Positions 1 to 64,000 of a stretch of 64,000 bases of DNA are shown here, piece by piece. Location of the stretch: positions 47,182-111,181 of the forward strand of contig NZ_NXIB02000001.1 of assembly GCF_002412335.2 (NCBI RefSeq), written 5' to 3'. Under the pieces are notes generated by a model. That model worked only from the letters and a program-made list of their open reading frames with translations. It was not told where the DNA came from and did no database searches. This DNA is from Tychonema bourrellyi FEM_GT703 (GTDB taxonomy: Bacteria > Cyanobacteriota > Cyanobacteriia > Cyanobacteriales > Microcoleaceae). Each line of letters begins with the position of its first letter. Positions within the stretch are counted from its first letter, which is position 1. The position numbers and the translations under genes are program-made.

Positions 1-243
1 TTGGGTAGAGCGTCAGCGAAACCCAACACATTATTTTAAAAGAGTTGGGTTTCGCAAAGCCTTAACCCAACCTACAAAATCTACATTTCACCTGTGAGGG
101 GTATTACCCTTTATTGATTCGCTAACAGTCTCATAGAATTCGCGTCTACACAAACAAAGTCCGCCTTCGCGGACTAAGAAAGAAATGAAAGAAAGGGCGA
201 AGGTCATTCGCGTCTACACATACCAAGTCCGCGCAACGCGAGA
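1..243. repeat. Intergenic repeats at the window edge
   Basis: No gene seen. A 12-bp inverted pair, GCGAAACCCAAC (16-27) and GTTGGGTTTCGC (44-55), is followed by TAACCCAACCTAC. This is the same GGGTTTCG/CCCAACCTAC family found at 19.9, 55.4 and 56.3 kb. Two related stretches starting TTCGCGTCTACACA (about 138 and 206) each carry an imperfect AGTCCGC...GCGGACT-like hairpin. Confidence 0.6.
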
Positions 244-807
244 TTAAGAAAATTGTATTTGGCGGTATAAATCGGCGATCGCAATTTCCACACCAACCGA
301 TTCAAGTTTCAAAGAATCACCCAAACTATATTCCGAAAGTACCCATTGCCCTTTTTCATTGCGTCGAAATACCTCTACTCCCGGCTGTTCAACTTGCACC
401 AAGACATACTCTTTTAGTGTGGAAAATTGGCGGTATTTAGCAAATTTTGTGCCGCGATCGATTGCTTCTGTGGAAGGTGATAAAACTTCGATAATCAAGG
501 AAGGAAATTGCACTAATTGTGGATCGTTATCGCGATCGTCGCAAGTTACCACAACATCAGGATAAAAATACTTTTGCCCTCGTTGTACTTGGGCTTTTAC
601 ATCCGCCATGTACATCTCGCAAGGGCGATCGACAAGGGCATCATCCAGGAGTTTCGAGAAGTTGAAGGTAATTCGATTGTGATTGCGGGTGCCGCCACTC
701 ATAGCGACGACTTCGCCATCCCAATACTCGTAGCGTTCTTCTTGGGTGGGTTCCCAAGCTAGGTATTCTTCTGCGCTCATCAATGGGCGATCGGGTAAAG
801 CAACCAT
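244..807 (-). CDS. Uma2 family (DUF820) PD-(D/E)XK endonuclease-like protein
   Basis: A 187-residue protein of the Uma2/DUF820 family, which is greatly expanded in cyanobacteria and has a restriction-endonuclease-like fold. The N-terminal SAEEYLAWE and YWDGEVVAMSGG are typical. The nuclease core is visible as YFYPDVVV (Asp84) followed by PSLIIEVLSPST (Glu107), then DRGTKFAKYR and the family ending LKEYVLV. Length is normal and the ATG start follows directly from the alignment of the N-terminus. It stands alone. The cellular role of the family is not settled; it is often called a transposase-related nuclease. Family assignment is firm, function is not. Confidence 0.85.
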   Translation of the reverse strand: MVALPDRPLMSAEEYLAWEPTQEERYEYWDGEVVAMSGGTRNHNRITFNFSKLLDDALVDRPCEMYMADVKAQVQRGQKYFYPDVVVTCDDRDNDPQLVQFPSLIIEVLSPSTEAIDRGTKFAKYRQFSTLKEYVLVQVEQPGVEVFRRNEKGQWVLSEYSLGDSLKLESVGVEIAIADLYRQIQFS

Positions 808-902
808 AAGTGCGATCGGGGAATGAAGTATGTTTCTAGAATAGCTTGAATATTGCGATCGGTCTTTAATTAAACCGAGATATTACACGATTCTCAAGTA
901 GC

Positions 903-966
903 TGTAGGGGCGGGTTCACCAACAGTCTTAAAGGCTGGAAACAGGTTAAATAAACCCGCCCCCACC
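903..966. repeat. GGGCGGGTT...AACCCGCCC dispersed repeat
   Basis: A palindromic intergenic element with arms GGGGCGGGTT (907-916) and AACCCGCCCC (953-962). Relatives lie at 12064-12123, 45740-45820 and 50950-51095. Only the arms are conserved; the interior differs between copies. Confidence 0.65.
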
Positions 967-1061
967 ACAAAAAAAGCCCTTATTGATATTGCTCCAACAT
1001 CTCAGATTAAACCAAGTTTTGCTAAGATGTAATAAATAAGCTAAAAAGCAAGCAGGTAGCC

Positions 1062-1706
1062 ATGACAGCCACCCTAATTCCAACCCCACAAGCCGGAGTT
1101 TTGCTGAAAAACATTAGCTGGCAAACTTACGAATCTCTGGTAAACGAGCTAGCAGAACAGCGGGGAATTCGTTTAACTTACGATCGCGGAACATTAGAAA
1201 TTATGACTCCATCAGATCCACATGAGGGGAACAAACAAATCTTAGGACGCTTTGTAGAAACTGTCACCGAAGAATTGAATGTAGAAATTCGCAGCCTGGG
1301 TTCGAGAACTTGCAAACGCGAGGATTTAGAACGTGGATTAGAACCGGATCAGTGCTACTACATTGAGAATGAGGGAATTGTCCGCAGCCTCAAGCAAATT
1401 GACTTGAATCAAGATCCGCCACCTGATTTAGTAATCGAGATTGACATCACCAGCAGTTCGATTAACCGCATGGAATTGTATGCGAGTTTGGGTGTGCCAG
1501 AGCTTTGGCGTTATGACGGTTCGCGTTTAATATTCTATCAGTTAGAAGGTCAGGAATATGTAGAGCGGGAGGTTTCTCCTCACTTTCCTTTTTTGTCACC
1601 CTCTGAGATTATGGGATTTGTGGAAAGGCAAAAAGATGTGGGGGAAACGTCGATGATTCGAGGGTTTCGGCAGTGGGTGAGGAGTCAAATTCATTCAGGG
1701 GAATGA
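1062..1706 (+). CDS. Uma2 family (DUF820) PD-(D/E)XK endonuclease-like protein
   Basis: A second, diverged Uma2 protein of 214 residues, convergent with nothing and about 250 bp from the first one. Family signatures are WQTYESLVNELAEQRGIRLTYDRGTLEIMTPS at residues 20-51, PPDLVIEIDITSSS with Asp122 and Glu126 as the predicted metal-binding pair, and ASLGVPELWRYDG just after. The two Uma2 genes are not recent duplicates: the N-terminal halves are clearly different subtypes. A short inverted repeat, GGCGATC-GT-GATCGCC, sits just after the stop and may help end transcription. The precise role is unknown. Confidence 0.85.
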   Translation: MTATLIPTPQAGVLLKNISWQTYESLVNELAEQRGIRLTYDRGTLEIMTPSDPHEGNKQILGRFVETVTEELNVEIRSLGSRTCKREDLERGLEPDQCYYIENEGIVRSLKQIDLNQDPPPDLVIEIDITSSSINRMELYASLGVPELWRYDGSRLIFYQLEGQEYVEREVSPHFPFLSPSEIMGFVERQKDVGETSMIRGFRQWVRSQIHSGE

Positions 1707-1776
1707 AAGGGCGATCGTGATCGCCTCTGAGTTTGGTTAGCTGGTAATGATGATATCCTTCCCCGTTAGACGCTCG

Positions 1777-2634
1777 TCATTTGTGAAATTGAGCAAGCTG
1801 TCTATCATTAATAACTTTTCTCAAATAGTCAAAGTCTGGATCAGTTGTGAAACAACTCATCTGTTGAATAATGGCTTGACCATAAGCACTAAAGTAGTCC
1901 TGTCTTTCCACTAAGCCACTAACAGACTCTATAAGTGGTTCTAAAAATGTTTTGACACTATTCTTTTGGTCTAATAGGTGATAAAAGTAAACAAGAACTG
2001 TGGCAACACAGGCTGCATGAAAAGCTCTGTCTAATGGTCTAGGAATTCGCTTTATTGCAGACATGACTAGGGCTTCTTGCTCATCTAAGTTTTCTTTATT
2101 TTTATAGAGGCCATAAACGGCCTCACCTAAAAATAAATTTACGTGCATGAACTCGTGCAAAATTGATTCTACATAAGTTTCAACAGCCCAATGTTCACCA
2201 GGAGTAATCCAGATAACTCCGAGAACGTGAGATGAAGTTCCCGACCCACCTCCCTTATTTTCTTTGAGTGGAGATTTTATGAAAACAATGTCACTAATCA
2301 AGATACGAAGCATTTCAAACAATCTTGAGTCTATTTTTTGAATTAATAGCAATGATTGTTTAAAGTTGTCTTTTATGGGAGCTTCTTCGTCCGGTGTAAA
2401 CTCCTCAATAAACCCGAATCCACTATTCATAAATGCTTCTTGAGTTCTGGAAATTCTCCTTGTGCCAAAAGATATCAACGGCAGATCTGCTAATGTAAGA
2501 TTACTTTTTTGAATCTGAGATAACTGAATAGTAAAGAGTTCTTTTAAGTTCTTCTGGCATGGTTTAATTCCAGAATTAGCATGGACAAATTTTAAAACAT
2601 TGGTAACTGTGTGAGGTAAGTTTAGAAAAAACAT
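1777..2634 (-). CDS. HExxH-motif protein, probable aKG-HExxH-type peptide beta-hydroxylase (RiPP-like)
   Basis: A 285-residue soluble protein with HEFMH at 160-164, preceded by a glycine/serine-rich loop and SSHVLGVIWITPG (134-146) and followed by IPRPLDRAFHAACVA (197-211). The pattern of HExxH, then RPL and a further His (His206) in a helix, matches the HExxH domain of enzymes that hydroxylate peptide side chains with iron and 2-oxoglutarate in RiPP pathways, rather than a classical zinc peptidase. A strong ribosome binding site (AGGAGAG) lies 5-6 bases before the ATG. It is the last gene of a reverse-strand operon behind two very small acidic peptide genes, which are its likely substrates. 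No radical SAM partner or transporter is seen nearby. Fold assignment is fairly sure; substrate and chemistry are inferred. Confidence 0.7.
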   Translation of the reverse strand: MFFLNLPHTVTNVLKFVHANSGIKPCQKNLKELFTIQLSQIQKSNLTLADLPLISFGTRRISRTQEAFMNSGFGFIEEFTPDEEAPIKDNFKQSLLLIQKIDSRLFEMLRILISDIVFIKSPLKENKGGGSGTSSHVLGVIWITPGEHWAVETYVESILHEFMHVNLFLGEAVYGLYKNKENLDEQEALVMSAIKRIPRPLDRAFHAACVATVLVYFYHLLDQKNSVKTFLEPLIESVSGLVERQDYFSAYGQAIIQQMSCFTTDPDFDYLRKVINDRQLAQFHK

Positions 2635-2742
2635 TTCGCTCTCCTAGTGTTTAGATATTATGGTGATTTTGAATGATTCTCAAGTCAACAAGGAAGTAGG
2701 ATATTTCACTCCCTTGTTAACCTTTTTATTCAAGAACTAGAA

Positions 2743-2895
2743 TTAGGTAGTAGGAGCCCATTCTTGCTCTGCCATGTAGTTGGCAATTGATTCTTGTGCA
2801 GCTTGAGAATCACGATCAACTTCTGTTGCCATGCTCTCAAGTAAATCGTCAATGTCTAACTCTTCTTTTACGGAATTGGCTTCGTGTTGAGACAT
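2743..2895 (-). CDS. Short acidic peptide, candidate RiPP precursor (50 aa)
   Basis: A 50-codon gene starting MSQHEANSVKEELDIDDLLE and ending AEQEWAPTT. It has a very good ribosome binding site (GAGAGGTGAG, about 4 bases before ATG), which is the main reason to believe it. The first two thirds are acidic and helix-prone, as in many leader peptides; the end is a short EWAPTT tail. The 64-aa peptide just upstream carries a similar EWTSSTT stretch, so EW(A/T)xxTT may mark a shared recognition or modification site. It lies 108 bp before the HExxH enzyme on the same strand. I do not recognise the family. Role as a precursor is inferred from size, operon and enzyme type. Confidence 0.65.
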   Translation of the reverse strand: MSQHEANSVKEELDIDDLLESMATEVDRDSQAAQESIANYMAEQEWAPTT

Positions 2896-2984
2896 AACTC
2901 ACCTCTCTAAATTAATGTGTTGGTTTTGCTGTTGGTGTTGGATTGAGTTATCCCACACTATCTACTATCTAGTGCGAGAGAAGA

Positions 2985-3179
2985 TTAGCTATCATCAGAA
3001 TCGTCATCATCTGATGACGAACTTGATGAAGCAGATAAACTACCGCTTGCTGCTGCCGCCGCTGCTTGCGATACAGCCGCTGTTGTTGAAGAAGTCCACT
3101 CTGTATCGCCGACTTCTCCATTTCGCTGTTCTATGTGTTCTGTGCGTTCGCGATCGTATCCTTTATATTCTTCAGGCAT
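2985..3179 (-). CDS. Short Ala/Ser/Asp-tailed peptide, candidate RiPP precursor (64 aa)
   Basis: A 64-codon gene with a strong ribosome binding site (AAAGGAG, about 8 bases before ATG). Residues 1-28 are charged (starting MPEEYKGYDRERTEHIEQRN) and lead to GDTEWTSSTT. Then come a seven-Ala run, a serine run and a terminal tract made only of Asp and Ser (DDDDSDDS). This leader-plus-low-complexity layout suits a modified peptide; Asp is a known target of peptide beta-hydroxylases, so the Asp/Ser tail is the most obvious substrate. It is the promoter-proximal gene of the three-gene operon and starts 117 bp from the AGCTCAC box cluster. Not a recognised family; no cysteines, hence not a lanthipeptide. 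Confidence 0.6.
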   Translation of the reverse strand: MPEEYKGYDRERTEHIEQRNGEVGDTEWTSSTTAAVSQAAAAAASGSLSASSSSSSDDDDSDDS

Positions 3180-3275
3180 TACAGTTACTCCTTTTGTATT
3201 GAACTGAGTGTCGGGAAGTTTTTACTTAACTTTGCTTCCCACATTTCTAATATCTCAGATACCAATTCGCTTGGC

Positions 3276-3361
3276 GGCTCAGTTTGGCTCATTCTTTTAG
3301 CTCACTAAATAGCTCACTAAATAGCTCACTGCTTCCGTTACTGAACCAAAGTGAGCTAAAA
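3276..3361. promoter_or_regulatory. Clustered AGCTCAC boxes in a divergent promoter region
   Basis: Three head-to-tail copies of AGCTCACT (3299, 3311, 3323; exact 12-bp spacing, unit AGCTCACTAAAT) are followed by an inverted copy, GTGAGCTAAAA (3351-3361), which mirrors TTTTAGCTCAC (3295-3305). Two looser GGCTCA copies precede them at 3276-3291. The cluster lies between the divergent peptide operon and the STAND gene, as operators of a shared regulator would. No direct evidence names the regulator; the STAND protein has a helix-turn-helix-like N-terminus and is one candidate. Confidence 0.45.
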
Positions 3362-3395
3362 TCGGATCGGAGCACTGTTGGGGTAATGGTGAAGT

Positions 3396-5744
3396 ATGGT
3401 TGATTCTCTGAAGGCATCAGAAGATGGGCTAAAAATCGTTGACGAAGCTAGACGCAGGAAACGCTGGCAGAAAAATTCTTTAACATGGGTACAAGAAGCC
3501 AAGACCTCAGAAGCCACACTAAAACGGTTTTGGGCGAGAAAATTTTTCATTGACCGATTTGCCTTTATTGCAATTTGTAAGGCTGTAGGTGTTAACTGGG
3601 AAGAGATTGCTGAACCCAGCGAAATTCAAGAAACAGAGTTACCTGTGGTGTCTACCGTAAAGGCACATCCCTCAATACCAAACCAGAATTTTGTGGGACG
3701 GGACAAGGCGATCGCATCCCTCAACACCCATATCAACCAAGGCGCAAAAATCATCGTCATCCAAGCCCCCGGCGGTGTCGGAAAAACCACATTGGCCCAC
3801 GAATATCTCAACTCTCAGGGTTTTGACTTAGTGCTAGACCTCCCAATGGCCAAGGAAAAAGATAATATTCAACTTGTCGATAGTGTAATTGAAGGATGGC
3901 TGAAACAAGACTTTGAGGAAGAACCAGGGCGAGAGTTTTGGGAGATGTTGCGGCGGCTGAAGCGGCAACTTCAAACTCGCAAAATAGGTATCTTAATTGA
4001 TAACTTAGAACCCGCACTAGATGGACAAGGCAGATTTATTGAACCCCATCGCCGCTATGTTGAATTATTGCGAGTTTTGGCCGATCCAACAGTGCAGTCT
4101 GTGACGCTGATAACCAGTCGCGTTCGTCTGTGCGAACCTGATGTAAATGTTGCTCACTATTTATTGCCGGGATTGAATGAGCCAGCGTGGCAGCAATTTT
4201 TTATGAGTCGCCATATTAATATAGATATTCCCACACTGAATGCGATGAACAAAGCCTATGGAGGAAATGCGAAAGCAATGGGTATCCTCTGCGGTGCAAT
4301 TCTAGAAGATTTTGATGGAGATATGGTAGCTTATTGGCGGAATAATAGTGGCGATCTGTTGGTTAAGGCTGATTTAGAAAACTTAGTAACCAGTCAGTTT
4401 CAGCGCCTCCAAGAACTTAACTCAGAAGCCTATCGACTCCTCTACCGTTTGGGATGCTATCGCTATCAGGATGTGCCGACTGTCCCGACTGAGGGATTAT
4501 TGTGTTTGTTGTGGGATGTGCCAGAAGGACAGCGCAGACGAGTTATTGAATCTTTGCGAAATCGTTCTTTGGTAGAGTTTAATAATGGAGAATATTGGTT
4601 GCATCCGATGATTCGGGCTGAGGCGATCGCGCGTTTGAGAGCAAGTGAAGATTGGGAAGAGGCAAATCGCAAAGCAGCAGAGTTTTGGACGGATAGTGTT
4701 AAGACAGTTGAAACTGTAGAAAATCTACTGAAGGCTTTTGAGGCTTACTATCACTATGTACAGATTAATGACTTTGAACAAGCTGGCTCTGTAATTGTGA
4801 GAAGGAGAGATGGCAGCAGTTGGAGAAACGGAGAATCTCTGGGAAGGTCATTTTATAGGTTAGGCTTGTTACAACCCATGATTTACTCAATTAATTCAAT
4901 TATTAACCAAGTTAAAACCGATTATATACTGAGCATACTGTATAATATTTTAGGAGTTTTCTACTGGCTAAGTGGAGGTATAAATGCAGCTATAGAATGT
5001 CACAACTTATCATTTAAAGCAGCGGAACGCACCCTTTCATCTATTAACTTAAGCCCTTCAATAGATTTTTATGCAAAAAGGCGGAAAACTTGGTCTTTAT
5101 TTAATACAGGGCTTTGTAAAATTGACTTGTGGGAACTTGAAAAAGCTGTCATTTTTTTTCAAGATATAGAATTTATTTGTAATTCTAAAAATTCAGAAAC
5201 TGGTTTATATGAAAATGAAAAAGACTATTTATATTGTTTGGCATTTTTGAACTCATGTTTGAGATTTAAAGAAACCGCCATGAGTTATGCACAACAAGGC
5301 GAAGTAGTGATTCATAAAATAGATAGTAGTTATTGGAGTCAAGGATATAGCTTATTGTTTATGGGCCTAACTTATAAAAATTTAGGAGAATTTGACAAAT
5401 CTTTTGAAATGTTCCGCCAAGCGATCGCATTTGCCGAAAAAACTCACTACACTCAGGTTAAGGCTAAAGCTTTAACTGGTTTAGCAGAGCTTTATCGAGA
5501 ACAATCCGATTTTACAACAGCACGTTTCCATCATTCAGAATCGATCGCACTTCTAGAGAAAATCGGCGCAAAATGCGATCTAGCTGAGGCTCATTATCAA
5601 TTTGCCTTAACTCACCAAAAGATGGGTGATGCCGAAAAGAGTCAGACTCCGTTTCAAGAGGCGATTCGACTCTTCACTGAAATGGAAGCACCGAAGCAAG
5701 TTGAGAAAGTCCGAAAAGCCATAGGTAAGATTGATGAAATTTAG
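3396..5744 (+). CDS. STAND-type NB-ARC ATPase with HTH-like N-terminus and C-terminal TPR repeats
   Basis: A 782-residue signalling ATPase. Residues about 25-75 (TSEATLKRFWARKFFIDRF, then CKAVGVNWEEI) look like a small helix-turn-helix domain of the Cro/C1 kind. The NB-ARC module begins NFVGRDKAIASLN (98-110), with P-loop APGGVGKTT (124-132) and Walker B GILIDNLEP (198-206), then the winged-helix part near 340-420 (LLYRLGCYR, WLHPMIRAEAI). Residues about 480-775 are TPR-like helices, clearest from EFDKSFEMFRQAIAFAEK onward. STAND proteins switch from closed to oligomeric when the TPR sensor binds a ligand; bacterial members act as transcription regulators or phage-defence sensors. No toxic effector domain (TIR, nuclease, protease) is fused, which favours regulation. 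It is divergent from the HExxH peptide operon. Confidence 0.75.
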   Translation: MVDSLKASEDGLKIVDEARRRKRWQKNSLTWVQEAKTSEATLKRFWARKFFIDRFAFIAICKAVGVNWEEIAEPSEIQETELPVVSTVKAHPSIPNQNFVGRDKAIASLNTHINQGAKIIVIQAPGGVGKTTLAHEYLNSQGFDLVLDLPMAKEKDNIQLVDSVIEGWLKQDFEEEPGREFWEMLRRLKRQLQTRKIGILIDNLEPALDGQGRFIEPHRRYVELLRVLADPTVQSVTLITSRVRLCEPDVNVAHYLLPGLNEPAWQQFFMSRHINIDIPTLNAMNKAYGGNAKAMGILCGAILEDFDGDMVAYWRNNSGDLLVKADLENLVTSQFQRLQELNSEAYRLLYRLGCYRYQDVPTVPTEGLLCLLWDVPEGQRRRVIESLRNRSLVEFNNGEYWLHPMIRAEAIARLRASEDWEEANRKAAEFWTDSVKTVETVENLLKAFEAYYHYVQINDFEQAGSVIVRRRDGSSWRNGESLGRSFYRLGLLQPMIYSINSIINQVKTDYILSILYNILGVFYWLSGGINAAIECHNLSFKAAERTLSSINLSPSIDFYAKRRKTWSLFNTGLCKIDLWELEKAVIFFQDIEFICNSKNSETGLYENEKDYLYCLAFLNSCLRFKETAMSYAQQGEVVIHKIDSSYWSQGYSLLFMGLTYKNLGEFDKSFEMFRQAIAFAEKTHYTQVKAKALTGLAELYREQSDFTTARFHHSESIALLEKIGAKCDLAEAHYQFALTHQKMGDAEKSQTPFQEAIRLFTEMEAPKQVEKVRKAIGKIDEI

Positions 5745-5849
5745 TTTTGGATATACAGCAGATTGCAGGTTTATGAGGTACACCCCATATCGATCCCCGT
5801 AGGGAAACCGCACCGTGCCCTTCTTCGTGTCAACTTAAACCGTCAGTCC

Positions 5850-6002
5850 GCCAGTCCTCCCGCCCGCCCGCCAGTCCGCCAGGGAATGAATTCCCTGGCT
5901 AATAGCTAAAGTCCTCTGAAGAGGACTAATGAGTTAAAAAATTCTTCTTATCAGTCCTCTTCAGAGGACTTTAGCTTTGAGGCAGGGGTTTCAACCCCTG
6001 CC
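5850..6002. repeat. Palindromic repeat cluster with a perfect 24-bp inverted pair
   Basis: A run of CCGCCAGTCC/CCCGCC repeats (5840-5882) is followed by AGGGAATGAATTCCCT and then two exact inverted 24-mers at 5904-5927 and 5953-5976, each itself built on AGTCCTCT/AGAGGACT. A third hairpin, GGCAGGGG-TTTCAA-CCCCTGCC, fills 5981-6002. It lies between the convergent STAND and rph genes, so the hairpins may end transcription from both sides. Looks like a MITE or REP-type unit. Confidence 0.65.
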
Positions 6003-6013
6003 GGACTGCTGGA

Positions 6014-6733
6014 CTACTCACCCAAAGCTTGCCGCTGAGCCTCCAACAATTCCTGAATCCCGATTTCTGCCAAATCCAAAATTTGATTCAACTGACTCCG
6101 ACTAAAACTTCCCTCTTCCGCAGTTCCCTGAATTTCAATGATATTCAAATCCCCATTCATCACCACATTACAATCAATTTCCGCCGCCACATCTTCCAGA
6201 TAATTCAAATCTAAAAACAGTTCGCCTTCCAAAAGTCCCACAGACACGGCCGCCACTTGACGCACAAGGGGCGATCGCACCAAATCACCTTTTTGCACCA
6301 ACTTATTCAAAGCATCAGCCACAGCCACAAACGCGCCATTAATAGAAGTCGTGCGAGTCCCCGCATCCGCTTGCAAAACATCAGCATCGACAATAATGGT
6401 TCGCTCTCCTAATAGTTCCATATCCAAGCACGATCGCAAACTCCGACCAATCAACCGCTGAATTTCCTGAGTGCGCCCCGATAACTTCATAAATTCCCGC
6501 TCTTGTCGCTGCGGTGTAGCCCCCGGTAACATTCGGTACTCCGCAGTCAGCCAACCTTTTCCGGTATTCTCCAGAAACCTCGGCACTCCCGGCTTGATCG
6601 TAACGCTGCACAGTACCTGAGTATCGCCACTTTTCGCTAGCACCGAACCGCTAGCAAATTTGGTAAATTCGCGATCGAAACTAATGGGACGAAGTTGATT
6701 TGGCTGTCTGCCATCGGCACGTTTTATAGACAT
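6014..6733 (-). CDS. rph: Ribonuclease PH
   Basis: A phosphorolytic 3'-5' exoribonuclease that trims tRNA 3' ends and uses inorganic phosphate. The sequence from [16 protein letters not shown] onward is the standard 239-residue enzyme: [48 protein letters not shown], and the C-terminal [13 protein letters not shown] are all hallmark blocks. An upstream in-frame ATG would add 21 residues ([14 protein letters not shown]...), but that segment is only a translated GGGCATC microsatellite, so the start at 6733 is chosen. adk lies 96 bp upstream on the same strand, and the two may be cotranscribed. Confidence 0.95.
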
Positions 6734-6734
6734 A

Positions 6735-6812
6735 AGTAATTGGGAATCGGTAATAGGGAATTGGGCATCGGGCATCGGGAATTGGGCATCGGGCATCGGG
6801 CATCGGGCATTG
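6735..6812. repeat. GGGCATC/GGGAATT microsatellite between adk and rph
   Basis: Tandem variants of a 7-bp unit (GGGCATC, GGGAATT) fill the spacer between adk and rph. Part of it is open in frame with rph and could add a spurious N-terminal extension if copy number changes. Similar 7-mers border proC and the gene at 63 kb. Confidence 0.7.
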
Positions 6813-6829
6813 GAACTGACAACTAATGA

Positions 6830-7384
6830 CTAATGACTATTAACAATTTTAAGAATATCTTGCTGCACTTTTTCTGGCGGCTGGTCGCCGTTGATAATTA
6901 ACAGTTTATTCCGATGCTCGTAATAATCTAAAATAGGGATAGTTTGCTCGTGGTATAAATCGAGACGGCGCTGTAAAATTTCTGGACTATCGTCCGATCG
7001 ATCTCGTTCGATCGATCGACTCAACAACACCTCAGTCGGAACTTTCAACCAAATCGCCCAATCTAGCTGTTGTGCCAAATCATCTAACAAAAAATCCAAC
7101 TCCTCAGCTTGAAAAGCCGTTCGCGGATAGCCCTCCAACACCCAGCCATTAAAAACATCCCACAGCAGCAGTCTCTGGCGAAAGAATTGAATCATAGCTG
7201 CGTCGGGCACTAATTCCCCTGTTTCCACATAAGGCATCGCCAACTTGCCCAAATCTGTTTCAGAGGCGATCGCACCCCGCAGAATGTCCCCCACAGCCAG
7301 CAAAGGAATGCTCAAATCGCTGCACAGTAGTTGTGCCTGAGTTCCCTTCCCCGCTCCAGGCCCTCCCAGAATCACCAATCTCAC
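6830..7384 (-). CDS. adk: Adenylate kinase (short form)
   Basis: An ATP:AMP phosphotransferase of 184 residues with P-loop GGPGAGKGT (7-15), the AMP-binding region GDILRGAIASETDLG (32-46) and YVETGELVPDAAM, and LEGYPRT (83-89) in place of the commoner DGFPRT. The LID is the short type found in many cyanobacterial enzymes (ERDRSDDSPEILQRRLDLY), without zinc cysteines. The start is GTG at 7384. Cyanobacteria usually carry another adk in the ribosomal-protein cluster, so this may be a second isozyme. It lies upstream of rph on the same strand. Confidence 0.9.
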   Translation of the reverse strand: MRLVILGGPGAGKGTQAQLLCSDLSIPLLAVGDILRGAIASETDLGKLAMPYVETGELVPDAAMIQFFRQRLLLWDVFNGWVLEGYPRTAFQAEELDFLLDDLAQQLDWAIWLKVPTEVLLSRSIERDRSDDSPEILQRRLDLYHEQTIPILDYYEHRNKLLIINGDQPPEKVQQDILKIVNSH

Positions 7385-7608
7385 TGTGCCTTGCTCCTAG
7401 CGCTGCGACATTCAAAGTTTAGCCGTTATTGAGATAAATTGGGCAAAATGGCTGCGATCGCCACTATTACTAGCTTCTGATAACTGGTACATTTAGTGTT
7501 CGATCCGATTTGCGATCGGCCAGGTACACTATATATTGTCAAGCAGGCTTCTTCCATCTCAAAGTCGGAGCAGCCCTCAAGACTTAGTTGTTGATTAGAT
7601 ATTGCCCT

Positions 7609-8145
7609 ATGATTGCCCAGTTAAAAACTCCTAACCTCAATTTAACCCACAGCTTGCCCTACACTGTTGCAGGACTCGTGCAAGTCTTTACAGGCCCGCA
7701 CCGCTGCTTTTTTACAACTGTGATGGCTCAGGCGCTACGAATTGCAGGACAGGGGACTGCGGTGCTAGCGGTACAATTCCTCAAAGGGGGAATTAATCAA
7801 GGACACCAGCATCCCATGCGGCTGGGGCAGAATTTAGATTGGGTGCGGTGCGATTTGCCACGCTGTATTGATAATGCTGATTTAGATGAGTTAGAACTAG
7901 GTGCGATCGCCCAATTGTGGCAATACGTTCAAGAAGTTGTCCGCGAAGGCCGTTATGCGCTAGTCATTCTCGACGAGTTGAGTCTGGCGGTTAATTTGGG
8001 TTTAATTCCCGAAGCAGAAGTGCTGGCATTAATTGATAGCAAGCCGCATCATTTGGATCTGATTTTTACCGGCCCATCCATGCCGCAAGGAATTTTGGAT
8101 GTGGCAGATCAAATTACTGAAATTCGCCGCACTCAAGGACATTAG
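7609..8145 (+). CDS. CobA/CobO/BtuR-like P-loop protein with a degenerate P-loop
   Basis: A protein of 178 residues from the ATG (an upstream TTG at 7588 is possible). It has the overall layout of ATP:cob(I)alamin adenosyltransferase: GLVQVFTGPHRCFFTTVMAQALRIAGQG, VLAVQFLKGG, LWQYVQEVVREGRYALVILDEL and the closing LIFTGPSMPQGILDVADQITEI. In true BtuR the loop reads GNGKGKTT; here it is GPHRCFFTT, lacking the Lys that binds phosphate. DEL (Walker B) is kept. So it may have lost ATP binding or bind nucleotide differently, and a corrinoid adenosyltransferase role should not be assumed. It stands alone. Confidence 0.7.
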   Translation: MIAQLKTPNLNLTHSLPYTVAGLVQVFTGPHRCFFTTVMAQALRIAGQGTAVLAVQFLKGGINQGHQHPMRLGQNLDWVRCDLPRCIDNADLDELELGAIAQLWQYVQEVVREGRYALVILDELSLAVNLGLIPEAEVLALIDSKPHHLDLIFTGPSMPQGILDVADQITEIRRTQGH

Positions 8146-8163
8146 ATATCGACCATATTTCTT

Positions 8164-8498
8164 GTGGAACAGGCATCTTGCCTGTTCAAAAATTGATATG
8201 AATCTCCCCAAACAAATACCGAATTGGTCGGTGGAACAGGCATCTTGCCTGTTCAAAAATTGATATGAATCTCCCCAAACAAATACCGAATTGGTCGGTG
8301 GAACAGGCATCTTGCCTGTTCAAAAATTGATATGAATCTCCCCAAACAAATACCGAATTGGTCGGTGGAACAGGCATCTTGCCTGTTCAAAAATTGATAT
8401 GAATCTCCCCAAACAAATACCGAATTGGTCGGTGGAACAGGCATCTTGCCTGTTCAACAATTGATATGAATCTTCCCAAACAAATACCAAATTGGTCG
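8164..8498 (+). repeat. 67-bp tandem array repeating the start region of the EamA gene
   Basis: Four full 67-bp units plus the gene itself. Each unit holds the palindrome GAACAGGC-ATCTT-GCCTGTTC, then TTGATATG and the first 11 codons of the downstream gene (MNLPKQIPNWS). ATGs fall at 8198, 8265, 8332, 8399 and the genuine 8466. Each of the four upstream ATGs opens a 21-codon reading frame that reads on through the next palindrome and stops at TGA one base before the next ATG (TGATATG). Units are almost identical, with differences concentrated in the last copy and the gene. The array fills the 320 bp before the transporter. Confidence 0.9.
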
Positions 8499-9374
8499 AT
8501 CGCACCAATCTTAATAATCGGCATTTTAGCCGTCTCAACATCCTCAATTCTGATTAGACTGGCCAACAGTTCAGCCAACAGTGGTGGCCTCGGTTTCAGC
8601 TTGGTACTCGCGGCCTCGCGCCTCAGTTTATCAGCCTTAATTCTGCTTCCCGCTTGGTCAAAAGTTCAGTGGAACCGACTGCAACCGGGAGCTCGGCGCT
8701 ACGGGGCCGCTGCTGGTTTGTGCCTCGCCCTGCACTTTGCTCTGTGGATTACCTCACTTTCCTATACTTCGATCGCAGCTTCCACCGCCCTAGTCACCAC
8801 AAATCCCGTCTGGGTAGCGTTGTTGTCTCGGTTCTGGTTTGGCGAAAAACTCAGCAAATTGTCCGTAGCGGGCATTGCAGTGGCTCTGGGAGGGACGATC
8901 GCGATCGCTCTAGGTAGTGCTAGTGGTAGCGGTGATGGTAGCAGCGTCATGTTGGGTAACTTTCTGGCGCTGGCTGGTTCCTGGGCTGTCAGTCTGTACT
9001 TGCTTTGTGGCCGGGAAGCTCAACGGCGGGGACTGGGAATTGGTGGCTATGTGGCGATCGCCTATACTGTAGCTGCGATCGTCCTTTTGCCTCTGCCCCT
9101 AGTCTTCAAAACCAGTTATACTGGCTATCCGCACATTGTATATTTTTACATTTTATTAACAGCGGCTTTGCCTCAATTAGTCGGCCACACGATTTTGAAT
9201 TGGGCGGTGGTAAGGGTATCGCCGACTTTGGTAAGTCTGGCTATTTTGTTTGAACCTGTGGGCGCTAGTTGTTTGGGTTATTTGGTGTTTGGGGAAGTGC
9301 CGGGGCTATCGGTATTGGTGGGTGCTGGGGTGTTATTGTTCGGAGTTGCGATCGGTATTTTTGGAGCAAAATAG
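8466..9374 (+). CDS. EamA-family (DMT superfamily) transporter
   Basis: A 302-residue inner-membrane protein with about ten hydrophobic helices in two EamA repeats: IAPILIIGILAVSTSSILIRLA at the start, LALHFALWITSLSYTSIAASTALVTTNPVWVALLSRFWFGEKLS closing the first repeat, and LFEPVGASCLGYLVFGEVP in the second. The family exports metabolites, amino acids or sugars; the substrate cannot be told from sequence. Its 5' end has been copied four times into the upstream 67-bp array, so ribosomes meet several coupled mini-frames before this ATG. The start is set by the conserved N-terminus directly before the first helix. Confidence 0.85.
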   Translation: MNLPKQIPNWSIAPILIIGILAVSTSSILIRLANSSANSGGLGFSLVLAASRLSLSALILLPAWSKVQWNRLQPGARRYGAAAGLCLALHFALWITSLSYTSIAASTALVTTNPVWVALLSRFWFGEKLSKLSVAGIAVALGGTIAIALGSASGSGDGSSVMLGNFLALAGSWAVSLYLLCGREAQRRGLGIGGYVAIAYTVAAIVLLPLPLVFKTSYTGYPHIVYFYILLTAALPQLVGHTILNWAVVRVSPTLVSLAILFEPVGASCLGYLVFGEVPGLSVLVGAGVLLFGVAIGIFGAK

Positions 9375-9456
9375 TTAATTGAACAATCCAAAGATGTGTT
9401 AAATTGAGTAGCCGTAACGACAAAATGTAGTTACAATATTTAGTGACAATCAAGGT

Positions 9457-9732
9457 ATGGAATTTGAATGGGATGAGACTAAACGTCTTGCCAACCTTAG
9501 CAAACATGGGATTGACTTTATCGACGTTCCATTAGTTTTTGATGGAGAAATCGTGACGGTGGAGGATGAACGATTTAGTTATAGCGAGCAAAGGTTGGTG
9601 ACTTTTGGTTTGTTGCAAGGGCGAGTAGTCGCTATTGTCCATACAGAACGAGAGGATAGTACCCGCATTATTTCTGCTAGAAAAGCAAACAAATATGAAC
9701 AACGAATTTACTTCGAGCAAATCGGAAACTGA
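9457..9732 (+). CDS. brnT: BrnT-family ribonuclease toxin
   Basis: A 91-residue type II toxin. The BrnT signature MEFEWDETKRLANLSKHGIDF opens the protein, VPLVFDGE and ERFSYSEQRLVTFGLL follow, and TRIISARKANKYEQRIYFE ends it. BrnT has a RelE-like fold and cleaves RNA to arrest growth; its partner BrnA binds it and represses the operon. Here brnT precedes and overlaps the brnA-like gene by 38 bases, the normal order for this module. Catalytic residues appear intact, so it is probably functional. Confidence 0.88.
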   Translation: MEFEWDETKRLANLSKHGIDFIDVPLVFDGEIVTVEDERFSYSEQRLVTFGLLQGRVVAIVHTEREDSTRIISARKANKYEQRIYFEQIGN

Positions 9733-9970
9733 CTGGGAACGTTTAGACGCCATGACTGATGAAGATATTGATTTCTCTGATTGCCCTGAAATTACACCTG
9801 AAATGTTCGCTAAAGCCGTAGTTCGGCGAGGTTTGCCCAACCCTAAGACTAAAGCTCAAGTGACCTTACGCATTGATAGTGATGTTTTGGAGTGGTTTAA
9901 ATCTCAAGGTCGTGGTTATCAGACCCAGATCAACGCTTTACTGCGAGAATACATGAAAGCCCATCAATAG
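9695..9970 (+). CDS. brnA: BrnA-family antitoxin
   Basis: A 91-residue antitoxin from the ATG at 9695, inside the end of brnT; an earlier in-frame start would only translate brnT sequence in another frame. An acidic N-terminal half (DWERLDAMTDEDIDFSDCPE) wraps the toxin in this family. The C-terminal part, KAQVTLRIDSDVLEWFKSQGRGYQTQINALLREYM, is the ribbon-helix-helix DNA-binding domain. The overlap with brnT suggests translational coupling and autoregulation of the pair. Confidence 0.88.
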   Translation: MNNEFTSSKSETDWERLDAMTDEDIDFSDCPEITPEMFAKAVVRRGLPNPKTKAQVTLRIDSDVLEWFKSQGRGYQTQINALLREYMKAHQ

Positions 9971-10075
9971 TGAAATACTGATACAGCAACCACCAATACA
10001 GTTAGGATATTCTTAATCGTTGAAACCTTTGCCCGGAATTACCTCTTCCTTCTTCCTTCTTCCTTCTTCTATAAA

Positions 10076-10969
10076 ATGAGAACAGTAGATTTATTTGCAG
10101 GCTGTGGAGGCCTATCACTCGGATTTGAAAATGCTGGATTCAATGTAGTAGCAGCTTTTGACTATTGGCATCCAGCTATTCAAGTATATAAAGAAAACTT
10201 CCAACATCCGATATTTGAGAAAGACCTATCACAAACAGATGTCTGTTCATTTATCAGTGATTTCAATCCAGATATCATTATTGGTGGGCCTCCATGCCAA
10301 GATTTTTCCAGCGCAGGCAAAAGAGATGAGAATCTTGGGAGAGCAGATTTATCCTTAGCATTTGCGAAGATTATTACTAGCATTAAACCTAGATGGTTTG
10401 TCATGGAGAATGTTGCCAGAATTCAAAAGAGCCAAATTTTAGAAGAAATTTTAGAAACATTTAGAAAAAGTGGCTATGGTTTAAGTTCTGCTGTTTTAAA
10501 TGCCAGCTATTGTGGAGTGCCACAAGCTAGGAAACGATATTTTTTGATTGGTCAATTGGATGGAGAAGATGGTATCCTGAATTCTTATCTAACAAAACAT
10601 CAGTCTAAAACTCCTATGAATGTTTTTGAATATTTAGGTGATGATTTAGGCATTGAGTATTTTTATCGGCATCCGAGAAGCTATAAGAGAAGGGGAGTTT
10701 TCAGCATCCACGAACCTAGCCCGACAGTTCGAGGTGTTAATCGTCCAATTCCCAAGACATACAAGAAGCATGAAGGAGATTTATGCGATATTGATGAGAG
10801 GTTACGCCCTTTGACGACTATTGAAAGGAGTTATATTCAAACATTTCCCAAAACGTTTAAGTTTCAGGGAAATAAGTCAGATTTAGAACAAATGATTGGT
10901 AATGCTGTTCCTGTCAAGCTGGCTGAGTATGTGGCTAGTTGTATCCTGGAATATATTCAACAGGACTAA
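10076..10969 (+). CDS. DNA (cytosine-5) methyltransferase, apparently orphan
   Basis: A 297-residue C5-cytosine methyltransferase with all key motifs: DLFAGCGGLSLGF (motif I, 5-17), GGPPCQDFSSAG with catalytic Cys74 (motif IV), VMENV (motif VI, 109-113), QARKRYFLIG (motif VIII, 150-159) and IGNAVPVKLAEYV (motif X, near 274). The target-recognition region between VIII and X is short (about 90 residues), so the specificity is probably a simple site. No adjacent restriction endonuclease is evident, suggesting a solitary methylase. A pyrimidine-rich CTTCCTTCTTC tract lies directly upstream. The site it methylates cannot be read from the sequence. Confidence 0.92.
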   Translation: MRTVDLFAGCGGLSLGFENAGFNVVAAFDYWHPAIQVYKENFQHPIFEKDLSQTDVCSFISDFNPDIIIGGPPCQDFSSAGKRDENLGRADLSLAFAKIITSIKPRWFVMENVARIQKSQILEEILETFRKSGYGLSSAVLNASYCGVPQARKRYFLIGQLDGEDGILNSYLTKHQSKTPMNVFEYLGDDLGIEYFYRHPRSYKRRGVFSIHEPSPTVRGVNRPIPKTYKKHEGDLCDIDERLRPLTTIERSYIQTFPKTFKFQGNKSDLEQMIGNAVPVKLAEYVASCILEYIQQD

Positions 10970-11020
10970 GGCAAAAGAAACCGGGTTTCTATCAAAAATC
11001 GTTAGCTTTACCAATGGGCT

Positions 11021-11206
11021 TTGGAGGAACAAGAACTTTTGGAGAAGCAAGAACCTAAACGGCAGTTGTTCCTAGCCATCAGTCAAGCCATCTATATTCG
11101 ACACTTCCAAAAACCAATTTTTCAGCTAGCCGTTCAGCGGAATAGAATTAACTTATTAGTTTATCAACCAGAGCAGGAGGCTATTGTTGAATGGATCGTT
11201 CACTAA
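11021..11206 (+). pseudogene. Truncated XisH (C-terminal remnant)
   Basis: About 60 residues (KQEPKRQLFLAISQAIYIRH, IFQLAVQRNRINLLVYQPE, EAIVEWI) match the C-terminal half of XisH, a PD-(D/E)XK-like protein first linked to fdxN element excision in Anabaena. Full XisH is near 140 residues, and its N-terminal half with the catalytic core is missing. A short AAACCGGGTTTCT repeat sits just upstream where that half should be, so an insertion or deletion probably removed it. The remnant overlaps the following xisI by 16 bases, the usual arrangement for this pair. Confidence 0.7.
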
Positions 11207-11526
11207 GTTATGCAGATATCCTAAAACAAACGCTACAAGAGGCAACACGATCGCAACCTCGCTTACAAGCGATTCAGCTTTATCCTGTCTGCGATACGGA
11301 TTCAGGTCATTTCCTGATTCTCGCTATAGGCTGGGACAAGCAACGCTGGATCGACACGATTCTGTTTCATGCTCGGTTGGTCGATCGCCATGTCATCATT
11401 GAAGAAGATAGCTTCGAGGAAGGGTTAACCCCTGCATTAATTGTCGCAGGTATCCAACCAGAGCATATTATGGCCGGCCTTGATTATCAAAGTGATGCTA
11501 GCCCATTGGTGTTTGAGGCGGTATAG
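11191..11526 (+). CDS. xisI: XisI family protein
   Basis: A 111-residue XisI protein, with LSYADILKQTLQEATR, RLQAIQLYPVCDTDSGHFLILAIGW, WIDTILFHARLVDRHVIIEED, and the ending EEGLTPALIVAGIQPEHIMAGL. XisH/XisI pairs are widespread in cyanobacteria well beyond excision elements, and their broader function is unclear. The partner upstream is truncated, so this copy may be a relic or may work with a XisH elsewhere. The ATG overlaps the xisH stop region. Confidence 0.85.
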   Translation: MDRSLSYADILKQTLQEATRSQPRLQAIQLYPVCDTDSGHFLILAIGWDKQRWIDTILFHARLVDRHVIIEEDSFEEGLTPALIVAGIQPEHIMAGLDYQSDASPLVFEAV

Positions 11527-11585
11527 CCACCATTGCAGAAAGATCGCGAGTTTCAAACATTTAGACTGTTTAAATTTGTCTCTCA

Positions 11586-11939
11586 TCAAACAGTAGCAAA
11601 TTCCGTCAAAGGTCTTTTGCTAGGATGACGAAACCCCAAAACAATATCGCCCTTAGAAATTCCGGCTGCTAGTAAATCATCAACTACACACAAATTAGTC
11701 AAATCTTCTTCCACCCAAATTTTACCATCTTTAATCCGAAGATACATCGTCATGTAGCGCAGCCGTTCTTTGCCATTCCAGCCAGAACGAAACCAGAGAT
11801 ATTGATCTCGTTCTTCATCAAACGCCAGACGATCATCTGGCTCTAATTCATCTAGTTCGATCGCCCCCTGGACTTTCATCTGATAATATTCAGTCAATAT
11901 CTTTTTAATTGTATCGCGATAGTATTCTAATTTATCCAT
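11586..11939 (-). CDS. XisI family protein, second subtype
   Basis: A second XisI-type protein (117 residues), convergent with the first: MDKLEYYRDTIKKILTEYYQ, DQYLWFRSGWNGKERLRYMTMYLRIKDGKIWVEEDL and VVDDLLAAGISKGDIVLGFRHP. The N-terminal helix and the IWVEEDLT block are family hallmarks. No xisH is found next to it. Sequence identity to the neighbouring XisI is low, so they are separate acquisitions rather than a tandem duplication. Confidence 0.82.
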   Translation of the reverse strand: MDKLEYYRDTIKKILTEYYQMKVQGAIELDELEPDDRLAFDEERDQYLWFRSGWNGKERLRYMTMYLRIKDGKIWVEEDLTNLCVVDDLLAAGISKGDIVLGFRHPSKRPLTEFATV

Positions 11940-12063
11940 TGTATGATTTCCTCCTTTTTCATTTCAACTGTCATTAATAGAAGCCGATTTTCATTGTAAT
12001 TAATTGTATCGACTTGCGTTGAAACAGGTTTTTGTATACGATATAATCAATTGCCAAAAACCT

Positions 12064-12123
12064 GTAGGGGCGGGTTCACAAAGAATATATAACTATGACC
12101 AACAATCTAAATAAACCCGCCCT
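12064..12123. repeat. GGGCGGGTT...AACCCGCCC dispersed repeat
   Basis: Arms GTAGGGGCGGGTT and AAATAAACCCGCCC flank an AT-rich core, as in the copy at 903-966. Immediately after it a TTTATTTATTTATTTA tract leads into the 3' end of the glycosyltransferase gene. Confidence 0.6.
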
Positions 12124-12142
12124 CTTTATTTATTTATTTATT

Positions 12143-13411
12143 TTACTTTGGCAAAGGCTCCAATATTTTCTCACCACCTCTAGCCGTAACCACCGTAAAT
12201 AAAGCCTCATAATGATTCAAAGCTTCCTCAAATCCATAATTCTCAACAGCATAACTTCTACCTTGCAAACCCAGCGCTTCCAACTTAGCCGGATTCAAAT
12301 ACAAATCTTCAACCCCATCAGCTAGAGCTTGCGGATCTTCCGGTGTCACCACCACCCCGCCACCACTTTGTTGCACTGCTTTATGAGCAGTACCAGTCTC
12401 AGGCACCGAAGCCAAAATAGCCCTGCCACTAGCCAGAAGCACTTGAATTTTTGAAGGCATATTAAAGTCAGTCACCCGACGCTTTTGTACCACCAAACTA
12501 ACATCAGCCGCAGCTAACATTTCTGGTAATTTCTCTCGCGGTTCAAAGGGCAGTAACATCACATTAGTCGCTTTGTAAGTTTCACAATCTTTTTGCAAAC
12601 GTCCCAGTGCTGTGGACTCTCCCACAATTACAAAAGCGATTTCTGGTATGTGTTTCAAACGAGCCGCTGCTTGGACAACGGTTTGCAAGCCTTGAGTCAG
12701 AGCAATATTGCCCGCGTAGAGAATGACAAATTTGCCCTGGAGATTGTGAGTTTTGCGAAAGGAATTATTTTCTTTAGGTAAGGGACGGATGAAATTGACA
12801 TCAACCCAATTGGGAAGGCAAACTATTTTTTCCGGGGGTATTCCCTGAGAGTGCAATTTTTGGACAAAACCGCTGTCGATGACGCTGACTTTGCTAGCTG
12901 TGCTGTAGGCAAATTTTTCTAAGGCGTCAGCAATCCGAATTAGGATTCCGTTCTTTTTCACCAAACCGACGCGCACGGCTGCTTCTGAGACGATATCCTG
13001 AACGTTGAGGACGATCGGGCAACTGCGAATCCACCCATAAAGAGCCACTGGGACGCAAATCGGCAATGGGGGCATTGTTGAGAAAATCACGTCTGGCCGA
13101 TCGCCCCTAAACGCTTGAACAGCACTAGAAATCACAAAACTACCATCTAACAGCAGTCGGTCTAGGAAGCTTGGGTGAGGGCCATTGACTCGCAAATAAC
13201 TACGCTGAATTGTCACACCTTTATGTTTTTCGGTGAGGTAAAATTTGCCCCGATATTGTTCATAAATCCGGCGCTGCGGATAGTTCGGCATTCCTGTAAC
13301 AACTCGAACTTGATGGCCACGTTTGACTAGGCCTTGAGCTAGTTCTGTCATCAAAGGAGCAATGCCGATCGGCTCTGGATAGTAGTTATAGGAATAAATC
13401 AGAATACGCAT
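12143..13411 (-). CDS. Glycosyltransferase family 4, WbuB-like
   Basis: A 422-residue GT-B enzyme that transfers a sugar, probably an aminosugar, onto a growing surface polysaccharide. The N-terminal Rossmann domain begins MRILIYSYNYYPEPIGIAPL and contains ELAQGLVKRGHQVRVVTGMPNYP, the WbuB-type acceptor region. The C-terminal half has ILYAGNIALTQGLQTVV and the donor-binding MPSKIQVLLASGRAILASV followed by GGGVVVTPEDPQALADGV. It lies upstream, in transcription direction, of nothing clearly cotranscribed, but the neighbourhood (STAS-sugar transferase, deacetylases) points to exopolysaccharide. Confidence 0.88.
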   Translation of the reverse strand: MRILIYSYNYYPEPIGIAPLMTELAQGLVKRGHQVRVVTGMPNYPQRRIYEQYRGKFYLTEKHKGVTIQRSYLRVNGPHPSFLDRLLLDGSFVISSAVQAFRGDRPDVIFSTMPPLPICVPVALYGWIRSCPIVLNVQDIVSEAAVRVGLVKKNGILIRIADALEKFAYSTASKVSVIDSGFVQKLHSQGIPPEKIVCLPNWVDVNFIRPLPKENNSFRKTHNLQGKFVILYAGNIALTQGLQTVVQAAARLKHIPEIAFVIVGESTALGRLQKDCETYKATNVMLLPFEPREKLPEMLAAADVSLVVQKRRVTDFNMPSKIQVLLASGRAILASVPETGTAHKAVQQSGGGVVVTPEDPQALADGVEDLYLNPAKLEALGLQGRSYAVENYGFEEALNHYEALFTVVTARGGEKILEPLPK

Positions 13412-13571
13412 AATATTTAGTTTTAAGCAAATTTTACGGACGCCGCTAGCTTGAGCTACTACCCGGTTAATTCCCCTGGATTTGGTTGGGTTTCGGGTAA
13501 CACAGCAGGGGGCGCAGCCTGGAATTGGCTAGGCTCAACAGAATCCGCCCTCTGTGGTTTGGAGCCTCCCA

Positions 13572-14012
13572 TCATCCGGTAATGTTTTTTCGCATTACCA
13601 AGCAGTTGCGGCGATCGTCAGTACGGATATAACGAAGCTCCTCTGTCAGCTTATGCATAAATAGCAATCCCCTTTCACTTTCTTTTTCCAAAGGATCGCG
13701 CTGGTCTTGGATAATAGAATGCAGTTTTGCTTCCAGGTCAAAAGGTTGACCCCTATCCCAAATCCTGATTTCTAAGTAATTCGGAAACACTTTTACTTCG
13801 AGGTCGATCGGTGTCGTGGGGTGCAAGTTTTTGTGAGCATGGCGAACAGCATTTGTAAAGCCTTCATTCACAATCAGGCTACACTGCCACGACCAATCCT
13901 CTGGTAGCAATGGTAGAACAATCTTCTCCAACCATTCCTCAACTTGTTTCAGAGCCCCCATGTCCGTTTCAACTTGAAGGTGCAACTCGGTCTTTGGTTG
14001 CTGATCTTTCAT
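13572..14012 (-). CDS. RsbW-like anti-sigma/serine kinase (HATPase_c)
   Basis: A 146-residue GHKL ATPase of the partner-switching type. The N-box LIVNEGFTNAVRHAHK (Glu50, Asn54, His58) and G1 box IWDRGQPFD (Asp86, Gly88) are present, with SERGLLFMHKL (112-122) forming the ATP lid region. Such kinases phosphorylate a serine in STAS-domain antagonists. The gene directly upstream on the same strand encodes a STAS domain fused to a sugar transferase, an obvious partner. No sigma factor gene is adjacent, so control may act on the enzyme itself rather than on transcription; that is an inference. Confidence 0.85.
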   Translation of the reverse strand: MKDQQPKTELHLQVETDMGALKQVEEWLEKIVLPLLPEDWSWQCSLIVNEGFTNAVRHAHKNLHPTTPIDLEVKVFPNYLEIRIWDRGQPFDLEAKLHSIIQDQRDPLEKESERGLLFMHKLTEELRYIRTDDRRNCLVMRKNITG

Positions 14013-14447
14013 TTTTCTTCCCCTTGGTCGCCCCCCACCATACCTCGACTACTTCGGCTACACTCAGCATAAGTACGCTCATTACAAGTAGCTATACTCA
14101 GCTTGATTTCGACATCAGCGCTCAGACTTAAGCATGAGCGAGTCAAACGTCCAACGGTGGCGGGAAAATAAGCAGGGCCAGGTCTTGGCAACATAATTAG
14201 TTAAGTCAAGCTTGAGTTGAAGAAGCCCGTTTTGCATCAAGGTGAGCATTCCTTTCGCATCATTTACTCTGACTGGAAATGAGAGATTTGTGATACTTTA
14301 ACCCACCTGGGTATGGCGTTTAAATAGTTTTAAGTTTTGAGTTAAAGAGTTTTCAACTCTTTAACTCAAAACTTACTACTAATAAAAATTTCCTATTTTT
14401 CCAACCCCGCTGTACTGAAAAAGTCAGCAGTGGGTGGTTAAGGCATC
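14013..14447. other. 435-bp intergenic region between STAS-sugar transferase and RsbW genes
   Basis: No convincing gene: one 61-codon reverse frame starts here but lacks family features and a good ribosome binding site. The long gap suggests that the RsbW-like gene has its own promoter. A very strong hairpin (listed separately) sits about 75 bp past the sugar transferase stop. Confidence 0.5.
14332..14374. terminator. 20-bp perfect hairpin downstream of the STAS-sugar transferase gene
   Basis: Exact inverted arms of 20 bp (14332-14351 and 14355-14374) around a 3-base loop. The stem is AT-rich (AAGTTTTGAGTTAAAGAGTT) and no clear U-run follows on the reverse strand, so it is either a weak terminator, an mRNA-stabilising 3' end, or an inserted palindromic repeat. 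Confidence 0.5.
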
Positions 14448-15446
14448 CTATACGGCACCACTATTTTTGTTGAACAGAACAGCTATGGTTTTCACAATTA
14501 GTTTCAGGTCATACATCAGGCTCCAATTTTCTTGGTACTTTAAATCCAAGCTGATGACATCTTCAAAGTTACGCACCTGAGAACGGCCATTGACTTGCCA
14601 TTCTCCTGTCATCCCTGGTTTGACATCAAAACGCTGCCACTGCGGTACTTCATAGCGGTCAACTTCGTCTGGAGTAGGCGGCCGAGTGCCGACTAGACTC
14701 ATTTCGCCTTTGAGTACGTTCCAAAATTGTGGCAATTCATCCAGGCTGGTTTTTCGCAATATCCGCCCGACTTTGGTAATGCGGGGGTCATTGTCATTTT
14801 TGAAAAAAGCCCCGGATGCTTGGTTTTTGATTTGGGATTTGAGCGCTTCGGCGTTGGTACACATCGATCGAAACTTCCAAATCCGAAATTTTTTTCCCAT
14901 CCAGCCACAGCGAGTTTGAGCGAAAAATATCGGGCCCGGATCATTAATTGTGATCGCTGCGACTATGGGTATAAACAATATTCCTGTAATTATCAAACCT
15001 ACTATTGCCCCAACAATGTCGATCAGCCGTTTCACGAGCGATCGCACAGAGGGGTGCGTGACGGGTAACTGACTGTCTGCACGGTTGTTCTCAGACGGGG
15101 CTGTGCTGACAGGGGATGACTCGATCGTCAGCACTTGATCTAGGCTGGTGAGCTCAAATACTGCCTTCACCTGCGGCTTGAGACTCCGCAGCACTAAGTC
15201 GCTGTCCCGCTGTTTGGCAAATTTTAGATTGCTGACTAAGGCACCGATTCCGCTACTGTCAATAAATGTCGTCTGACTGAAGTCTAGGACAATTTTACTG
15301 GGAACGGTGCTTCCAGAAAAAAGTTGCTGGCAGGTTGTCTTGAAGTTTACAGCTTCAAGTACGCTTAAGCGCACGGGGATATGAACAGAGGGAATCTCGT
15401 CCAAATATGTCACCCTAAAATCTGCCTCTGGGGTTTGGCTGACCAT
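14448..15446 (-). CDS. STAS domain fused to initiating sugar transferase (polyprenyl-phosphate glycosyl-1-phosphate transferase)
   Basis: A 332-residue fusion. Residues 1-115 form a STAS (anti-sigma antagonist) domain with FIDSSGIGALV; the Ser in D63-SSG is the usual phosphorylation site. After a linker, residues 135-332 form a bacterial sugar transferase: a membrane segment (LIDIVGAIVGLIITGILFIPIVAA), IFFAQTRCGWMGKKFRIWKFRSM, and DELPQFWNVLKGEMSLVGTRP. This enzyme class loads the first sugar-1-phosphate onto undecaprenyl phosphate to start a polysaccharide. The RsbW-like kinase next in line is the likely modifier. Both domains look intact. The coupling of a partner switch to the first committed step is inferred from the fusion. 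Confidence 0.88.
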   Translation of the reverse strand: MVSQTPEADFRVTYLDEIPSVHIPVRLSVLEAVNFKTTCQQLFSGSTVPSKIVLDFSQTTFIDSSGIGALVSNLKFAKQRDSDLVLRSLKPQVKAVFELTSLDQVLTIESSPVSTAPSENNRADSQLPVTHPSVRSLVKRLIDIVGAIVGLIITGILFIPIVAAITINDPGPIFFAQTRCGWMGKKFRIWKFRSMCTNAEALKSQIKNQASGAFFKNDNDPRITKVGRILRKTSLDELPQFWNVLKGEMSLVGTRPPTPDEVDRYEVPQWQRFDVKPGMTGEWQVNGRSQVRNFEDVISLDLKYQENWSLMYDLKLIVKTIAVLFNKNSGAV

Positions 15447-15640
15447 GAAGTCCTGGTTTCAAATTTCAATCTGATGTCTTTAGCCTATTGTGTCCTAGCC
15501 GCTCCACTTTTACCAAATATTGTTTTAATAAAAAGCTATATTTACACAAACTTTATATTTTAACCAGCAAAGAGGAGAGCCAAGAACTGATTTTTGGAAG
15601 CCACACCATACCCGTCAAGCGGGTTGGTGTTTAGATATTC

Positions 15641-16309
15641 TCAGGAATTATACACGTTTTCTGACTGAGAGGTTTCGCGGCCTATTGGTTTGACTTTCGC
15701 CTTAGCTTTGGCTGCGTTGCGTTTCAGGGCTTGGAGACGGGCTTCGTATTTAGCGCGCTGCTGCTTTTTAGAAGTTTGCTCGATTAGGGTTTTCAAGGCG
15801 CTACCCAGACTTTTATAGGCGTTTGGCAAAGTGTAGCCAAAGCGGGTGGCGAGGGCGAGAGCTTTTTCATCAGCATCGATTGCTTCTTTTAAGCTTTTCT
15901 CTCCGTTGTTTTTCCGATAAAGCCTCCAGCCGGAGACACCGCATAGGGATAGGGCTAGTACCAGCAGCAAGCCATCTTGTACCCAAAGTTCGCCGACTGC
16001 GCCACCTAAACCGATCGCGAGAGCAGCCATTTCCCAACCATCTCTGGGGATGGTATCGTTTTGGATGCGGGCGACTTCGTGCCAAAACAGCAGATTGCGC
16101 TGATCCATCGCTAGTTGTTCCCAGCGAATCAGGTCTATTTGTACTTCTACCTGATCTTTGCCGATTTCTTCGCTGCGGATCAAGGGGGGATTAACTTCTA
16201 TGGTTTTTTCTACTGTTACCCAACTTTGGAGTTCTGGGGGCAGTATGTTTTTCAAGCGCCGGATTTCACTCATTTCGGCTCTTGCTGTGGAGGTTGCATA
16301 GGATGTCAT
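15641..16309 (-). CDS. DUF3318 family membrane protein
   Basis: A 222-residue protein conserved in cyanobacteria (DUF3318): RLKNILPPELQSWVTVEKTIEVNPPLI, VQIDLIRWEQLAMDQRNLLFWHEVARIQNDTIPRDGWEMAALAIGLGG. Two adjacent hydrophobic segments (about 92-130) anchor it, and the C-terminal third is basic and coiled (KKQQRAKYEARLQALKRNAAKAKAK). The HEVARIQ stretch recalls a metalloprotease helix but lacks the second His of HExxH. Function unknown. Start at the ATG giving the conserved N-terminus. Confidence 0.8.
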   Translation of the reverse strand: MTSYATSTARAEMSEIRRLKNILPPELQSWVTVEKTIEVNPPLIRSEEIGKDQVEVQIDLIRWEQLAMDQRNLLFWHEVARIQNDTIPRDGWEMAALAIGLGGAVGELWVQDGLLLVLALSLCGVSGWRLYRKNNGEKSLKEAIDADEKALALATRFGYTLPNAYKSLGSALKTLIEQTSKKQQRAKYEARLQALKRNAAKAKAKVKPIGRETSQSENVYNS

Positions 16310-16484
16310 AGCTCCGACCTTAAAATTTTCAAAGGGTTAATATGCTTCTATATTCTGGAGTATAGCAAACCTTTGGGGCCTTGTATTGGAGTATTATCGC
16401 CGATCGTCCCCATCTCCCCATCAATCGATTTTGGATTTCGGATTTGAGATTTTGGATTGAAGAATACAAACTTCTTCCTTCTTG

Positions 16485-16530
16485 TCTCCCCATCACCCCA
16501 TCACCCCATCACCCCATCACCCCATAACCC
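16485..16530. repeat. CCCCATCA microsatellite
   Basis: About six tandem variants of an 8-bp unit (CCCCATCA) lie directly after the 3' end of the DUF2079 gene. No coding role. Confidence 0.7.
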
Positions 16531-16536
16531 CATCTC

Positions 16537-18186
16537 CTACTCATCTTTTTTCTGTTTCTTTTGCATCAACGGCTCAATTTCTTGTCGCAACTTCAACCAA
16601 GCAGCCAAAACTTCCGGTTTAGAAGTTATGCCTTTTTGAATCAAAACCACCCCATCTAATACTTGAGCAACCCCGTAAGTTCCCTGCCGCAGAGCCTCGT
16701 CAGCAAAACGCACTCCCCCCCTAACTCTACCGCGATCGATCGGACCTTTCAAATTATCCTCCCGCAACTGCCACAAATCCAGCAATCCATAATCAACATC
16801 AACTATTTTTCCATTTTCATCTTTCATCTGCATCACTTCTAATCGAATGATGTTCCGCCGCCCGGAGAGGTGAGAAACTATATAACTGCTCGTGGAAACA
16901 CTTGCATCCTTTGGAATCGAATTAAAAACAGTCTTTAAATCAGCAGCGTGATCCAATTGAGCGCTTAAAGATTGATAAACCCAAGGTTGGATAGAATAAG
17001 GAGAAATGAAATACAAAGCTCGATGGGGATTAGAAGTGTATGTAAGCAGCATTGACAAACCAATACACCCAATCCAGAAACGATGCAGTCTAGGTTTAAA
17101 TTTTTCTTGATGTTGCGACCACCACAATATTGTACCGTAAAACAAGCCCGGAATTACAGCTAAAGTATAACGAGTATTGATTGAAGTAGCTGACTGATTA
17201 AAAACTTGCAACAGTAGAACCGACAGCGGAAAAACTGTCATAATCCAGGCGCTGGGAGTAATTACAGGTATAAATCCTAGCGGCAAGCAATGACCTAAAA
17301 GGTATAAAATGCGCCTGCTGAAGTTAGTAAACAAGACTTCAATTATGATCTGAGGCTGGCTGATAATCGCCCATAGCAGCTCTAGGGTTGAAGGCGCTTC
17401 TGTTTTGACAAATTTCCTAAAGTAACTCGCTAAATACAATCTAGAACTATCAACCGAAAACATCGGCATTACTGTAGTAGTTATTAGCACCACGTAACTG
17501 AAACTGATAGCACACAAAGCCATACCAGTGCGCGGATAACGGCGGCTAAAAATTAAATATACTCCGATTCCGAATAACGTAATTCCCACATCTTCGCGAG
17601 TTCCTAACGTTAAAGCTGCGAAAATCCAAAACAACACCCAACGCTGCTTTTCTAATGCTAAAAGCAGGCTAAATACAAACAGAGGAATTTGGCAATGTTC
17701 ATAGAAATTTCCCAATGTCGGCCCGATGACCCCATTTGCTCCGTAATAGCTAGCTACAATCATTACCGATATCGGAACAGAAAGATAGTGTCTGGCTAAA
17801 AAGTATAAAACTATTCCCGCAGCAGCGATTAAAGCTACTTGCAATACAATCAGAGTAATAGGAGATGGAAACAAAGCATAAATTGGCATCCAAAGTAAAA
17901 AGTCGATGACAAAATGTTGTCCTAAGTGGATGTATGATGGGTATGACAATTGTCTATCAATCAGTGAAGCGCTAGAGGCGGCTGAAGAAAGTGAACTTTG
18001 AAATAATTTGCCGTGTACGCTGTTCCAAAATACTTGATTAAATAAGCCGTGGTCATAAGTGATTAAAAAGCTCTCATAGTTAATTATACTAAAAGTTAAA
18101 ACTACTGTAAAAAAAGTGGCTGCTATAATTATAGCTTGACGCAATCCTGTTTGATTTTGCCAGTAGTCGAGAGGTTTTAATTTCAT
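16537..18186 (-). CDS. DUF2079 multi-pass membrane protein
   Basis: A 549-residue inner-membrane protein with about ten or more helices and the DUF2079 hallmarks: YESFLITYDHGLFNQVFWNSVHGK near the start, HFVIDFLLWMPIYALFPSPITLIVLQ, and GTREDVGITLFGIGVYLIFSRR. The family resembles GT-C glycosyltransferases (the YDHGLFNQ loop after the first helix would carry the catalytic acid). The C-terminal part (NSIPKDASVSTSSYIVSHLSGRRNI) is a soluble domain typical of the family. It starts 13 bp after the deacetylase stop, so it is the third gene of a GT2-deacetylase-DUF2079 operon, probably adding a lipid-linked sugar to a surface glycan. Confidence 0.85.
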   Translation of the reverse strand: MKLKPLDYWQNQTGLRQAIIIAATFFTVVLTFSIINYESFLITYDHGLFNQVFWNSVHGKLFQSSLSSAASSASLIDRQLSYPSYIHLGQHFVIDFLLWMPIYALFPSPITLIVLQVALIAAAGIVLYFLARHYLSVPISVMIVASYYGANGVIGPTLGNFYEHCQIPLFVFSLLLALEKQRWVLFWIFAALTLGTREDVGITLFGIGVYLIFSRRYPRTGMALCAISFSYVVLITTTVMPMFSVDSSRLYLASYFRKFVKTEAPSTLELLWAIISQPQIIIEVLFTNFSRRILYLLGHCLPLGFIPVITPSAWIMTVFPLSVLLLQVFNQSATSINTRYTLAVIPGLFYGTILWWSQHQEKFKPRLHRFWIGCIGLSMLLTYTSNPHRALYFISPYSIQPWVYQSLSAQLDHAADLKTVFNSIPKDASVSTSSYIVSHLSGRRNIIRLEVMQMKDENGKIVDVDYGLLDLWQLREDNLKGPIDRGRVRGGVRFADEALRQGTYGVAQVLDGVVLIQKGITSKPEVLAAWLKLRQEIEPLMQKKQKKDE

Positions 18187-18199
18187 ATTTTTTGTGGAA

Positions 18200-18982
18200 T
18201 TAGATAATTTTGCTACTGAAGTTTTTTTTGAATTCGGAAATAGAAATAAATCTTCCTTGATTTTTTAGTACAGTCAAATATTTTTCTAGTTTGTCAATCA
18301 TTTTACTACCTGAATTCTTTTTGACGTAAGCAGGGAGTTTAAACTGCGAAATATCAGTAAATTCCCAGGGGTGAAAGTAGATGTTTAGATAAGAATCTGT
18401 TTCTAAGGTGAGCTTAGTTGCTAATTGGATCATTGACAAGGGGAAATTCTTAAAACTCAACCAAAACAGGGGGAATCTAATCAGAGGAGTCACTGAAATA
18501 GGAAGGTTTAGCAGTTTATTCGTATAATATGCAGTTCTAGGTTTAGATAGGTTGTTGTATCTGCCGGGTATATAAGTTGGGTTCATCGATGAGTTATACT
18601 CATAGCCTGCTTTTTCTATTTCTGCGTCGTCAATTGGTTGAAGTCTTGCCATCCTGAAGCCAGTCACTTTAGTATTAGTTATGGATTCTAAAGTTTCTTT
18701 AGACTTTAGCAAATCATCCGGGGAAAATTGGGAGTGATAAAAACCGTGGGAGGCAATTTCATGTTGTTGTGAAAGTTGCTTAATTATCTCTCGGTTGTGG
18801 AGTGCGAAGTTAGCAGTTACAAAAAATGTGGCTGTTATTTCTAATCTATCTAGAAGTGAAATCACATTTAACAAGCCTTTTTGAGAGACTGCAAATTTGA
18901 TGTCATTTTCCAAGGGTTGACCGTATTCTTCGGGAATGTCAAATTCTTCTATGTCAAAGCTCAATAAAATGTATTTATTCAT
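18200..18982 (-). CDS. Polysaccharide deacetylase family protein
   Basis: A 260-residue NodB-like carbohydrate esterase. SFDIEEFDIP (8-17) holds the catalytic acid and metal Asp; ITATFFVTAN (49-58) is the second strand; HEIASHGFYHSQF (74-86) gives the HxxxH metal pair His79/His83; and TGFRMARLQP is the third motif. Such enzymes remove N-acetyl groups from glycans. No signal peptide is present, so the substrate may be a cytoplasmic lipid-linked intermediate made by the upstream GT2. It overlaps that GT2 by 8 bases. Confidence 0.85.
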   Translation of the reverse strand: MNKYILLSFDIEEFDIPEEYGQPLENDIKFAVSQKGLLNVISLLDRLEITATFFVTANFALHNREIIKQLSQQHEIASHGFYHSQFSPDDLLKSKETLESITNTKVTGFRMARLQPIDDAEIEKAGYEYNSSMNPTYIPGRYNNLSKPRTAYYTNKLLNLPISVTPLIRFPLFWLSFKNFPLSMIQLATKLTLETDSYLNIYFHPWEFTDISQFKLPAYVKKNSGSKMIDKLEKYLTVLKNQGRFISISEFKKNFSSKII

Positions 18983-19703
18983 AGTTGCCAGCGCGATTAT
19001 TATAGCGAATTTTCAACAAACAGGAAAACATTTCTAGAGAATCTTTAACTATATTTACTTTGGATATTTTGTATAAGTGTTGTTCGGAAACTCTGGCAGG
19101 AATTTCGCCGATTGTATATCCTTTCTTTTGTGCTAAAAAAAGTAGTTCGGCATCAAAGGAAAATCCTGTGATTGTCTGTTGCTTGAATATTTCTTGGGCT
19201 GCTTTATTTTTGAATCCTTTAAGTCCCGCCTGCATATCTCTATAGGGCAAATTGAGGATTTTTCTGGAAATAAAGTTAAATATTTTGCCTGATATTTTTC
19301 TAATCAAGGTAAGATTGCGGAAATTGTGTCTGTCGAGGTTTCTGCAACCAATTACTACATCAAATTTTTCTAACTTTTCTACTAATGGTTCGATGTGTTC
19401 CAGGGAATAAGCTAAGTCGCCATCCATGAAGCAGATGCAGTCAGCATCTACAGATTCGCTTCCTTTTTTAACGGCATAACCTTTTCCCTGGCGATCGCGG
19501 TAAGAAATTAGTTTGATATTATAGGTTGGGCTGGTGTTGAGTTTGTTTTCGATAATTTTTAGTGTATCGTCTGTCGATCCATCATTAACAATGATAAAAT
19601 TGTAAGCATGATTTTTTTGAGAAAACTCTAAAATTTCGTCAAAAGTTTTCTCTATGCAATTTGCTTCGTTGTAAACAGGCAGAATTACTGCGATTTTCAT
19701 CAT
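18975..19703 (-). CDS. Glycosyltransferase family 2 (dolichyl/polyprenyl-phosphate sugar synthase type)
   Basis: A 242-residue GT2 enzyme: IAVILPVYNEANCIEKTFDE, FIIVNDGSTDDTL, DRQGKGYAVKKGSESVDAD and CFMDGDLAYSLEHI with the DxD metal site (Asp94/Asp96). LPYRDMQAGLKGFKNKAA and SFDAELLFLAQKKGY are typical of dolichol-phosphate glucose/mannose synthase relatives. It would charge a polyprenyl phosphate with a sugar for use by the DUF2079 membrane enzyme two genes on. It heads the operon and has no membrane helices of its own. Confidence 0.88.
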   Translation of the reverse strand: MMKIAVILPVYNEANCIEKTFDEILEFSQKNHAYNFIIVNDGSTDDTLKIIENKLNTSPTYNIKLISYRDRQGKGYAVKKGSESVDADCICFMDGDLAYSLEHIEPLVEKLEKFDVVIGCRNLDRHNFRNLTLIRKISGKIFNFISRKILNLPYRDMQAGLKGFKNKAAQEIFKQQTITGFSFDAELLFLAQKKGYTIGEIPARVSEQHLYKISKVNIVKDSLEMFSCLLKIRYNNRAGNYE

Positions 19704-19877
19704 TGTTATCGGCTGGGACTTTCGCAGAAATCATGCTACCACTTCGGGGGGCAAATCACAAGTACAAAAATTACAGGGAAAACTTGGGGCAGAAATCAGG
19801 ATTGTCAACTGTGGGATGGGGTTGCAGGATTTGTGCGATCGCCCTAAACTGTATCCTACAGGATTTTACCTAGCTTA

Positions 19878-20095
19878 GGAATGAGAATTAAATAACATTG
19901 ACTTCCGTAGGTTGGGTTGAAGCATGAAACCCAACATTCCCAGGAGACATCTCCCATAATTCTAGTGGAACAGGCATCCCTTCGACTTCGCTCAGGGCAC
20001 CGCCTGCCTGTTCTTGACTGGCTTTTTAGGAGATGTCTAGGGTGTTGGGTTTCGTCCCTCAACCCAACCTACACAGGTTATTTAATCTGCGATCC
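19878..20095. repeat. GGTTGGGTT-type MITE-like repeat, interrupted by a second element
   Basis: A unit beginning GGAATGAGAATTAAATAAC and ending GGTTATTTAATCTGCGATC, with ATTAAATAAC/GTTATTTAAT as short terminal inverted repeats and TTGGGTT/AACCCAA arms inside. Uninterrupted copies are at 55407-55527 and 56327-56447. This copy has an extra insert at 19955-20038. The rest of the 500-bp gap between the two divergent operons (19704-19877 and 20096-20212) shows no gene. Confidence 0.75.
19955..20038. mobile_element. Small element with AGACATCTCC terminal inverted repeats, nested
   Basis: Ends AGACATCTCCC (19955-19965) and GGAGATGTCT (20029-20038) surround a palindromic core with TGGAACAGGCATCC and GCCTGCCTGTTCTTGA. 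The same element, in opposite orientation, lies between pipX and pipY at 54667-54735. The host repeat is intact on both sides here, so this is an insertion. No transposase is encoded. Confidence 0.65.
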
Positions 20096-20212
20096 TTATG
20101 CCGATCGTCAATAAGCGCGATCGCATCTACAATCTAGATACAAACGTCATCTTGCCCAAAAAATCCTCACCCTTCCACCTAAGTTCTTTACCTTATTCAG
20201 TCGTAATTGTCA

Positions 20213-21136
20213 ATGGTAAATTTTTTAGTTCATAAATTGCCTGAATATTTTCAACCCATTACCATCCGAAAAAAACGCATCATTAGTTTTTTGCTAGCAT
20301 TTATCCTAACATTAATCAGTTATCAAGTAATCTTAGAACTCATCACAGTTGAAATTCCAATTTTCGGCTTTCACGACATTGTTGACATTCAAAATCCCCA
20401 AGAAATACCACCGCAGCGCAGAGACTTTCCCGGCGACTACAGCCAGCAAAACTTAGAACCATTTTTAGAGTCTTTAGTTAGCCATAACTATTGGTTTTTG
20501 TCAACCCAAGAACTCTATGATTACTTCTTAGCAAGTCCTCAGAAGATAGTGCCTGCTGAATATCGCGATCGCAAAAAAGTCATAATTACCTTCGACGACG
20601 GTAATAAAAGCATTTATACACATTTACTACCTATCTTAGAGAAACTAGAAAATAAGTACGGCACAAAAAACAAGGCAGTTGTATTTATCAACTCCGGCTT
20701 TTTTAATACCGATAATTCACTCATAAAAAAAGTCAATTGTGAAGAATTGAGAGATGGATTTAAAAAAGGTTTTTATGACATTCAATCCCACGGACTGAAT
20801 CACGAAAACTTAACAAAAATTTCACTAGAAGCTTTAGACAGAGAGTTAGCTGAAGACCAAATTAGATTGAGGAAATGCACCCAAGACTTAGACCCAAATC
20901 AAACAATCGCCTCTCACATCGCCTACCCATTTGGCGCAGTCAACAAACAAGTTGACAAATACGTTGCTAAATACTACAAATCAGGATATTTGTACAACAG
21001 CTTAAAATTAAAACTGCGTTTCTTCCCACCCAATAAATACCGAGTTTCGCGGTTGACAGTCAACAGCAAACACTCAGCCAAAAGACTGATAAACTTAGCA
21101 TCAGGCAATTGGCTGCACAAATTAATTGGCAAGTAA
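20213..21136 (+). CDS. Membrane-anchored polysaccharide deacetylase
   Basis: A 307-residue protein from the ATG at 20213 (a TTG two codons earlier is possible). A single N-terminal membrane anchor spans about 23-43 (IISFLLAFILTLISYQVI). The NodB domain follows: IFGFHDIVD (50-58), VIITFDDGNKS (123-133), VVFINSGFF and IQSHGLNHENL with SHGLNH at 192-197, and ASHIAYPFGAV. It differs from the one at 18.2 kb in being anchored outward, so it probably acts on an exported glycan. It overlaps the next gene's first possible start by 11 bases. Confidence 0.85.
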   Translation: MVNFLVHKLPEYFQPITIRKKRIISFLLAFILTLISYQVILELITVEIPIFGFHDIVDIQNPQEIPPQRRDFPGDYSQQNLEPFLESLVSHNYWFLSTQELYDYFLASPQKIVPAEYRDRKKVIITFDDGNKSIYTHLLPILEKLENKYGTKNKAVVFINSGFFNTDNSLIKKVNCEELRDGFKKGFYDIQSHGLNHENLTKISLEALDRELAEDQIRLRKCTQDLDPNQTIASHIAYPFGAVNKQVDKYVAKYYKSGYLYNSLKLKLRFFPPNKYRVSRLTVNSKHSAKRLINLASGNWLHKLIGK

Positions 21137-22634
21137 AACAGAATCGGTGAGTGCATTGAAATACACAACATCAGAACCACAAGACACAGTACAGAACGAA
21201 AAACTGTTGCCAGTTGCAGCGCTTTCCAAACGCGCCGACGCACTGGATGCCCTGCGCGGAATAGCAGTTTTAGCAATGGTTTTGTCCGGGACAATCGCCC
21301 GCAAAACATTACCTGCATGGATGTATCACGCCCAAGAAGCGCCACCCATCCATGCCTTCAATCCTAAACTAGCGGGATTAACTTGGGTTGATTTAGTTTT
21401 CCCCTTCTTTCTATTTGCAATGGGGGCCGCTATACCACTAGCTTTGTCTCGCCGTATCACAAAAGGATGGGATATAAAAACAATAATTCTATCTATTTTA
21501 CAAAGAGGATTTCTCTTAGGTTCCTTTGCGATATTTCTCCAGCATATTCGACCAACTGTAATCGACCCCAACGAACCGGGCTCGCACAAATGGTGGCTAG
21601 GATTGTGCGGATTTTTAATCCTATTTTTGATGTTCGTTCGTTGGCCAACCAAAAAGCTTCCGTGGCTGCGAATAGGCACAACCATTGCCGCTTGGAGTGC
21701 TGGGATTTTATTCGTATCTCGCATCAAATATCCAAACGGAATTGGATTTGATTTCAACCGCAGCGATATTATCTTAGTTGTGCTTGCCAATATGGCTGTT
21801 TTTGGCTCGATAATTTGGCTGTTTACTCGTTCAAATACGTGGTTGCGAGTGGGGTTTTTGGGCTTTATATTCGCAATGCGACTGGCATCTCGTACAGATG
21901 GTTGGATTAAGTTAGTTTGGTTTTACTCTCCTGCACCTGGGATTTTTCAATTTGATTATTTCAAGTATTTGTTTATTGTGATTCCCGGTACTATCGTCGG
22001 TGATTTGCTTTATCGGTGGATAGAGTATCGTTCGCCTGAAGACCAGATTTATGCTAACTGGAAGAGTCCGCGCTATTTTAGTATTTTCATTTTGATGTTT
22101 GCTATCAATTTAGTTTTGTTGGTGGGGCTGCAAGCTAGATTGGTGTGGCAGACTTCGCTAGTAACGCTTGTGCTGTGTTTGTGCGGTTTAGTTTTGTTAA
22201 AAAATCCGGGAAATATCACAGAAAATTTATTAAATCGTCTTTACAAATGGGGGTTTTATTGGCTAGTTTTGGGTTTGCTATTTGAGCCTTATGAAGGCGG
22301 AATTAAGAAAGATTCGGCAACTATGAGTTACTTTTTTGTAACGACTGGAATGGCAATTTTTATGTTGATTGGGTTGACGGTAATTATTGATGTATTTCAA
22401 AAGAGATGGTGGTTGCAGTTGTTTATTGATAATGGGGTGAATCCGATGATTGGCTATGTGGGATTTGCGAATATTGTTTGGCCGATTTTGGTTTTAAATC
22501 AATGGGAACCGGTGATTATTGAGATGACTTCAACTGATCCGTTTATGGGTTTTTTGAGGGGATTTGGATATACGGCGATTGTGGCTTTAATTGTGGTGGT
22601 GTTTACGAGGTTTAAATTGTTTTTGAGAACGTGA
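21126..22634 (+). CDS. DUF5009 / NagX-like membrane acyltransferase
   Basis: A 502-residue multi-pass protein related to heparan-alpha-glucosaminide N-acetyltransferase (COG4299). The diagnostic start is RADALDALRGIAVLAMVLSG, followed by LTWVDLVFPFFLFAMGAAIPLAL, and the C-terminal helices include DNGVNPMIGYVGFANIVWP. The family moves acetyl groups across the membrane onto sugars. Paired with a deacetylase, it could set the acetylation state of a surface polysaccharide. The start is uncertain: TTG at 21126 (overlapping the previous gene) or GTG at 21147. Confidence 0.8.
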   Translation: MASKTESVSALKYTTSEPQDTVQNEKLLPVAALSKRADALDALRGIAVLAMVLSGTIARKTLPAWMYHAQEAPPIHAFNPKLAGLTWVDLVFPFFLFAMGAAIPLALSRRITKGWDIKTIILSILQRGFLLGSFAIFLQHIRPTVIDPNEPGSHKWWLGLCGFLILFLMFVRWPTKKLPWLRIGTTIAAWSAGILFVSRIKYPNGIGFDFNRSDIILVVLANMAVFGSIIWLFTRSNTWLRVGFLGFIFAMRLASRTDGWIKLVWFYSPAPGIFQFDYFKYLFIVIPGTIVGDLLYRWIEYRSPEDQIYANWKSPRYFSIFILMFAINLVLLVGLQARLVWQTSLVTLVLCLCGLVLLKNPGNITENLLNRLYKWGFYWLVLGLLFEPYEGGIKKDSATMSYFFVTTGMAIFMLIGLTVIIDVFQKRWWLQLFIDNGVNPMIGYVGFANIVWPILVLNQWEPVIIEMTSTDPFMGFLRGFGYTAIVALIVVVFTRFKLFLRT

Positions 22635-22639
22635 GATGA

Positions 22640-23269
22640 TTAAAGGGCAAGTTTATCTTCACGTCTTGTAAATATGATTTCCTCATCAGCTTGCCTAAAC
22701 TCAATATTAAACTTATCGAACACAACTTCTCGCCCCAAAAGCATGACATCTGCTATATTGTTTTGTATCCAAGCAGTAGGAACCATCAAAGTTTGTCCGT
22801 CAATTGTCATTTCAATCTGTCGCAAAACATACTCAACTGTTCCGCCGATTGTTTGACCTACTAATATCTGCTCTCCATCGGCTAAAGCATATCCCAAATC
22901 TTGACCTGCTTTCAATGAAATTATACTAAAATCGGCTCCAGAATCTACTATCATAGTAGCATTCATGACTAACTCTTTATGCTTGAGATTTATTTGATAA
23001 GTAGGCGACCAATCATGAGTGCTGACTGTGCGGAAATAAATCGGTAAAATCAAAATAGAGGCGGTAAAGCCCGGAACTAAGTAAATCGAAAAAAGCTCTC
23101 CAGATGCTTCTGCTAAATGTAAAATTTCGCGCAAGTTTTCACTATTAGCGATGATCCCGTTAGCATTGTAAGCAACATATTGATGGGCATACTGTTTCAA
23201 TTGCTGGCGATTGCGGTTCAGCCATTTCAGCATGGCGCGACTTTCGCTTTGAGAAGGAGTTGTGTTCAT
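22640..23269 (-). CDS. Retropepsin-like aspartic protease with an N-terminal DUF5678-like domain
   Basis: A 209-residue protein. Residues about 13-52 (MLKWLNRNRQQLKQYAHQYV, AYNANGIIANSENLREIL) look like a DUF5678 domain. The middle part (SIYLVPGFTASILILPIYFR) leads to a retropepsin domain: MIVDSGADFSIIS with DSGA at 109-112, LVGQTIGG, and VMLLGREVVFDKFNIEF. One-domain retropepsins dimerise to make the active site. The hydrophobic stretch before DSGA is part of the fold rather than a membrane anchor. Two truncated relatives lie at 26.9 and 28.5 kb. Substrate unknown. Convergent with the acyltransferase gene, with only five bases between them. Confidence 0.75.
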   Translation of the reverse strand: MNTTPSQSESRAMLKWLNRNRQQLKQYAHQYVAYNANGIIANSENLREILHLAEASGELFSIYLVPGFTASILILPIYFRTVSTHDWSPTYQINLKHKELVMNATMIVDSGADFSIISLKAGQDLGYALADGEQILVGQTIGGTVEYVLRQIEMTIDGQTLMVPTAWIQNNIADVMLLGREVVFDKFNIEFRQADEEIIFTRREDKLAL

Positions 23270-23326
23270 AGATAATGTTGTTTTTAAGTGTGAATATTTG
23301 ATGAGAAATTACAGGGGATTAGGCAT

Positions 23327-24385
23327 TTATGAAAGTGACTTCAAAATGCCGCTTTCCAACTGGTAAATTGCTGCCATAATCCCGGTTTCAGGATTTGTGA
23401 GCAGGGATTTTTTGACATCTTTCAAGTAAGCGACAAGGTGTTCGCGCAAAATTGGTCTTTCTACTTTCACTGTGCGATCGTAATCCCACAAATCCCACAT
23501 GATAATCCCGACACCGACAATCGGATCGATTAAACCTACTCCCAACTGGCTAGCAACCGTACCGCCTGTTTTTGTGGCCATTTTGGCGGCGGCTTTGGTG
23601 GCAACTTTTGCGGTTACTTTGCTACCAATTTTTGTGGCCAATCCCAATATTAAAGGCTTGGCAACTAAGTAGCCACTGCCGCCAACTAATACTTTTAATG
23701 ACAAATTTGAGATGTTTCCTTTGTCGCTAATTGTGGTGGCAATATCGTTCAGATATTTATCCCACTGCACTTGAGGTATGTTATAATTGTTTTGAACTAC
23801 TTTTACATTTTTGCTAACTTCTGCTATGTACAAGTTAGCGGTATCTTGAGTGATTAATTGAAACCGGATTTGAGCATTTCTTGGCACTAGCACGCGGTTG
23901 GCAAATTCTCTTTGAAAGTCTTCTGTTAATTTTTCGGAAACAGCTTGTGATGCTGCATTCATATCAAATCTGTTGAGTAGGGCTGATTTGAGGAAGTTGA
24001 AAGGTACGGTAAACTCCATCTTTTTTTGGTTGAAGTAATCGAAGTACCAATCGAGGAAACTATTGTCAACTCGCGCGATTACTTCGGTTTCCCATTTGTC
24101 CAATTCTTTGGATGCGAAGGTCTCAGCAGTTGTGTGGGCTGTTTGGATGGCGTTTTTAATGTCTTGGTTAACTTTGCTAAAATCGTGTGGTGGCGAGACT
24201 ACGACTGCTGTGGTTGCAGTATTTGTTAAGGATTTGGAGATGATGAAATTACCTAATAGGGGAAGAATTACCACCAGAAGCACGATCGTCCAAATCATCG
24301 GCGTCACTGTTTTGATCAACTGAGCGATAACTTTGAGGCGCTCTGTTTTCTGTGAATAGGTGGTTTTTTCTTGGTCCTGATTCAT
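23327..24385 (-). CDS. Hypothetical membrane-anchored protein
   Basis: A 352-residue protein I do not recognise. One clear N-terminal membrane helix (TPMIWTIVLLVVILPLLGNFIIS, about 29-51) is followed by a long helical, charged region (KVNQDIKNAIQTAHTTAETF) and a second hydrophobic, Ala/Gly/Thr-rich section near 235-300 (AKVATKAAAKMATKTGG then GLIDPIVGVGIIMWDLWDYD). The alternating small-residue run looks like a membrane-inserting hairpin. It sits in the decayed accessory zone between the retropepsin and nucleotidyltransferase genes and has no obvious partner. No catalytic motif seen. Confidence 0.6.
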   Translation of the reverse strand: MNQDQEKTTYSQKTERLKVIAQLIKTVTPMIWTIVLLVVILPLLGNFIISKSLTNTATTAVVVSPPHDFSKVNQDIKNAIQTAHTTAETFASKELDKWETEVIARVDNSFLDWYFDYFNQKKMEFTVPFNFLKSALLNRFDMNAASQAVSEKLTEDFQREFANRVLVPRNAQIRFQLITQDTANLYIAEVSKNVKVVQNNYNIPQVQWDKYLNDIATTISDKGNISNLSLKVLVGGSGYLVAKPLILGLATKIGSKVTAKVATKAAAKMATKTGGTVASQLGVGLIDPIVGVGIIMWDLWDYDRTVKVERPILREHLVAYLKDVKKSLLTNPETGIMAAIYQLESGILKSLS

Positions 24386-24720
24386 GGCGGTTGCTCAATT
24401 GATGAGAACTAATGGCTAGTTTCGATTATAGGGGGTGATTTGTGCGATCGTGTTATATCAATTCCGGTAACACGGGAATGATATATAGCAATCCTAAATG
24501 AGTCGTAAAGTTTTTTACCCCACCCCAACCCTCCCCTTATTAAGGGGAGGGAGTAAGAAGTTCACAAATGATTTAGGATTGCTATAGAGGACACGGCACT
24601 GCCGTGTCCCTACCCAAAATAATATTGTAGCATTGCCGTCTCCTCATTACCGTGCCGTCTCTTCGGTATCATAAGGAATGCCATCGGTTGATATTAAATT
24701 TGTATAAGTTCTGACAACAT
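24386..24720. other. Intergenic region with MITE and hairpins
   Basis: No gene. It contains the MITE at 24484-24586 and just after it the hairpin GGACACGGCA-CTGCCGTGTCC (24588-24608), also found at 25563-25583 in slightly changed form. Confidence 0.6.
24484..24586. mobile_element. MITE with 16-bp terminal inverted repeats
   Basis: TATAGCAATCCTAAAT (24484-24499) and ATTTAGGATTGCTATA (24571-24586) are perfect inverted ends. The interior has CCCTCCCCTTA-TTAAGGGGAGGG as a central hairpin. The ends are flanked by TA-rich sequence. No coding capacity. Confidence 0.8.
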
Positions 24721-25533
24721 TTATTCTTTGACCTGACTTTCCAGCCACTCATTAAAAACCATCACCTGAGCGCAAACTCTCACCAATAATGGCTGCATAT
24801 TTTGTGCTAACTCTAACACGCGATCGCCTTGCAGATCCACTTTGTATCTATGCACCACTAAGTGACGAAATTTCCGGTAATCATCAAGTTCTAACAACAG
24901 CGAACCCTCCCATAACGGAGGACGGTTTCTGCCACCGGGTTCGGCGACTTGGCGCAACAACTCCTGATGCCAATTCTCACCGCGCGGCATCCCCCCGTCC
25001 AACGTTACAGCCACTCGCTCGCTAATTCTTTCAAAGCCTCCATACAAATCACTGACGTAACTAGCCAAACTAGGAGTTAGAACTATTTCTGGTAAAGTCT
25101 CAGCTTGTGCCAAGATTGTTTCTACAACCGCCCAAGTTTGGTCGATTCTAATCAATTCATCTTCAATGCGAATTTTGAGTGCTAAATACATATTATCTGG
25201 GATGGGTTGTTCTTTGAGAATCCGACAGCGCAACTGAGGTGAGGCATCTTCTAACTGGACTAAATCTACTTTCAGCCAACCTGGACACAAAGATTCTAAT
25301 TCACCGTAAGCTTTCCACCACTGAGGATTTGAGAGACCTACGACGGCCAAATCTACATCCGAGGCCCAATGCCAAGGGCTATCTCCGGCTAAGGAACCAA
25401 ATAAAATTACTTCTGTTACGGCATAGTTTTTCTTGAGCAATTGGATACATTCTTGGGCTACGGACAGAGCAATTTCTTTGCGAAGTTCCAGGGATTGTGG
25501 CTCAATTGTTTGAGAGATTTTTGGGTAATTCAT
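24721..25533 (-). CDS. MntA-like nucleotidyltransferase fused to a HepT-like HEPN domain
   Basis: A 270-residue single chain combining both halves of the MntA/HepT toxin-antitoxin system. The N-terminal minimal nucleotidyltransferase has VILFGSLAG...ASDVDLAV (Gly46-Ser47, Asp59, Asp61) and WLKVDLVQ (Asp90) as the third acid. The C-terminal half is helical and ends with the HEPN signature R-x4-H-x-Y in FRHLVVHRY (Arg223, His228, Tyr230). In the usual system, separate MntA AMPylates the Tyr of HepT to silence its RNase. Here the modifier and target are covalently joined. Start is the ATG at 25533; a TTG six bases before is less likely. Confidence 0.8.
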   Translation of the reverse strand: MNYPKISQTIEPQSLELRKEIALSVAQECIQLLKKNYAVTEVILFGSLAGDSPWHWASDVDLAVVGLSNPQWWKAYGELESLCPGWLKVDLVQLEDASPQLRCRILKEQPIPDNMYLALKIRIEDELIRIDQTWAVVETILAQAETLPEIVLTPSLASYVSDLYGGFERISERVAVTLDGGMPRGENWHQELLRQVAEPGGRNRPPLWEGSLLLELDDYRKFRHLVVHRYKVDLQGDRVLELAQNMQPLLVRVCAQVMVFNEWLESQVKE

Positions 25534-25665
25534 AGACAAATTTTAACGTTATTTTCTGGTAGGGAAACGGCACTGCCGTGTCCTAATTATAATACTGAAA
25601 CGAATTATTTTCGTAAAAAACCCGGTTTCTGGGGCCCCATGCGTAAGTCCTCTAAAAATGAGATA

Positions 25666-25743
25666 ATGGAATATATGGCTCATATTGGAGAATGGGGCAG
25701 CGACTTTGTTGTGCACATTCCGCAGGTGGAGGTACTTCGATGA
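25666..25743 (+). pseudogene. Possible MazE/AbrB-like antitoxin remnant (25 codons)
   Basis: A short frame reading MAHIGEWGSDFVVHIPQ resembles the start of MazE/AbrB-fold antitoxins (xxxWGNSxxxRIPx). It stops at TGA overlapping the ATG of the next fragment (ATGA). Too short to be a full gene; a dispersed AAACCCGGTTTCT repeat lies just upstream. Low confidence. Confidence 0.3.
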
Positions 25744-25880
25744 ATGATGTCTTTGCTCTCTATGAAACTGATTATTATCTGTGGCTGCAAGAAACTTATC
25801 AAACGCTAGAGAAAAAAGAAAGGGTAAAATTGATTGTCAGCGCGATCGCCTGGGACTTGTCGCTGATGACTTGTATATGA
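25740..25880 (+). pseudogene. DUF29-like N-terminal fragment
   Basis: A 46-codon frame, MNDVFALYETDYYLWLQETY, then QTLEKKE, matches the opening of cyanobacterial DUF29 proteins (YETDFYxWxxEqxxLL). The typical continuation is lost: from about 25822 the sequence is a dispersed repeat also found at 28188. So the gene was cut by the repeat and is probably non-functional. Confidence 0.45.
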
Positions 25881-25989
25881 TACCGGTTCTGTGGGAACAT
25901 CCTGAGAGGGGCTGCGGTCTGGTATGTTCGCGGGATGCGAGGGCTTGAGTTCATTGGGCGCGATCGGGCGAAACTGACTCGAAAGTGTG
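25822..25989. repeat. Dispersed ~170-bp repeat, copy 1
   Basis: Starts GGGTAAAATTGATTGTCAG and runs through GGGAACATCCTGAGAGG, CTGCGGTCTGGTATG and GCTTGAGTTCATTGGG to ACTGACTCGAAAGTGTGG. It is nearly the same as 28188-28352 and more distantly like 35330-35560. Right after it, GAGCCAGTTCGCTT, CCCAGGATTCCACTAG copies the 3' end of the truncated gene at 28471-28707. Confidence 0.75.
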
Positions 25990-26030
25990 GAGCCAGTTCG
26001 CTTCCCAGGATTCCACTAGCGAGTATTTTT

Positions 26031-26708
26031 TTACTCTCTGCTTGCATCCCAACTTAAAACCTGAATACCGTTCCAGAATGTCTCACAACCGTTATGGGGT
26101 GTAGGCAAATCTAGCAATAATTCACATTGGGGGTGAGTATCAATGAAATCCTTATTAGCTTGACTGACATCTTTCCAGTTAGTGTCATCCACAATAATTA
26201 ATGCTTGAGCCGCTAGAAAGGGTTTGGCAAACATCAACCCCAACAATTGCGATCGGTAATCGTGAGCGCCATCATACAAGTAAACACCAAATTTTGGGTT
26301 TGTTGCTTTAACCTCTTTAAGTTTTAGAAAAAAATCCTCCATACTCTGGTTATTGAAAACGACTTGATCGGCTACCCCAAAATTAGACAGATTATTCTTA
26401 AGTGTAGTGAAATTTTCCCCGCTATCATCGAATTTCGAGAAGTTATCTACAGCATAGGCAGTCTTCCCTGGGTTATTAAGTAGTGCTCCTACCAAAGTCC
26501 CTCCCTGAAAGCAGCCTACTTCACAGTAAGCCTCGTCAAGCTCCATACAGCTAACAGCAAAATTAAGCAATTGCATCACATTGACTGTAGTCATGCAGCT
26601 AATTTGCTCCTTGACCTGCCGGAAGCCATTGTTTTTTGGCTGTACTGTTTCCTCTCCCCAATTTTCATAGAAAGTGGGAACTAGATTGAAAAACTTTTGA
26701 TAGTCCAT
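26031..26708 (-). CDS. Class I SAM-dependent methyltransferase (Methyltransf_24 type)
   Basis: A 225-residue methyltransferase from the ATG at 26708 (a GTG four codons earlier is possible). The SAM-binding strand-loop is AYCEVGCFQGGTLVGALL, the second strand ends with AYAVDNFSKF, and FGVYLYDGAHDYRSQL plus ALIIVDDTNW form the later strands. The DGAHxY motif is typical of methyltransferases found in glycan and secondary-metabolite loci. It points toward the mega-enzyme gene from the other side of a repeat-rich gap. Substrate unknown; sugar O-methylation is a reasonable guess. Confidence 0.82.
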   Translation of the reverse strand: MDYQKFFNLVPTFYENWGEETVQPKNNGFRQVKEQISCMTTVNVMQLLNFAVSCMELDEAYCEVGCFQGGTLVGALLNNPGKTAYAVDNFSKFDDSGENFTTLKNNLSNFGVADQVVFNNQSMEDFFLKLKEVKATNPKFGVYLYDGAHDYRSQLLGLMFAKPFLAAQALIIVDDTNWKDVSQANKDFIDTHPQCELLLDLPTPHNGCETFWNGIQVLSWDASRE

Positions 26709-26854
26709 AATTGACCTCACATATTTTTTGGATTATACTAAACTTATCACTAAACTTAGCAAACATCAAGTAGGCGGTAGCCCTCAGACACTTAGAGGTA
26801 ATCATATGAAAAAAGCACTAATTTGTGGTATTTCGGCCAAGATGGGGTAAAAAT

Positions 26855-27232
26855 ATGGAGGCAGAATATACGACAGTGAAGGAGTGGTATAGGGCTAATC
26901 GCCGGGAGTTTAAAAAATATCGTGGTCAGTGGATCGCTTATACTAACCAAGGTGTGATTAGTTGCGATCGCGATTATCGAAAGATGAAGGACGGGATGAC
27001 GACTGATATACCTAAATTGGGTTATTTGCTCGATCGCATATATGAAAGCGAATTTATTGAGCCTGTTAGGTTTTACCCTGTTAGAATGAGGTCTTTAAAA
27101 TCTCACGATTGGCGGCCCAGATATGAAGTGGCGATCGAAAGAGGGGAGCTAGATCCGTTTCCCCTCCTGGGAGGGGCTAGGGGGTGGGTCTTATTCCCCA
27201 TCATCGTTTTTTTGAGAATGAAACAGCCCTGA
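26855..27232 (+). pseudogene. Truncated DUF5678/retropepsin-family gene
   Basis: The frame MEAEYTTVKEWYRANRREFK, YRGQWIAYTNQGVISCDRDY, followed by EPVRFYPVRMRSLKSHDWRPRYEVAI, matches the N-terminal and middle parts of the 22.6-kb retropepsin protein (note SHDWxPxYxV in both). The aspartyl DSGA domain is missing: after GELDPF the frame runs into unrelated CCCCTCCTGGGAGGGG hairpin sequence and stops. A remnant after repeat insertion; it may still be translated, as the ATG is retained. Confidence 0.6.
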
Positions 27233-27315
27233 GTAGGGGCTGAGCCGGAGAGTCGGCATATAAAAAGCTTATATGGATTTGCCAGGTGATTAAACTAAAC
27301 AATTGAGGTGACATT

Positions 27316-28020
27316 ATGACTCAAGTAAGCGATCGCGAACAGGAGATAATTCTTCAACTAAGGACTCTATCTCCCGAACACCAACGTGCGGTAATTGATT
27401 TGATTGGTGCGTTGCAAGTCCCCGCTACCAAATCCCAGGAATATCAACCAGAATCCCAGGGTCATGATTCCGATATTAAGATTAATCTTTATCAGGTATT
27501 GGGCAAGTTTGAATTGACGTTTGAACATGAAGGTCAGGTGATTTATCCATTAATTGCGGAAGCTTTTAAGCAGGGCAAAAAAGTGGTTGTATCTTTTGAA
27601 AAGGTGCAGCTAATTACTTGGTCTTTTGTGACTAAGGCAATTGGTCAGTTGTACGAGCATTTTTCTGAATCACAGATACAATCATGTTTGCAGTTGGTTG
27701 ACCTTAGTGAAGAAGATTTGGAATTTGTTCATCATGTTATTGAAACGAAAAAGGAATTTTTAGTCAATCCCGAAAAATTCCGACAGCCAATGAGTGATGA
27801 ACAGTTAGAAGAGTTGCGTAGAAAAAATCCAGATAATCCCATACTTCAAGTAGTAGGTATGTTTAAAGATGATCCAACTAAAGAATATTGGCTTATTCTC
27901 GGCTACTTTCTACGATTCGTTTTTTGGAGAATTTTCCGATTATTAATTTTGATGCAATGGCCGATCGCGATTATATGCAATTACAGGCGCAAAAAATTAG
28001 AGTTGGGACTCAAGATTTGA
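27316..28020 (+). CDS. STAS-like DUF4325 domain protein with a chimeric C-terminus
   Basis: A 234-residue frame with a ribosome binding site (GAGGTGAC) before ATG. Residues 50-125 (IKINLYQVLGKFELTFEHEGQVIYPLI, then GKKVVVSFEKVQLITWSFVTKAIGQLYEHF) are a DUF4325 domain, a STAS-like fold often paired with regulators or toxin modules. From about residue 190 the composition changes (WLILGYFLRFVFWRIFRLLILMQWP); this tail is an out-of-frame reading of a PIN-domain fragment, so the true protein probably ended earlier or was fused by deletion. The domain itself is intact. Confidence 0.6.
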   Translation: MTQVSDREQEIILQLRTLSPEHQRAVIDLIGALQVPATKSQEYQPESQGHDSDIKINLYQVLGKFELTFEHEGQVIYPLIAEAFKQGKKVVVSFEKVQLITWSFVTKAIGQLYEHFSESQIQSCLQLVDLSEEDLEFVHHVIETKKEFLVNPEKFRQPMSDEQLEELRRKNPDNPILQVVGMFKDDPTKEYWLILGYFLRFVFWRIFRLLILMQWPIAIICNYRRKKLELGLKI

Positions 28021-28127
28021 GGATAGCCTCGATCGCGCTTTCTTGTAGTGCCGTTGTAGTCACGCGCAATCACAGAGATTTTGGGAAAGTGCCGAATTTG
28101 ATGCTGGAAGATTGGACGGTTGCTTAG
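27882..28127 (+). pseudogene. PIN-domain (VapC-like) C-terminal fragment
   Basis: Frame +3 here reads RFLENFPIINFDAMADRDYM, QLQAQKIRVGTQDLRIASIALS, CSAVVVTRNHRDFGKVPNLMLEDWT. The QDLRIASIAL and VTRNHRDF blocks are the C-terminal half of PIN toxins (the Asp residues of motifs 3 and 4). The N-terminal half with the first acidic residue is absent, replaced by the end of the DUF4325 gene, so a deletion joined the two genes. Not expected to be active. Confidence 0.65.
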
Positions 28128-28187
28128 GTTTATCGCGGGTGTTGTGTTTTGCTCGATCGCGCGCGGTGGTCTTCGTTAGTTGATTTA

Positions 28188-28410
28188 GGGTAAAATTGAT
28201 TGTCAGTGCGATCGCCTGGGACTTATCGCTGATGGCTTGTCTATAATACCGGTTCTGTGGGAACATCCTGAGAGGGGCTGCGGTCTGGTATGCTCGTGGG
28301 AGGCTTGAGTTCATTGGGGGCGATCGGGCAAAACTGACTCGAAAGTGTGGTAGGCTTCTGAGAAATCATTCTGGAAGTGCCTTGTCCTGGGATAACTGGG
28401 AGTTGCAGCC
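28188..28410. repeat. Dispersed ~170-bp repeat, copy 2, with extended 3' part
   Basis: Starts GGGTAAAATTGATTGTCAG and is nearly the same as copy 1 up to AAGTGTGG. It continues with GCTTCTGAGAAATCATT and CTTGTCCTGGGATAACTGGGAG, a part that is shared with copy 3 (35505-35555). It lies upstream of the mega-enzyme gene, separated from it only by the 28471-28707 remnant. Confidence 0.75.
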
Positions 28411-28470
28411 ATTGGGTTGGGTGGTGTTTCGATCGCAAATGAGTTTGAGAGAATATTATGGGGTAAAAAT

Positions 28471-28707
28471 ATGGAGGCGGAATATACGACAGCGGAGGAG
28501 TGGTATAAGGCTAATCGCCGTGAATTGAAAAAATACCGGGGTCAATGGATCGCTTATACTAAGAAAGGTGTGATTAGTTGCGATCGGGATTATCGAAAGA
28601 TGAAGGACGGGATTCCTGCTGATGTGCCTAAATTGGGTTATGTGCTCGATCGTATACATGAAAGCGAATTTGTTGAGCCAGTTCGCTTTCCAGGATTCCA
28701 CGTTTAA
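28471..28707 (+). pseudogene. Truncated DUF5678-like gene, second copy
   Basis: The frame MEAEYTTAEEWYKANRRELK, YRGQWIAYTKKGVISCDRDY is close to the one at 26855 at both protein and DNA level, and ends even earlier (HESEFVEPVRFPGFHV). The preceding bases GGGTAAAAATATGGAGG are also shared, so the duplication includes the translation start. The aspartic protease part is gone. It sits 36 bp before the mega-enzyme gene and could still be cotranscribed. Confidence 0.6.
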
Positions 28708-28743
28708 TTGATAAAGTTAATTGAGTAAAAAACTAGCAAACAA

Positions 28744-31700
28744 ATGGTTATAGATTTAAAAGGTAGTGGTGAAAGCCAAGTTATATCTAGATTTATTAAT
28801 GCAGGTAATGTTGTTTTTGATGTAGGTGCTAATGCTGGGGATTGGACGGCGGAAGTGTTGAGCCAAGGACATGATTTAGAAATTCATCTGTTTGAACCAA
28901 TTCCTCATGTCTACAAAAAGCTGGTTCAGAACCTAGACAAACAAGTAATTTCTAACAATCTAGCTGTAGGGAAGAAGGAAGAAGTTAAGACATTTTATTA
29001 TTACGAAGCTAATCCACTTTTGAGTACCTTTTACCGCAGAGTAGATGTGGAAAAGCAAGGTTTGCTGAATATACCCAAAGAAATTACAGTATTAACAACA
29101 ACTATCGATAATTATTGTCAGCGCCACGGCATTAAGAGAATTAATTTTATCAAAATAGATGTTGGCGGTGCCGAATTAGACGTTTTATATGGAGCAAAAC
29201 ATTTTATAGAAACAGGTAGAATAGATTATATACAATTTGAATATGGAGGGACTTATCTAGATGCTAAAACGAGCTTGAAAGAAGCATCTGAGTATTTGCA
29301 AAAATTCGGGTATTTAATTTTTAAAATTCTCCCAGATAACTTAGAATACAAACCCACCTTTTTGCCAGAGGATGAAAACTTTCAGTTCAGTAACTTCTTG
29401 GCTGTAAATGAGCGATTCCGCCAAAATGTTCTGGGTGAAGCCCTGCGAATGCTGGACTTGCAGCAAATTTTCACTCAATATGGGATTGTACCGCACGGAG
29501 TTATTCACGTTGGGGCTCACGAGGGTACAGAAATCGGCACTTATCAAGCAATGGGCGTTCAAAAAGTGCTGTTTGTGGAAGCTAACCCCGTTGTGTTTGA
29601 ACGGTTGCAAGCTAATATTGCTGGGGTGCCAAATGTGCAAGCCGTCAACTGTGCTGTTAGCAATGAAAATGGTACGGTAAATTTGCGCGTGACTTCGATC
29701 GATCAAAGCAGTTCTATTTTGCAATTGAAGCGCCATTTAGAACTTTATCCAAACATTCAAGAAACTCATCAAGTTGAGGTACAGTCAAGAACGATTGACA
29801 CGCTGCTGCAAGAACTGCAACTCAACTCTTATGACTTTAATATCTTAAATATAGATATTCAAGGAGCTGAACTTTTGGCTTTGGAAGGAGCAGCTAACTG
29901 GTTGAAATATGTGGCAGCAATCAACACGGAGGTTAATTATGAAGAATTGTATGACGGGTGCGCTTTAATTGATCAGTTGGACGAATTTCTGGAAAAGCAC
30001 GGCTTTCAGCGGGTGGCAACGATAACGCACCATCCCTACTGGGGCGATGCTTTGTATATCAAGAAACCGCTGATTACGATGGCAGCATTTGCGATAGCGC
30101 GATTTGGCAATCAGATATTTGACTATGCTTTCTTGAAAATGTACACCAAAGAACACGGGATGCGGCTTGAGTTGCCAGCGTGGTCTGGTCAATATCTTTT
30201 TGGTCACAATGAGCCGCCAATTTCTCATCCATTACCTCAAGTTGTGGAGCAAGAAACTCCCTATAAACTTTCAGAATCAGCAATACTTAATGCTCCAGAA
30301 CCATTCAAAAACGTTGATTTTATAGGCTATTTTCAGTTTCACACTCAATATTACGCTCAGCATAAGGAATATTTCCTTTCGCTCTTCAAACCCTTGTCAG
30401 AAGTTGAAGCGAAGATGCAAGAATCTGTCAACCGCTTACGAGAAAGAGGTAAAACAGTTGTAGGATTGCATTTGCGTCGAGGCGATTATAGTTGGGCAAG
30501 CGATATCGTTCCTTATCTTTCTATTGCTCCAAGTGAATGGTACAGAGAATGGTTGGACGGTTTGTGGGAAACTCTGGATGAACCAGTATTGTTTATCGCT
30601 AGCGATGAAATCGAAAATGTTGTTGGGGATTTTGCAGATTACAACCCGCTAACAGTCAAGGATTTGGGTGTAGAGATGCCCGAAGCACCTTTCTATCCTG
30701 ATTTTTACATATTGAGTCAGTGTGATGTTTTGGCTACTTCAAATAGCACGTTTTCTTTTGCAGCAGCGATGCTGAACGAACGGTGCAAATTTTTCTTCCG
30801 ACCCAATTTACAGAAAAACAAACTGATTCCCTTTGACCCTTGGAATAGCGAGCCGTTGTTGCGCGAAAATCCCAGTCAGAAGCAGACATTTTATCCTCAA
30901 CAAGAAATTATCTGCAATAAGTGTAAATTGAGTGTGTGTGCAATTTTAAAAAATGAGGCTCCCTATTTGATAGAGTGGTTAGAGTTTCATAAAATAGTGG
31001 GTGTTGAAAGGTTTTATTTATACAACAACAGCACGGATAACCCTTTTGACATTGTTAAACCGTACATAGAATCAGGGGAAGTTATTTGGCATGAGTGGTC
31101 GCTGATACCAGGACAACTTCAAGCCTATGAACATTGTTTAGAAACTTACAGACAAGCATCGGAGTGGATAGCTTTTATTGATATGGATGAATTTCTATTT
31201 CCTACTGAAAAGGACGACATCAAAGAGGTGTTAGAGGAATTCTATGATTCTCCAGCAGTTGCGGTTAATTGGTTGGTTTTTGGTTCTTCCAGTCACAAAA
31301 CTAGACCAGAGGGCTTGCAAGTAGAAAACTTTACTAAACGAGGCCTAGACGATTGGGAAATTAACAAGCATATCAAATCTATAGTGCGTCCTGTAGAAGC
31401 TATACGCCCTGATTCACCTCACGATTTTAGATACTTGAACGATCGAGTTGCCACTACAGAAAATAAAGAACCAATAGTGGGGCCTTGGTCTACAGTAAAT
31501 TCAGTGCAAAAGCTGCGTATAAATCACTATATGACTCGCTCCTTGCAAGAAAGCCAAGAAAAAATGCTTCGAGGTAAAGCGGATACACTCGATCCAAGAC
31601 CTTGGATGTTTGACTTGAGCGATCGCAATGAGGTTGAAGATTTAACGATACAGCGTTTTGTCCTGAAACTGAGGGAGGCAGTTGATAAGATCATTTCTCC

Positions 31701-34041
31701 ATCTCCAATGACGCAAATTTTAACGGAACAGTCACGTTTACAATCTAAGCTTTACGAGATGCAAATACAATTAGAGGAATTTCAGACTGAGCTTGATGAC
31801 ACTCAAAAGAAGTTGGCTTTGTCCGAATCTCAACTGCATCAAACTGAACAACAACTAAAAGAGAGTAACTATCGGGTTCAGCAGTTTGATGTAGATTTAC
31901 AAAAAATTCCGAAAATTCAGGAATCAAATTCCCTACAACGAAAAATTTTGGCTGTTGTGGATGTTGCACCGGCTTACCCTGAAGCTCTGGAATGGCTGCG
32001 TGGATTTAATCTAGATTCGCCTACTGTCGGTAAAGTAGATAACAATGAAATTTTGTTCTCTGGTTGGGTGTTGGGTAAGAGCGAGCGATCTGTGGCAGTT
32101 GAGTTTATTTATAATGACGAAACTGTTCTTACAATCCCAGTTAACGGTTATCGCTCCGATCTGGTGAGCGCTTATCCAGAATTACCGCTAGCAGCAAATA
32201 GCGCTTACGAGGCTAGGCTGAAAATAGGAGTACAGCAGCCCGAATCTGAGGTGGTAATCCAAGCAGTTTTAGCCAATAATGAAACTCGCGTGAAGTTGGG
32301 AGTGGTTCGATTGCAGGAAGTTGTATATCATTTCCCTCTAGGCAATCAGAAACAAAAGTACCGGATGAAATGGTTTTTTGCAATTAATGAAGCTAGTCCT
32401 GGTTTTGAAATTTATTCGCAAATGATTAAAGTAGCAGTTTATACGGCTCTGCAAAATACATCGCTAGAACCATATTGCATTTATGACGGCGAAGAGAATG
32501 AATTGACAGATTGGCTGCAAAAAAATGGTGTTAAGATTATCTATCACAGAACACCTCACTATGAAAAACTACAAACTCAACATCCTTTATATTCAACTGT
32601 AGCTTTCGGTGCATTTTTGAGAATTGAAATTCCCAAAATTGTAGAAATTTATGAAATACCGGATGAGTATGTTTTTTATACAGACTGCGATGTCATGTTT
32701 TTTGATGATGTGGTTGACTATTTGCAGGGTATAACCTGTGAATATTTGGCAGCAACACCCGAACACGATCCCAACAACTGGGAATATTTCAATAGTGGCG
32801 TGCTATACATGAATGTCAAAAATCTTCAAAAGATACAGAAAGAATTTGACGATTATATTGACCAAAACTTGGATCAAATATTACCACTAGCTTTTGACCA
32901 AGGAGCCTATAACTTATTTTTCAAAGACAAGTGGGATAGGTTGGATATCCAGCTAAATTGGAAATCATACTGGAATTTTAGTCCTGAAGCAAAAATCATC
33001 CATTTTCACGGGCCAAAACCCACTCAAGCAGAAGATATCAGGAAAAAAACAGCACCTGCGAGTTCTATGCTGTTTGCTAATGGTTTTTATTGGTTGAATA
33101 CGGGAATTTGGCAATTCATTTACGAAAAAATTGAAGAGCTAGATGCAGGAATTTTGGTAAAACCAACAGAATGCGAACAGACTGATCCTCAGTTAGAGGA
33201 TACTCGCAAAGAATTAGAGGAATCTCAGACAAAACTGCACCAAAATCCAGGGGGATTTGAGCAATTTACAACTAAACTGCAACAAGTTCAAGAAGAACTT
33301 CAACCAATTAAAGAAGAACTTGAAATCAGGCAGATTCAATACCAAAAAACTCAGGAAGAACTCGAACAAACTAAGTCTCAGCTAAATGAAGTTAAGACTC
33401 AACTGCAAGAGATGGAGAGTGCAGCGGCTCCGTTAAATCAACTGGCAGAGTCGTATTTAGCTCAAGGAAAGTTAGAAGAGGCGATCGCAGTTTGCGAGCA
33501 ATCACTAAAAATTCAACCCAAATTTGCTCCGGCGTACAAGACCTTGGGCAATGTCTTCCAAGCTCAGGGTAAACTGGATGAGGCCGAGAGTTACTACCTT
33601 CGCGCTCTGGAAATTCAACCTGATTTTGCTCAAGCCTTGGCAAACCTGGGGACTATTCACGCACAACAGCAACAGTGGCAAGAGGCGATCGCCTGTTACC
33701 AAAAGGCGATCGCGATTCAACCGAATTTCCCTGGCGTTTACCGGAACTTGGCTAAGGTTTTTTCGCAAGTTGGCAAGCCAGATGAAGCTGTTGAGTGTTG
33801 TTATGCAGCCGCGATTTTGGAACCCAAAACAACGGCAGAGGAATACTTTAACCTTGGTAATACTCTGTTAGAGCAAGGTAAGCAGGAGCGGGCGATCGTC
33901 TGTTACCGTCGCGCCGTTGAGTTAAACCCTGATGAAGTCGAGGTTTATTATAAATTAGGAGAAACTTTGGCAAAAGTCGGTCAGCTTGAGGAAGCGATAT
34001 CTGCTTATCGGCGGGCGATCGAGCTGACTTCTAGTAACTGA
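28744..34041 (+). CDS. 1765-aa multidomain glycan-modifying protein (2x FkbM, GT11, GT92, GT8-like, coiled coil, TPR)
   Basis: A very large cytoplasmic protein with at least seven modules. Residues about 20-230 and 240-450 are FkbM methyltransferases (VVFDVGANAGDWTAEV; VIHVGAHEGTEIGTYQAMG). Residues 445-720 look like a GT11 fucosyltransferase (IARFGNQIFDYAF, GLHLRRGDYSW). Residues 728-980 are GT92/DUF23 (SVCAILKNEAPYLIEWLEFH, AFIDMDEFLFP). A coiled coil (985-1065) and a beta-module (GWVLGKSERSVAVEFI, 1085-1200) follow. Residues 1205-1460 are GT8-like (FAINEASPGFEIYSQ, YTDCDVMFFDD). The rest is coiled coil and about six TPRs. All catalytic motifs seem kept. It probably builds and methylates a surface oligosaccharide on one scaffold; the product is unknown. 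Confidence 0.8.
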   Translation: MVIDLKGSGESQVISRFINAGNVVFDVGANAGDWTAEVLSQGHDLEIHLFEPIPHVYKKLVQNLDKQVISNNLAVGKKEEVKTFYYYEANPLLSTFYRRVDVEKQGLLNIPKEITVLTTTIDNYCQRHGIKRINFIKIDVGGAELDVLYGAKHFIETGRIDYIQFEYGGTYLDAKTSLKEASEYLQKFGYLIFKILPDNLEYKPTFLPEDENFQFSNFLAVNERFRQNVLGEALRMLDLQQIFTQYGIVPHGVIHVGAHEGTEIGTYQAMGVQKVLFVEANPVVFERLQANIAGVPNVQAVNCAVSNENGTVNLRVTSIDQSSSILQLKRHLELYPNIQETHQVEVQSRTIDTLLQELQLNSYDFNILNIDIQGAELLALEGAANWLKYVAAINTEVNYEELYDGCALIDQLDEFLEKHGFQRVATITHHPYWGDALYIKKPLITMAAFAIARFGNQIFDYAFLKMYTKEHGMRLELPAWSGQYLFGHNEPPISHPLPQVVEQETPYKLSESAILNAPEPFKNVDFIGYFQFHTQYYAQHKEYFLSLFKPLSEVEAKMQESVNRLRERGKTVVGLHLRRGDYSWASDIVPYLSIAPSEWYREWLDGLWETLDEPVLFIASDEIENVVGDFADYNPLTVKDLGVEMPEAPFYPDFYILSQCDVLATSNSTFSFAAAMLNERCKFFFRPNLQKNKLIPFDPWNSEPLLRENPSQKQTFYPQQEIICNKCKLSVCAILKNEAPYLIEWLEFHKIVGVERFYLYNNSTDNPFDIVKPYIESGEVIWHEWSLIPGQLQAYEHCLETYRQASEWIAFIDMDEFLFPTEKDDIKEVLEEFYDSPAVAVNWLVFGSSSHKTRPEGLQVENFTKRGLDDWEINKHIKSIVRPVEAIRPDSPHDFRYLNDRVATTENKEPIVGPWSTVNSVQKLRINHYMTRSLQESQEKMLRGKADTLDPRPWMFDLSDRNEVEDLTIQRFVLKLREAVDKIISPSPMTQILTEQSRLQSKLYEMQIQLEEFQTELDDTQKKLALSESQLHQTEQQLKESNYRVQQFDVDLQKIPKIQESNSLQRKILAVVDVAPAYPEALEWLRGFNLDSPTVGKVDNNEILFSGWVLGKSERSVAVEFIYNDETVLTIPVNGYRSDLVSAYPELPLAANSAYEARLKIGVQQPESEVVIQAVLANNETRVKLGVVRLQEVVYHFPLGNQKQKYRMKWFFAINEASPGFEIYSQMIKVAVYTALQNTSLEPYCIYDGEENELTDWLQKNGVKIIYHRTPHYEKLQTQHPLYSTVAFGAFLRIEIPKIVEIYEIPDEYVFYTDCDVMFFDDVVDYLQGITCEYLAATPEHDPNNWEYFNSGVLYMNVKNLQKIQKEFDDYIDQNLDQILPLAFDQGAYNLFFKDKWDRLDIQLNWKSYWNFSPEAKIIHFHGPKPTQAEDIRKKTAPASSMLFANGFYWLNTGIWQFIYEKIEELDAGILVKPTECEQTDPQLEDTRKELEESQTKLHQNPGGFEQFTTKLQQVQEELQPIKEELEIRQIQYQKTQEELEQTKSQLNEVKTQLQEMESAAAPLNQLAESYLAQGKLEEAIAVCEQSLKIQPKFAPAYKTLGNVFQAQGKLDEAESYYLRALEIQPDFAQALANLGTIHAQQQQWQEAIACYQKAIAIQPNFPGVYRNLAKVFSQVGKPDEAVECCYAAAILEPKTTAEEYFNLGNTLLEQGKQERAIVCYRRAVELNPDEVEVYYKLGETLAKVGQLEEAISAYRRAIELTSSN

Positions 34042-34130
34042 TCGGCCAGGAGCCTAGGATTGAGGGTGAATTGGAGCGAGTTTTTTGTCCAATCCACCCG
34101 AGTCAACAACAAGTAGAGAGATCCAAACAG

Positions 34131-35126
34131 TTAAGTATTTGGTTTTGGGTAATGGCTTTCTGATGTCAAAATATCTGTTAGCGTTACATCCCATCTAAAC
34201 TTTTCTGAATTGATTTCAGCTACTTTTTTAGCAAGGATGGCAACTCCTCCAAAGGCTGGCTGAGTTGTTAGTGTTTCTTGACCTTGTATCATGGTGTCTA
34301 AGTGCATTCGCAAAGGAACGTAAAGCTCAGATCTTATTACTTCAAATCCTATAGCCTGAGAAAATAAAACTTTGAGACCCTCGTCAGAGAAGCGCCAGAA
34401 GTCCCAAGGTCTTTCGTGAAGAGGCCAAGCAAAGTGGGTACTGTGGAATGTTATTCCACCTACTGCTAGCAACTTATTAATTTCCATTGCTACTACCCAA
34501 GGCATTGCTAAGTGTTCAAATACAGATGTGGAAAAGATGGCATCAAACTTCTGGCCACTGAAGTATTGAGAGAGTTTGTGAGCATCCCCAACTACATCTG
34601 TGTTAGCGTCTGCGTAGTAGTCAAACCCAGTGTAGGATGCTCCATCTGAAAATAAAGATCTTTTGCTGGTGGTTCCGGGACTTACGATTCGGGAACCAAT
34701 TTCTAAGACCCTAAGATTGTTGTTATTAACCAGGTTGATAAAATCACGAAAAATACCGTCATCGTCATTTTTGAAGGCTGCGAAATCGTATACTGACGGC
34801 TTTGACCCGGCAAATGTTACATTTTTGCTGTAGCTTACACCTTGAGATTTGGCGTGGAAAGTAAGTTGATGTTTTGCAGTCCGAGGTAGGTAGACAATGA
34901 AGCCGCAGTTGGGGTTGCTATTGTATTGGGGGTAGGCTGCGGCTACATCAGGGCGGGGATACCAAGCGGAGATGGGGACGAAGGTATCGCCCGCGCCCAC
35001 TACGACTTCATTGAGAACACCTTCTTTTTTGCCCACAATCCATCCTTGGATTCCGAGTCCGCCGTCATCTGACCACGAATGGTCGATCGCCAGTATCAAG
35101 TTCTCGTCTTGGTCTACTACTGCCAT
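34131..35126 (-). CDS. SAM-dependent methyltransferase with an N-terminal beta-module
   Basis: A 331-residue protein. Residues about 10-110 (IQGWIVGKKEGVLNEVVVGA, WYPRPDVAAAYPQYNSNPNCGF) form a beta-sandwich-like module; the same GWxxGK...R(P/S)D(V/L)xxAYP pattern recurs at 1100-1190 of the 1765-aa protein. Residues 135-300 are a type 11 methyltransferase: LRVLEIGSRIVSPG, DVVGDAHKLSQYFSGQKFDAIFSTSVFEHLAMPW, and FHSTHFAWPLHERPWDFWRF. It is convergent with the mega-enzyme gene. Likely methylates a glycan or its carrier; the module may bind a partner or glycan. Confidence 0.82.
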   Translation of the reverse strand: MAVVDQDENLILAIDHSWSDDGGLGIQGWIVGKKEGVLNEVVVGAGDTFVPISAWYPRPDVAAAYPQYNSNPNCGFIVYLPRTAKHQLTFHAKSQGVSYSKNVTFAGSKPSVYDFAAFKNDDDGIFRDFINLVNNNNLRVLEIGSRIVSPGTTSKRSLFSDGASYTGFDYYADANTDVVGDAHKLSQYFSGQKFDAIFSTSVFEHLAMPWVVAMEINKLLAVGGITFHSTHFAWPLHERPWDFWRFSDEGLKVLFSQAIGFEVIRSELYVPLRMHLDTMIQGQETLTTQPAFGGVAILAKKVAEINSEKFRWDVTLTDILTSESHYPKPNT

Positions 35127-35611
35127 TGACTATCCTTTTGCTATTTGATTGACTTCAAGTTAATTTTTTTTTCTCTGCCAATTATAGTTCTCTACTCTGA
35201 TACATTAGTTGGGATTTGACTCCTCAGTACAAGGGTAGGCTGCGATCGACCTTTCTAGTTTACCCGATCGCGCGTATTGGTCGATCAGTTGAGGGCGATA
35301 GATCGTCTGAGTTTATTTGTGGGATAATATTTATGGTAAATTTGATGGCTTAGGGCTTGGGGGCGATCGCCCATCTATAATACCTGGGTTTTGCGGGAAC
35401 ATCCTCAGAGGCCTGAAGTCTGATATTCTTGGGAATGCGACGGCTTGAGATCATTGGGAGTTCATTGGGGGCGATCGGGCAAAAATTCCCCTCATTTGTG
35501 GTATGCTTCTGAAAAGCCATTTTAGGAGTGGGTTGTCCTAGGGCGACTGGAAGTTAAAAATAGAATATTAGATAGTAATTTATGTAATCTGAATCATAAG
35601 GAGGATCTGAA
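35127..35611. repeat. Intergenic region with dispersed repeat, copy 3
   Basis: No gene. From about 35330 to 35560 it carries the third, most diverged copy of the ~170-bp repeat: GGGAACATCCTCAGAGG, TTGGGGGCGATCGGGCAAAA, ATGCTTCTGAAAAGCCATTTTAGG, GTTGTCCTAGGGCGACTGG. A near-perfect ribosome binding site (AAGGAGG) precedes the next ATG. Confidence 0.65.
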
Positions 35612-38062
35612 ATGCGCGTTGAAGCTTGTTGTCAAAGAATTTTGAGCCATGTTCTACCCATCGTTGACGGGAATAGAGAGGGAATTTGTATTGATGTTGG
35701 CGTAGGAACATTTGCATTTTACTGTGAGATGTTTGCTATGTTGGGATTTAAAACTATCGCAGTTGAACCCCTACCTGTAGAAGGGGTGAGAGTTTTGTGC
35801 CGATATGATAGCATCAATTTAATAGAGGCTTGTCTGTCAGATGTCAACGGCACTAAAACTATTCATTTAGGAAATGTGGCTGCTGGATTGGATAGTAATT
35901 ATGCTTCTCTTGAACCGGACTGGTTTGGTGTTTCTACAGAAACACTAGAAGTACAATCATTAACTTTATCTAAGTTATTATTGAACTTAAATGCTGGGAA
36001 AGTAACTTGTTTAAAAATAGATATTGAGGGCGCAGAGTCAACAGTTATTAAAACTTTTAGGGAATTACCCCAAGCTTGGTTGCCAAGTGTAGTTATGTTT
36101 GAGTATGGTGGTGGGGCTGGAACAAAAAAAACAGGTCAACATGGTTGGTCGCCCAAGTTTTTTAGTGCTACGATGGAGTGTCTTAACGTATTAAAAGAAT
36201 GTGGATATGGTTTCAGTGTTATGGTGGATAATGCTTTAGATACTGAAGCGAAAGTGTTTGATTTACAAACATCGAATTTAGAACCGGATAATATTTTTTA
36301 TCAAAATGGTGGTTATGGAAATATTATTAGTTTTAGAAAGTTAACTTTGCCAGAAGACGAAGTTCGGAAAATTTGCAGCCCTTATTATGAAATAAGCGCG
36401 TCTAACTCGACTAATATTGCCACAGGAGATAACGTTGCCAAAAGTCCTGGTTCTGAAGAAGCAGAAGTTTATAAGTTTCAGTTACATTTGTTGAGAGAAG
36501 AATTGGCTCAGTGTAAGGGAGAATTACAGCAGCTTCGTTCTCACTCCCAGTCTCAACTGCATCAAGCTCAGGGGGAGTTGGAACAGTACCAGTCTCAATT
36601 GCATCAAGCTCAGGGGGAATTAGAACATTCTCAATCTCAACTGCATCAAACTCAGGAAGTATTGGAACAATTCCAAGATCAAATGCAACAAGCTGAGACA
36701 CTGTTGCAAGATTATCAAGGTCAACTGCATCAGACTCAGACAGAATTAGAACAGTCCGAGTCTAAACTGCATCAAACTCATGCAGTATTAGAACAGTCCG
36801 AGTCTCAACTGCATCAGACTCAATCTGAGTTACAAGAGTCGAAAGAGGAGTTAGGTGAATTTCAGACTATAGCTGAACAGTTGCAGGAACAACTGCACCA
36901 AACTCATGCAGTATTAGAACAGTCTCAAGGTAAACTACACGAGACTCAAACAGAATTGGCACAAACCAAGTCCCAACTTTATCAGACTCATGAGGAATTG
37001 GAACAGTCTGTGTCTCAACTGCATCAGACTCAATCTGAGTTACAAGAGTCGAAAGAGGAGTTAGGTGAATTTCAGACTATAGCTGAACAGTTGCAGGAAC
37101 AACTGCACCAAACTCATGCAGTATTAGAACAGTCTCAAGGTAAACTACACGAGACTCAAACAGAATTGGCACAAACCAAGTCCCAACTTTATCAATCTCA
37201 GTGGGAAGAAGAAAAAAGTCGCTTTCAACTGCACCAAACTCAGGCAGAATTAGCCAACAGCCAATCTGAACTCCATCAGATTAAAGCTCAATTGCAGCAT
37301 TCCCAGTCGCAAGTGGACGAAACCCAGAGCCTCTTCCGGCATTCCCAGTCGCAAGTGGACGAAACCCAGGGCCTCTTGAGAGAGTCTCAATCACAACTTT
37401 ATCAAAATAAAAATGAGTTAAAGCGAGTTTACCATCAATTATACCATCTTCAAGGGGAATGGGAACAGTCTCAGTTGGAGGTGAAGCAAAGTCAGACTGT
37501 GTTGAAAAAGTTTCAGTCACAAATACATGAGAATAGAAGTGAGTTAAAACAGGCTTACTCCCAAATTCACCAACTTCAAGGAGAATTGGAACAGTCTCAG
37601 TCTCAATTCTCTCAAACTCAGCAGGTGTTAGAACAGTCCGAGTCTCAACTGCATCAAACTCAGGCAGAATTAGAACAGTCCGAGTCTCAACTGCATCAAA
37701 CTCAGGGGGAAGTGGAACAATTAAAATCTCAATTCTCTCAGACTCAGGTAGAATTAGTCAGGACTCGGTTACAACATCAGGATGTAACCACTGAACCGCA
37801 GTCAACTGCAACTGAGTATAAGTTGCTGGTATGGGATGCGTGGTATGCTTATCAAAGTGGCGATTTGAAGAAAATGCAACAGTGTTTGCAGGAGTCTTTG
37901 AAATTCACACCTATTTCACGAACCGAGTCTGTCGTCAACTGGTTGGAGTGTTTTGCTAAATTTTCATCAGAAAAGGGGCATGATTTTGATAGCTACGCAT
38001 TGACTAACTCGCAAGAGTGGAAAAGGCTGATTCAACAGAGAGTTACTGTAAGTAAGCACTGA
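35612..38062 (+). CDS. FkbM methyltransferase with a ~450-residue coiled coil
   Basis: An 816-residue protein. Residues 1-245 are an FkbM methyltransferase (ICIDVGVGTFAFYCEMFAML, TIAVEPLP, VTCLKIDIEGAESTVIKTF, VVMFEYGGG). Residues about 285-735 are an almost unbroken coiled coil built from repeats like QSQLHQTQAELEQ, rich in Gln, Glu, Ser and His. The last 80 residues (LLVWDAWYAYQSGDLKKMQQCLQESLKF) form a small helical domain. A 183-bp stretch of the coil gene is an exact direct repeat. The coil may hold the enzyme in a large complex with the neighbouring giant proteins. The start has a perfect AAGGAGG site. Confidence 0.85.
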   Translation: MRVEACCQRILSHVLPIVDGNREGICIDVGVGTFAFYCEMFAMLGFKTIAVEPLPVEGVRVLCRYDSINLIEACLSDVNGTKTIHLGNVAAGLDSNYASLEPDWFGVSTETLEVQSLTLSKLLLNLNAGKVTCLKIDIEGAESTVIKTFRELPQAWLPSVVMFEYGGGAGTKKTGQHGWSPKFFSATMECLNVLKECGYGFSVMVDNALDTEAKVFDLQTSNLEPDNIFYQNGGYGNIISFRKLTLPEDEVRKICSPYYEISASNSTNIATGDNVAKSPGSEEAEVYKFQLHLLREELAQCKGELQQLRSHSQSQLHQAQGELEQYQSQLHQAQGELEHSQSQLHQTQEVLEQFQDQMQQAETLLQDYQGQLHQTQTELEQSESKLHQTHAVLEQSESQLHQTQSELQESKEELGEFQTIAEQLQEQLHQTHAVLEQSQGKLHETQTELAQTKSQLYQTHEELEQSVSQLHQTQSELQESKEELGEFQTIAEQLQEQLHQTHAVLEQSQGKLHETQTELAQTKSQLYQSQWEEEKSRFQLHQTQAELANSQSELHQIKAQLQHSQSQVDETQSLFRHSQSQVDETQGLLRESQSQLYQNKNELKRVYHQLYHLQGEWEQSQLEVKQSQTVLKKFQSQIHENRSELKQAYSQIHQLQGELEQSQSQFSQTQQVLEQSESQLHQTQAELEQSESQLHQTQGEVEQLKSQFSQTQVELVRTRLQHQDVTTEPQSTATEYKLLVWDAWYAYQSGDLKKMQQCLQESLKFTPISRTESVVNWLECFAKFSSEKGHDFDSYALTNSQEWKRLIQQRVTVSKH
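36802..37194 (+). repeat. Exact 183-bp direct repeat inside the coiled-coil gene
   Basis: 36802-36984 and 37012-37194 read the same base for base, offset by 210 bp (70 codons), so frame is kept. Shorter units (CTGCATCAAACTCAGG and variants) repeat around them. This is a recent duplication that lengthens the coiled coil. Confidence 0.85.
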
Positions 38063-38204
38063 GTAATGTTCTGATTATGTAACTACTTCCTGGTGACAAT
38101 TTTTAAGTTGACACGAATTAACAGGTTCACGTAGGATTTATCGGACTTCTATCTTTAACCAGTTCCTTATTAAGTTATGAAAATTGAGTGAGGTTTCAAG
38201 AAAC

Positions 38205-41200
38205 ATGACAAGAACTAATTATGATCTCAATCAAATAAAGGCTGACTTGGAGCGATCAAAGTTTAAACTCCAGCAAATTCAAACAGATTTGGAGCGGTCG
38301 GATTTTCAACCGCCTCAGCATCAAATTAAAAAGGACATTGAAATAGAAGAGTACATTTTGCAAGGTCAGATCGATTATCAAAAATTACTGACTGTCCTAG
38401 ATGATCTGGTAAAGCAGAATTTGACAGATAAAGCTGAAGGTATTTTGAGCAAAATACTCAAACAAAACAATAGTAACGGTGAAAAGCTAATAGAAGTTCT
38501 CATTGGCAAGGGAGATTGGCAAACTTTGTGGTTGATGGCGCAGGCAGCCAAAAAGATTGGTAAGATCAATCTTGTTGATAAAGCCTGTGCCGCTGTACAG
38601 TCAATTAACCCTCAATTTTGGTTTGCCAGAGAATATCCAACACACGCTCGTGGCTATTACTCGCAATGCGAACAGGATAAGGTCATTGAACAATTCTTTT
38701 TGGACTATCCACCGAAAAATAAAATCTTTGTCGAGGTAGGGGCTTGTGATGGCGTACATTATAGTAATGTCCGTCGCTTATATGAAACTTATGGGTGGAC
38801 TGGACTCTGTATAGAGCCAGTAAAAAGGAATTTTGAAAAACTGGCCCAATCCTATCAGAATACCTCTGTCAAGTGCATCCGTGCAGCCGTAGGATTAGAA
38901 GAAGGAGAACTAGATATAAATGTTGGGATCAATCCTGACATACCAGAATGGCAAAGTGATGTTTCTACATTTTTAGAGTCGGAAACACTGCGCTGGCAAG
39001 AAGAGTATGGAATGTTATGGGAAAAAGAAAAAGTTTCCATCCAGAGGCTGACAACAATTCTTGATAAAAACGGTATTCCAGAAATAGATTTTATTTCAAT
39101 CGACACTGAAGGCTTTGATTTTGATGTTTTAAAAAGTCTGGATTTCTCACGATTTCACCCCTCAATGATTGTAGTCGAATATGGCAAAGATCGACAACAA
39201 ATTATCTCATACCTAGCAGAATTAGGCTATTCGTTGCTCTTTGATAATGGTCAAGATTTATTCATGGTTAGGCTAAACCACTTATTCAGTGAAATATGCC
39301 CCTATCTGCCAGCAACGAAAGCTTACACAGGTGCAACAGGTAATCCCCCCTATGCAGAAATTCAACAAGCGACCGAAAACCATCTTCACGAGTTTATTGG
39401 GAAATCAGCCAATGAAGTTCAGTGTATTGTTATTGTTGGCGGCCACTTGGGATTTGAGATAGATCGATTTTTACAGAACTATTCAAATGCAGAGATTCAT
39501 GTGTTTGAAGCAAGCCAGCGTTACTTCTCTCTACTGTTAGAGCGTTTTGCTGGAAGTCCGCGTGTTTTTTGTCACAACTATGCTGTCTCAGAAGAAAATG
39601 GAACCGCTGTTTTTTATGAAACAACCCTAGACGGAACAGGCTCTCTTCTTCCGATGAAAATTCAAGAAGATCAAGACCAAGGACTAACTACTTTCGGTGC
39701 ATCTCCAGCAGAAGCATACACAGTAGCCACAGTCACTCTGGACAGTTTTGCTCCACTAGCTGGAAAGCAGATTGATTTACTCTGGTGCGATGTGCAAGGA
39801 GCCGAACTAAAAGTTCTTAAAGGTGCCAAACAAACATTGGAGCGTTGTTCTTCTCTCTTTTTAGAAGTTTGGTTATACAGAACTATGTACCAAGATCAGT
39901 GCCAACTGTCTAATCTAGAGAAGTATCTAGCAGACCACAGTATCTATCTATCAGGTATCGGACTGAATCAAAGTGGCGGAGGTGAGGGAAACTCTTTTTG
40001 GCTCAAAGGCAATCAAATTCATCAAAAAGAAATTTTAACGGTATTAAATTCTAAAAAAAAAATTGTCGCCCTGATTGAAACAAAGAACGAGTCAATACAG
40101 ATTGCTTTTTGTATTCGGGCTGTTGCAAAGTTTGTTGATGCTATTTGCGTTCATGACGATGTTTCCGATGATAATACAGTCGAAATTGTTGAATCCCTGC
40201 GAAAAGAATATCCTATTGAGCGAATCATCAGAAAAACTGAGTCATGGCAATACAGCGAAACCGGACGTCAAAAACCACTATTGGATGCTGGTCGAGAAAT
40301 TGGGGGAACACACTTCATCTTTATCGATGCAGATGAAGCTTTTACATCAAACCTTGTAGAAAATGATTTCTTACGTAAGGAAATCCTGAAGCTGAACCCA
40401 GGCGATAGGCTGCAATTAGCATGGATTCAGTTGTGGCGTTCTGTAAAGCAATATCGATATGATACATCAGTTTGGACAAATAATTATAAGCAGATTATAT
40501 TTGCTGATGATGGTAAATGCTATTACGGTGATGCAGCATTTCATGTAGGTAAAATGCCACTAGGACTTGAAGGTAATTTATATACGATTGAAGGATATAA
40601 TTATGGATTACTTCATTTTCAGTTTGTAAACTGGCGCAATCTCCTGGTTAAGCAAGCTTGGTATCGCTGCTTAGAGCATATTAGGCAACCACAAAAATCC
40701 ATTCAAGAAATTAATAGCACCTATGGACTTAGCAAAGATGAAACCAATCTAGGCTTGCGTCCCTGTCCGAATGAATGGCTTTCTGGTTATCCTTTTTTTG
40801 ATGAAAGAATCTATAAATTCCCAGAACAATGGCGAGAAAAACAGGTTCTACAATGGTTTAAGGAATACGGTTATGACTATTTTTCAGAACTTGATATTTG
40901 GGATATAGATTGGGGGAATGGTATTGCCGAATTACTTCCTACTCCTTTATCTTCATTCCGTGACAGAAAATATCATCCCTCTGTTACCAATTCTGAATTC
41001 AAAGATGGATGTAAAATACTTTTTTACTATGCTGGTTTTACCAATACCAGTCATATTGCAGATGGGGGAGCCGCTACAGCAATTATAAGTTTAGCGACAT
41101 CACTATCAAAAAGCTATAGTTATCTATCTGTTGAAATTACAGGAGACCATATAACTAAATCCCATACTTACAATGGTGTGAAGTTTTTGGCATTTCCCCA

Positions 41201-43640
41201 GCATGAAGATAGAGAAGCTTTTATATCAAAGTATGATGTTGTCATTTTTGGTGCGGTCATAAGAACGTTATTAAATATTCCGAAGCGTTCAGGGCAGATA
41301 TGGATTTTTCATCACCACTGTTGGTATTTTGAAGCTGAGGACACAAACCGATTTAATGACTTAGATGCTATCCTTTGTCTTTCAGAAATTCACCGGGATG
41401 CAGCTATTTCCCAAGGTGTTCCTCCTGAAAAAACTAAAATATGTACAAACATGGTAGGAGACATTTTCACTCCACAACCAGTAGCGCGAAAGAAACACTC
41501 GATCCTGTTTGCTGGAGCCATAGTTTCCGACAAAGGTCTCCACGTCCTATTAGAAGCATTACCCATTGTAAAGGGCATTTTCCCTGACGCAGAAGTTCAT
41601 GTTTATGGAAGTGCCGCGCTATGGCTGGATCACAGTGATAGCTATGAAAAAGATATCAAAAGTGTAGAACGGAATGGAGTGTATTTTCATGGCTCCGTTC
41701 CTCGTAATAGAATGCCTGAAATTTATTCTCGGTACAGCATCCTTTGTTTACCATCTTATCTAGAAAGTTTTAGTCTTGTATCAGTTGAAGCTCAAGCCTG
41801 TGGCTGTATTCCTGTAGTACACCATGTAGGCGGGGTAGCTGCAACTCTTATAGATGGCAAAACAGGTTTTCTATATTCACCTAACACTGAACAAGAGTTG
41901 GCAAAGACAATAATTAAGGCATTTGAAAAAATTGATTCTGACGATTCAATCCGCCAAGTTTCTGCTACCTTTGCTCAAGAATCATTCAGCAGTTATAAGA
42001 TTGTAGAACAATTAGTATCTGTCTTGCGAACTAATCTAGAAGATCATCAATATAGCCCAGTAACTTTTTCCAGAACATCATTTCCAAATACGCATTATGA
42101 TCGCCCTCATTTCAAAGTTTCAGCGATCGTCTCTACCTATAAGTCAGAAAAATTTATGCGTGGCTGCCTACAAGACTTGGTAGAACAAACACTCTACCAA
42201 AAAGGAGAAGTCGAAATTATAGTTATTGATAGTGCTTCTCCTGAAAATGAGCAGGCAATTGTGAGAGAATTCCAGTCAAAGTATCCAAATATAGTCTACG
42301 AAAGGACAACAGAGCGTGAACCTTTATATCCCTCTTGGAACCGAGCAATTAAGATGTTGCGGGGAGTGTATATTACAAATGCTAATGCGGATGATCGTCA
42401 TCGACCTGATGCGCTAGAGATATTGGCTAACTATTTAGATACTCACCTTGACACAAGTTTAGTCTATGCCGACCAGTTAATCAGTACAGTTGCTAATGAG
42501 ACATGGCTCACAAATCAAGCTACTCAGCGCTTTAGTTGGCCGGATTTTGACTACTCTGAACTGGAACGTCAATGTATTTGCGGCCCCCAGCCAATGTGGA
42601 GAAAGGACATACACAATCGTCATGGCTATTTCCGAACAGATCTAATTGCCGCAGCAGATTACGAGTTTTGGCTGCGTATTGGCAAAAATGAAAAACTGGT
42701 ACATATTCCAGAAACACTTGGCATCTACTACCATAACCCTGATGGCTTATCAACATCTGGTAATGCACCTGTGGATGAGCCCATACAGATTTGGGCAGAA
42801 TATGGCATATCCCGTGAGGGAGTTTCCCCTGTTAACGTGGTAGTGCCTATTTCTCCATCAGAACTAAATGCACTACCCTATCGCAAAATAGGGCAATCAA
42901 CTGTTAACAGAAGTCGCCCCCTTGTTAGCGTCATCATCCCCACTAAAGACCGTCCAGAAATGCTTGCCCAAGCTATTCAAAGTGTCCTCAATCAAACCTT
43001 TACTGAATTAGAAATCATCGTAGTTAATGATGGCGGTGTTGACGTACAATCAGTCATATCACGTCTCAATACCAGGGGTAATATTGTCTATAAAAAACAC
43101 GATCGCGCTCTCGAACGTTCCGCCGCCCGTAACACTGGTATCCGCGCCGCTCGTGGTAAATACATCGCCTACTTAGACGACGATGATAACTACTACCCCA
43201 ATCACATCGAAACCCTAGTCAAATTTCTAGAAAATAGCGAATATAAAATCGCCTACACCGATGCTGTCATGGCAGAACAGAAAAAAGAAAATGGTGAATA
43301 TGTGACACTTCACCGTAGTGTTCCCTACTCCCTAGACTTTGACAAGGACAAAATCTTAGTGAGTAACTGCACTCCTAACTTATGTCTAATGCACGAAAAA
43401 TCCTGCTTAGATGAAGTGGGCTTATTTGATGAAACCCTATCAACCCATGAAGATTGGGATTTAATAATTCGGCTATCTCGCAAATTTGACATAGCCATAT
43501 CAAAGAAACTACCTGCGAATTTACCCAAAGAAATGATGGCACTAACACCAGTAGCCATAACCGCCCTGATTTTACTCGCACTAGGGAGATTATTTTTAAC
43601 AAATATCGCCAGTATGCAGAGGCTAACCCCACTATTTTAG
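38205..43640 (+). CDS. ~1811-aa multidomain glycan protein (2x FkbM, 3x GT2, GT4), frameshifted at its end
   Basis: From the ATG at 38205 (a TTG at 38184 is less likely). Short coiled N-terminus; FkbM at about 165-365 (IFVEVGACDGVHYSNVRRLY, SIDTEGFDFDVL); second FkbM-like domain 400-610 (IVGGHLGFEIDRFL, DLLWCDVQGAELKVLKG); GT2-like 615-900 (ALIETKNESIQIAFCIRA, FIDADEAF); GT4 930-1270 (ILFAGAIVSDKGLHVLLEALP, PSYLESFSLVSVEAQACGCIPVV); GT2 1300-1540 (VSAIVSTYKSEKFMRGC, TNANADDRHRPDALE); GT2 1570-1765 (VSVIIPTKDRPEMLAQAIQSVLNQ, AYLDDDDNYY). After EDWDLIIRLSRKFD the reading is lost to a one-base frame change, and the last ~45 residues are out of frame. Catalytic parts remain complete except the final GT2 tail. 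Confidence 0.8.
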   Translation: MTRTNYDLNQIKADLERSKFKLQQIQTDLERSDFQPPQHQIKKDIEIEEYILQGQIDYQKLLTVLDDLVKQNLTDKAEGILSKILKQNNSNGEKLIEVLIGKGDWQTLWLMAQAAKKIGKINLVDKACAAVQSINPQFWFAREYPTHARGYYSQCEQDKVIEQFFLDYPPKNKIFVEVGACDGVHYSNVRRLYETYGWTGLCIEPVKRNFEKLAQSYQNTSVKCIRAAVGLEEGELDINVGINPDIPEWQSDVSTFLESETLRWQEEYGMLWEKEKVSIQRLTTILDKNGIPEIDFISIDTEGFDFDVLKSLDFSRFHPSMIVVEYGKDRQQIISYLAELGYSLLFDNGQDLFMVRLNHLFSEICPYLPATKAYTGATGNPPYAEIQQATENHLHEFIGKSANEVQCIVIVGGHLGFEIDRFLQNYSNAEIHVFEASQRYFSLLLERFAGSPRVFCHNYAVSEENGTAVFYETTLDGTGSLLPMKIQEDQDQGLTTFGASPAEAYTVATVTLDSFAPLAGKQIDLLWCDVQGAELKVLKGAKQTLERCSSLFLEVWLYRTMYQDQCQLSNLEKYLADHSIYLSGIGLNQSGGGEGNSFWLKGNQIHQKEILTVLNSKKKIVALIETKNESIQIAFCIRAVAKFVDAICVHDDVSDDNTVEIVESLRKEYPIERIIRKTESWQYSETGRQKPLLDAGREIGGTHFIFIDADEAFTSNLVENDFLRKEILKLNPGDRLQLAWIQLWRSVKQYRYDTSVWTNNYKQIIFADDGKCYYGDAAFHVGKMPLGLEGNLYTIEGYNYGLLHFQFVNWRNLLVKQAWYRCLEHIRQPQKSIQEINSTYGLSKDETNLGLRPCPNEWLSGYPFFDERIYKFPEQWREKQVLQWFKEYGYDYFSELDIWDIDWGNGIAELLPTPLSSFRDRKYHPSVTNSEFKDGCKILFYYAGFTNTSHIADGGAATAIISLATSLSKSYSYLSVEITGDHITKSHTYNGVKFLAFPQHEDREAFISKYDVVIFGAVIRTLLNIPKRSGQIWIFHHHCWYFEAEDTNRFNDLDAILCLSEIHRDAAISQGVPPEKTKICTNMVGDIFTPQPVARKKHSILFAGAIVSDKGLHVLLEALPIVKGIFPDAEVHVYGSAALWLDHSDSYEKDIKSVERNGVYFHGSVPRNRMPEIYSRYSILCLPSYLESFSLVSVEAQACGCIPVVHHVGGVAATLIDGKTGFLYSPNTEQELAKTIIKAFEKIDSDDSIRQVSATFAQESFSSYKIVEQLVSVLRTNLEDHQYSPVTFSRTSFPNTHYDRPHFKVSAIVSTYKSEKFMRGCLQDLVEQTLYQKGEVEIIVIDSASPENEQAIVREFQSKYPNIVYERTTEREPLYPSWNRAIKMLRGVYITNANADDRHRPDALEILANYLDTHLDTSLVYADQLISTVANETWLTNQATQRFSWPDFDYSELERQCICGPQPMWRKDIHNRHGYFRTDLIAAADYEFWLRIGKNEKLVHIPETLGIYYHNPDGLSTSGNAPVDEPIQIWAEYGISREGVSPVNVVVPISPSELNALPYRKIGQSTVNRSRPLVSVIIPTKDRPEMLAQAIQSVLNQTFTELEIIVVNDGGVDVQSVISRLNTRGNIVYKKHDRALERSAARNTGIRAARGKYIAYLDDDDNYYPNHIETLVKFLENSEYKIAYTDAVMAEQKKENGEYVTLHRSVPYSLDFDKDKILVSNCTPNLCLMHEKSCLDEVGLFDETLSTHEDWDLIIRLSRKFDIAISKKLPANLPKEMMALTPVAITALILLALGRLFLTNIASMQRLTPLF

Positions 43641-43978
43641 ATGCTCAAAAAGAGGCTTTTATCGCAGAAGCAAAAGAGTTAGCCCAGCAAGTACAGAATC
43701 TACAATCTCAAGTAGTACAAAAAGAGTCACAATTACAGCAAACTCAAGCAGAAAAGTCTCAGTTGTCAGTGCAAGTGGAAACTTGGCAACGCACAACTCA
43801 GGAGGTACAAGCTAAATTAGATGCGACTCAATCGGAAAAGGAATGGGTAAAATCTCAGTTGAATAGTTGGAAACAAACGGCAGAAGAAATGCAGTTAGAA
43901 TTGGATCGATCGCGCTCAAAACTGAAACAAGCCCAATCACAATTAGATCGATCAGGTTTTCCCATCGGTAAATCCTAG
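43490..43978 (+). pseudogene. Frameshifted C-terminal continuation of the giant GT gene
   Basis: In the -1 frame relative to the main frame the sequence reads HSHIKETTCEFTQRNDGTNT, then FTRTREIIFNKYRQYAEANP, which is the normal end of this GT2 subtype, followed by a coiled coil (QLQQTQAEKSQLSVQVETWQ and so on) and GFPIGKS before TAG. A TGA at 43487-43489 in this frame blocks a simple upstream extension. So a one-base deletion near 43490 split the gene; the ancestral protein was about 1924 residues. A sequencing error is the other explanation. Confidence 0.75.
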
Positions 43979-43982
43979 CCCA

Positions 43983-44015
43983 AGAAACCCGGTTTTTGGC
44001 AAAAACCGGGTTTCT
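43983..44015. terminator. Strong hairpin between convergent genes
   Basis: AGAAACCCGGTTTTT (43983-43997) and AAAAACCGGGTTTCT (44001-44015) form a 15-bp perfect stem with a GGC loop. It lies between two convergent genes and could end transcription from both. It belongs to the dispersed AAACCCGGTTTCT repeat family (also 10978, 25613, 60879). Confidence 0.6.
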
Positions 44016-44033
44016 GAAAAAAGCCCAAGTCCA

Positions 44034-45692
44034 TTACTTTGTCTTCACTTCCAGCCCCCGACGATAAGAAACACTAGCCTCCTTTTGTCGCCCCACCTTA
44101 GCCAAACTATCACCCAACTTATCATAAACCTCAGCCAAATCAGGATTAAGTTCGATCGCCTTTTGATAAAACTCGATCGCCCTCTCTACCATCCCCTTAC
44201 CCAACCAAACATCACCCAAACCCTCGTAACACATAAAATCATCAGGATTAATTTTCAGTAATCGCTTATAAGCATCGATCGCGTCATCCCACCGTCCCAA
44301 CTTGGCCAAAGCATCCCCCAAATACCGATAAGTATCCCCATTTTTCCCATCAAGTTTGATATTATTTGCATCAAGTTCGATCGCCTTTTTATATTGAACG
44401 ATCGCGCCCTCTAACTGATTTTGCAGTGCCAAAGCCTTACCAAACTGCAAATACAACTCCGGCTCATCCGGCTTAATTTCCAACGCCTTTTGACAAACCT
44501 CCAAATTATTTGGATTCAGTTCAATACTCCTGCGATAGCAATTCACCGCAGCATCTAAATCTGCATCAATATCTTTTTGAAGCGGTTGCACGCGGGCTCG
44601 CTGCCGCAAAGCATCCCCTAAATGGAAACTAACCACATCCGAATTGGGAGCCACATCCAAAGCCTTCCGATAAGTCGCGATCGCCTCATCGTACCGCCCC
44701 AACTGATACAGAGCAAACCCCAAATGGTCTTGAGCCTCTAGTGAGTTTGGCTCAAACTCAACCGATTTCCGGTATGCGCCTACCGCTTGCTCCCATCTTC
44801 CCAACCGCGTCAACGCATCCCCCAAATGCTGGTAAATCACTGCCGCATCCGGTACGATATCCAGCGCTTTCCGATAAGATGCGATCGCCTCATCCCACCG
44901 CTGCACGATCGACAAAGTATGCCCCAAATAGTGGTGAACGATCGCCGAACCCGGTTCCAACTCAGCGGCTTTCGAGTAAGATGCGATCGCTTCCTCCCAT
45001 TGGCCCTGCGCCGATAAAGCCGTGCCCAATTTATAGTAAATCCAATGGAAATCTGGTTTTAACTGAATAGCTTTTCGGTAATAACCCACGGCTTCTGCAA
45101 ACTCATTCTTACCCTGTAAAGCCTCTGCTAACTTCAGGTATAAATCTCCCTCGCCCGGATTTAGCTCGATCGCCCTTCGCAAGCAATCCATCCCTTCATC
45201 AACCCGTCCCAATCTTGCCAAAGCCTCCCACAAATTTTGGTAAGGCAAAGCCGATTCCGAGTCAAGTGCGATCGCATGACGCAAACAACTTACAGATTCA
45301 TCCAGTTGACCTTGCAAGCACAAAGCCTGACCCAAACTATTATAAAACTCATAAAAATCTGGATAGATTTCCACAGCCTTGCGGTACGCAGCCACGGCTT
45401 CATCTAGATTGCCCTGCTGTTCCAAAACCTCCCCTAAATTGTGCCAAGACCAAGCCGAATTCGGGTTAAGTTCGCAGGCCCTGCGGTAACTTTTCTCCGC
45501 CCCATCCCGCTGCCCCAATTTCGCCAAAACTTCACCCAAATTGTGGTGATACCAGGAAAAATCCGGGTTGAGTTCAGTACAGCGCTGGTAGGCGGCGGCG
45601 GCTTCCTCTAATTTACCAGATTGTTTTAGGAGGTTGCCTCTATGAAAATAGTTAGAAGCAGTTTCTTCATGCACCTGTAATGAGTTATTCAT
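44034..45692 (-). CDS. TPR-repeat protein
   Basis: A 552-residue protein made almost wholly of about 15 TPRs of 34 residues, with regular units like AAAAYQRCTELNPDFSWYHHNLGEVLAKLGQ and EEAIASYSKAAELEPGSAIVHHYLGHTLS. No signal peptide, membrane segment or enzyme domain. The repeats share the -ELNPDFSW-HNLGE- style with the TPR part of the 1557-aa protein next door, so the two probably arose from one array. Such solenoids often scaffold or, in O-GlcNAc-transferase-like proteins, present acceptors; here a scaffold for the adjacent glycosyltransferases is the simplest idea. Confidence 0.85.
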   Translation of the reverse strand: MNNSLQVHEETASNYFHRGNLLKQSGKLEEAAAAYQRCTELNPDFSWYHHNLGEVLAKLGQRDGAEKSYRRACELNPNSAWSWHNLGEVLEQQGNLDEAVAAYRKAVEIYPDFYEFYNSLGQALCLQGQLDESVSCLRHAIALDSESALPYQNLWEALARLGRVDEGMDCLRRAIELNPGEGDLYLKLAEALQGKNEFAEAVGYYRKAIQLKPDFHWIYYKLGTALSAQGQWEEAIASYSKAAELEPGSAIVHHYLGHTLSIVQRWDEAIASYRKALDIVPDAAVIYQHLGDALTRLGRWEQAVGAYRKSVEFEPNSLEAQDHLGFALYQLGRYDEAIATYRKALDVAPNSDVVSFHLGDALRQRARVQPLQKDIDADLDAAVNCYRRSIELNPNNLEVCQKALEIKPDEPELYLQFGKALALQNQLEGAIVQYKKAIELDANNIKLDGKNGDTYRYLGDALAKLGRWDDAIDAYKRLLKINPDDFMCYEGLGDVWLGKGMVERAIEFYQKAIELNPDLAEVYDKLGDSLAKVGRQKEASVSYRRGLEVKTK

Positions 45693-46137
45693 AATTTTGT
45701 ACCGTAGATTTCATTTTTTTAGGTTGGTCTAGGCTGGGTTTATAAGCGCGGGCTGGGGGCGGGTTTTTTAGTCTTTGGGTATCCCTTGAAGCTATCGGCG
45801 AACCCGCCCCTACAGGTTTTTGTCATTGGTGCCGTCTGATGAATTGTATCGGTTTTCTGTCTGAGTTACAATCCTTGCGATTCCCCCGGCATCTAGGGCG
45901 GGCACGGGGGCACCGCCCCTACAGGTTGTTGATTTGTAGGGGTAGTGCCCCCGTGCCTACCCTCCCCGGCATCCAGGGCGGGCACGGGGGCACCGCCCCT
46001 ACAGGTTGTTGATTTGTAGGGGTAGTGCCCCCGTGCCTACCCTCCCCGGCATCCAGGGCGGGCACGGGGGCACCGCCCCTACAGGTTGTTGATTTGTAGG
46101 GGTAGTGCCCCCGTGCCTACCCCTCATGGGAAAATTC
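45693..46137. repeat. 80-bp tandem repeat (three copies) and a GGGCGGGTT element
   Basis: 45885-46122 holds three near-identical 80-bp units (CCCCGGCATC at 45884, 45964 and 46044). Each contains GGGCACGGGGGCACCGCCCC facing GTAGGGGTAGTGCCCCCGTGCC, a strong GC-rich hairpin. Before it, 45740-45820 has a GGGCGGGTT/AACCCGCCCC element. No gene in the 445-bp gap. Confidence 0.8.
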
Positions 46138-49100
46138 CTAATTCGTCGGCCGCCAATTTTCGTCCTCCAGTCTAATACCGCTGTCTTGACAAGCTCTAGT
46201 TAAATGAGGGCTGTAGTAAGGATCATTGTCAATATATTTTTGCCACTTGCTTTCCATCAACTTCGATTCCTTTTTCAGCCGCTGTTTCTTTTCTGGCGAA
46301 TCCTCGTAACCGCGACTTTTAGATTCGTGGTGGTAGAGAACTACATGAGGCAGGTAAATATTTCGGTATCCTTTTTCTAGCATTTTCAAACACAAATCCA
46401 CATCATTATACGCCACTGTTAGCTCTTCGTCAAATCCCCCAACACTTTCAAATACTTCGCGGCGACACATTAAACACGCAGCAGTTACCGCTGAAACATT
46501 ATTCATGCCTACCACATTCCCGAAATACCCTGGGATCGATCGCGGCATATGATAATAACTGTGACCAGCCACACCGCCACCGAGTCCCATCACCACTCCT
46601 GCGTGTTGAATCTTGTTGTCCGAATATATCAGCAAATTGCCCACAGCCCCGATCGAGCTTCTTTGAGCTTGCTCAACCATTGCGTCAATCCAGTCGGGAG
46701 TAATTACCTCTGTATCGTTATTCAAAAACAGCAAGTAATCTCCCTCAGCTTTGCTAGCAGCGTAGTTGTTAATCTTCGAGAAATTGAACGGAATATCTAG
46801 GTGATAGCTTTTAAACCTTGCTGATTCCAGAGATTCCCATTTCGCTAAAATTTCCGCCGTGTGTTTTTCCTTGCTGCCGTTATCGATAACGATAACTTCG
46901 TAATTTGGGTAAACACTCTTAGTAAAGATCGACTCCAAGCAGGTATTCAACACATCACCTAAATCCTTGGTGGGAATAATGATGCTTACCCGCTTGTAAT
47001 CCGCAATCTTGTAACGGGCAATAAAGTGTCCTAAAAATTCAGGAACCCCTTCAATTCTTCCCGGTTCGCCCCGACGTTCGATCGCCTCTTGCAAAGCTTT
47101 TTGCCCTGCATCATAGGCATAGGGTTTAGCATCTACACCGCCAGCAGCCGAACCCGCGTGCATTCTCCAGTGGTAAAGAATCTTAGGAATGTGAAAAATT
47201 TTGTCAGTTTTTTCTGTAAACCTCAAAACCAAATCGTAATCCTGAGCACCTTCAAAACCTACTCTAAAACCACCGATTTCATTGATTAGCTTTCGTCTGT
47301 AAGTACCCAAATGGCAAGTGTACATCCGAGACAGGAATGAATCGGGACTCCATTCTGCCTTGAAGAAAGGATTTATCAGTTCCTTATCCTGGTAAATCTT
47401 ATCTTCATCGGAATAAATCATGTCCGCTTCCGGGTGTCGGTTCAGCAGCAACACCACTTCATACAAAGCCTCCGGTGTCAGCGTATCGTCGTGGTCTAAT
47501 AGAGATATAAATTCACCAGTCGCCAATTCCAAAGCAGAATTAGAACAGTGAGAAATGTGACCGTTTTTGGTTCTGTAAGCTACTTTGATCCGGCTATCTT
47601 TGGCTGCATATTCTTTCAAAATTCGCTTGACATGAGGCGCGGTTGATGCGTCATCCGCAATGCACAATTCCCAATAAGGATATATTTGATTGAGAACTGA
47701 TTCTATTGCCTCCTGCAAATAATTTTCTGGCGTATTGTAAGCCGGCATGACAATGCTAATCAGCGGCTTATAGTTAAAGATTTCTAATGTTTCAGCCATC
47801 TTCCGCAAGTCAGAGTCTCTGGGACTGTGCTTAGCACGCCACTTAGTGTAAGCAGGGTCTTGGCCGAGGAATAGGGAATCTCGCAAATTTTGATAATCCA
47901 AACCAAAAAGTTTTGGGTCGAGTTTACTCGCTATCTGATACTCTTCCAGAGCTTCGGAAAGCTGATCTTGTTTAGCTAGAGTTTTTGCTAAATTGTAGTG
48001 AGACCAGCCAAAGTTAGGATCTACTTCGATCGCTTTTCGATAACTTACTACGGCTTCATCAAACCGATTCTCTTGTTGAAATACATCGCCTAAATTGTGA
48101 TACGACCAAACAAAACTTGGATTCAGTTCTGCTGCTTTCCGATAGCTTTTAATCGCCTCATCCACTTTACCGAGCAATCTCAGAATATCGCCTAAATTGT
48201 GGTGAGTTCCAAAGTAATTGGGATTAATGGCGATCGCCTTACGGTAGGCGGCCACCGCCTCCTTAAATTTACCTTCTTGTCCCAGAGACTCCCCTAATTC
48301 GTGGTACTCCGTAGCTACTCCGGGGTTTTGCTCGATCGCACTTCCAGAATTTCCGTTAACAGCCCGATCGCCCCCCGCAGACCTAACTACCCCCTTTTTT
48401 TCCAAAACCTCTTCCAACCCCGCAGAAATAGCCCGATCGCCCGGCCGAATCTGCAACGCCATCTGATAAAAGACGATCGCACCATCAACCCAGCCCTTCC
48501 TTCCCAAAGCATTCGCCAACTCAACATAAAGCCCAGCATCGTTTGGCGAAATCTCCAAAGCCTTATGATAAAGTTGCACATCATCCGGGTTATGATCGAT
48601 CGCCCTTCGATACAAACCCATCGCATCCTGCAAATCCCACTGCGATCGCATCCTCAAAGCATCAGCCAACTTTTGCGACAGCCACGGCAAATCCGGCTGA
48701 ATTTCGGCAGCACAGCGGTAAGAGGCGATCGACTCATCCCACCGTTCCAACTTCTCAAAAGCCGTCCCCATGTTGTAATAAGTCCACGCAAAATCGCGAT
48801 TCAACTCCGCCGCGCGGCGGTAAACCACAACCGCATCCTCCCACCGTTCCATTTCCAACAGCACATCACCCAACTTGCTGTGGGACCAGAAGAAATTCGG
48901 ATTCAGTTCATTAGCCCGCTGATACGCAGCCACAGCCTCATCCCAGCGTTCCAAATTGACCAGGGCTTCCGCAAGATTGTTGTGCGCCCAAAAATGGTCG
49001 GGATTCAGTTCGATCGACCTTCGGTAAGCCGCAATCGCCTCATCCCAACGTTCCAATTTAATCAGCGCATCCGCCAAATAATTGTGCGACCAACTAAAAT

Positions 49101-50811
49101 CAGGATTTAATTCAGTTGCTTTCTGATAAGGTTCTACCGCCTCATCCCACCGTTCCAACTTCAACAACACATCGGCTAAATTGTTGTGAGACCAGCTAAA
49201 ATCAGGATTTAATTCGATCGCCCTCCGGTAAGCATCCACAGCCTCATCCCACCGTTCCAACTTCACCAGAGACTCAGCTAAATTGTTGTGAGACCAAGAA
49301 AGATCGGGATTAATTTGAATTGCTTTGGTGTAAGCATCTACCGCAGACTCCCACTGTTCTTGACCTTTCAGAATCTCCGCCAATTCGTGATAAGCTGCGC
49401 CTGCATTTGGGTTCAATTCAACTGCGCGTCGGTAACAATCTATTCCTTGATTTACCTTACCTTGCTCAATCAAAGTCTTAGCTAAATTTTCTAAATCCTC
49501 AGCGGTGCCAGACTTAGGATCGATCGCAAAAGCTCGATACCAACACTGGGTAGCCTCCTCCGACTTCCCTAACTGCGTCAAAAGCTTGGCATAATTGCGG
49601 AAAGCACCGGCGAAATCAGGCTTAAGGGCGATCGCCTTTTCATAAGCAGAAATCGCTTCCTGCCACTCTTCCTGCTGCGCGCAAATGCTACCATAATTAG
49701 CATAAGCTTCGGCAAAATTCGGATTAATTTCTATTGCTCTGACATAGCAAGTTTTGGCTTCATCAATTTTGCCCCCAACTTGCAAGGCATTACCCAACAT
49801 TTTGTATAGAGGCGCTTCCGGCTTAATTTGTAGCGCTTTTTTGCAAGCAGAAATTGCTTGTTCCATTTTGCCCTGAGCAAAATAGCCTTCTGCCAATATT
49901 TTGTATGCTTCTGGATCTTCGGTACTAATTCCTGGATTCGCAGGTGGCTGAACTTGTGGTTGAATTTGTTGTCTAATTTGCTCAGGTATTTGTTGCAAAA
50001 TCTCTGGCGGTATTTTTCGCAATATTTGCTCAGGTATTTGTGGTTGAACCTGTGGTTGTTGAACTTGTGGCGCTACTTCTGGCTGAACTTGTGGCGGCTT
50101 AACAGCACCATTTGCGCCATTTGCACCAGCCAAAGTCTGCTGTCCCTCGCTACCATTTCTGGCATTAGCTGCGTTCAGCTCGATCGCCTTCCGATAATAT
50201 ACAGTCGCTTCTTCTAATTTGCCTTGTTTTTTCAGCGCCTCACCCATATTTTGGTAAGCCTGAGTCAAACTAGGGTCAAACTTAATAGCCCGATCGTAAC
50301 AGGCGATCGCCTCCGGCAACCTTTCCTGCCGCGCAAAAGCATCACCCATACCCAAATGTTCCGACGGTTTCGCCTTTTCCGGTTCCAAAGAAAATGCCCG
50401 ATACCAGCATTCCTGAGCTTCTGCGGGCTTACCAACTTCCCCAAATACCTTCGCCAAATTCCGGTAAACCCCGGCGAAATTCGGCTTAATCGCGATGGCT
50501 TTCTGATAATGTGCGATCGCCTCCTGCCACTTTTGCTGCTGAGCACAAATGCTACCCAAATTCGCGTATACCTCCGCAAAATTCGGTTCAATTTCAATAG
50601 CCTTGGCGTACCAGTGTCGCGCCTCTTCCATGCGGCCTTGAGCCTGTAGTGCGTTACCCAAAGTCTTGTAAGCCGGCGCAAAACTGGGGTGAATCTTCAA
50701 AGCTTGCTCGCAGGAGGCGATGGCTTCTTCCAATTTCCCTTGGGATAAATAGGTTTCTCCCTGTTGGTTAAAATGAACGGCTGTGGATTCTGTGTTGACT
50801 GTCGTTGACAT
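46138..50811 (-). CDS. TPR-array protein with two C-terminal GT2 domains (1557 aa)
   Basis: From the ATG at 50811 (a TTG at 50856 would add 15 residues). Residues about 5-230 and 300-1000 are some 24 TPRs, divided by a Gln/Pro-rich linker near 240-290 (QVQPEVAPQVQQPQVQPQIP). Six central TPRs are nearly alike (SWSHNNLA, KLERWDEAV). Residues about 1013-1230 are GT2 (ISIVMPAYNTPENYLQEAIE, LLDHDDTL, YSDEDKIY) and 1270-1500 a second GT2 (VSIIIPTKDLGDVLNTCLES, LFLNNDTEV, GGFDEELTVAYNDVDLCLK). This pairing resembles rhamnan/O-antigen chain builders of the GT2 tandem type. TPRs likely dock the enzyme on acceptor or partner proteins. It faces away from der. Confidence 0.85.
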   Translation of the reverse strand: MSTTVNTESTAVHFNQQGETYLSQGKLEEAIASCEQALKIHPSFAPAYKTLGNALQAQGRMEEARHWYAKAIEIEPNFAEVYANLGSICAQQQKWQEAIAHYQKAIAIKPNFAGVYRNLAKVFGEVGKPAEAQECWYRAFSLEPEKAKPSEHLGMGDAFARQERLPEAIACYDRAIKFDPSLTQAYQNMGEALKKQGKLEEATVYYRKAIELNAANARNGSEGQQTLAGANGANGAVKPPQVQPEVAPQVQQPQVQPQIPEQILRKIPPEILQQIPEQIRQQIQPQVQPPANPGISTEDPEAYKILAEGYFAQGKMEQAISACKKALQIKPEAPLYKMLGNALQVGGKIDEAKTCYVRAIEINPNFAEAYANYGSICAQQEEWQEAISAYEKAIALKPDFAGAFRNYAKLLTQLGKSEEATQCWYRAFAIDPKSGTAEDLENLAKTLIEQGKVNQGIDCYRRAVELNPNAGAAYHELAEILKGQEQWESAVDAYTKAIQINPDLSWSHNNLAESLVKLERWDEAVDAYRRAIELNPDFSWSHNNLADVLLKLERWDEAVEPYQKATELNPDFSWSHNYLADALIKLERWDEAIAAYRRSIELNPDHFWAHNNLAEALVNLERWDEAVAAYQRANELNPNFFWSHSKLGDVLLEMERWEDAVVVYRRAAELNRDFAWTYYNMGTAFEKLERWDESIASYRCAAEIQPDLPWLSQKLADALRMRSQWDLQDAMGLYRRAIDHNPDDVQLYHKALEISPNDAGLYVELANALGRKGWVDGAIVFYQMALQIRPGDRAISAGLEEVLEKKGVVRSAGGDRAVNGNSGSAIEQNPGVATEYHELGESLGQEGKFKEAVAAYRKAIAINPNYFGTHHNLGDILRLLGKVDEAIKSYRKAAELNPSFVWSYHNLGDVFQQENRFDEAVVSYRKAIEVDPNFGWSHYNLAKTLAKQDQLSEALEEYQIASKLDPKLFGLDYQNLRDSLFLGQDPAYTKWRAKHSPRDSDLRKMAETLEIFNYKPLISIVMPAYNTPENYLQEAIESVLNQIYPYWELCIADDASTAPHVKRILKEYAAKDSRIKVAYRTKNGHISHCSNSALELATGEFISLLDHDDTLTPEALYEVVLLLNRHPEADMIYSDEDKIYQDKELINPFFKAEWSPDSFLSRMYTCHLGTYRRKLINEIGGFRVGFEGAQDYDLVLRFTEKTDKIFHIPKILYHWRMHAGSAAGGVDAKPYAYDAGQKALQEAIERRGEPGRIEGVPEFLGHFIARYKIADYKRVSIIIPTKDLGDVLNTCLESIFTKSVYPNYEVIVIDNGSKEKHTAEILAKWESLESARFKSYHLDIPFNFSKINNYAASKAEGDYLLFLNNDTEVITPDWIDAMVEQAQRSSIGAVGNLLIYSDNKIQHAGVVMGLGGGVAGHSYYHMPRSIPGYFGNVVGMNNVSAVTAACLMCRREVFESVGGFDEELTVAYNDVDLCLKMLEKGYRNIYLPHVVLYHHESKSRGYEDSPEKKQRLKKESKLMESKWQKYIDNDPYYSPHLTRACQDSGIRLEDENWRPTN

Positions 50812-51173
50812 AGGGGGTGCTGGCAACCGGGGCAGGAATTTAACTAAGGTCTTCAAAACGCAAAACGATTATAGCCCGTCTTGACACCAACAGTAGCAGT
50901 CTTGTTCCGCCAATATTTATTTTTTTTATGGGACATGAGCTCTTGGGGACGTTGGTGGGGCGGGGGCGGGTTTATGTAGATTGTCTATTTTCTACCTGTA
51001 TTATTTGTAAAACCCGCCCCTACGATGGACTGTTGGGGCGGGTTTTACAGATCGTATAGGACTCACAAACAATTTACATAAACCCGCCCCCACCCAACCA
51101 ATAACACTCCATTTAACCTATAATCAAAGGTCTAACATCAAAATTACGAAGCAGCCTCATTGCTGCTAGATTT
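50812..51173. repeat. Intergenic region with paired GGGCGGGTT elements
   Basis: No gene. Two GGGCGGGTTT...AAACCCGCCCC palindromes fill 50950-51095 (arms at about 50960, 51010, 51034 and 51080). The region separates divergent genes, so promoters for der and the TPR-GT2 gene must lie here. Confidence 0.6.
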
Positions 51174-52538
51174 ATGCCTCTACCTATAGTTGCTATTATT
51201 GGACGTCCCAATGTAGGCAAATCGACGATCGTCAACCGTCTAGCCAACTGCCAAGATGCGATCGTCCATGACGAACCGGGAATTACGCGCGATCGCACCT
51301 ACAGACCAGCATACTGGGGTGATCGCGAATATCAAGTAGTAGACACCGGTGGTCTAGTATTCGACGACGAAACCGAATTTCTGCCCATGATTCGCGAACA
51401 AGCAATGGCCGCCCTCGCCGAAGCCAGTGCCGCAATTTTCGTAGTAGACGGCAAAGTTGGACTGACTGGGGGCGATGAGGCGATCGCATCTTGGCTCAGA
51501 TTGCAACGAGTTCCCGTCGTTCTAGCCGTCAACAAATGCGAGTCTGAAATAACCGGACTCACCCAAGCAGCAGATTTTTGGCAATTAGGATTAGGCGAAC
51601 CTTTCCCAGTTTCCGGGATTCACGGTAACGGCACCGGTGAATTGCTCGACCAATTAATCACTCATCTTCCCACAGAAGTATTACCAGAAGTTGAAGAAAC
51701 TAAAGTAGCAATTATTGGGCGGCCAAACGTTGGCAAATCCAGTTTGTTGAACGCATTTCTGGGAGAAAATCGCGCCATAGTCAGCCCGATTTCCGGTACA
51801 ACCCGCGATGCGATCGATACCATAGTCCAGCGTGGCGATAACACCTATCGTTTGATCGACACCGCCGGAATTCGCAAAAAGAAAAATGTCGAATACGGTG
51901 CAGAATTCTTCGGCATCAACCGTGCATTCAAAGCCATCCGCCGCGCCGATGTCGTGCTATTAGTAATTGATGCGATCGATGGCGTTACAGATCAAGACCA
52001 AAAATTAGCCGATCGCATCAGCCAAGAAGGTCGAGCCTGCATTATTGTCGTCAACAAATGGGATGCAGTAGAAGACAAAGAATCCGATACCATCTACGAA
52101 TACGAAAAAGAAGCCAGATCTCGACTTTATTTCCTTGATTGGGCAGAAATGATTTTTGTCAGCGCCGTAACTGGACAGCGAGTTGAAAAAACGATTGAAT
52201 TAATAGATAAAGCCTCCAGCGAACACAAACGCCGCGTCGCCACCGCCGTGATTAACGAAGTCATAGAAGAAGCCACAAGTTGGCATTCCGCCCCAGTGAC
52301 ACGCCAAGGAAAACAAGGCAAAATCTATTATGGTACTCAAGTGCGATCGGAGCCACCAACCATCGCCCTATTCGTCAACGATCCCAAACGCTTCACCGAA
52401 AATTACCGTCGCTACATGGAAAGCCAATTTCGTAAACATCTAGGCTTTACTGGTACACCAATGCGCCTACTTTGGAGAGGCAAAAAAGTTCGCGAATCCG
52501 AACAAAGTAGCACAAATAGAGCACTTCGTGTGAAGTAA
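51174..52538 (+). CDS. der: Ribosome biogenesis GTPase Der (EngA)
   Basis: A 454-residue essential GTPase with two tandem G domains that helps mature the 50S subunit. First domain: [16 protein letters not shown] (G1), PGITRDRTY (G2), DTGGLVFD (G3), NKCE (G4). Second: [49 protein letters not shown]. The C-terminal KH-like domain ([39 protein letters not shown]) ends with the basic tail. Length is normal. Downstream comes the EcfT-like gene after a 136-bp gap, so cotranscription is possible. Confidence 0.96.
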
Positions 52539-52674
52539 TTTTGGATTTTGGATTGAAAAAAGAGCGCAGTTTAACGATCCAAGCAAATTGCGTTTTTTTT
52601 CAATAATCTTCCTTCTCTTCTCTTCCTTCGCGTCCTTAGCGTCTTCGCGGTTCAATAATCTAAAATATATAAAA

Positions 52675-53670
52675 ATGGATCTGCTTCGCTCGCTCCCAAT
52701 AGGACTATACCTAGAACAACCCGTAACTTGGCTTCACAGACTCGACTCGCGAGTGAAATTAGCCTGGTTAATGACATTCCTGATAGCGCCAATCCTCGCC
52801 AATCCTGTTTGGCGATTGATGTTAGTGGGAATGTTAATTATCCTGACACTAACCGCCGCAATTCCCCTGCGCGTCTGGAAACAGCAAATGGGATTATTAC
52901 TGTTATTCTGTTGTTTAGTATTTGGCCTCAGCGCGATCGCACCAGACGCACTCCCATCCGAACACCAGCCCCGCCTCCCAGCCGACGAATTAGCCTTTTC
53001 CCAACAACCCACAACCCTTCCCAAAGCCACTCCACCAAAACCCTGGTATCAACCCTTCAATTTAGACTCAAAATCTCAAACCCAAAATCCCAAATCCAAA
53101 GTCCAGAATTCTCTCCCCCAACCCACAAATTACAGTTACGTTTTATTCAAACAAGGGCCGATTAAAATTACCCGCAAATCCTTAGATTTAGCTATCAACG
53201 TCAGTACCTTATTTTTCACAGTAATTTATAGCACAAACCTCTATCTCCTTACCACAGCCAGCGAAGAAATTACCACTGCTATAGAAAACTTAATGCAGCC
53301 TTTGCGTCGCTTCAACTGGCCCGTGACTGAAATAGCTTTAACATTAACTTTATCTTTGCGATTTATTCCCTTAGTATTGGAAGAAATACAGAATTTAGTG
53401 CGATCGGTCCGAACCAGAGCCATCAACTGGAAAAAACTCGGATTTCGCCGCGCCGCCCAAGTTTGGTTGATGATAGCTGAGCGATTGTTAGAAAACTTGC
53501 TGTTGCGAGCCGAACAAATTGCCAGCGCTATGAAGGTTCGCGGCTTCACCAGTCCCGATCGACATCGCGTAGAATGGCATCATTTACACTTAAAAATCAG
53601 AGACTGGATCGCCATAGGCTGTTTAATCGTCCTCTGGAGTGCTCGTTTAGTTTGGGGCTGGGACAGTTAA
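52675..53670 (+). CDS. CbiQ/EcfT-family energy-coupling transporter transmembrane protein
   Basis: A 331-residue membrane protein from the ATG at 52675 (earlier in-frame starts would translate a dispersed repeat). LEQPVTWLHRLDSRVKLAWLMTFL opens the EcfT/CbiQ fold; the coupling helices with the A-R-G signature appear as LLRAEQIASAMKVRGF near 280. Ordinary EcfT is about 260 residues: here a hydrophilic insert (about 95-165, rich in Pro, Gln and Ser: PSEHQPRLPADELAF, NLDSKSQTQNPKSKVQN) lengthens it, partly from an inserted AATCTAAAATCC-like repeat. It would pair with ABC ATPases and an unknown substrate-binding subunit elsewhere. Confidence 0.85.
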   Translation: MDLLRSLPIGLYLEQPVTWLHRLDSRVKLAWLMTFLIAPILANPVWRLMLVGMLIILTLTAAIPLRVWKQQMGLLLLFCCLVFGLSAIAPDALPSEHQPRLPADELAFSQQPTTLPKATPPKPWYQPFNLDSKSQTQNPKSKVQNSLPQPTNYSYVLFKQGPIKITRKSLDLAINVSTLFFTVIYSTNLYLLTTASEEITTAIENLMQPLRRFNWPVTEIALTLTLSLRFIPLVLEEIQNLVRSVRTRAINWKKLGFRRAAQVWLMIAERLLENLLLRAEQIASAMKVRGFTSPDRHRVEWHHLHLKIRDWIAIGCLIVLWSARLVWGWDS

Positions 53671-53783
53671 GATGTTAGATTTTACATTTTAGATTGATTA
53701 GATTTTAGATGGAAGAATTTGGGACTGATTGGTTCCATACTCCTGCTAAAGTAGTAAAGATGAATATTTAGAAACCCAAGACA

Positions 53784-54281
53784 TTGAACATCTATCTAGG
53801 GACAGATATCGTATACATTCCCCGCATTCAAGCCGCATTAGACCGATTTGGCGATCGCTTTCTGGAAAAAATTTACACTCCCGCCGAACAAAAAGATTGC
53901 GGGCAAATAAATTCTCAAGAGACCAGTATTAAAGGTAAAATGGATCGAGTTTCGTGCAACCAGCTAGCAGGGCGGTGGGCTGCAAAAGAAGCCGTTGTCA
54001 AAGCACTAGGCACGGGATGGCGCGGATTGCGCTATAAAGATGTAGAAGTTGAGCGATCGGACAGTGGCGCTCCAAAGGTGCGACTACACGGAACAGCAGC
54101 AGAACTCGCCTCTGCTTGGGGAAATTGTCAGTGGCAATTGAGCCTCAGCCACGACGGAGACTACTGTACAGCCACCGCAGTAGCGCTTTGTAGCCCGCAC
54201 TCTACCGCCCCCGTTGGATCGAACTCCGATGTTACACCATTCTCAGGAACAGGCAAGATGCCTGTTCCACAACAAAATTAA
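53784..54281 (+). CDS. acpS: Holo-[acyl-carrier-protein] synthase, with repeat-derived tail
   Basis: A 165-residue 4'-phosphopantetheinyl transferase that charges acyl carrier protein. GTDIVYIPRI (6-15, Asp8 metal ligand), RWAAKEAVVKALGTGW (64-79, Glu69) and LSLSHDGDYCTATAVA (119-134) are the AcpS hallmarks. The start is TTG, the only one that preserves the beta-strand NIYLGTD. The last 12 residues (SGTGKMPVPQQN) are encoded by a dispersed palindrome (GAACAGGC...GCCTGTTC) inserted at the gene's end, which has replaced the original stop. The core is unaffected. Confidence 0.88.
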   Translation: MNIYLGTDIVYIPRIQAALDRFGDRFLEKIYTPAEQKDCGQINSQETSIKGKMDRVSCNQLAGRWAAKEAVVKALGTGWRGLRYKDVEVERSDSGAPKVRLHGTAAELASAWGNCQWQLSLSHDGDYCTATAVALCSPHSTAPVGSNSDVTPFSGTGKMPVPQQN

Positions 54282-54311
54282 TCTCTTGTGGAACAGGCAT
54301 CTTGCCTGTTC
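54246..54311. repeat. Inverted pair of GAACAGGC/GCCTGTTC palindromes
   Basis: Two 22-23-bp palindromes (54246-54268 and 54290-54311), each GGAACAGGC...GCCTGTTC, face each other across TAATCTC. The first encodes the acpS tail. The same palindrome is the core of the 67-bp array at 8.2 kb and of the elements at 19.97 and 54.7 kb. Confidence 0.75.
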
Positions 54312-54398
54312 ATAAAAGGCTTATTGAAAATTGTGCAACATCTCAGATCCAACGGAAACTAAAATCTAAAATCTAAAATAGACTTATTGTGAGCTTTA

Positions 54399-54668
54399 AT
54401 GACTACCGAAACTTACCTTAATCATCCAAATTTTGGCCTTCTCTTCAAGGTATCCCAAGTTGAAGACAGCCAAGAATTATTTACAACTCTATACGCCCAG
54501 CGCTTGTTTTTTTTAGTGACAAACGGCCCAGGCGGACTGAGGTTTGAACCCATCAGCCGCTCCGATGCTCGCCTCATGGTCGAAATTCGCCTGCGAACTC
54601 TCCGTCGTAGCGCTCTATACAAAGAGTACGATCAATTGCAGGTCATTCACAAGCGCACTTTTCAATAG
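54399..54668 (+). CDS. pipX: PipX, NtcA co-activator and PII-binding protein
   Basis: An 89-residue cyanobacterial regulator that swaps between PII (GlnB) and the transcription factor NtcA according to 2-oxoglutarate and ATP/ADP, so controlling nitrogen genes. The family sequence is plain: ETYLNHPNFGLLFKV, ELFTTLYAQRLFFLVT, RFEPISRSDARLMVEIRLR, with the Tudor-like N-terminal domain (about 1-53) and two C-terminal helices. Length matches other PipX proteins. Its TAG stop is formed where a small mobile element begins, and pipY follows directly after that element. Confidence 0.95.
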   Translation: MTTETYLNHPNFGLLFKVSQVEDSQELFTTLYAQRLFFLVTNGPGGLRFEPISRSDARLMVEIRLRTLRRSALYKEYDQLQVIHKRTFQ

Positions 54669-54735
54669 ACATCTCCCAAAAAGCCTGTCAAGAACAGGCA
54701 GGATGCCTGTTCCACAAGAATTATTGGAGATGTCT
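54667..54735 (+). mobile_element. AGACATCTCC element filling the pipX-pipY spacer
   Basis: Inverted ends AGACATCTCCC (54667-54677) and GGAGATGTCT (54726-54735) flank a GAACAGGCA/TGCCTGTTCC palindrome. It begins inside the pipX stop codon (TAG at 54666-54668). Its right end places GGAG 7 bases before the pipY ATG at 54737, a good ribosome binding site. The other copy is at 19955-20038. Confidence 0.75.
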
Positions 54736-54736
54736 A

Positions 54737-55402
54737 ATGACTATAGCCGATCGCATTGCTACCATTCGCCAACAATTGCCCGACTCAGTGCGGTTAATTG
54801 CCGTTACAAAACAAGTACCCACTGATGCTATCCGGGAAGCCTACGATGCCGGAATCCGGGATTTTGGCGAAAGTAAAATTCAAGAAACTGCCGAAAAACA
54901 AAGTCAACTGCAAGATTTGCCCGATATCAATTGGCACTTGATTGGTCACTTGCAAACCAACAAAGCGGCCAAGGCTTTAGAGCAATTTCAGTGGATTCAC
55001 TCTCTTGATAACTTAAAATTAGCGACTAGGCTCGATCGACTAGCCGGGGAACTATCTTTTTCTCCCCAAGTGTGCTTACAAGTCAAAATTCTGTCCGATC
55101 CTGATAAATACGGCTGGAGTGTCCCAGAACTGCTCGCGGATCTGCCTGAACTCAACAGATGTCAGTATATAAAAATCCAAGGTTTGATGACAATACCTCC
55201 GCGAGGATTAGATGACTCGCAACTCCTAGAATTTTTTAACAGCACACGCGAACTTGCTGATAAAATTCAGCAGCAAAATTTGCCCCACATTCAAATGCAG
55301 CAACTCTCGATGGGAATGTCGGGAGATTATCATTTGGCAATTCAAGCAGGTGCTACTATGATACGGCTAGGACAAAGCTTATTTGGTTCTAGGATCGGAT
55401 AG
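54737..55402 (+). CDS. pipY: PipY, YggS/PLPBP-family PLP homeostasis protein
   Basis: A 221-residue PLP-binding protein of the YggS/COG0325 family, which buffers pyridoxal phosphate and amino-acid pools. Lys25 in LIAVTKQVPTDAI binds PLP; RDFGESKIQE, DINWHLIGHLQTNKAAKAL, QVCLQVKI and LSMGMSGDYHLAIQAGATMIRLGQSLFG are the family blocks. It is cotranscribed with pipX in cyanobacteria, and the two are functionally linked. Here the usual few-base spacer is replaced by a repeat element that provides the ribosome binding site. Confidence 0.95.
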   Translation: MTIADRIATIRQQLPDSVRLIAVTKQVPTDAIREAYDAGIRDFGESKIQETAEKQSQLQDLPDINWHLIGHLQTNKAAKALEQFQWIHSLDNLKLATRLDRLAGELSFSPQVCLQVKILSDPDKYGWSVPELLADLPELNRCQYIKIQGLMTIPPRGLDDSQLLEFFNSTRELADKIQQQNLPHIQMQQLSMGMSGDYHLAIQAGATMIRLGQSLFGSRIG

Positions 55403-55406
55403 CGAA

Positions 55407-55527
55407 GGAATGAGAATTAAATAACATTGACTTCCGTAGGTTGGGTTGAAGCATGAAACCCAACATTCCCAAGGCGTTGGGTTTCGTCCCTCAACCCAAC
55501 CTACACAGGTTATTTAATCTGCGATCT
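55407..55527. repeat. GGTTGGGTT-type MITE-like repeat
   Basis: Intact copy of the element with ends GGAATGAGAATTAAATAAC and GTTATTTAATCTGCGATC. It begins 5 bases after the pipY stop. Confidence 0.75.
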
Positions 55528-55640
55528 TAATAGAGTGCTTCTGATCGAGCCAACTTAAGTTAAAAATAAAGTAGTCAGCAACCCGCGACTAGCCCGCAAC
55601 GCGAGTGAAGTCGGGGTAGCACAGTCGTGAAGGAGCTTAA

Positions 55641-56258
55641 ATGGTGAACATTTTTTCCAAGCTGAAAGATTTTGTCGGCTTCAACAATGAAGAAGAGTAC
55701 GATGACCAGTACGGCGAATTAGAGGAGGCGCGCTATCAGAACGTCTACCAACCGCCAGAACCAAATCCTGCTGCTGTCGCGGCAGCAGAAGAACGCCGCC
55801 AAAGTCGCAGAATGCAGGAGCGGTCAGTAGTAGGATCGACAGGTACGGATGTTGTTTCACCAATCGGGGGAGTAGGGACTGTAATGAATAATGTGATTGG
55901 AATGCCTGGAGCTATGAACGGAGTTTCGGAAGTCGTAGTTATGGAGCCACGCACTTTTGAAGAGATGCCGGCGGCCATTCGAGCCCTCAAGGAACGGAAG
56001 TCTGTGGTTTTGAATCTGACGATTATGGACCCAGATCAAGCACAAAGAGCTGTAGACTTTGTGGCTGGGGGCACTTACGCCCTTGACGGTCATCAAGAAC
56101 GCATTGGCGAAAGTATTTTCTTGTTTACGCCTAGCTGCGTGCAAGTTAGAACTCAGTCTGGTGTGGTTCATGAAGTAGCTTCGGCTCAAGGACGACCCCG
56201 CACTGCTGCTCCAGCACCCACCGTCTGGCCAGCAGAGCAAGCTCAAGCGGCTCAGTAG
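55641..56258 (+). CDS. sepF: SepF (Cdv2), cell division protein
   Basis: A 205-residue FtsZ-binding division protein. The N-terminal amphipathic helix ([14 protein letters not shown]) attaches to the membrane, a flexible acidic/Gln-rich linker follows (about 16-100), and residues about 105-185 form the SepF core: [67 protein letters not shown]. It polymerises into rings that shape the Z-ring. A good GAAGGAG site precedes the ATG. Gene order pipY-sepF-proC is conserved in cyanobacteria. Confidence 0.95.
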
Positions 56259-56317
56259 TCAGTTGACAGTTGACAGTTGACGGTTGACTGTTGGCAGTTG
56301 ACGGTTGACTGTTGACA
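56256..56317. repeat. AGTTGACGGTTGACTGTTGAC microsatellite
   Basis: Overlapping 7-10-bp variants of AGTTGAC and GGTTGACTGT directly after the sepF stop. The same motif recurs near 62990-63030. Confidence 0.65.
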
Positions 56318-56326
56318 AATAACTAA

Positions 56327-56447
56327 GGAATGAGAATTAAATAAAATTGACTTCCGTAGGTTGGATTGAAGCATGAAACCCAACATTCTAAGGGCGTTGG
56401 GTTTCGTTCCTCAACCCAACCTACACAGGTTATTTAATCTGCGATCC
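56327..56447. repeat. GGTTGGGTT-type MITE-like repeat
   Basis: Third copy of the element, about 95% like the one at 55407 by eye, placed between sepF and proC. Confidence 0.7.
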
Positions 56448-56500
56448 TAATAACTAATAACTAATAACCAATAACTAATAACTAATAACTAATAACTAAT
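56448..56500. repeat. ACTAATA heptad microsatellite at the proC start
   Basis: Seven to eight copies of a 7-bp unit (AACTAAT). The final unit reads AATGACT, and that ATG is the proC start codon. Confidence 0.75.
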
Positions 56501-57344
56501 GACTAACATAAAATTTGGTACGATCGGCGGCGGGGTCATGGGAGAAGCTCTCTTATCTCGATTAATTGCCCAAGAAGTTTATTTGCCTTCAGAAATATTG
56601 GTGAGTGAGCCTGGGGTACAGCGCCGCGAGTTTTTGACTGAAAAATATGGGATTAGAACCACAGCAAGCAATCTAGAGGTGGCTGCTGCTACTGAAGTGC
56701 TGTTTTTGGCGATTAAACCACAAGTTTTTGAGACGGTTGCTTTGGAATTGGCCGTGGCGGACGATCGCACACAAGGAAATAATGGAGAAACCGCTAATAC
56801 TAAGTCAGAAGCCTTAGTAGTGTCAATTTTGGCGGGAGTGCCGCTGAGCAAGCTGGAAGCAGCGTTTCCGGGGCGGGGAGTGGTGCGGGTGATGCCAAAT
56901 ACTCCGGCGACGGTGGGGGCGGGCATGAGTGCGATCGCCCCTGGAAAATTTGTGCAACCTGCTGATTTAGAATTGGTAACGCGGATTTTTCTGGCTGTGG
57001 GAGAAGTGGTGGAAGTACCTGAGAATATGTTGGATGCGGTGACTGGACTTTCGGGTTCTGGCCCTGGTTATGTTGCGATTTTGATCGAAGCCTTGACAGA
57101 TGGCGGTGTTTGTGCTGGTCTGCCACGGGCGATCGCCTCTCAATTAGCTTTGCAAACAGTATTCGGTACGGCGAAACTATTACAAGAAACGGGAATGCAC
57201 CCAGCAGAATTGAAAGACCGAGTGACAAGTCCCGGCGGCACAACGATCGCCGGAATTGCTAAACTAGAGAGTAGCGGCTTTCGATCGGCGCTGATCGAAG
57301 CAGTGAAAGCAGCTTGTTTGCGTTCTCAAGAATTGGGAAAATAA
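56499..57344 (+). CDS. proC: Pyrroline-5-carboxylate reductase
   Basis: A 281-residue NAD(P)H-dependent enzyme for the last step of proline synthesis. The Rossmann start IKFGTIGGGVMGEALLSRLI, FLAIKPQV, VVSILAGVPLSKLEAAFPG, VVRVMPNTPATVGAGMSAI and VTGLSGSGPGYVAILIEAL are diagnostic; the ending DRVTSPGGTTIAGIAKLESSGFRSALIEAV completes the dimer domain. Length is normal. Its start lies in a heptad microsatellite, so there is no usual Shine-Dalgarno sequence. Confidence 0.95.
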   Translation: MTNIKFGTIGGGVMGEALLSRLIAQEVYLPSEILVSEPGVQRREFLTEKYGIRTTASNLEVAAATEVLFLAIKPQVFETVALELAVADDRTQGNNGETANTKSEALVVSILAGVPLSKLEAAFPGRGVVRVMPNTPATVGAGMSAIAPGKFVQPADLELVTRIFLAVGEVVEVPENMLDAVTGLSGSGPGYVAILIEALTDGGVCAGLPRAIASQLALQTVFGTAKLLQETGMHPAELKDRVTSPGGTTIAGIAKLESSGFRSALIEAVKAACLRSQELGK

Positions 57345-57461
57345 CAACAGAGAATTTATATGATTCACAAACAATAACTCAACTGGCGGCAAGTCCCAAA
57401 CTCCTATCCAGTTAGTCATTTACAATCTAAAATCCAAAATCTAAAATCTAAAATTATCAAG

Positions 57462-58061
57462 ATGGCTTATAGCGAATTCAAACTGAAGGAACTTGTTAAG
57501 AAATTTGACTTAACTCTCAACGAAAATCAAGATTTATTTGCACACATCTCAGAAGTAGAATCTAGCGAAATCCTGAAAGTAGCCTTGAAAGAAAACGCAG
57601 GATTAGCAGTAGATATCAATACCGAAAAAGCTCGTTCCGAACTGATTATCGCACCCATTTTACTTGAAGTTAGACGGCAATTAAATTATCAGATTGGTCT
57701 ATTTTCAGGCTCAGAGTTTAATGTTGCTCCTGAAAAAGGATTAAATGGAACCTGTGATTTCTTAATGAGTTTGTCAGCAGAACGCTTGTTTATCAGCGCT
57801 CCTGTGATTGCCCTTGTTGAAGCTAAAAAAGAAGATATTAAGGCTGGTTTCGGGCAGTGTGCAGCCGAGATGTTAGCGGCTCAGTTATTTAATCAAGAAG
57901 AAGGAAATCAGATTCCGGTTATTTATGGAGCTGTAACATCTGGTACTGTATGGAGATTTTTGAAGTTAGAGGGCAAGATTGTTGATATTGATGCGATCGA
58001 GTATTATCTGAGAGATATCGGAAAGATTTTGGGGATTTTGTTAAGCGCGATACCCAGATAA
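57462..58061 (+). CDS. Predicted PD-(D/E)XK nuclease-like protein, function unknown
   Basis: A 199-residue protein of a type common in filamentous cyanobacteria. Hallmarks: SELIIAPILLEVRRQLN, LNGTCDFLMS (Asp as first metal ligand), VIALVEAKKEDIKAGFGQCAAEM (ExK plus the trailing Gln helix), and IPVIYGAVTSGTVWRFLKL. This is the D...ExK...Q layout of restriction-like nucleases, also seen in type I/IIG N-termini. No methylase partner is adjacent. Possibly a solitary nuclease or a nucleic-acid-binding relative. Confidence 0.7.
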   Translation: MAYSEFKLKELVKKFDLTLNENQDLFAHISEVESSEILKVALKENAGLAVDINTEKARSELIIAPILLEVRRQLNYQIGLFSGSEFNVAPEKGLNGTCDFLMSLSAERLFISAPVIALVEAKKEDIKAGFGQCAAEMLAAQLFNQEEGNQIPVIYGAVTSGTVWRFLKLEGKIVDIDAIEYYLRDIGKILGILLSAIPR

Positions 58062-58084
58062 TTACCAATCAAATCCGGTAGCAT

Positions 58085-58143
58085 CGGAATTATTAATCTT
58101 TTCTTCTCTTCCTTCGCGTCCTTTGCGCCTTCGCGGTTAAATC
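58085..58143. repeat. TTCGCGTCCTT...TTCGCGGTT dispersed repeat
   Basis: CTTCTCTTCCTTCGCGTCC, then GCGCCTTCGCGGTT; another copy at 52608-52653 precedes the EcfT gene. Function unknown. Confidence 0.6.
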
Positions 58144-58169
58144 ATTCCGATACAACCGGAACCGCTGTA

Positions 58170-58850
58170 TCAATCGCTAGCTGCTGTTTCCAATTTCTCC
58201 CCAATTCTCGGTTCTGTCCCGTTCAATAGCCGCTGAATATTACTCCGGTGCCGCACAATTACAAACACGCCACCCGCAATTCCAAACAATATATAAGCTA
58301 GCGGCTGATTTAACGCAAACATCAATCCAGCCACGCTCATTGCACCCATAATTGAACTCAAAGAGACAATTCGTGAAACCGCGAAAACTATTCCGAAAAT
58401 CCCGAAAGTTCCTAAACCAACTGGCCAATATAAACCCAGCAAAACTCCCAAACTTGTAGCAACAGATTTGCCACCAGTAAACCCCAGCCAGATAGATTTA
58501 CTGTGACCTAAGACTGCGAATAAACCTGCTAAAGTTGCCATCCAAGGTATGATGGTTTCAGTGTTTTCTAAACCTGCGGTGGTTGCTAGCTGTTGGGTAA
58601 AATTGAGAGAGTAAATGTAACGAATCAGGCCGATCGCACTTACGCCCTTCAATACGTCAACTAGCAACACCCCCAACCCCGGCCACTTCCCCAAAGTCCT
58701 CAGTACGTTAGTCGCACCAGTGGAACCCGAACCAACCTCTCTAATGTCTATCCCCAGCATCCATTTACCCAAGGCGTACCCAGTCGGAATCGAACCCAGA
58801 AGGTAAGCTGCAATTAGCAATGCCCCATTTAAAATTATCCAGCTAGCCAT
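58170..58850 (-). CDS. plsY: Glycerol-3-phosphate acyltransferase PlsY
   Basis: A 226-residue membrane enzyme that moves an acyl group from acyl-phosphate to glycerol-3-phosphate, the first step of phospholipid synthesis with PlsX. GSIPTGYALGKWMLGIDIREVGSGSTGATNVLRTLGK (motif 1), GHSKSIWLGFTGGKSVATSLGVLLGL (motif 2) and RHRSNIQRLLNGTEPRIGEK (motif 3) are all intact. About five to six helices. Slightly longer than average because of the SLNFTQQLATTAGLENTE loop. Confidence 0.95.
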   Translation of the reverse strand: MASWIILNGALLIAAYLLGSIPTGYALGKWMLGIDIREVGSGSTGATNVLRTLGKWPGLGVLLVDVLKGVSAIGLIRYIYSLNFTQQLATTAGLENTETIIPWMATLAGLFAVLGHSKSIWLGFTGGKSVATSLGVLLGLYWPVGLGTFGIFGIVFAVSRIVSLSSIMGAMSVAGLMFALNQPLAYILFGIAGGVFVIVRHRSNIQRLLNGTEPRIGEKLETAASD

Positions 58851-59024
58851 GTTTTAATTTTAGATTTTGTGTACAGAAGGAAGAAGGAAGAAGGAAGAAG
58901 AACCAATTCTGGTGAATTTATCCCTGAATTGATTCAGTCTGCGGAGGCGGACTTTGTTTGTATAGCCGCGAATTCTATTCGCCCGGAATTGCCAGAATTG
59001 GTGGTGTCAAAACCGGGCTTGATC

Positions 59025-60365
59025 TCAAAAATCCTTAGCAGCTATCAAACTTTGCGGATCGGAAGCAAAGGCTAACCAAAGCGGAAATTGTAGCATTGAC
59101 AAACTAATTAAATCCTCAGTTTCGTCAATCACAATTAACGGCAATTTGCCATCTTTCACCAGTCGATCGGCTTTTTGAGCCAAAGCCTCCGCAGACTCAA
59201 ACATAATAATCCCCCGTTCCGGGCCAAAATCGCTGCGAGTAATCCCCAAACAATCCTGCAAACCCCTGCGCCATTCTCCCAGACGTTCTGGACTGTTGGC
59301 GAGTACCAAAGTCCTCACCCGACTGCCATAGACACTGGTGAGCACAGAAACTATTGTCGAAGTAATCAGGATATTTTGCAAGCGCGAACCCATAGTCCGC
59401 AAAGCACCCCTTCCTCCTTGGGTGAAAAACCAGTTAGAAACTCGTTCGGCGTGGATGGGTTCAAAGGTGCGACGGAGTTGCCAAGCCGGGCCGTAATAGT
59501 CCGGGAGAGTACGATATTGGTCGAGTGTACGACGAATTTGTTTGGCTTGTTCTTGAAATCCCTGTTCGGAAAATCGGGGATTTATGGGTGCTGAGGATGA
59601 AGATTCTGCAACCGCAAATTGTTGTGTTTTTTCTGGGACTGGTGGTGTCAAATCTAGGAGTTCGGCGGTGGCGGCCAAATCCTGCAAACTGCCTACTAGA
59701 TAGTCTTTGAAACCTTGGACTCGAATTGCTAAATCTTGGGAAACTCCGGCGAAAGTGGTTCGCATTTCCTTTTGAATGCGATCGCGCCGACGTTCCAGTT
59801 TTTCTACTTCTATTTGTAACGTTTGTTTGCGCTGTTCTAATTGAATCAAGCCGTCTTGCACTAAACGCCCGATCGATGTTTGAGCCTCTCCCAATGCTTC
59901 TAATGCCTTGACTTTTTCGGCTTCTAGGGTGGCAATTTTCTCAGTCAAATCTTCTGCTTGCTGTTGCAATACTTGGACTCGTTCTGCCAAATTTTCGGTA
60001 ACATTTTCTTCGATGTCTGTTACCATTTTTGTCGCTGGCGTTGGCGTAGAGTCTGGCTGCGGATGAATTTGAGCGATCGCGGACTCCTCCTGGCTTGGGT
60101 GGAACTCGATATTGGGCAGGATTTGGGCCAGAGCGCCTGCTGGGTAAACGATTTCGGTGATTTCGGAATTTGACTCGTTTAACTGGATGTCTGTTTCTGA
60201 GGGCATTTGGGTGATGGATTCTGGTTCCTCAACCCTTGGCAAATCTGGTGCCTCAGATGGGAGTTGGTCGAAAGCCTGATTCACAGGCAAATTCAACTCG
60301 CCCTCAACGGTTGGCGCGATTGGTTGTACTTGTGGTTCTTGGGTTGGAGATTCGTCTGAATTCAT
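59025..60365 (-). CDS. DUF3086 family protein with coiled coil
   Basis: A 446-residue cyanobacterial protein. The first ~110 residues are acidic and disordered (PTQEPQVQPIAPTVEGELNL). A coiled coil (about 120-200: ERVQVLQQQAEDLTEKIATL, KQTLQIEVEKLERRRDRIQK) leads into the DUF3086 region, FAGVSQDLAIRVQGFKDYLV, then FEPIHAERVSNWFFTQGGRGALRTMGSRLQNILI and LPLIVIDETEDLISLSMLQFPLWLAFA. The function is not known to me; the C-terminal half has an alpha/beta composition like a Rossmann-type or response domain. It precedes DUF3119 and mlaE in map order but on the same strand, so they could be cotranscribed. Confidence 0.8.
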   Translation of the reverse strand: MNSDESPTQEPQVQPIAPTVEGELNLPVNQAFDQLPSEAPDLPRVEEPESITQMPSETDIQLNESNSEITEIVYPAGALAQILPNIEFHPSQEESAIAQIHPQPDSTPTPATKMVTDIEENVTENLAERVQVLQQQAEDLTEKIATLEAEKVKALEALGEAQTSIGRLVQDGLIQLEQRKQTLQIEVEKLERRRDRIQKEMRTTFAGVSQDLAIRVQGFKDYLVGSLQDLAATAELLDLTPPVPEKTQQFAVAESSSSAPINPRFSEQGFQEQAKQIRRTLDQYRTLPDYYGPAWQLRRTFEPIHAERVSNWFFTQGGRGALRTMGSRLQNILITSTIVSVLTSVYGSRVRTLVLANSPERLGEWRRGLQDCLGITRSDFGPERGIIMFESAEALAQKADRLVKDGKLPLIVIDETEDLISLSMLQFPLWLAFASDPQSLIAAKDF

Positions 60366-60424
60366 GGGAAAGTTTGTTTAGCATGGGGCACGGAAAAGTT
60401 AAAAATTTAAAATTAACAACTTTT

Positions 60425-60817
60425 TCAATCTTGACGGGGACAACGCTGTTCTAAGCAAGTCTGTAGCATTTTACGATCGAACAGAACCGGCAAAAAGTGA
60501 ATACTGTTAATTTCTTTGAAGTAAAACAAAATTGGCACTGCGGGCCAAAATATCCGCCAATTTTGCCATTCTCGGTAAGGAAACTGGCGGATTAAGTTTT
60601 GCGATCGATAAATGTCCAAATCGGTTGGGGTGAATTGCAGCCGGATGGTGGCTGCTTGATACATCAAAAACAAGCCGAACACCGAAAGTGGCAAACTCAC
60701 CCACTTCTGCACGAACAGCAGCGGTACGGCGAACAGCACGAGGACGATGGGAATCGCGTAACTCGGTTCAAGTTCGATCGTATTTGTCGGTGTGCTCGAA
60801 GAGGTAGTTGTAGTCAC
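60425..60817 (-). CDS. DUF3119 family membrane protein
   Basis: A 130-residue protein with two close hydrophobic segments (about 19-36 and 39-55) and a conserved cyanobacterial C-terminal part: ATIRLQFTPTDLDIYRSQNLIRQFPYREWQNWRIFWPAVPILFYFKEINSIHFLPVLFDRKML. Start is GTG. It resembles PH-like membrane-attached domains. It lies just downstream of the mlaE gene on the same strand, an arrangement that hints at a role with the lipid transporter. Confidence 0.82.
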   Translation of the reverse strand: MTTTTSSSTPTNTIELEPSYAIPIVLVLFAVPLLFVQKWVSLPLSVFGLFLMYQAATIRLQFTPTDLDIYRSQNLIRQFPYREWQNWRIFWPAVPILFYFKEINSIHFLPVLFDRKMLQTCLEQRCPRQD

Positions 60818-60878
60818 GGGCTTAAATCAAACGAATTTTGGCAATAATTCATATTTTATCTTTTTTAGGACTTACGCA

Positions 60879-60942
60879 AAAAACCCGGTTTCTTCCAAAA
60901 ATCATCGTTTTTTTCATATATTCACGCAGAAACCGGGTTTTT
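60879..60942. repeat. AAACCCGGTTTCT inverted repeat between mlaE and DUF3119 genes
   Basis: AAAAACCCGGTTTCT (60879-60893) and AGAAACCGGGTTTTT (60928-60942) form 15-bp arms around 34 bases. It would make a hairpin in the spacer and may reduce read-through from mlaE to the DUF3119 gene. Confidence 0.65.
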
Positions 60943-60966
60943 GGGCCACCGTGAGTCCACGAGTGT

Positions 60967-61758
60967 TCAAAGGCCTTTGAGTACGCTACTACCCGTTCCC
61001 TGAAACATCACCCAAGTCATCACAAAGTTTAGGATAAAAATAGCCAGCAAAGACGTCACCACCGCAGTTGTAGTCGATTGGCCGACACCTTTGGCCCCGC
61101 CAGTGGTGGTCAAACCCCAGCTAGTACCAATCACAGCAATCAAACCACCGAACACAAAAGCTTTAATTATGGCGCTGCAAATATCCCACAGAGTCAGAAA
61201 ATTGCGGACTGATTCGAGAAATACGGTTTGAGAGACACCGTACATAGTCGTAGCAATCAGCAGTCCGCCGGCGATGCCGGTTACTAGGGACAAGATGGTT
61301 AAAATTGGTAGCATCAAGCAGCAAGCGATGACGCGGGGAATTACGAGATAGTCGATCGGGTCTGTTCTGAGCATCAACATGGCATCTATCTGCTCTGTGA
61401 CTTGCATTGTGCCGATTTCCGCCGCAAAAGCCGAACCGACTCGTCCGGTGACAATGACAGCCGTTAAAACCGGGCCGAGTTCGCGAGTCAAAGACAGCGC
61501 CAACACGCCACCGACAACATTACCAGCACCGAGGTTGATAAATTCCCTGGCTACCTGGACAGTAAAAACCATGCCGACAAAACCCGCTGTCAGCAAAGCA
61601 ATCAGCAGGGATTCTGGGCCCACTGCTGCCATTTGGTCGAGGGTGTTGCGACGGTTAATTTTGCGGGTAAGCAAGTGCAGCATTACTTGGCCGCCCAATA
61701 AAATTGCTGCTAGCAACCGCCGACTCCATAAACTGAGGCTCGAAGATGTAGGATTCAA
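60967..61758 (-). CDS. MlaE-family lipid ABC transporter permease
   Basis: A 263-residue inner-membrane permease with five or so helices. GGQVMLHLLTRKINRRNTLDQMAAVGPESLLIALLTAGFVGMVFTVQVAREF, then GRVGSAFAAEIGTMQVTEQIDAMLMLRTDPIDYLVIPRVIAC and VVTSLLAIFILNFVMTWVMF are classic MlaE/YrbE blocks (the EIGTMxVTEQIDA loop contacts the ATPase). In cyanobacteria and chloroplasts (TGD1) such systems move lipids between membranes. The start is TTG, supported by the conserved LWSRRLLAAILLGGQ beginning. The MlaD and MlaF partners are not in the window. Confidence 0.92.
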   Translation of the reverse strand: MNPTSSSLSLWSRRLLAAILLGGQVMLHLLTRKINRRNTLDQMAAVGPESLLIALLTAGFVGMVFTVQVAREFINLGAGNVVGGVLALSLTRELGPVLTAVIVTGRVGSAFAAEIGTMQVTEQIDAMLMLRTDPIDYLVIPRVIACCLMLPILTILSLVTGIAGGLLIATTMYGVSQTVFLESVRNFLTLWDICSAIIKAFVFGGLIAVIGTSWGLTTTGGAKGVGQSTTTAVVTSLLAIFILNFVMTWVMFQGTGSSVLKGL

Positions 61759-61943
61759 GAGGATTCAGACTGTATAATTACTGCAAAAAATGAAATCTAT
61801 CTACAAATCTTAAACAAGTTTCTTTGATAACATTTAAGATTTTTGACGGAATTGGCCGCTGAGGGCGATCGCTACCTATCTTGGAAAAGGACGGGTTTTT
61901 TTGACTTGTACACCTTTCGGCAGTTTAGCTGAATTTACCGATT

Positions 61944-62231
61944 ATGAGTATTCTTCCCAATTTTCTTCGTTCCTTACTGCTGACCAGTCTGTTGAGCTTT
62001 GTCGCCCCCTTATTATTAATCGGCGCGGGATTGACTGGCTTTTCGTTGATTGGTCTGGTGCCTTATCTCCAAGGGCTAGGTCATTCTGGGGAAGATCTGA
62101 TTTTGCAGTTCTTAGCTACTTTCGGCAGTGGTTGTCCCCTCCAGGGATTTTTGGTAATTGGCATGACTTTTGGTTTGGTCGGTGCTTTGTTTGATACTTA
62201 CGCTTCTTTTGATCACTCGCGATGGAGTTAA
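61944..62231 (+). CDS. Small conserved membrane protein
   Basis: A 95-residue protein with two to three hydrophobic helices (LLLTSLLSFVAPLLLIGAGLTGFSLIGLVPYL, then FLVIGMTFGLVGALFDTYASF). I do not recognise a named family, but the compact membrane layout and the absence of a competing frame of quality support it. Divergent from mlaE. Function unknown. Confidence 0.6.
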   Translation: MSILPNFLRSLLLTSLLSFVAPLLLIGAGLTGFSLIGLVPYLQGLGHSGEDLILQFLATFGSGCPLQGFLVIGMTFGLVGALFDTYASFDHSRWS

Positions 62232-62480
62232 TTAATTTTCAATTTTGGATTTTAGATTGGAAATTCTCGATCCAATCTAAAATCTAAACTTGCTGGGTTC
62301 GGGTTTGATTCGGATACCCGCACCTGCGATGTAGCAGTGTCGATCGCGAATGTTCGGAAATGCGATCGCCCCAATTGCAGAAAACCGCATCCCCTAGTTT
62401 CGAGATGTTGAATATATTAAATACAGGTTGAATCAAGTTTTCCTCAACCTCTAGAAACTTAAGAAATCGGAGTTATCACT
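62232..62480. other. Region upstream of hsp20
   Basis: No gene. A TTTTGGATTTTAGATTGG / CCAATCTAAAATCTAAA inverted repeat spans about 62240-62290. A heat-shock promoter would be expected closer to 62420, but I cannot point to a clear CIRCE (TTAGCACTC-N9-GAGTGCTAA). Confidence 0.4.
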
Positions 62481-62921
62481 ATGACACTTATTCGTTGGGA
62501 ACCTTTGCGGGAAATGGACTCCTTGCAGCGAGAAATGAATCGGTTGTTTGATAGCTTGACGCCAACAGTCGATCGCACTTCTAACGCTGTGGCTTTTGTA
62601 CCCTTGGCCGAAATGCACGAAACTCCCGATGCCATCCACCTAAAGTTAGAAATTCCGGGCATGGAATCTGAGGATTTGGACGTGCAAGTCACAGCAGAAG
62701 CGGTTGCTATCAGTGGCGAACGGCGATCGGAAACTCAGGCATCAGAAAAAGGCTTAACTCGCTCTGAGTTCCGCTACGGCTCTTTCCGCCGGGTAATTCC
62801 CCTACCGACCCGCATTCAAAATGACAACGTACAAGCTGAGTACAAAAATGGGGTTTTGAACCTGAATTTACCCAAAGCGGAAGTAGAAAAGAACCGCGTG
62901 GTGAAAGTGCAAATTGGCTAA
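62481..62921 (+). CDS. Small heat-shock protein, Hsp20/alpha-crystallin family
   Basis: A 146-residue ATP-independent holdase. MTLIRWEPLREMDSLQREMNRLFD is the usual N-terminal arm; VPLAEMHETPDAIHLKLEIPGMESEDLDVQVTAEAVAISGERRS opens the alpha-crystallin domain, which ends with the diagnostic PTRIQNDNVQAEYKNGVLNLNLPKAE. It is like cyanobacterial HspA, which protects membranes and phycobilisomes. A ribosome binding site is weak (CGGAGTTATCACT). It has its own upstream region and is monocistronic. Confidence 0.95.
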   Translation: MTLIRWEPLREMDSLQREMNRLFDSLTPTVDRTSNAVAFVPLAEMHETPDAIHLKLEIPGMESEDLDVQVTAEAVAISGERRSETQASEKGLTRSEFRYGSFRRVIPLPTRIQNDNVQAEYKNGVLNLNLPKAEVEKNRVVKVQIG

Positions 62922-63049
62922 TAATCCTTAGCTAATTGTTACTAGGGCGTGCAGTGCGCGCCCTCTTTGTTTTGGGAATGGGGCATGGTTGACTGTTGAC
63001 TGACGACTGTTAACTGACAACTGACAACTGTGCTAAACTAGAAGAGGCA

Positions 63050-63412
63050 ATGGTTGATGAGGAGACTTGTGTGCCTAGTCAGGGAGTTGGAGGAAATGGA
63101 ATTGCATCTGAGTTTGGAGATTTAACCGGAATGACTCGTCAACAAGTCGATGACTTTTTGCGTGGACTAGGTGCAGAAATCAAAACTACTCAACGTGGTT
63201 ATCTGGAATACGAATTTGCCGATCGTTCGCGAGTTCATATTCGTACTGATGGTGAAGTTATACGGACTCCAGCTCCAAAATACGCTTCAGATGGCCGAAG
63301 ACTAAACAAAGGTTTGCGTCTTGATCGAGATGGTAGCTTGGTGAAAACACTCGATGAATTTGGCAATCAGATTCCGGGTACACACAATACTGGAGAAAAA
63401 GTGAGGAATTAA
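63050..63412 (+). CDS. Small protein resembling a polymorphic-toxin C-terminal domain
   Basis: A 120-residue protein with a glycine-rich start (VPSQGVGGNGIASEFG) and then DLTGMTRQQVDDFLRGLGAEIKTTQRGYLEYEFADRSRVHIRTDGEVIR, ending in DEFGNQIPGTHNTGEKV. The (F/Y)xDxSxVxIRxDGEVIRxxPK block is like the terminal toxin domains of polymorphic toxins, here without the long delivery part. The next gene starts one base after its stop region and looks like an immunity protein. So this may be a captured toxin tip (an orphan cassette). I could not name the domain family; catalytic residues are unknown. Confidence 0.5.
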   Translation: MVDEETCVPSQGVGGNGIASEFGDLTGMTRQQVDDFLRGLGAEIKTTQRGYLEYEFADRSRVHIRTDGEVIRTPAPKYASDGRRLNKGLRLDRDGSLVKTLDEFGNQIPGTHNTGEKVRN

Positions 63413-63413
63413 T

Positions 63414-63809
63414 ATGGCAGATGACTACGAATTGCTTAACCTAGGTGGACTGACATCCCTCATCACAAATATCAATGTCTCTTTGTGGGGAAATCAAATT
63501 GTATTTGAATGTATTTACGATCCGACAGGCCATCGTTCACCTTACAGCATAGTTTTTCAAGACTGCCGAGATATTAGTTGGGAAGTATTTCATCCTGAAG
63601 ATGTCAAAGATCCTGAAGCCGATTTGATTGGTTTTCATTTAGGTGAGGACGCGCACCGGACAGCGGCTTTAATTCATACAGACATTTTTGAAATTTCTAT
63701 TTTGTATGGCAGTTTTAGTATTCACAAAGAAGAGAATATCAACTCACCAATCGCAGATTTAGAAACAGAGGTTTTGACCTCGAACACGCCAGCAGTATTG
63801 TGCAAATAA
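63414..63809 (+). CDS. Possible immunity protein
   Basis: A 131-residue acidic protein, mostly beta-strand by pattern (LTSLITNINVSLWGNQIVFECIYDP, YSIVFQDCRDISWEVF, DIFEISILYGSFSIHKEEN). Its ATG begins one base after the stop of the previous gene, so the two are surely translated together. The DP(E/T)-rich middle and acidic charge fit a protein that blocks a basic nuclease, but no named immunity family is recognised. Confidence 0.5.
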   Translation: MADDYELLNLGGLTSLITNINVSLWGNQIVFECIYDPTGHRSPYSIVFQDCRDISWEVFHPEDVKDPEADLIGFHLGEDAHRTAALIHTDIFEISILYGSFSIHKEENINSPIADLETEVLTSNTPAVLCK

Positions 63810-63892
63810 CCAATAACTAATAACTAATAACAAATCACCAAACCAGTTTACCATACTTAGTGGAGAATTTTTACGAAATAAGGTAAAACAGA

Positions 63893-64000
63893 ATGCCTGA
63901 TATTGTTGATATTGCCGTAGGTGCTGGCTGCTTTCAAACCCTGGTAACTGCTGTGCAAGTGGCTAATTTGGTAGACGCGCTCAAAAGTCCGGGCCCTTTC
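63893..64000 (+). CDS. Fasciclin-domain protein, 5' part only
   Basis: The first 36 codons of a gene cut by the window end. [20 protein letters not shown] and [16 protein letters not shown] match the start of small bacterial fasciclin (FAS1) proteins, which run to about 133 residues and are secreted or surface adhesion-type domains. An AAGGTAAAACAGA stretch precedes the ATG. No signal peptide, as is usual for the short cyanobacterial form. Confidence 0.8.

Follow-up and report, generated by a model that had tools for sequence, protein, structure and literature searches.

A cyanobacterial iron oxygenase that probably hydroxylates a short peptide encoded just upstream

Introduction

The aKG-HExxH enzymes have been recognized as oxygenases only recently, and the characterized ones considered here work in clusters together with other unusual enzymes. 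Characterized members perform beta-hydroxylation of His, Asp, Phe, Gln and Pro (PMC13060819, PMC12636437), and two of them, PflC and PosC, also cut the peptide backbone oxidatively (PMC12636437). RiPP clusters with an aKG-HExxH enzyme are already known. In the window (the whole stretch of 64,000 nucleotides of Tychonema bourrellyi FEM_GT703 that was analysed), such an enzyme is free-standing and encoded behind two very small genes. On sequence grounds, this operon is apparently an aKG-HExxH RiPP system with the oxygenase as its sole modifying enzyme.

Results

Operon and Surroundings

The operon consists of three minus-strand genes for products of 64, 50 and 285 amino acids (Table 1). The original prediction assigned a strong ribosome binding site to each of them, and the coordinates and Shine-Dalgarno matches agree with this: a match of at least 5 nt is found at all three genes, compared to a background of 5.7% of the ATGs in the window. 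It also holds that both peptides are devoid of cysteines and that neither a radical SAM enzyme nor a dedicated exporter adjoins the operon.

Table 1. Features of the operon and its divergent neighbor (positions in the window).
Feature	Position	Strand	Basis
Free-standing aKG-HExxH oxygenase, 285 aa	1777..2634	-	TIGR04267, AF2 model, invariant residues
Shine-Dalgarno AGGAG, enzyme gene	2641..2645	-	Sequence
RNA hairpin, 17 bp, in the gap between precursor and enzyme genes	2682..2723	-	z -3.5 vs. shuffles
Likely precursor, 50 aa; ESIANY as leader motif, ..MAEQEWAPTT as C-terminal core	2743..2895	-	Position, leader-motif score
Shine-Dalgarno GAGGTG, 50-aa gene	2900..2905	-	Sequence
Acidic peptide, 64 aa, encoded first in the operon; runs of Ala and Ser, DDDDSDDS tail	2985..3179	-	Shine-Dalgarno, Ser codons
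Shine-Dalgarno AAGGAG (6-nt match), 64-aa gene	3188..3193	-	Sequence
NB-ARC/TPR protein, 782 aa, divergent neighbor	3396..5744	+	Pfam NB-ARC and TPR

The surrounding genes encode Uma2 (two copies), NB-ARC/TPR, RNase PH, Adk, CobO, EamA and BrnT/BrnA proteins. A Uma2-type protein (1062-1706) matches the PADLOC candidate PDC-S17 (E 4e-45). According to the gene annotation of the window, no exporter, processing protease or immunity gene adjoins the operon. An exporter and/or a protease is common in RiPP clusters, although not obligatory.

The NB-ARC/TPR gene was considered as a part of the pathway. It belongs to a multi-copy family in related genomes, and these relatives adjoin unrelated genes; hence, a link to the operon is unproven. 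The N-terminal ~88 residues of the protein vary among the relatives, while the remainder is ~90% shared. In two genomes of the same genus, genes for a WelO5-like 2OG oxygenase/halogenase and an AlaX-like protein lie beside an NB-ARC/TPR relative and occupy the place of the HExxH operon (L062:2503-4018; L064:3354-4875).

Identification of the Enzyme

As claimed from the sequence, the 285-aa protein contains HEFMH (residues 160-164), followed by RPL (199-201, in R199-P-L-D202) and His206. It has no match in Pfam, but scores 60.1 bits (61.2 in the genome search) against the NCBIfam profile mod_HExxH (TIGR04267, IPR026337; aKG-HExxH-type peptide beta-hydroxylase), the curated cut-off of which is 40 bits. 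This cut-off is also passed by six homologues. An AlphaFold2 model, built from an 11-sequence alignment, has a mean pLDDT of 87.5. Comparison of this model with aKG-HExxH structures, as had been proposed, gave the HExxH domain of ChlBH (ChlH, 8s5f) as the top match (Z 23.4, 246 aligned residues, rmsd 3.1) and SjiH (22ob) as the second (Z 20.4). Both are far ahead of the next row and the unrelated folds (Z 8.1 or less).

An ordinary zinc metallopeptidase, with small reading frames beside it by accident, would also explain the HExxH motif, which is common to zincins, and weak structural matches to peptidases do exist. In Foldseek, these are marginal: zinc peptidases occupy ranks 6-9 with E 0.08 or worse, versus E 1.8e-9 for ChlH. 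Moreover, the aKG-HExxH profile is passed, the pairing of peptide and enzyme is conserved (see below), and the alignment with aKG-HExxH oxygenases extends to the C-terminal His region, contrary to the refuting case of the original prediction, an alignment only with zinc peptidases that lack this region. In a profile comparison with a cyanobacterial protein that fuses rSAM and aKG-HExxH, HExxH and RPx5H (RP...H206) pair with HEHRH and RPPSGLLH, respectively. Six residues (H160, E161, H164, R199, D202 and H206) do not vary in the homologue alignment (A3). A peptidase is therefore extremely unlikely. Judged by profile, modeled fold and conserved active-site residues, the protein is a member of the aKG-HExxH family, which bears out its initial description as peptide-hydroxylase-like.

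Distribution of the Enzyme

The enzyme is uncommon in its own cyanobacterial order, being present in six of the 391 genomes, the window genome counted. The closest of the others (genome G528) is 35% identical over its full length, and the other genomes of the same genus that were searched contain no relative. A single-sequence scan of the genome contigs returned no relative of the enzyme; the contig scan succeeded with a tighter alignment, the first one being too divergent. Outside the cyanobacteria, homologues occur in Nocardia (L016) and Streptomyces (L017, L030), on plasmids of Staphylococcus and Acinetobacter (L018-L020), in many Bacilli (L021, L023-L038) and in phage SPbetaL1 (L022). The last was obtained from a separate phage record, as the scan of viral contigs gave no relative. 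Phylogenetically, the window enzyme falls in a clade with four actinobacterial/G528 enzymes (support 99/97), the peptides of which mostly end in MMGGWT.

Several of these loci have features of their own. In the Bacillus phage SPbetaL1 (L022:4747-5831), a 66-aa peptide gene and an HExxH enzyme gene lie 5 nt apart, both annotated as hypothetical only. In the Streptomyces NBC_00690 homologue (L017:5775-6855), RQAVH replaces HExxH, the core reads MGCGTE and a radical SAM gene lies downstream. Cytobacillus/Bacillus copies (L021:5721-6408; L036:4959-5789; L038:5710-6324) share an identical 41-aa precursor, with the enzyme frame split in L021 and shortened in L038. Finally, in cyanobacterium G067 (L041:2855-5014, L007:94-957), the gene of a different aKG-HExxH enzyme is preceded by several tandem genes for ~45-aa peptides (MFxNHKLLGFxxL...).

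Precursor Peptides

In every homologous locus with enough upstream sequence, an ORF of 29-91 aa lies directly upstream of the enzyme gene. Most of these peptides share an N-I-x-x-(F/Y) motif, and a leader motif of this type was found in 19 homologous precursors, whose cores differ. In Bacilli, NIxxY/F is followed by cores such as PLRMQIH, VMQLHDE and MQIHDE. The precursors of Nocardia, Streptomyces NBC_00249 and G528 carry MMGGWT at or near the C-terminus. Core repeats are visible in Cohnella (LLKMKIHE) and in cyanobacterium G231 (KFVMxxAD); duplicated cores are frequent in RiPP precursors. By sequence, a small putative precursor gene beside the modifying enzyme is thus conserved across genomes, as in RiPP clusters. 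The original prediction would have been refuted by small frames that are not conserved beside homologues; instead, the small-frame-plus-enzyme pair recurs across phyla. Of the three-gene set that it proposed to look for, the exact trio was found only in the window, whereas the pair of a 50-aa-like peptide and the enzyme is conserved.

The 50-aa peptide ends in QESIANYMAEQEWAPTT. Its leader motif ranks 5th among the 458 short ORFs of the window, with a modest shuffle p of 0.012. The core lacks MMGGWT, its pairwise similarity to the precursors with MMGGWT does not, taken alone, reach significance (p 0.16-0.19), and a search for relatives in 99 related genomes gave chance-level matches only. Because of the leader motif, the hairpin described below and the position of the enzyme in a clade whose homologues accompany MMGGWT peptides, the 50-aa peptide is likely the substrate of the enzyme.

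The gap between the 50-aa and enzyme genes folds into a hairpin with a 17-bp stem (z -3.5 against shuffles). Among the homologous peptide-enzyme gaps folded, 16 out of 20 reach z <= -2, the one of the window included. In a control set, this is the case for 7 of 24 other co-directional gaps; these originate mostly from Bacilli loci, and several of the seven adjoin the same systems. The hairpin is conserved by position but not by sequence, the gap sequences being unrelated. A stem that separates an abundant precursor from a scarcer enzyme is a known layout of RiPP operons, and the hairpin likely sets the ratio of precursor to enzyme.

The 64-aa Peptide

In the 64-aa ORF, the poly-Ser run uses mixed codons (AGT, TCT, TCA, TCG, AGC), a pattern that fits a genuine protein and not a repeat at the nucleotide level. 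This protein-level coding, the good Shine-Dalgarno site and the shared operon suit a role as substrate or second substrate, the acidic tail of which would become rich in hydroxy-Asp and perhaps bind metal. Two precursors are present in some RiPP clusters, e.g., PesA1/A2 (PMC13060819), and family members can beta-hydroxylate Asp, according to PMC12636437, which cites Morishita 2024. Such a role is nevertheless rather unlikely. The leader motif is absent (rank 246 of 458 short ORFs), no relative better than E 0.04 was found in 99 related genomes, and the likely cores of the homologous peptides are not Asp-rich tails. Furthermore, the EW(A/T)..TT stretch said to be shared with the 50-aa peptide was rejected as chance, as ~60% of shuffles align as well. 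With neither relative nor motif and a likeness at chance level, the predicted hydroxy-Asp-rich, metal-binding product is left unsupported. The candidate roles of the 64-aa peptide are those of a second substrate or an accessory.

Partner Genes in Related Loci

In Bacilli loci, an MFS transporter often adjoins; the window operon lacks one. A pentapeptide-repeat protein, also lacking here, is encoded beside all three MMGGWT loci (L016:6860-7717; L030:6862-7638; L084:5146-5754). The Nocardia and Streptomyces proteins are 38-40% identical, and the G528 copy is ~25% identical to both. Pentapeptide-repeat proteins can protect gyrase (McbG, Qnr), and, by analogy, those beside the MMGGWT loci could possibly confer immunity. 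Their matches to Qnr-family profiles are weak, falling far short of the cut-off. As cyanobacteria have many pentapeptide-repeat proteins, gyrase protection is a lead only.

The absence of these partner genes next door, the lack of a same-genus relative in the genomes searched and the visibly broken state of some Cytobacillus homologues could indicate the remnant of an acquired cluster, in decay and without a product any more. Against this, the reading frames, catalytic residues, Shine-Dalgarno sites and hairpin of the window operon are all intact, and a remnant is considered very unlikely.

Discussion

The cyanobacterial iron oxygenase probably hydroxylates the short peptide from the gene just upstream, as far as sequence and model indicate. 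The favored reading, with a probability of about three in four, is that of a minimal pathway of the RiPP type, in which the enzyme would recognize the leader of the 50-aa peptide and oxidize its C-terminal stretch. The peptide would be produced in excess over the enzyme, the expression of which the 17-bp hairpin would damp. The Fe(II)/alpha-ketoglutarate oxygenase, with its zincin-like fold, would recognize the leader segment around ESIANY and oxidize at least one residue of the C-terminal MAEQEWAPTT, most likely by beta-hydroxylation; substrate, site and type of oxidation are here deduced, and which residue is oxidized cannot be predicted from sequence. A generic protease and an exporter, presumably encoded elsewhere in the genome, would be needed. 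Of the minimal pathway suggested originally, the aKG-HExxH enzyme with its conserved adjacent peptide gene is supported, while the Asp-tailed 64-aa peptide as the source of the product is not.

Oxidative trimming of the C-terminus, as in PflC, may also occur. Backbone scission near the C-terminus instead of mere hydroxylation would yield a shortened, amidated peptide, as with PflC/PosC; it has been seen for two family members acting on a C-terminal ARMD motif (PMC12636437), and no protease gene adjoins the operon. The 50-aa peptide, however, has no ARMD-like motif, and PflC-type clusters also contain an MNIO fusion and transporters, so that cleavage has a rather small chance of being the main activity.

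The peptide-plus-enzyme pair is present in actinobacteria and Bacilli, on plasmids and in a phage. As far as can be deduced from the genes, this spread suggests that minimal pathways for ribosomal peptides form a family that is largely undescribed. In the literature searched, the coverage of which was limited, with most subscription journals outside it, no sole free-standing oxygenase with such precursors, a hairpin and a multi-phylum spread was found, nor anything on such a precursor family, on SjiH or on HExxH proteins with pentapeptide repeats. A bolder proposal is that free-standing oxygenases with N-I-x-x-(F/Y) leaders form a separate, widespread class of sole-oxygenase RiPPs on chromosomes, plasmids and an SPbeta-type phage, in which the pentapeptide-repeat protein of the MMGGWT branch gives self-immunity of the McbG/Qnr type; the product would therefore target DNA gyrase. 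As a whole, this is quite unlikely. The MMGGWT branch, a possible gyrase-directed one, is the closest to the window. Found in several phyla and on mobile elements, the two-gene pair of precursor and oxygenase would be the simplest setting for learning how aKG-HExxH enzymes choose their residue, and it supplies test cases that are easy to express.

Among the known systems, ChlBH (Morishita 2024; 8s5f) resembles the window enzyme in its aKG-HExxH fold (Z 23.4) and HExxH motif, and in acting on a ribosomal peptide, as proposed here. In ChlBH, on the contrary, the HExxH domain is joined to a radical SAM enzyme that forms a cyclophane, and it depends on this cyclophane, while the window enzyme is free-standing, without such a partner. 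PflC/PosC of the Pseudomonas pfl/pos clusters are also free-standing aKG-HExxH enzymes that act on a small precursor in its C-terminal portion; their clusters differ by a long nitrile-hydratase-type leader, an MNIO-nitroreductase partner, transporters and the ARMD motif (PMC12636437). PesO of the nitrilobacillins is likewise a free-standing aKG-HExxH hydroxylase with small precursors, but these are other precursors and PesO is one of several modifying enzymes, including an MNIO and an AS-like nitrile synthetase (PMC13060819). Finally, BipH/BpmH of the biphenomycins are aKG-HExxH tailoring hydroxylases in a RiPP cluster, and the bip cluster has an MFS transporter, like several of the homologous Bacilli loci; in comparison with the window enzyme, they perform a late tailoring step in a cluster centered on radical SAM and MNIO enzymes (PMC12707348, PMC12257519).
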